Part shown: positions 1 through 11,359 of the stretch, in pieces
Position numbering within the stretch: the first letter of the stretch is position 1
Layout of the letters: each line of letters begins with the position of its first letter
Source of the DNA: Cyanobacteria bacterium UBA11153
GTDB lineage: Bacteria > Cyanobacteriota > Cyanobacteriia > Cyanobacteriales > Coleofasciculaceae
DNA: 11,359 nt
Direction of reading: 5' to 3'
Assembly (NCBI GenBank): GCA_003511885.1
Contig: DOIX01000423.1
Span: forward strand, 21,414 to 32,772
Notes under the pieces: model-generated
Database searches by the model: none
What the model was told of the DNA's origin: nothing
The model's input: the letters and a program-made list of their open reading frames with translations, nothing else
Translations under genes and position numbers: made by a program

Positions 1-133
1 GAGCAAGGATCGCAGTTTTCAAAATTGCCACAAATGATTTGGGATTGCTATATTGTTGGAGTAATTTGGTACCAGCACAAGCTTTAATGAAATTAAGTTA
101 TGATAAAAGTAAAGACATTACCTATTTAGCAAT
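1..133. other. Upstream flank of the Rpn remnant, no gene seen
   Basis: AT-rich sequence without a convincing coding frame, promoter or RNA. It may hold the leader of the Rpn remnant. The window begins here, so a gene ending just upstream cannot be excluded. Confidence 0.4.
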
Positions 134-463
134 ATGAGATTCATTAGCCCCAAAACCGACTTTGCATTCAAGAAAATCTTTGCCTCAGATTAAAGTCACG
201 ATATCCTAATTTCTTTCCTCAATGCCATCATCTACTCAGGGAATGAGGTAATCAAGAGTTTAGAAATCATCGACCCTTATAACCCGGCAAATACAGTGGA
301 TTTAAAGGATAGCTATCTAGATGTGAGGGCAGTATTAGCAGATGAAACTACCGTCATCATTGAGATGCAAGTCTGGAATGTAGAAGCTTTCCAGAAGCGG
401 ATAATTTATAACTTGCGCAAAACCTACGTCAATCAGTTAAAGTCAGGACAAGGATATTCCTAA
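134..463 (+). pseudogene. Rpn-family recombination-promoting nuclease/putative transposase, N-terminal remnant with internal stop
   Basis: The frame from the ATG reads MRFISPKTDFAFKKIFASD, then a TAA stop at 191-193, then continues with SHDILISFLNAII, LEIIDPYNP, DSYLDVRAVL, IIEMQVWNVEAFQKRI and YNLRKTYVNQLKSGQGYS before a second stop. This is the characteristic start of the cyanobacterial PD-(D/E)XK nuclease family transposases (Rpn type). The D in YLDVRA and the E-x-Q of IEMQ are the usual catalytic-core residues. Intact members are roughly 250-350 residues. Here only about 109 codons remain and no family sequence follows the second stop, so the gene is both interrupted and truncated. The stop replaces what is usually a Q or E codon in relatives (from memory), so a single CAA or GAA to TAA change would explain it. 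Family identity is clear; loss of function is very likely. Confidence 0.85.
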
Positions 464-487
464 ATGTTCAAACTAACTCCCTTGGAT

Positions 488-514
488 GGTGCGTTAGCTA
501 TCGCATAACGCACC
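488..514. repeat. Palindromic repeat, GGTGCGTTA / TAACGCACC hairpin
   Basis: A perfect 9-bp inverted repeat (488-496 with 506-514) encloses a 9-nt loop and is followed by CCTACA. This GGTGCGTTA...TAACGCACCCTACA form is a familiar dispersed palindrome in cyanobacterial intergenic DNA. It lies 24 nt after the second stop of the Rpn remnant. It could fold in RNA but has no T-tract, so I call it a repeat rather than a terminator. Confidence 0.6.
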
Positions 515-529
515 CTACATCTAGAAAAC

Positions 530-618
530 CGATTCAGTATTGCTAGAAACCGGGTTTCTCGTAAGTGCTGCCTGTGAAATTTGAGCGGTTTGCCAAAAGA
601 AACCCGGTTTCTGAATCG
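530..618. repeat. Nested inverted-repeat element with two AGAAACC(C/G)GGTTTCT palindromes
   Basis: Two 15-nt near-palindromes, AGAAACCGGGTTTCT at 545-559 and AGAAACCCGGTTTCT at 598-612, are exact reverse complements of each other. An outer pair, CGATTCAG at 530-537 and CTGAATCG at 611-618, extends the symmetry. The element can therefore fold either as two small hairpins or as one long stem of about 50 nt loop. This AAACCGGGTTTCT motif is a widespread dispersed repeat in Oscillatoria/Microcoleus-type genomes (recollection, not searched). It lies just downstream of the minus-strand toxin remnant and may be a MITE-like insertion. Confidence 0.6.
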
Positions 619-639
619 TAGTGGTGATGGCGAAATAGT

Positions 640-972
640 TTAGGTTTGCAAAATTTCAAATATCTTATCAATAACCTCATCAAACTTTTCAGAAGTCAGT
701 TGCCCCACTTTGTACAAAATAATTTGCTTATCAGTCGTGAATAACCGATTGGGTCTGATATTGCTTACTTGATTGAGACTACCTGTACTAAAGTCATCCA
801 TCTCAATCGCAATTGCATATTGATCTGTTACTGTCCGACTTGTAATCTAGCATAGAATAACATCATCTCCCGGCAAAACTGCTATCACCAATGCTGGACG
901 GCGTTTTGCTTGAGTCAAATCTGAAAATGGAAAGGGGACAACCACCACATCCCCTTTTACAAATCTTGCCAA
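640..972 (-). pseudogene. MazF/PemK-type endoribonuclease toxin, interrupted by an in-frame TAG
   Basis: The reading begins LARFVKGDVVVVPFPFSDLT, then AKRRPALVI, VLPGDDVILC, a TAG stop at 847-849, then ITSRTVTDQYAIAIEMDDF, GSLNQVSNIRPNRLFTTD, ending in KIFEILQT. The KGDVVxVPFPFSD start, the RRPALVI strand, the ITS segment and the S-x-IRPxRLFT segment are typical of MazF-like mRNA interferases, and about 110 codons is the normal length. An in-frame TGA just upstream forces initiation at the TTG at 970-972. That codon has an AGGAGG ribosome site (980-985) seven bases before it. The reading overlaps the end of the antitoxin by 16 nt, the classic arrangement for these pairs. The stop falls where relatives usually have Q (LCQITS), consistent with CAG to TAG. 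Toxin activity is probably lost unless the stop is suppressed or is a sequence error. Confidence 0.8.
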
Positions 973-1151
973 GCCTCATCCTCCTCTGGAGATAACCAAT
1001 CCTTTTGCAAAGAAGACTCACTCAGTAGGCTTACTTCAAGTGTCTCTTGCCGAGATTTCGCCTTGAGAAACTTCAGGAAGTCTCAAACTTCAGCTAATAA
1101 CCATTCTGAGGCTTGATCGAGTTCCTGGATAATCAGCTCTTTTAAAAGCAT
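957..1151 (-). pseudogene. Small antitoxin of the MazF-type pair, interrupted by an in-frame TGA
   Basis: The frame reads MLLKELIIQELDQASEWLL, AEV, a TGA stop at 1083-1085, then DFLKFLKAKSRQETLEV, ending SPEEDEAWQDL. Its size (64 codons), the helical E-V-x-D-F-L-x-F-L-K segment and the acidic C-terminus ending in EAWxDL match small antitoxins that precede MazF-type genes in cyanobacteria (DUF2281-like, from memory). The toxin start overlaps its last codons. The TGA lies in the middle of the conserved helix, so the reading is broken. A short upstream frame starting at 1200 (MVEIDPNVVVQF) runs into this one if a single base is removed near 1160, so the original start may have been further upstream with a frameshift. 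Identification rests mainly on context and size. Confidence 0.65.
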
Positions 1152-1232
1152 ATTGGCTACTTCAAAACTGGACAACAACATTTGGATCAATTTCTACCAT
1201 ACCATAATACCAAATCCACATCCTTTGCTCCA

Positions 1233-2273
1233 TTACAAATAAAGTTCCATTACCTCAGTAATCGCCAAACGCGACTTTACCCCTAAAGTCAGGGGCGAAA
1301 CATGTCCCCGATTAAAATGATCTGCCGCCGCACAACCAATCATCGCCGCATTATCTGTACAATATTTCAGAGGCGGAAATAATACTCGCAAATTATGACT
1401 CATTCCTGCTACTTCCATCTGTTTTCTCAATTCGCTATTGGCAGCTACCCCACCGCCAACGGCAATAGTATTCAATCCATAATCTAAGGCACAATTAATT
1501 GCCCGTTTCGTTAGCGATCGCGCTACGGTATCCTGGAAGCTAGCAGCAATATCTTTGACGGGCAACTCGCCACCCTCTTCTTCCAATTGGTTGACTAACC
1601 TTAATACGGCTGTTTTCAATCCACTAAAACTCGAATCGTAGGGATGATACCCGCCACTAGGCAGTGAAACTTTACCTTCTGGTAATTTAAAGGCTTTGGG
1701 ATTCCCTTCTTTGGCTAATTTATCAATTATCGGGCCGCCGGGATAACTTAATTTTAACAGCCGCGCCACTTTATCAAAGGCTTCTCCCGCTGCATCATCA
1801 CGAGTTGCGCCCAGCATCTCATATTTACCACAGTCTTTCACGTAAATCAAGCTAGTATGACCGCCAGAAACCAGCAAACATAAAAATGGTGGTTCTAAGT
1901 CTGGTTGACTGAGATAGGATGCGTAAATATGGCCTTCCAAATGATGAACGCCGAGAAAGGGTTTATGGTGAATAATTGCCAGAGTTTTGGCTGCGGTTAA
2001 GCCTACGAGTAGCGCACCAACTAAGCCGGGGGCACAGGTAGTGGCAATTGCGTCAATGTCACTCCAGTCTAATTTTGCCTCAGTCAGGGATTGCGCGATC
2101 GCATCGTTAATCGTTTCCACATGAGAGCGAGATGCCACTTCCGGTACAATACCGCCATATTGGCGATGGATGGCAATTTGGGATGATACTACATTACTCA
2201 CACAATTGCGATCGCAGACAATGGCGACAGAGGTTTCATCACAACTGGTTTCGATTGCTAAGATACAAGCCAT
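1233..2273 (-). CDS. tsaD: tRNA N6-adenosine threonylcarbamoyltransferase TsaD
   Basis: TsaD (formerly Gcp/YgjD) transfers the threonylcarbamoyl group from TsaC-made threonylcarbamoyl-AMP to A37 of tRNAs reading ANN codons, in a cytoplasmic complex with TsaB and TsaE. The 346-residue length is normal for bacterial TsaD. Visible motifs are the N-terminal ASKHA start [10 protein letters not shown] (5-14), the metal-binding pair H111 and H115 in HHLEGH, the LVSGGHT loop (134-140), [11 protein letters not shown] (163-173), [10 protein letters not shown] (214-223), the nucleotide-binding [11 protein letters not shown] (273-283) and TDNAAMIG (306-313), whose D307 completes the metal site. The ATG at 2271-2273 gives the canonical N-terminus, though no strong ribosome site precedes it. 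Three exact HIP1 octamers lie within the gene (1514, 2095, 2208). All catalytic residues are present. The neighbours suggest no functional link, so it is probably transcribed alone. Confidence 0.97.
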
Positions 2274-2488
2274 ATATGAGGAATGGGGACTAGGGAATGG
2301 AGAATGGAGTGGGGGCGTTAGCGCGGGGGCGATAAGTCATCGGTGAAACCCAAGGTTTTCTCTCCGAATCCTTTCCCCAGATGGGTTTGACAACACGCCC
2401 TAGACTTGCTACCCACTTTTACTATAGTAATTAATGGTAATTATCAGAACATATTCCTGACATTGATTTTTGTGCAGTTTCTCAAAAA

Positions 2489-2518
2489 GTGACAGAATTG
2501 TATGTTTAAAATTAAAAT
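2489..2518 (+). promoter_or_regulatory. Candidate sigma-70-type promoter for the kinase-phosphatase gene
   Basis: GTGACA (2489-2494; 5 of 6 matches to TTGACA) is followed after 18 nt by TAAAAT (2513-2518; 5 of 6 matches to TATAAT). Transcription would start near 2525 and give a leader of about 160 nt containing the C/G hairpin at 2577-2593. This is a pattern match only, in AT-rich DNA. Confidence 0.35.
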
Positions 2519-2575
2519 ATTGCCGTAAGGTCAATCCTGGTTTTTCTTACTCAGAGTGCCACTATATTAAAAGTT

Positions 2576-2606
2576 ACCCCCTTATTAAGGGGGGGGTAGG
2601 GGGGAT
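2576..2606. repeat. C/G-rich dispersed repeat hairpin in the kinase gene leader
   Basis: CCCCCTTA at 2577-2584 pairs with TAAGGGGG at 2586-2593. It is followed by further G-runs, TAGGGGGG and GATC, giving eight consecutive G at 2589-2596. Repeats of the form ACCCCCTTATTAAGGGGGGTAGGGGGGATC are common between cyanobacterial genes (recollection). If transcribed, it would form a very stable hairpin and a G-rich tract about 80-110 nt before the start codon, which could affect translation. Confidence 0.55.
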
Positions 2607-2668
2607 CTAACCGTCAATATTTGTAACCATCAACTTCTATTACTACCTCAACAATTAAATTGAAACTT

Positions 2669-2674
2669 GGAGAG
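2669..2674 (+). promoter_or_regulatory. Ribosome binding site that decides the kinase-phosphatase start
   Basis: GGAGAG lies 10 nt before the ATG at 2685. The longer reading from the TTG at 2667 would place this site inside the coding frame and leave no ribosome site before it, so the ATG is preferred. Confidence 0.7.
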
Positions 2675-2684
2675 AAAAAATATC

Positions 2685-5600
2685 ATGAAAATTCTTGACT
2701 ATCGCATTACCGAACAACTCTACTCTGGTTCCCGCACTCAGGTTTATCGAGGAATTTCTGAGTCAGATGAAAAACCTGTTGTTCTCAAGGTACTTAAATC
2801 TGACTATCCAACTTTTAATGAATTAGTTCAATTCCGCCATCAGTACGCTATTGCCAAAAATCTAGATTTACCGGGAGTTGTCAAGCATCTCAGTCTGGAA
2901 AAATATCGGAATGGTTTTGCCCTAGTAATGGAGGATTTTGGAGGAATTTCTCTAGCCGATTACTACCTCCATGGAGAAGCTATCAGTTTAACAGATCTCC
3001 CAGAATTTTTCGCCATTGCTATTCAAATTGTCACCACCCTCCAAGAACTTTATCATCACCGGATTATTCATAAAGACATTAAACCACAGAATATTCTGAT
3101 TAACCCCCAAACTAAACAAGTTAAACTAATTGATTTTAGTATTTCATCCCTATTGCCCAGAGAGGAACAAGAAATCCAAAATCCCAAAATCCTAGAAGGA
3201 ACCCTAGGTTATATATCTCCGGAACAAACTGGCAGGATGAATCGGGGGATTGATTATCGGACTGATTTTTACTCATTAGGAGTAACTTTCTACGAATTAC
3301 TAACCGGACAACTCCCTTTTCAATCTAACGATCCGATGGAGTTAGTTCACTGTCACATTGCTCGCCAAGCAATTCCTCCGATTGAAATCAATTTAACGAT
3401 ACCGCTCATATTAAATGACATCCTACTCAAACTGATGTCAAAAACTGCTGAAGATCGCTATCAAACAGCTTTTGGACTCAAACATGACTTAGAAAAATGT
3501 TTAGAACAATTAGGAAATAACGGTAGTATTAATTCCTTTGATTTAGGGAAAAGAGATATCTCAGAAAGATTTATCATTCCGGAAAAACTTTACGGAAGAG
3601 AAACCGAAGTAGCTACCTTATTAACCGCCTTCGAGCGGATTAGTTATGGCACTAGTGAAATGGTGCTAGTAGCTGGTTTTTCTGGAATTGGCAAAACCGC
3701 CGTTGTCAATGAAGTTCACAAACCGATTGTCCGCCAACGTGGTTACTTTATCAAAGGTAAATTTGACCAATTTCAGCGCGATATTCCCTTTTCAGCTTGG
3801 GTGCAAGCTTGTCAAAATTTAATCCGACAAATCCTGACTGAAAGTAGCGATATGATTCAGGAATGGCGCAGGGAAATTTTATCAGCTTTGGGAGAAAATA
3901 GCCAAGTAATTATTGATGTTATCCCTGAGTTAGAACTTGTAATTGGCAAGCAGCCACCCGTTCCCGAATTAGAGGGAAGTTCAGCCCAAAATCGCTTCAA
4001 TTTACTATTTGAAAAATTTATCTGGGTATTTGCAACAGTTAACCATCCCTTGGTAATTTTTCTTGATGATTTGCAGTGGGCAGATTCAGCTTCTCTCAAA
4101 TTAATGCAGTTGCTCCTCAGCGATATAGATACTCGCTATCTACTCCTCCTAGCAGCCTATCGAGATAATGAAGTTTTTCCAGGACATCCCTTACTCCTGA
4201 CATTAGAAGAGATTCGCAAAGCTTCCGCAAAAGTCAATCAAATTACCCTAGCCCCCCTGGATCTCCCCAACTTGAACAGATTGATTGCTGATACTCTATC
4301 CTGTCCTCCGGAAAGTGCTAATCCACTGACAGAAACGATCTTTCAAAAAACTAAAGGTAATCCATTTTTTAGCAATCAATTTCTCAAGTTTCTCTATGAA
4401 GATGGCCTAATTATCTTTGATTTTAATCTGGGCTATTGGCAGTGCGACATTGCCAAAATTAGAGAATTATCAATTAGCGATGATGTAGTTGAATTTATGT
4501 CCAATCAATTACAAAAGTTACCCGAAAACACTCAAAATGTATTGAAACTAGCAGCTTGTATTGGCAATCAATTCGATCTAGATACACTCGCTATCGTCTC
4601 TGAAAAATCCTTATCCTCAACGGCTGCTGACTTATGGAGAGGCTTACAAGAAGGGCTAATTGTCCCCATCAGCGATCTTTACACATTGTATCAGGACTCA
4701 GAGGAATTTGCAATTAACGATTCCCTGTCATCGCTCGCTAATCATCAATCCATAGTACCCTATAAATTTCTTCACGATCGCGTTCAGCAAGCTGCCTATT
4801 TTCTGATTCCAGAAGATCGGAAAAAATCTACACATTTACAAATTGGCAGACTGCTATTAAATAATACTCCTTTCACGGAAAGAGGAGAGCGGATTTTTGA
4901 TATTGTCAATCAATTAAATATCGGGATAGAATTAATCGATAGTCAAACAGAAAGAGATGAACTAGCACAGTTAAATCTAATTGCTGGCAGAAAAGCTCAA
5001 TCTTCGACTGCATATAGTGCGGCGCAAAAATATTTAACGACAGCCATGGATCTTCTCAATCCCAATTCATGGGAAACTCAGTATAATCTCACCCTAGCAA
5101 TTTATGAATCAGGAGTGGAAACAGCGTACCTGAGTACCGACTTTGAGTTAATGGGAAAATGGGCAAATATTGTCCTGCAAAAAGCCAAAAATATCCTTGA
5201 CAAAATCAAAATTTACGAAGTAAAAATCCACACCTGCATGGCACAGGGCAAACAATTATCAGCAGTAAAAATTGGCTTGCAAGTCCTAAATTTACTCGGT
5301 GTAGTGCTACCAGAATCGCCCACATCTTTGGATATTCAGCGGGGAATGGAGGAAACCTCTACTGCTTTAAAGGGGAAGAAGATAGAGGAGTTAATTAATC
5401 TACCTGCAATGAAGGATCCTACCAAGTTAGCAGCGATGCGGATGCTATCGAGTATGTTTTCTCCTATTTATATTGCTGCCCCTAGCTTATTACCCTTAAT
5501 TCCGTGCCAACAGGTGAATTTATCAATTAACTATGGTAATGCCTCTTTCTCCGCCTTTGGTTATGCCAATTACGCTGCCATTTTAAATGCAGTAGTTCAA

Positions 5601-8054
5601 GACGTTGAAGTCGCTTATCAATTTGGTAAATTAGCTTTAAATTTGGTAGAAAAACTGAATGCCAAAGAACTTAAAACGAAAACTTTTGTCCAGGTAGCAG
5701 TATTCACACTCCATTGGAAAACTCACATTAGAGAAACATTTCCAATTTTTCAACAAGCATATCAAACTGGATTAGAAATTGGAGATTTAGAATTTACTAG
5801 CTATGCAGCAATGAATAAATGTGAATATTTATATTTCAGCGGCGAGCAACTAACAGAAGTAGAAAAAGAGATGACTACCTACGGTCATGCCCTAGCTCAA
5901 ATTAAGCAACAAGCAGTCTTGAGTTACACTCAAATATTTCATCAAGCTGTCATTAACTTACTCTTCAGTACAGAAGATCCCAGCCGTTTGTTGGGTAAGG
6001 CATACAATGAAGAGAATATGCTACCCCTGGATCAAACTGCTAATGATAGACTGGGACTTCACTACTTTTATTGCCACAAATTAATTCTCTGTTATCTGTT
6101 TGATGATTATCCGCAAGCCTTGGAAAATGCAGCTAAAGCTGAACTATATTTAGACGGTGCCACGGGATTATTTAATATACCTGTATTTCATTTTTATGAT
6201 TCTCTGACAAGACTAGCCATATATCCAAATGTCTCTCAAAGTGAGGCAGATACCCTGCTCCAAAAAGTGACAAGTAACCAAGAAAAGATGCAAAAATGGG
6301 CAGATAATGCCCCGATGAATCATTTGCATAAATTTGACCTTGTGGAAGGCGAAAAGCATCGGGTTTTAGGCAATTTTATCGAAGCCATAAACTCTTACGA
6401 TCGCGCGATTGCGGGAGCCAGAGACAACGAGTATACTAACGAGGAAGCACTCGCTAACGAAATCGCTGCCAAATTTTACCTTGCTTGGGGCAAAGAGAAA
6501 ATTGCCCAAGTCTACCTAACTGATGCCTACTACGCCTATTCCCACTGGGGTGCAAAAGCCAAAGTTGAAGACTTAGAAAAACGCTATCCCCAACTACTTG
6601 CCTCCATTCTTACCGAAAAAATCAACATCATCCCTGGCAAAACCATTGCCCAGACAATGACTGCCACCATGACTTCCACTGGTACAGAAATGTACGATTC
6701 ACTAGACTTAGCAACAGTTATTAAAGCTTCTCAAGCCCTATCAGGAGAAATTAATCTCTCTCAATTACTCTCAACTTTGATGAATATTGTCCGGGAACAT
6801 GCGGGCGCTTCCCAGGCAGTTTTTATTTTAGAAATAGATGGTGAATTGGAAATTTACGCTCAAGGCTTAGGAAAAGAATCAAATCGGGAAATTGTCCCAA
6901 TTTCTCGAAGTAATACCGTGCCAGTTTCGGCAATCAACTATGTTTGGCATACCTCAGAAACCTTAGTAATTAATAATATGAGTGATGACGCGACATTTGC
7001 GGCAGATCCCTACATTATTCAACACCAACCGAAATCAGTCATCTGTCTGCCCATTCAACACCAAGGGAAAACAATTGGTATTCTTTACCTAGAAAACCAT
7101 CTGACAACAGGTGCATTTACTAGAGACAGGTTGGAACTCTTAAATATCCTATCTTCCCAAGCTGCTATCTCCATTGAAAACGCTCGACTCTATCAAACTC
7201 TAGAAGACAAAGTTAAACAACGTACAGCCCAACTAGCTCGAGCTAATGAGCAAATTTCTGACCTCAATAAAAGACTCAAATCTGAAAATATTCGCCTGAG
7301 TGCTGAACTGGATCTCCTCAAACAAATGCAGCAATTAATTTTGCCCAAGGAAGATGAATTATCAGAAATTCAAAAATTAGATATTGCCGGATTTATGGAG
7401 CCTGCAAATGAAGTAGGTGGAGATTACTACGATGTTCTGGATATGGATGGCATTGTCACTATTGCCATCGGTGATGTCACGGGGCATGGACTCGAAAGCG
7501 GAATTTTGATGGTAATGACTCAAACAGCAGTCCGGACTCTTCAGGAAATTAAAGAAGGAGATCCAGTGCGCTTTTTAGATACTCTCAATCGCACTATTTA
7601 TAAAAACGTCCAGCGGATGAACTCTGACAAAAACTTGACACTAGCTCTCCTCAACTATGCTGATGGTATCATCAGTATCAGCGGTCAACATGAAGAAATT
7701 ATTGTCGTGAGAAAAGGTGGTAAAATAGAGCGGATTGAAACTCTAGATTTGGGATTTCCCATTGGGTTAGATGCCGAAATTGCTGATTTTATTAGCCAGA
7801 CAACTGTCGAATTAGCACCAGGGGATGGAGTCGTCTTGTACACAGATGGCATTCCGGAAGCCGAAAACATCGAGAAAAAATTCTACGGGATGGAAAGACT
7901 CTGTGGAGTGGTTTCCGAAAATTGGCATTTGAGTGCGATAGAAATTAAAGAAGCCGCGATTGCTAACCTCCGGGAATTTATTGGAGAAAACAAGGTGTTT
8001 GATGATATTACTTTGGTGGTGATGAAACTCAAGGATGAGGAGTTGGCGATCTAA
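2685..8054 (+). CDS. Ser/Thr kinase - AAA_16 ATPase - helical repeat - GAF - PP2C (SpoIIE-type) phosphatase
   Basis: This is a 1789-residue cytoplasmic signalling protein with no membrane segment. Residues 7-272 are a Ser/Thr kinase domain with K35, the catalytic loop HKDIKPQN (129-136) and EGTLGYISPEQTGR (171-184). DFG is replaced by DFS (150-152) and the Gly-rich loop is poor. Residues 300-560 are an AAA_16/AAA ATPase with Walker A GFSGIGKT (331-338) and Walker B LVIFLDD (456-462) plus LQWAD. Residues 760-1300 are TPR-like helices. GAF spans 1340-1500 and a coiled coil 1500-1553. A PP2C/SpoIIE phosphatase spans 1555-1783, with metal-site residues D1580 (VGGDYYD), D1597 (GDVTGHG), D1721 (YTDG) and D1774 (FDDITL). 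The first part matches the cyanobacterial HstK-like kinases, which usually end in a histidine kinase. Here a phosphatase takes that place. The following STAS gene is the probable phosphatase substrate. Domain calls are firm; the signal sensed is unknown. Confidence 0.93.
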   Translation: MKILDYRITEQLYSGSRTQVYRGISESDEKPVVLKVLKSDYPTFNELVQFRHQYAIAKNLDLPGVVKHLSLEKYRNGFALVMEDFGGISLADYYLHGEAISLTDLPEFFAIAIQIVTTLQELYHHRIIHKDIKPQNILINPQTKQVKLIDFSISSLLPREEQEIQNPKILEGTLGYISPEQTGRMNRGIDYRTDFYSLGVTFYELLTGQLPFQSNDPMELVHCHIARQAIPPIEINLTIPLILNDILLKLMSKTAEDRYQTAFGLKHDLEKCLEQLGNNGSINSFDLGKRDISERFIIPEKLYGRETEVATLLTAFERISYGTSEMVLVAGFSGIGKTAVVNEVHKPIVRQRGYFIKGKFDQFQRDIPFSAWVQACQNLIRQILTESSDMIQEWRREILSALGENSQVIIDVIPELELVIGKQPPVPELEGSSAQNRFNLLFEKFIWVFATVNHPLVIFLDDLQWADSASLKLMQLLLSDIDTRYLLLLAAYRDNEVFPGHPLLLTLEEIRKASAKVNQITLAPLDLPNLNRLIADTLSCPPESANPLTETIFQKTKGNPFFSNQFLKFLYEDGLIIFDFNLGYWQCDIAKIRELSISDDVVEFMSNQLQKLPENTQNVLKLAACIGNQFDLDTLAIVSEKSLSSTAADLWRGLQEGLIVPISDLYTLYQDSEEFAINDSLSSLANHQSIVPYKFLHDRVQQAAYFLIPEDRKKSTHLQIGRLLLNNTPFTERGERIFDIVNQLNIGIELIDSQTERDELAQLNLIAGRKAQSSTAYSAAQKYLTTAMDLLNPNSWETQYNLTLAIYESGVETAYLSTDFELMGKWANIVLQKAKNILDKIKIYEVKIHTCMAQGKQLSAVKIGLQVLNLLGVVLPESPTSLDIQRGMEETSTALKGKKIEELINLPAMKDPTKLAAMRMLSSMFSPIYIAAPSLLPLIPCQQVNLSINYGNASFSAFGYANYAAILNAVVQDVEVAYQFGKLALNLVEKLNAKELKTKTFVQVAVFTLHWKTHIRETFPIFQQAYQTGLEIGDLEFTSYAAMNKCEYLYFSGEQLTEVEKEMTTYGHALAQIKQQAVLSYTQIFHQAVINLLFSTEDPSRLLGKAYNEENMLPLDQTANDRLGLHYFYCHKLILCYLFDDYPQALENAAKAELYLDGATGLFNIPVFHFYDSLTRLAIYPNVSQSEADTLLQKVTSNQEKMQKWADNAPMNHLHKFDLVEGEKHRVLGNFIEAINSYDRAIAGARDNEYTNEEALANEIAAKFYLAWGKEKIAQVYLTDAYYAYSHWGAKAKVEDLEKRYPQLLASILTEKINIIPGKTIAQTMTATMTSTGTEMYDSLDLATVIKASQALSGEINLSQLLSTLMNIVREHAGASQAVFILEIDGELEIYAQGLGKESNREIVPISRSNTVPVSAINYVWHTSETLVINNMSDDATFAADPYIIQHQPKSVICLPIQHQGKTIGILYLENHLTTGAFTRDRLELLNILSSQAAISIENARLYQTLEDKVKQRTAQLARANEQISDLNKRLKSENIRLSAELDLLKQMQQLILPKEDELSEIQKLDIAGFMEPANEVGGDYYDVLDMDGIVTIAIGDVTGHGLESGILMVMTQTAVRTLQEIKEGDPVRFLDTLNRTIYKNVQRMNSDKNLTLALLNYADGIISISGQHEEIIVVRKGGKIERIETLDLGFPIGLDAEIADFISQTTVELAPGDGVVLYTDGIPEAENIEKKFYGMERLCGVVSENWHLSAIEIKEAAIANLREFIGENKVFDDITLVVMKLKDEELAI

Positions 8055-8083
8055 TTAACTGCGATCCCTACAAAATGTATAAT
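8055..8083 (+). promoter_or_regulatory. Candidate internal promoter for the GHKL-STAS pair
   Basis: TTAACT (8055-8060; 4 of 6 matches to TTGACA) is followed after 17 nt by a perfect TATAAT (8078-8083). It begins directly after the stop codon of the kinase-phosphatase gene, and transcription would start near 8090, about 50 nt before the next ATG. The two small regulators could therefore be made independently of the large sensor, as well as by read-through. No terminator hairpin is visible in this gap. Confidence 0.5.
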
Positions 8084-8141
8084 AATCTATAAGGATAATG
8101 GTGAAGTGGCAAAAATGTATTGACTTAGAAAAGGAAAACAG

Positions 8142-8729
8142 ATGACAGAAATCTTTGGAGACTTCATTGCTGAATTTCCACCTGAACAGGATTCCCTTGA
8201 ACTTACCTTTACCCCCAGCTCCCTCCCGATTGTGCGACGCTGGCGCAATAACCGACTATCAGCTCATTTTATCGCTGATTATTTCTCTAACTTTCTCCCA
8301 GTGAATGATGACGATCCAGAGCAGCAAAACCTGATTAAACAAAGTAAAGGTGCTGTCATATATGTTGCCAATGAATTACTGGAAAATGCCATGAAATTTC
8401 ATGAGGATGATTTTAGCTACAAAGTAAAATTTGGCATCCATTTTGTTGAAAATATTCAGGTTATCGCTGTAATTTTAGCGATGAATATTGTCAAGCCAGA
8501 AATGGCAGATTCTTTCAAAATATTCATCAAAAGAATTCTTTCCTCCGATCCTAAAGAACTCTATATCCAGCAGATTGAAAAAAGTGCCGAAGCAGAGGAC
8601 GGCTCATCTGGATTAGGATTGCTGACAATGATTAATGACTATGGTGCTAAGATTGGTTGGAAATTCGAGACAATGCCAGACAACCCAGATGCAATCGCAG
8701 TTACAACTCTAGTGCAAATTGCCATCTAG
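8142..8729 (+). CDS. Divergent GHKL-type ATP-binding regulator, RsbW/SpoIIAB-like (slr1658-type)
   Basis: This 195-residue soluble protein has two of the marks of a GHKL (Bergerat) ATPase. The N-box-like helix is ANELLENAMKF (76-86), with E78, E81 and N82. The G2-like segment is DGSSGLGLLTMINDYGAKI (153-171). The DxGxG (G1) box expected between them is not recognisable: the equivalent strand reads VIAVILAMNIV (107-117). The fold resembles SpoIIAB/RsbW anti-sigma kinases, and I recall related proteins annotated as the Synechocystis slr1658 family (DUF6272). An AAGG ribosome site lies 7 nt before the ATG. The gene starts 87 bp after the PP2C gene and is followed 79 bp later by a STAS gene, so a role as kinase or binding partner of the STAS protein is inferred. 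ATP binding is uncertain because of the missing box. Confidence 0.8.
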   Translation: MTEIFGDFIAEFPPEQDSLELTFTPSSLPIVRRWRNNRLSAHFIADYFSNFLPVNDDDPEQQNLIKQSKGAVIYVANELLENAMKFHEDDFSYKVKFGIHFVENIQVIAVILAMNIVKPEMADSFKIFIKRILSSDPKELYIQQIEKSAEAEDGSSGLGLLTMINDYGAKIGWKFETMPDNPDAIAVTTLVQIAI

Positions 8730-8756
8730 CTGGTTTAAGTAACTCCCAGATCCAGG

Positions 8757-8762
8757 TATACT
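8757..8762 (+). promoter_or_regulatory. Possible -10 element before the STAS gene
   Basis: TATACT matches TATAAT at 5 of 6 positions and lies about 50 nt before the ATG. The sequence at the -35 distance (TTTAAG, 8734-8739) is a poor match. The STAS gene may simply be co-transcribed with the gene before it. Confidence 0.25.
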
Positions 8763-8808
8763 AGCATTTGATCGCGTTTCACTCAAATTTTGATCGGGAA
8801 GCAAAAAA

Positions 8809-9162
8809 ATGGATTTTCAAGAAATTAAAACCCAAGACTACACCATTCAATACAATCCAGAATCGGTTACTTTCACCTTCCAAGGAGAACTTAGCTTGGG
8901 TGGCCCAGCAGAATATGAACCAATTGCCAAGTTATTGGAAGATGTCGCTAATCAACAACCACCTAGCATTACCTTGAACCTCAAAAAATTGGCATTTCTC
9001 AATAGTTCCGGAATCAGCCTCTTGTCCAAGTTTGCGATTGGCGTGCGGAAAAGGAAAACTATTAAAGTTTTAATTCAGGGATCTAGCGACATTCCTTGGC
9101 AGGAAAAATCATTGGCAAATCTAGAAAAACTCCTACCTAGTTTGAAGCTAGAACTACACTAG
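8809..9162 (+). CDS. STAS-domain protein, anti-sigma-factor-antagonist-like (slr1659-type)
   Basis: This 117-residue protein has a STAS fold: strand VTFTFQGELSLGG (20-32), a helix, strand ITLNLKKLAFL (54-64), then the NSSGISLLSKF loop and helix (65-75), and a final strand IKVLIQG (85-91). In SpoIIAA and RsbV the equivalent loop is DSSG and its second Ser is phosphorylated by the cognate GHKL kinase. Here S67 is the matching residue, with S66 before it and N65 in place of Asp. The protein would be phosphorylated or bound by the upstream GHKL protein and dephosphorylated by the PP2C domain of the large kinase-phosphatase (inferred). I recall the Synechocystis slr1658/slr1659 pair as similar. 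A weak GGGAAG site precedes the ATG. An overlapping frame starting at 8768 is a shadow of this gene. The output target is not in the window. Confidence 0.85.
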   Translation: MDFQEIKTQDYTIQYNPESVTFTFQGELSLGGPAEYEPIAKLLEDVANQQPPSITLNLKKLAFLNSSGISLLSKFAIGVRKRKTIKVLIQGSSDIPWQEKSLANLEKLLPSLKLELH

Positions 9163-9258
9163 AATCCAGGTTTAGTTGAGATGACAAGTCTTAGTAATAA
9201 TGGAATTGGCAAAATTATCCAGAAATGGATTTATGGATTTATCGGAATCTAAGGGTAA
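9163..9258. other. Convergent gap between STAS and zinc-ribbon genes
   Basis: The 96 bp between the two convergent stop codons has a tandem ATGGATTT pair around 9225-9238 but no clear terminator hairpin with a T-tract for either gene. Confidence 0.4.
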
Positions 9259-9447
9259 CTATACAGCAGTTTTGGGTTGTCGAAGTTTGGATTCTAAAGT
9301 ACTGACTAAACTGTCATACGGGAGTATTTTTTTCACTCCTGATACTGGCATCTCTTGCCGACAGGAAGTGCAAAACCAATATAAATTTTTCCTTTTGACA
9401 TGACGGAGTAAAGCCCCTCTGCAACAAGGACAATAATTAATTGACAT
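9259..9447 (-). CDS. Small zinc-ribbon protein, 62 aa
   Basis: The protein begins MSINYCPCCRGALLRHV and continues YWFCTSCRQEMPV. Two knuckles, CPCC (C6, C8, C9) and CTSC (C26, C29), 16 residues apart, form a probable structural zinc site, followed by a basic tail. I recall a family of short cyanobacterial proteins with the same CPCC...LLRHV...YWFCxxCxQEMP pattern and no assigned function. An AGGGG ribosome site (9454-9458) lies 6 nt before the ATG, which supports translation. A 67-codon frame on the opposite strand (9200-9403) lacks any recognisable feature and is rejected. The role is unknown; binding of nucleic acid or protein is possible. The gene is convergent to the STAS gene and is not part of that operon. 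Confidence 0.8.
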   Translation of the reverse strand: MSINYCPCCRGALLRHVKRKNLYWFCTSCRQEMPVSGVKKILPYDSLVSTLESKLRQPKTAV

Positions 9448-9460
9448 ATTTTACCCCTGA

Positions 9461-9480
9461 TTAAAAATAGATTATTTTAA
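9461..9480 (-). promoter_or_regulatory. AT-rich palindrome upstream of the zinc-ribbon gene
   Basis: AAAATA (9464-9469) and TATTTT (9473-9478) flank a GAT centre, 14 nt before the start codon's first base and just upstream of the ribosome site. Read on the minus strand it contains TAAAAT- and TAATCT-like -10 boxes. It could be a promoter core or an operator; this is pattern evidence only. Confidence 0.25.
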
Positions 9481-9532
9481 TTAGATCGACCTTCACACCT
9501 CACATATTTTCCCACTCAAGACTGTCATGATT

Positions 9533-9607
9533 GGGGATGCGCCCATCCTATCTGTATCAGACTATCGCGCATCTAGGACTCCTCACGAAAGCTAGGCTTT
9601 TGATTTG
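9533..9607 (+). ncRNA. Possible Yfr1-like small RNA (weak candidate)
   Basis: GATGCGC (9536-9542) pairs with GCGCATC (9567-9573). A single-stranded stretch with ACTCCTCAC (9578-9586) follows, then a second hairpin, CGAAAGC TAG GCTTTTG (9586-9602), with one G-U pair. Cyanobacterial Yfr1 has the same order: 5' hairpin, unpaired ACUCCUCAC core, 3' hairpin. The match covers nine bases of the eleven-base core I recall (ACUCCUCACAC). The terminal T-run is interrupted, the 5' loop is long at 24 nt, and no good promoter is seen, so this is tentative. Confidence 0.25.
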
Positions 9608-9867
9608 CTGGGAATCTGTTAAATCCTAATTACTAAGTAGGATCTAAGTCTTTGCTCAAAGCCATTAGATTAGATTTAAACATCTTGTGCTGGAACGATC
9701 TGTAGCCTAGGAGACATCCTTATGAGGTAAATGGAGAAATCATAATTTTATTTAATTATTCTTCATGGAAATAAAGGCAACAAATTTAGTATAAAAATAG
9801 CAGAATCTCATCCAGCTTTAGAGGTAATTAAACAGGTTCTCATCGAAAAAATCAGTTAGGTGCTGGG

Positions 9868-9927
9868 TGTAGGATGGGCAATATCCAAAATATTCATAGA
9901 ACTTTAATGGACATTCTCCACCCTACA
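9868..9927 (-). repeat. Imperfect 19-bp inverted repeat just downstream of pgk
   Basis: TGTAGGATGGGCAATATCC (9868-9886) and the reverse complement of 9909-9927 match at 15 of 19 positions, with a 22-nt loop. It lies 13 nt after the pgk stop codon in the direction of pgk transcription. It could stabilise the 3' end or help end transcription, although there is no T-tract. The GTAGGxTGG ends resemble dispersed cyanobacterial palindromes, so it may instead be a MITE-like repeat. Confidence 0.5.
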
Positions 9928-9939
9928 TTTTACCAATAT

Positions 9940-11145
9940 CTAAGCATCATCAAGTGCAGCAATACCGGGGAGAATCTTGCCTTCGAGTAACTCTAAGCTA
10001 GCACCACCACCTGTAGAAATGTGACTCATTTGATCTGCCACACCCACTTTTTCTACAGCAGCAACAGAGTCGCCACCGCCAATAATTGTGGTTGCGCCTT
10101 TCTTAGTTAAATCTGCCATGGTATGAGCGATTGCTTCCGTACCAACAGCAAACTTATCAAATTCAAACACGCCCATCGGACCATTCCAAATTACGCTGCG
10201 GCAATCTGCCAAAGCATCTTGGAAAACTTTAACTGAATCAGGGCCAATATCCAATCCCATCCAACCATCGGGAATAGCATCAATACTAACAGTTTGGGAG
10301 TTAGCATCAGGAGAGAAATTATCAGCCAGCACCACATCGGTGGGCAATAACAAAGCAACTCCTTTCTCTTTGGCTTTGGCTTCCAAAGTTTTGGCTAATT
10401 CCAGCTTATCTTCTTCTACCAAAGACTTACCGACACTCAAACCACGGGCTTTGTAGAAGGTAAAAATCATCCCGCCGCCAATCAGTAGTTTATCTACTTT
10501 GTCCAACAGGGTTTCAATTACACCAATTTTGCTAGATACCTTAGAGCCGCCGACAATAGCAGCTAAGGGTTTTTGAGGATTTTCGATCGCGTTTTGTAGG
10601 TACTGAAGTTCTTTCTCAATCAAATATCCTGCCACAGAAGGACTCAGGTAGTGAGTAACACCCTCAGTCGAAGCATGGGCGCGGTGGGCAGTACCAAAAG
10701 CATCATTAACATAAACATCTGCCAGGGCTGCCAATTGTTTAGTAAACTCCGGATCGTTCTCTTCTTCACCAGCATAGAAGCGGAGGTTTTCCAACAGGGC
10801 TACCTGACCATTATTCATGGCATTAATCTGAGCTGCCACGATATCGCCGATACAATCATCGCACTTAACTACCGTTTGACCCAGTAACTCCGAGAGACGA
10901 GTTGCCACCGGAGTGAGGCGCAAGCTGTCTTTTACCTTGCCTTTGGGACGACCTAAGTGACTGCACAGAATCACCTTAGCCCCTTTTGAGATTAAATCCT
11001 GAATTGTGGGTAAAGTCGCCCGGATGCGAGTATCATCAGTGATAGCGCCACTGTCATCTAAGGGCACGTTTAAGTCCACCCGCACTAATACCCGCTTCCC
11101 TGCTAAATCTGACTCCGATAAATTTGCTACAGTTTTTTTTGACAC
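9940..11145 (-). CDS. pgk: Phosphoglycerate kinase
   Basis: Pgk interconverts 3-phosphoglycerate plus ATP and 1,3-bisphosphoglycerate plus ADP. It serves both the Calvin cycle and glycolysis in the cyanobacterial cytoplasm. The 401-residue length is standard. Motifs in order are VRVDLNVP (21-28), R41, SHLGRPKG (62-69), [14 protein letters not shown] (147-160), the nucleotide-site GGSKVSSKI (199-207), [13 protein letters not shown] (320-332), GGGDSVAA (356-363) and [15 protein letters not shown] (375-389). All substrate and nucleotide residues expected for the family are present. The start is a GTG (11143-11145) with an AGGAG ribosome site (11155-11159) nine bases upstream, and no better ATG fits the conserved N-terminus. 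It appears monocistronic here, with an inverted repeat after the stop and repeated CTCAATTG motifs upstream that may be regulatory. Confidence 0.98.
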
Positions 11146-11235
11146 AGTTATACTCTCCTAATTGCTTCTACTTGTCGCCTTACAGACTGATGGCGTGCTA
11201 GTGGTTATATGCTTGATGATTGGTTGGCAGACACT

Positions 11236-11297
11236 CTCAATTGGCAATTGAGGGAATCGCCTCATCGAATTCCGATCCGCGATTGACTCAATTGCCA
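11236..11297. promoter_or_regulatory. Inverted CTCAATTGCCA motifs upstream of pgk, possible operator
   Basis: CTCAATTGGCAATTGAG (11236-11252) is a palindrome except at its centre. Its right part, TGGCAATTGAG (11242-11252), recurs as an exact 11-bp inverted copy, CTCAATTGCCA, at 11287-11297. The sites lie 90-150 nt upstream of the GTG. A weak minus-strand -10 box (TATAAC, 11204-11209) lies between them and the gene. Spaced half-sites of this kind suit a dimeric or looping regulator, but I do not recognise a known binding consensus. Confidence 0.35.
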
Positions 11298-11359
11298 GAT
11301 CGAAGAGCGTGCGTTTTCAAGCCCGTCCACAATTTTACCGGAGTGCGTGTCCCGGAGAT

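Follow-up and report, generated by a model that had tools for sequence, protein, structure and literature searches.

The closest described system to the locus analysed here is SiaABCD of Pseudomonas aeruginosa, a c-di-GMP switch that consists of the PP2C phosphatase SiaA, the kinase SiaB, the adaptor SiaC and the diguanylate cyclase SiaD. SiaC binds SiaD at two motifs, around S50/Q54 and S82/Q86, which are 32 residues apart, and the phosphorylation of SiaC at T68 (in N67-T68-S69) prevents its binding to SiaD (PMC8457831). According to the accessible part of the same article, STAS proteins also control diguanylate cyclases in the BgrV-BgrR and HsbA-HsbD pairs. Among cyanobacteria, HmpUVW of Nostoc punctiforme is a phosphatase/STAS/kinase switch whose output was given as unknown in the accessible text of PMC8256260. 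Moreover, the disruption of slr1658 in Synechocystis led to a poorer recovery from iron limitation and to constitutive over-expression of pgr5, as summarised in an excerpt of PMC7555055 (primary work Zer 2018). The locus studied here lies in a stretch of 11,359 nucleotides from Cyanobacteria bacterium UBA11153, which was analysed as a whole and is referred to as the window.

Composition of the three-gene module

The sequence-only reading of the window had described three consecutive genes on the plus strand that encode a PP2C phosphatase fused to a sensor, a GHKL protein and a STAS protein, and this arrangement was borne out by the open reading frames, Pfam, NCBIfam and the predicted folds (Table 1). 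The genes, all on the same strand, are separated by 87 bp (genes 1 and 2) and 79 bp (genes 2 and 3), and the flanking genes on the minus strand, named from their sequence, are presumably tsaD (1233-2273) and pgk (9940-11145). No diguanylate cyclase gene adjoins the three genes in the window. As had also been stated, there is no adjoining sigma factor gene, and none was found in the window using BLAST with 12 sigma proteins, a search that distant ECF types could escape.

Table 1. Features of the module in the window and the motif-bearing proteins found elsewhere in the same genome (G000)
Feature	Position in window	Strand	Basis or remark
Sensor phosphatase gene (gene 1)	2685..8054	+	ORF list, Pfam; alternative TTG start at 2667
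Protein kinase domain; catalytic Lys, HKD, DFS (G to S, not DFG)	2700..3485	+	Pfam, motif inspection
AAA_16 ATPase domain; Walker A GFSGIGKT, Walker B LVIFLDD	3585..4148	+	Pfam, motif inspection
GAF domain	6753..7175	+	Pfam
PP2C (SpoIIE) domain; metal-site motifs GGDYYD, GDVTGHG, C-terminal FDD	7449..8030	+	Pfam, motif inspection
Slr1658-family GHKL kinase gene (SiaB-like, DUF6272; gene 2)	8142..8729	+	Pfam, NCBIfam, predicted fold
N-box NELLENAMKF of kinase	8370..8399	+	NE..EN conserved in relatives
Slr1659-family STAS gene (SiaC-like; gene 3), putative kinase/phosphatase substrate and adaptor	8809..9162	+	NCBIfam, predicted fold
NSSG, predicted phosphosite at start of second helix (N65-S66-S67-G68)	9001..9012	+	Conservation
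Candidate start remnant of output gene	9200..9231	+	ATG few tens of bases after STAS stop, aligned to first codons of motif-bearing PAS gene of L016
Motif protein C392 (G000:C392)			PAS-class III cyclase, 475 residues
Motif protein C385 (G000)			CHASE2-PAS-PAS-class III cyclase, 991 residues
Motif protein C299 (G000)			Histidine kinase at contig edge

The product of gene 1 has 1789 residues when it is read from ATG 2685 and 1795 when it is read from TTG 2667; the ATG, which is preceded by GGAGAG, is the likelier start. In the numbering from the TTG, the Pfam domains, all of which exceed their cut-offs, are Pkinase (12-273), AAA_16 (307-494), GAF (1363-1503) and SpoIIE/PP2C (1595-1788). After the kinase and AAA_16 comes a long middle part that Pfam left unmatched, followed by GAF, a coiled linker and a PP2C domain of the SpoIIE family. 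We infer that the phosphatase is controlled by the attached kinase, ATPase and GAF domain.

In gene 2, there was no Pfam match to HATPase_c. Its product matched PF19788 (DUF6272) with 36.2 bits (cut-off 26.6) and belongs to the slr1658 family (NF052618 slr1658_cyano, 256.1 at a cut-off of 200; NF047703, 222.8 at a cut-off of 100). A sequence search found no PDB relatives at E 1, and the predicted model folds like SiaB, UsfX and SpoIIAB, with SiaB as the best structural match. The NE..EN of the N-box was present in 52/52 slr1658 proteins, including that of the window; it ends in KF in 36 of them and in KY or RY in the other 16. The product of gene 3 scored 19.8 against Pfam STAS, which is under the cut-off of 22.6, and was placed in the slr1659 superfamily (NF047705, 153 at a cut-off of 100). 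Its predicted model is a STAS domain, for which SiaC ranked first with a lead over RsfB that was within a tie. The NSSG site was found in 48/48 slr1659 proteins that scored over 100 bits; this count, as well as the STAS tree described below, excludes the truncated STAS of L076 (89.1 bits). For genes 2 and 3, full-length identity to the nearest relatives was 75 to 85%. The parts of the module fall in families that are named yet functionally open, and the switch is real and conserved.

Conservation of the gene order and the motif of neighbouring enzymes

In the 146 cyanobacterial genomes that were surveyed, slr1658 scored above its curated cut-off in 32, with 41 copies, two of which are in the window's genome. 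The loci that were compared (n = 52, including the window) comprised the 40 other survey copies and 12 found by protein similarity, minus L026, whose slr1658 ORF was not recovered by the ORF calling; L023, L024, L070, L075 and L081 were kept in the counts as loci without a STAS match in the compared stretch. A run was defined as genes on the same strand, up to five on each side, with gaps of up to 600 bp. The same run contained a STAS gene in 38/41 slr1658 copies, a PP2C gene in 23/41 and a GGDEF or class III cyclase gene in 17/41, and a diguanylate cyclase gene adjoined 13/41. The conservation of the gene order across cyanobacterial genomes, which had been put forward as a check, was thus confirmed, and these counts together with the intact active sites uphold the earlier view of a phosphatase/GHKL kinase/STAS partner switch. 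In 40 control stretches of the same genomes (560 genes), four cyclase neighbours and no neighbours with the motif described below were found in a run; the three-gene arrangement is not due to chance because none of these 560 genes shared a run with a PP2C gene. The recurrent neighbours of the pair are diguanylate cyclases, class III cyclases, PAS proteins and histidine kinases, not sigma factors.

The sensors attached to the phosphatase varied. A gene for a kinase-AAA-GAF-PP2C protein adjoins slr1658 in 5/52 loci, the window among them, and the PP2C proteins of other slr1658 loci are joined to HAMP, dCache, response-regulator, PAS or ammonium-transporter parts. Kinase, AAA_16 and PP2C domains occurred together in 80/120 listed PP2C homologues of comparable length, including the window's own (1099 were found; the search was limited by length and the 80 were counted by hand from its listing). 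Judging from these sequences, the kinase-AAA-GAF-PP2C architecture is common and is one among several apparently interchangeable sensors for this switch. Directly before slr1658 in L063:8885-11455 and L064:8829-11402 (G060 and G002), there is a fusion of an ammonium transporter, PAS and PP2C (L063 was domain-scanned and L064 assigned by similarity), which could possibly be a nitrogen sensor that feeds the same type of switch.

Other arrangements were also observed. A response-regulator-CheB methylesterase gene neighbours the PP2C gene in L062, L068, L069 and L085 (Pfam scan of L068, the others from the same cluster), and MinD/ParA-like ATPase genes lie beside motif-bearing PAS genes at two slr1658 loci (L022:6511-7272 and L066:8986-9738). 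In L078, a urea transporter with EF-hands precedes the PP2C gene (9897-11603). Mechanosensitive-channel-like (MscS-like) genes follow the STAS gene in L078:5258-6913 and L085:5662-7452 (Pfam scan of L085, L078 from the same cluster). The same gene order, PP2C, slr1658-like and slr1659-like, recurs on a contig of a deltaproteobacterial MAG (L027:4056-6698), which ends right after the STAS gene.

Neighbour proteins with different catalytic domains were found to share a coiled-coil motif near their N-terminus, DLEIxLETTxEHGDxIExxL. Its bearers are GGDEF, class III cyclase, PAS-only, HAMP-like (161-163 residues) and histidine kinase proteins, and it is present in all 27 members of clusters c3 (13 GGDEF proteins and one class III cyclase) and c4 (eight class III cyclases and five PAS-only proteins, so that a first impression of c4 as 13 class III cyclases was abandoned), as well as in 4/4 of the histidine kinase cluster. 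The motif is lacking in four further recurrent clusters, CheB-like, solute-binding, MinD-like and MscS-like, with 12 members in total. A profile built from 21 segments, with seeds from 13 of the 32 slr1658-positive genomes, matched 27/146 genomes, that is 26/32 with slr1658 and 1/114 without it, the latter being a 22.9-bit fragment. With the seed genomes removed, the motif was found in 13/19 genomes with slr1658 compared to 1/114 without; the surveyed genomes are akin to each other and to the seed genomes, and co-occurrence p-values are not to be taken literally. Within the families of mixed state, among the listed genomes, the motif occurred with versus without slr1658 in 6/6 vs 0/4 (f5), 1/3 vs 0/16 (f6) and 0/4 vs 0/1 (f9). 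Among the matches listed there were 42 motif genes, 26 of them no more than 6 kb from slr1658; the 16 others are distributed over 11 slr1658-positive genomes and G117, some are weak (21 to 26 bits) and that of G005 holds a stop. Additionally, an orphan slr1659 gene lies beside a motif protein in three genomes (L182:6102-8733, L183:3681-6311 and L184:4155-6736) with slr1658 not nearby; the neighbour in L182, the only one of the three that was domain-scanned, is a PAS-GAF-histidine kinase. In L191:4389-7586 (G074:C69), a PP2C gene is directly followed by a motif-bearing GGDEF gene, with slr1658 and slr1659 not alongside.

The spacing of the motif is regular. All 20/20 of the measured tandem spacings are 25, 46, 53 or 60, i.e., 4 modulo 7, and the sites of SiaD, being 32 apart, are therefore also 4 modulo 7, as in the cyanobacterial tandem motifs, an argument from heptad phase that is post hoc. 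Between the last motif copy and the GGDEF domain, the distance is 23 in 11/13 measured proteins and 16 (one heptad less) in two, with one further GGDEF protein left out as not measurable. In the PDB, the profile did not match SiaD and its matches were generic coiled coils only; no sequence support was found for the motif as a homologue of the SiaD stalk. A strict co-divergence of the STAS and the motif was also rejected: L068 and L069 have the motif type of the window's subclade and a STAS from outside that clade. We read the EHGD motif as a putative docking stalk of the Slr1659-type STAS protein. There is about an even chance that this coil serves as a portable docking tag that places diguanylate cyclases, class III cyclases, histidine kinases and PAS proteins under one phospho-switch, by which one sensor would reach several second messengers and two-component signalling. 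The sensors would be equally exchangeable, with an ammonium transporter, CHASE2, Cache, a response regulator or kinase-AAA-GAF on the same kind of PP2C.

The output of the window's module

The slr1659 tree (51 rows) was built using a quick method and many of its forks are weakly supported. In this tree, the STAS of the window pairs with that of L016 (Limnofasciculus), forms a five-row group with it and L017, L072 and L074 (support 89), and lies inside a 14-row clade (98* for both the pair and the clade), in which only four rows have an adjoining motif neighbour. In L017, L072 and L074, a class III cyclase gene (411-420 residues) is located between the PP2C and slr1658 genes. In L016, a motif-bearing PAS gene follows the STAS gene, and a CHASE2-type PP2C replaces the kinase-AAA-GAF-PP2C; this sensor (L016:6408-8537) shares 46% identity in its N-terminal 410 residues with C385, a CHASE2 protein matched by Pfam. 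In the window, no such cyclase or PAS gene adjoins the module. The PP2C of L016 is 81% identical to that of the window, with an extra PP2C fragment behind it (8567-8815).

The window and L016 align through the STAS gene to about the first ten codons of the PAS gene, where the alignment breaks, and it resumes 2.3 kb further in L016. We read this to mean that the window's lineage has lost the effector gene, a presumed polarity to which the alternative is a gain in L016. The intergenic region 9259-9524 of the window is 84% identical to L016 12514-12779 despite the different surrounding genes, and is conserved non-coding sequence. An intact or decayed cyclase inside the window was rejected (tblastn with the 27 c3 and c4 proteins, best E 0.17), and the window's own genome yielded no close copy of the N-terminus of the L017 cyclase (best 24.9 bits).

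Elsewhere in this genome, an incomplete assembly of 437 contigs, three motif proteins were found (Table 1). C392 shares 57% identity over nearly its full length with the cyclases that adjoin slr1659 in L018, L058, L059 and L061; in the tree, the STAS of these loci fall outside the clade of the window and on the same side as the second copy of the genome. Because its cyclase relatives adjoin this other STAS type, C392 may belong to the second slr1658/slr1659 pair of the genome (C79), which is followed by an ABC transporter gene, and not to the pair of the window. The switch of the window may act in trans via the three motif proteins, or its output may be lost or different. Class III cyclase domains matched 36 times in the genome, and some of the proteins concerned also contain CHASE2, histidine kinase or receiver domains.

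Proposed mechanism, alternatives and known systems

Based on the observed genes, active-site residues, predicted folds, synteny, motif and motif co-occurrence, we propose a Sia-type partner switch in which the STAS protein acts on the EHGD stalk of an effector enzyme, with the local effector lost in the window and action in trans; to this proposal as a whole we assign a probability of about 50%. The Slr1658 kinase would phosphorylate the Slr1659 STAS on the NSSG site, which would keep the STAS off. The PP2C domain, presumably gated by the attached kinase-AAA-GAF sensor, would strip the phosphate. The dephosphorylated STAS would then bind the EHGD coiled-coil stalk at the N-terminus of the effector or ahead of its catalytic domain and would order the effector dimer, whether a diguanylate cyclase, a class III nucleotide cyclase or a histidine kinase. 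The STAS of the window may act in trans on the PAS-cyclase C392, the CHASE2-PAS-cyclase C385 or the histidine kinase C299.

It is unlikely that the module is a classical anti-sigma switch, in which Slr1658 sequesters a distant sigma factor and the dephosphorylated Slr1659 frees it. Such a switch would be consistent with the predicted GHKL and STAS folds, which are common to SpoIIAB/SpoIIAA and RsbW/RsbV, and with sigma factors being present in 32/32 slr1658-positive genomes (8 to 15 each among the matches listed). It would also fit the constitutive over-expression of pgr5 after the deletion of slr1658 in Synechocystis, as excerpted from PMC7555055; this phenotype could reflect a second-messenger output that acts indirectly or an anti-sigma function. 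However, gene 3 scored 23.0 against a cut-off of 53.45 on the anti-sigma antagonist model TIGR00377, the best structural match of the kinase is SiaB, and cyclases rather than sigma factors recur beside the pair. Across all of the neighbourhoods (the 52 plus L026, 4-19 kb each), BLAST with the 12 sigma proteins revealed one sigma-like ORF, approximately 5 kb from slr1658, on the opposite strand and outside the operon, and an output other than transcription, which the sequence-only reading had offered as one of two options, is the likelier.

The other alternatives concern the effector. That the switch works in the window's STAS clade with an output that lacks the EHGD motif, e.g., a membrane protein such as a mechanosensitive-type channel, is doubtful. 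No motif protein reached the threshold in the slr1658-positive genome G085 or in five such genomes that all belong to the 14-row clade (G103, G113, G119, G139 and G145), and, because of these five, other outputs must exist. The MscS-like genes of L078 and L085, two clade members, and the ABC transporter gene after the second pair point the same way, but such channel and transporter neighbours are too few for testing, the four nearest STAS relatives all adjoin a motif protein, and the window keeps a candidate remnant of such a gene. An orphaned module, in which the switch, after the deletion of its cognate effector gene, is left drifting without an output, would explain the local loss relative to L016 with its start remnant and the lack, in the window's genome, of a close relative of the L017 cyclase N-terminus. 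It is highly improbable, as all three reading frames are uninterrupted and their active-site residues conserved, genes 2 and 3 retain their full-length identity to the nearest relatives, and three motif proteins persist in the genome. Compatible with any of these, the EHGD motif could be a mere dimerising coiled-coil stalk that does not bind the STAS. Cyclases are often preceded by coiled stalks, and the profile matched only coiled coils in the PDB; this explanation is nevertheless rather unlikely, considering that the motif is nearly confined to slr1658 genomes, lies beside orphan STAS genes and is joined to unrelated catalytic domains.

Three points are new as far as the literature searches show: the fold-based Sia-type assignment, the putative docking motif over several effector classes, and the missing local effector. 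No earlier account of slr1658/slr1659 as a cyclase switch was among the matches listed in these searches, for which subscription papers were mostly outside the coverage, and the accessible part of PMC10581220 held no link between the Leptolyngbya Dgc2 and slr1658. In the literature searched, Slr1658 has a published phenotype and no output was found; a docking motif that predicts the targets of Slr1659 would make this output testable.

Among the known systems, Slr1658 and Slr1659 of Synechocystis sp. PCC 6803 belong to the same NCBIfam families above the cut-offs, a likeness by family model only; of the two genes, slr1658 alone has a known phenotype. The resemblance to SpoIIE/SpoIIAB/SpoIIAA and RsbU/RsbW/RsbV, which the sequence-only reading had named, held for the parts (PP2C, GHKL kinase and STAS substrate) and the partner-switching logic; these systems differ in that their target is a sigma factor and their folds rank behind those of SiaB and SiaC, the lead of SiaC over RsfB being tied. 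By description only, the module can be likened to HmpUVW, to BgrV-BgrR and HsbA-HsbD with their STAS-type control of second-messenger enzymes, and to a stressosome adapted to second-messenger control (PDB 3ztb, by its title). SiaABCD shares the four roles and, in many relatives, the gene neighbourhood, as well as the predicted fold of the kinase and, within the tie with RsfB, that of the adaptor, and the tandem motifs of the relatives resemble SiaD in their heptad phase and position on a stalk ahead of GGDEF, a parallel of motif and spacing only. Unlike SiaABCD, the proteins stay below the curated models (SiaA, 57.2 vs 700; SiaB, 32.3 vs 85), the adaptor scores as slr1659/STAS, the sensor is a kinase-AAA-GAF, the window is without a SiaD-like gene, and class III cyclases, PAS proteins and histidine kinases are further candidate effectors. 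If true, the proposal would broaden the SiaABCD mechanism, described for a single diguanylate cyclase of a pseudomonad, into a general means by which cyanobacteria connect sensors to cAMP/cGMP, c-di-GMP and histidine kinases.
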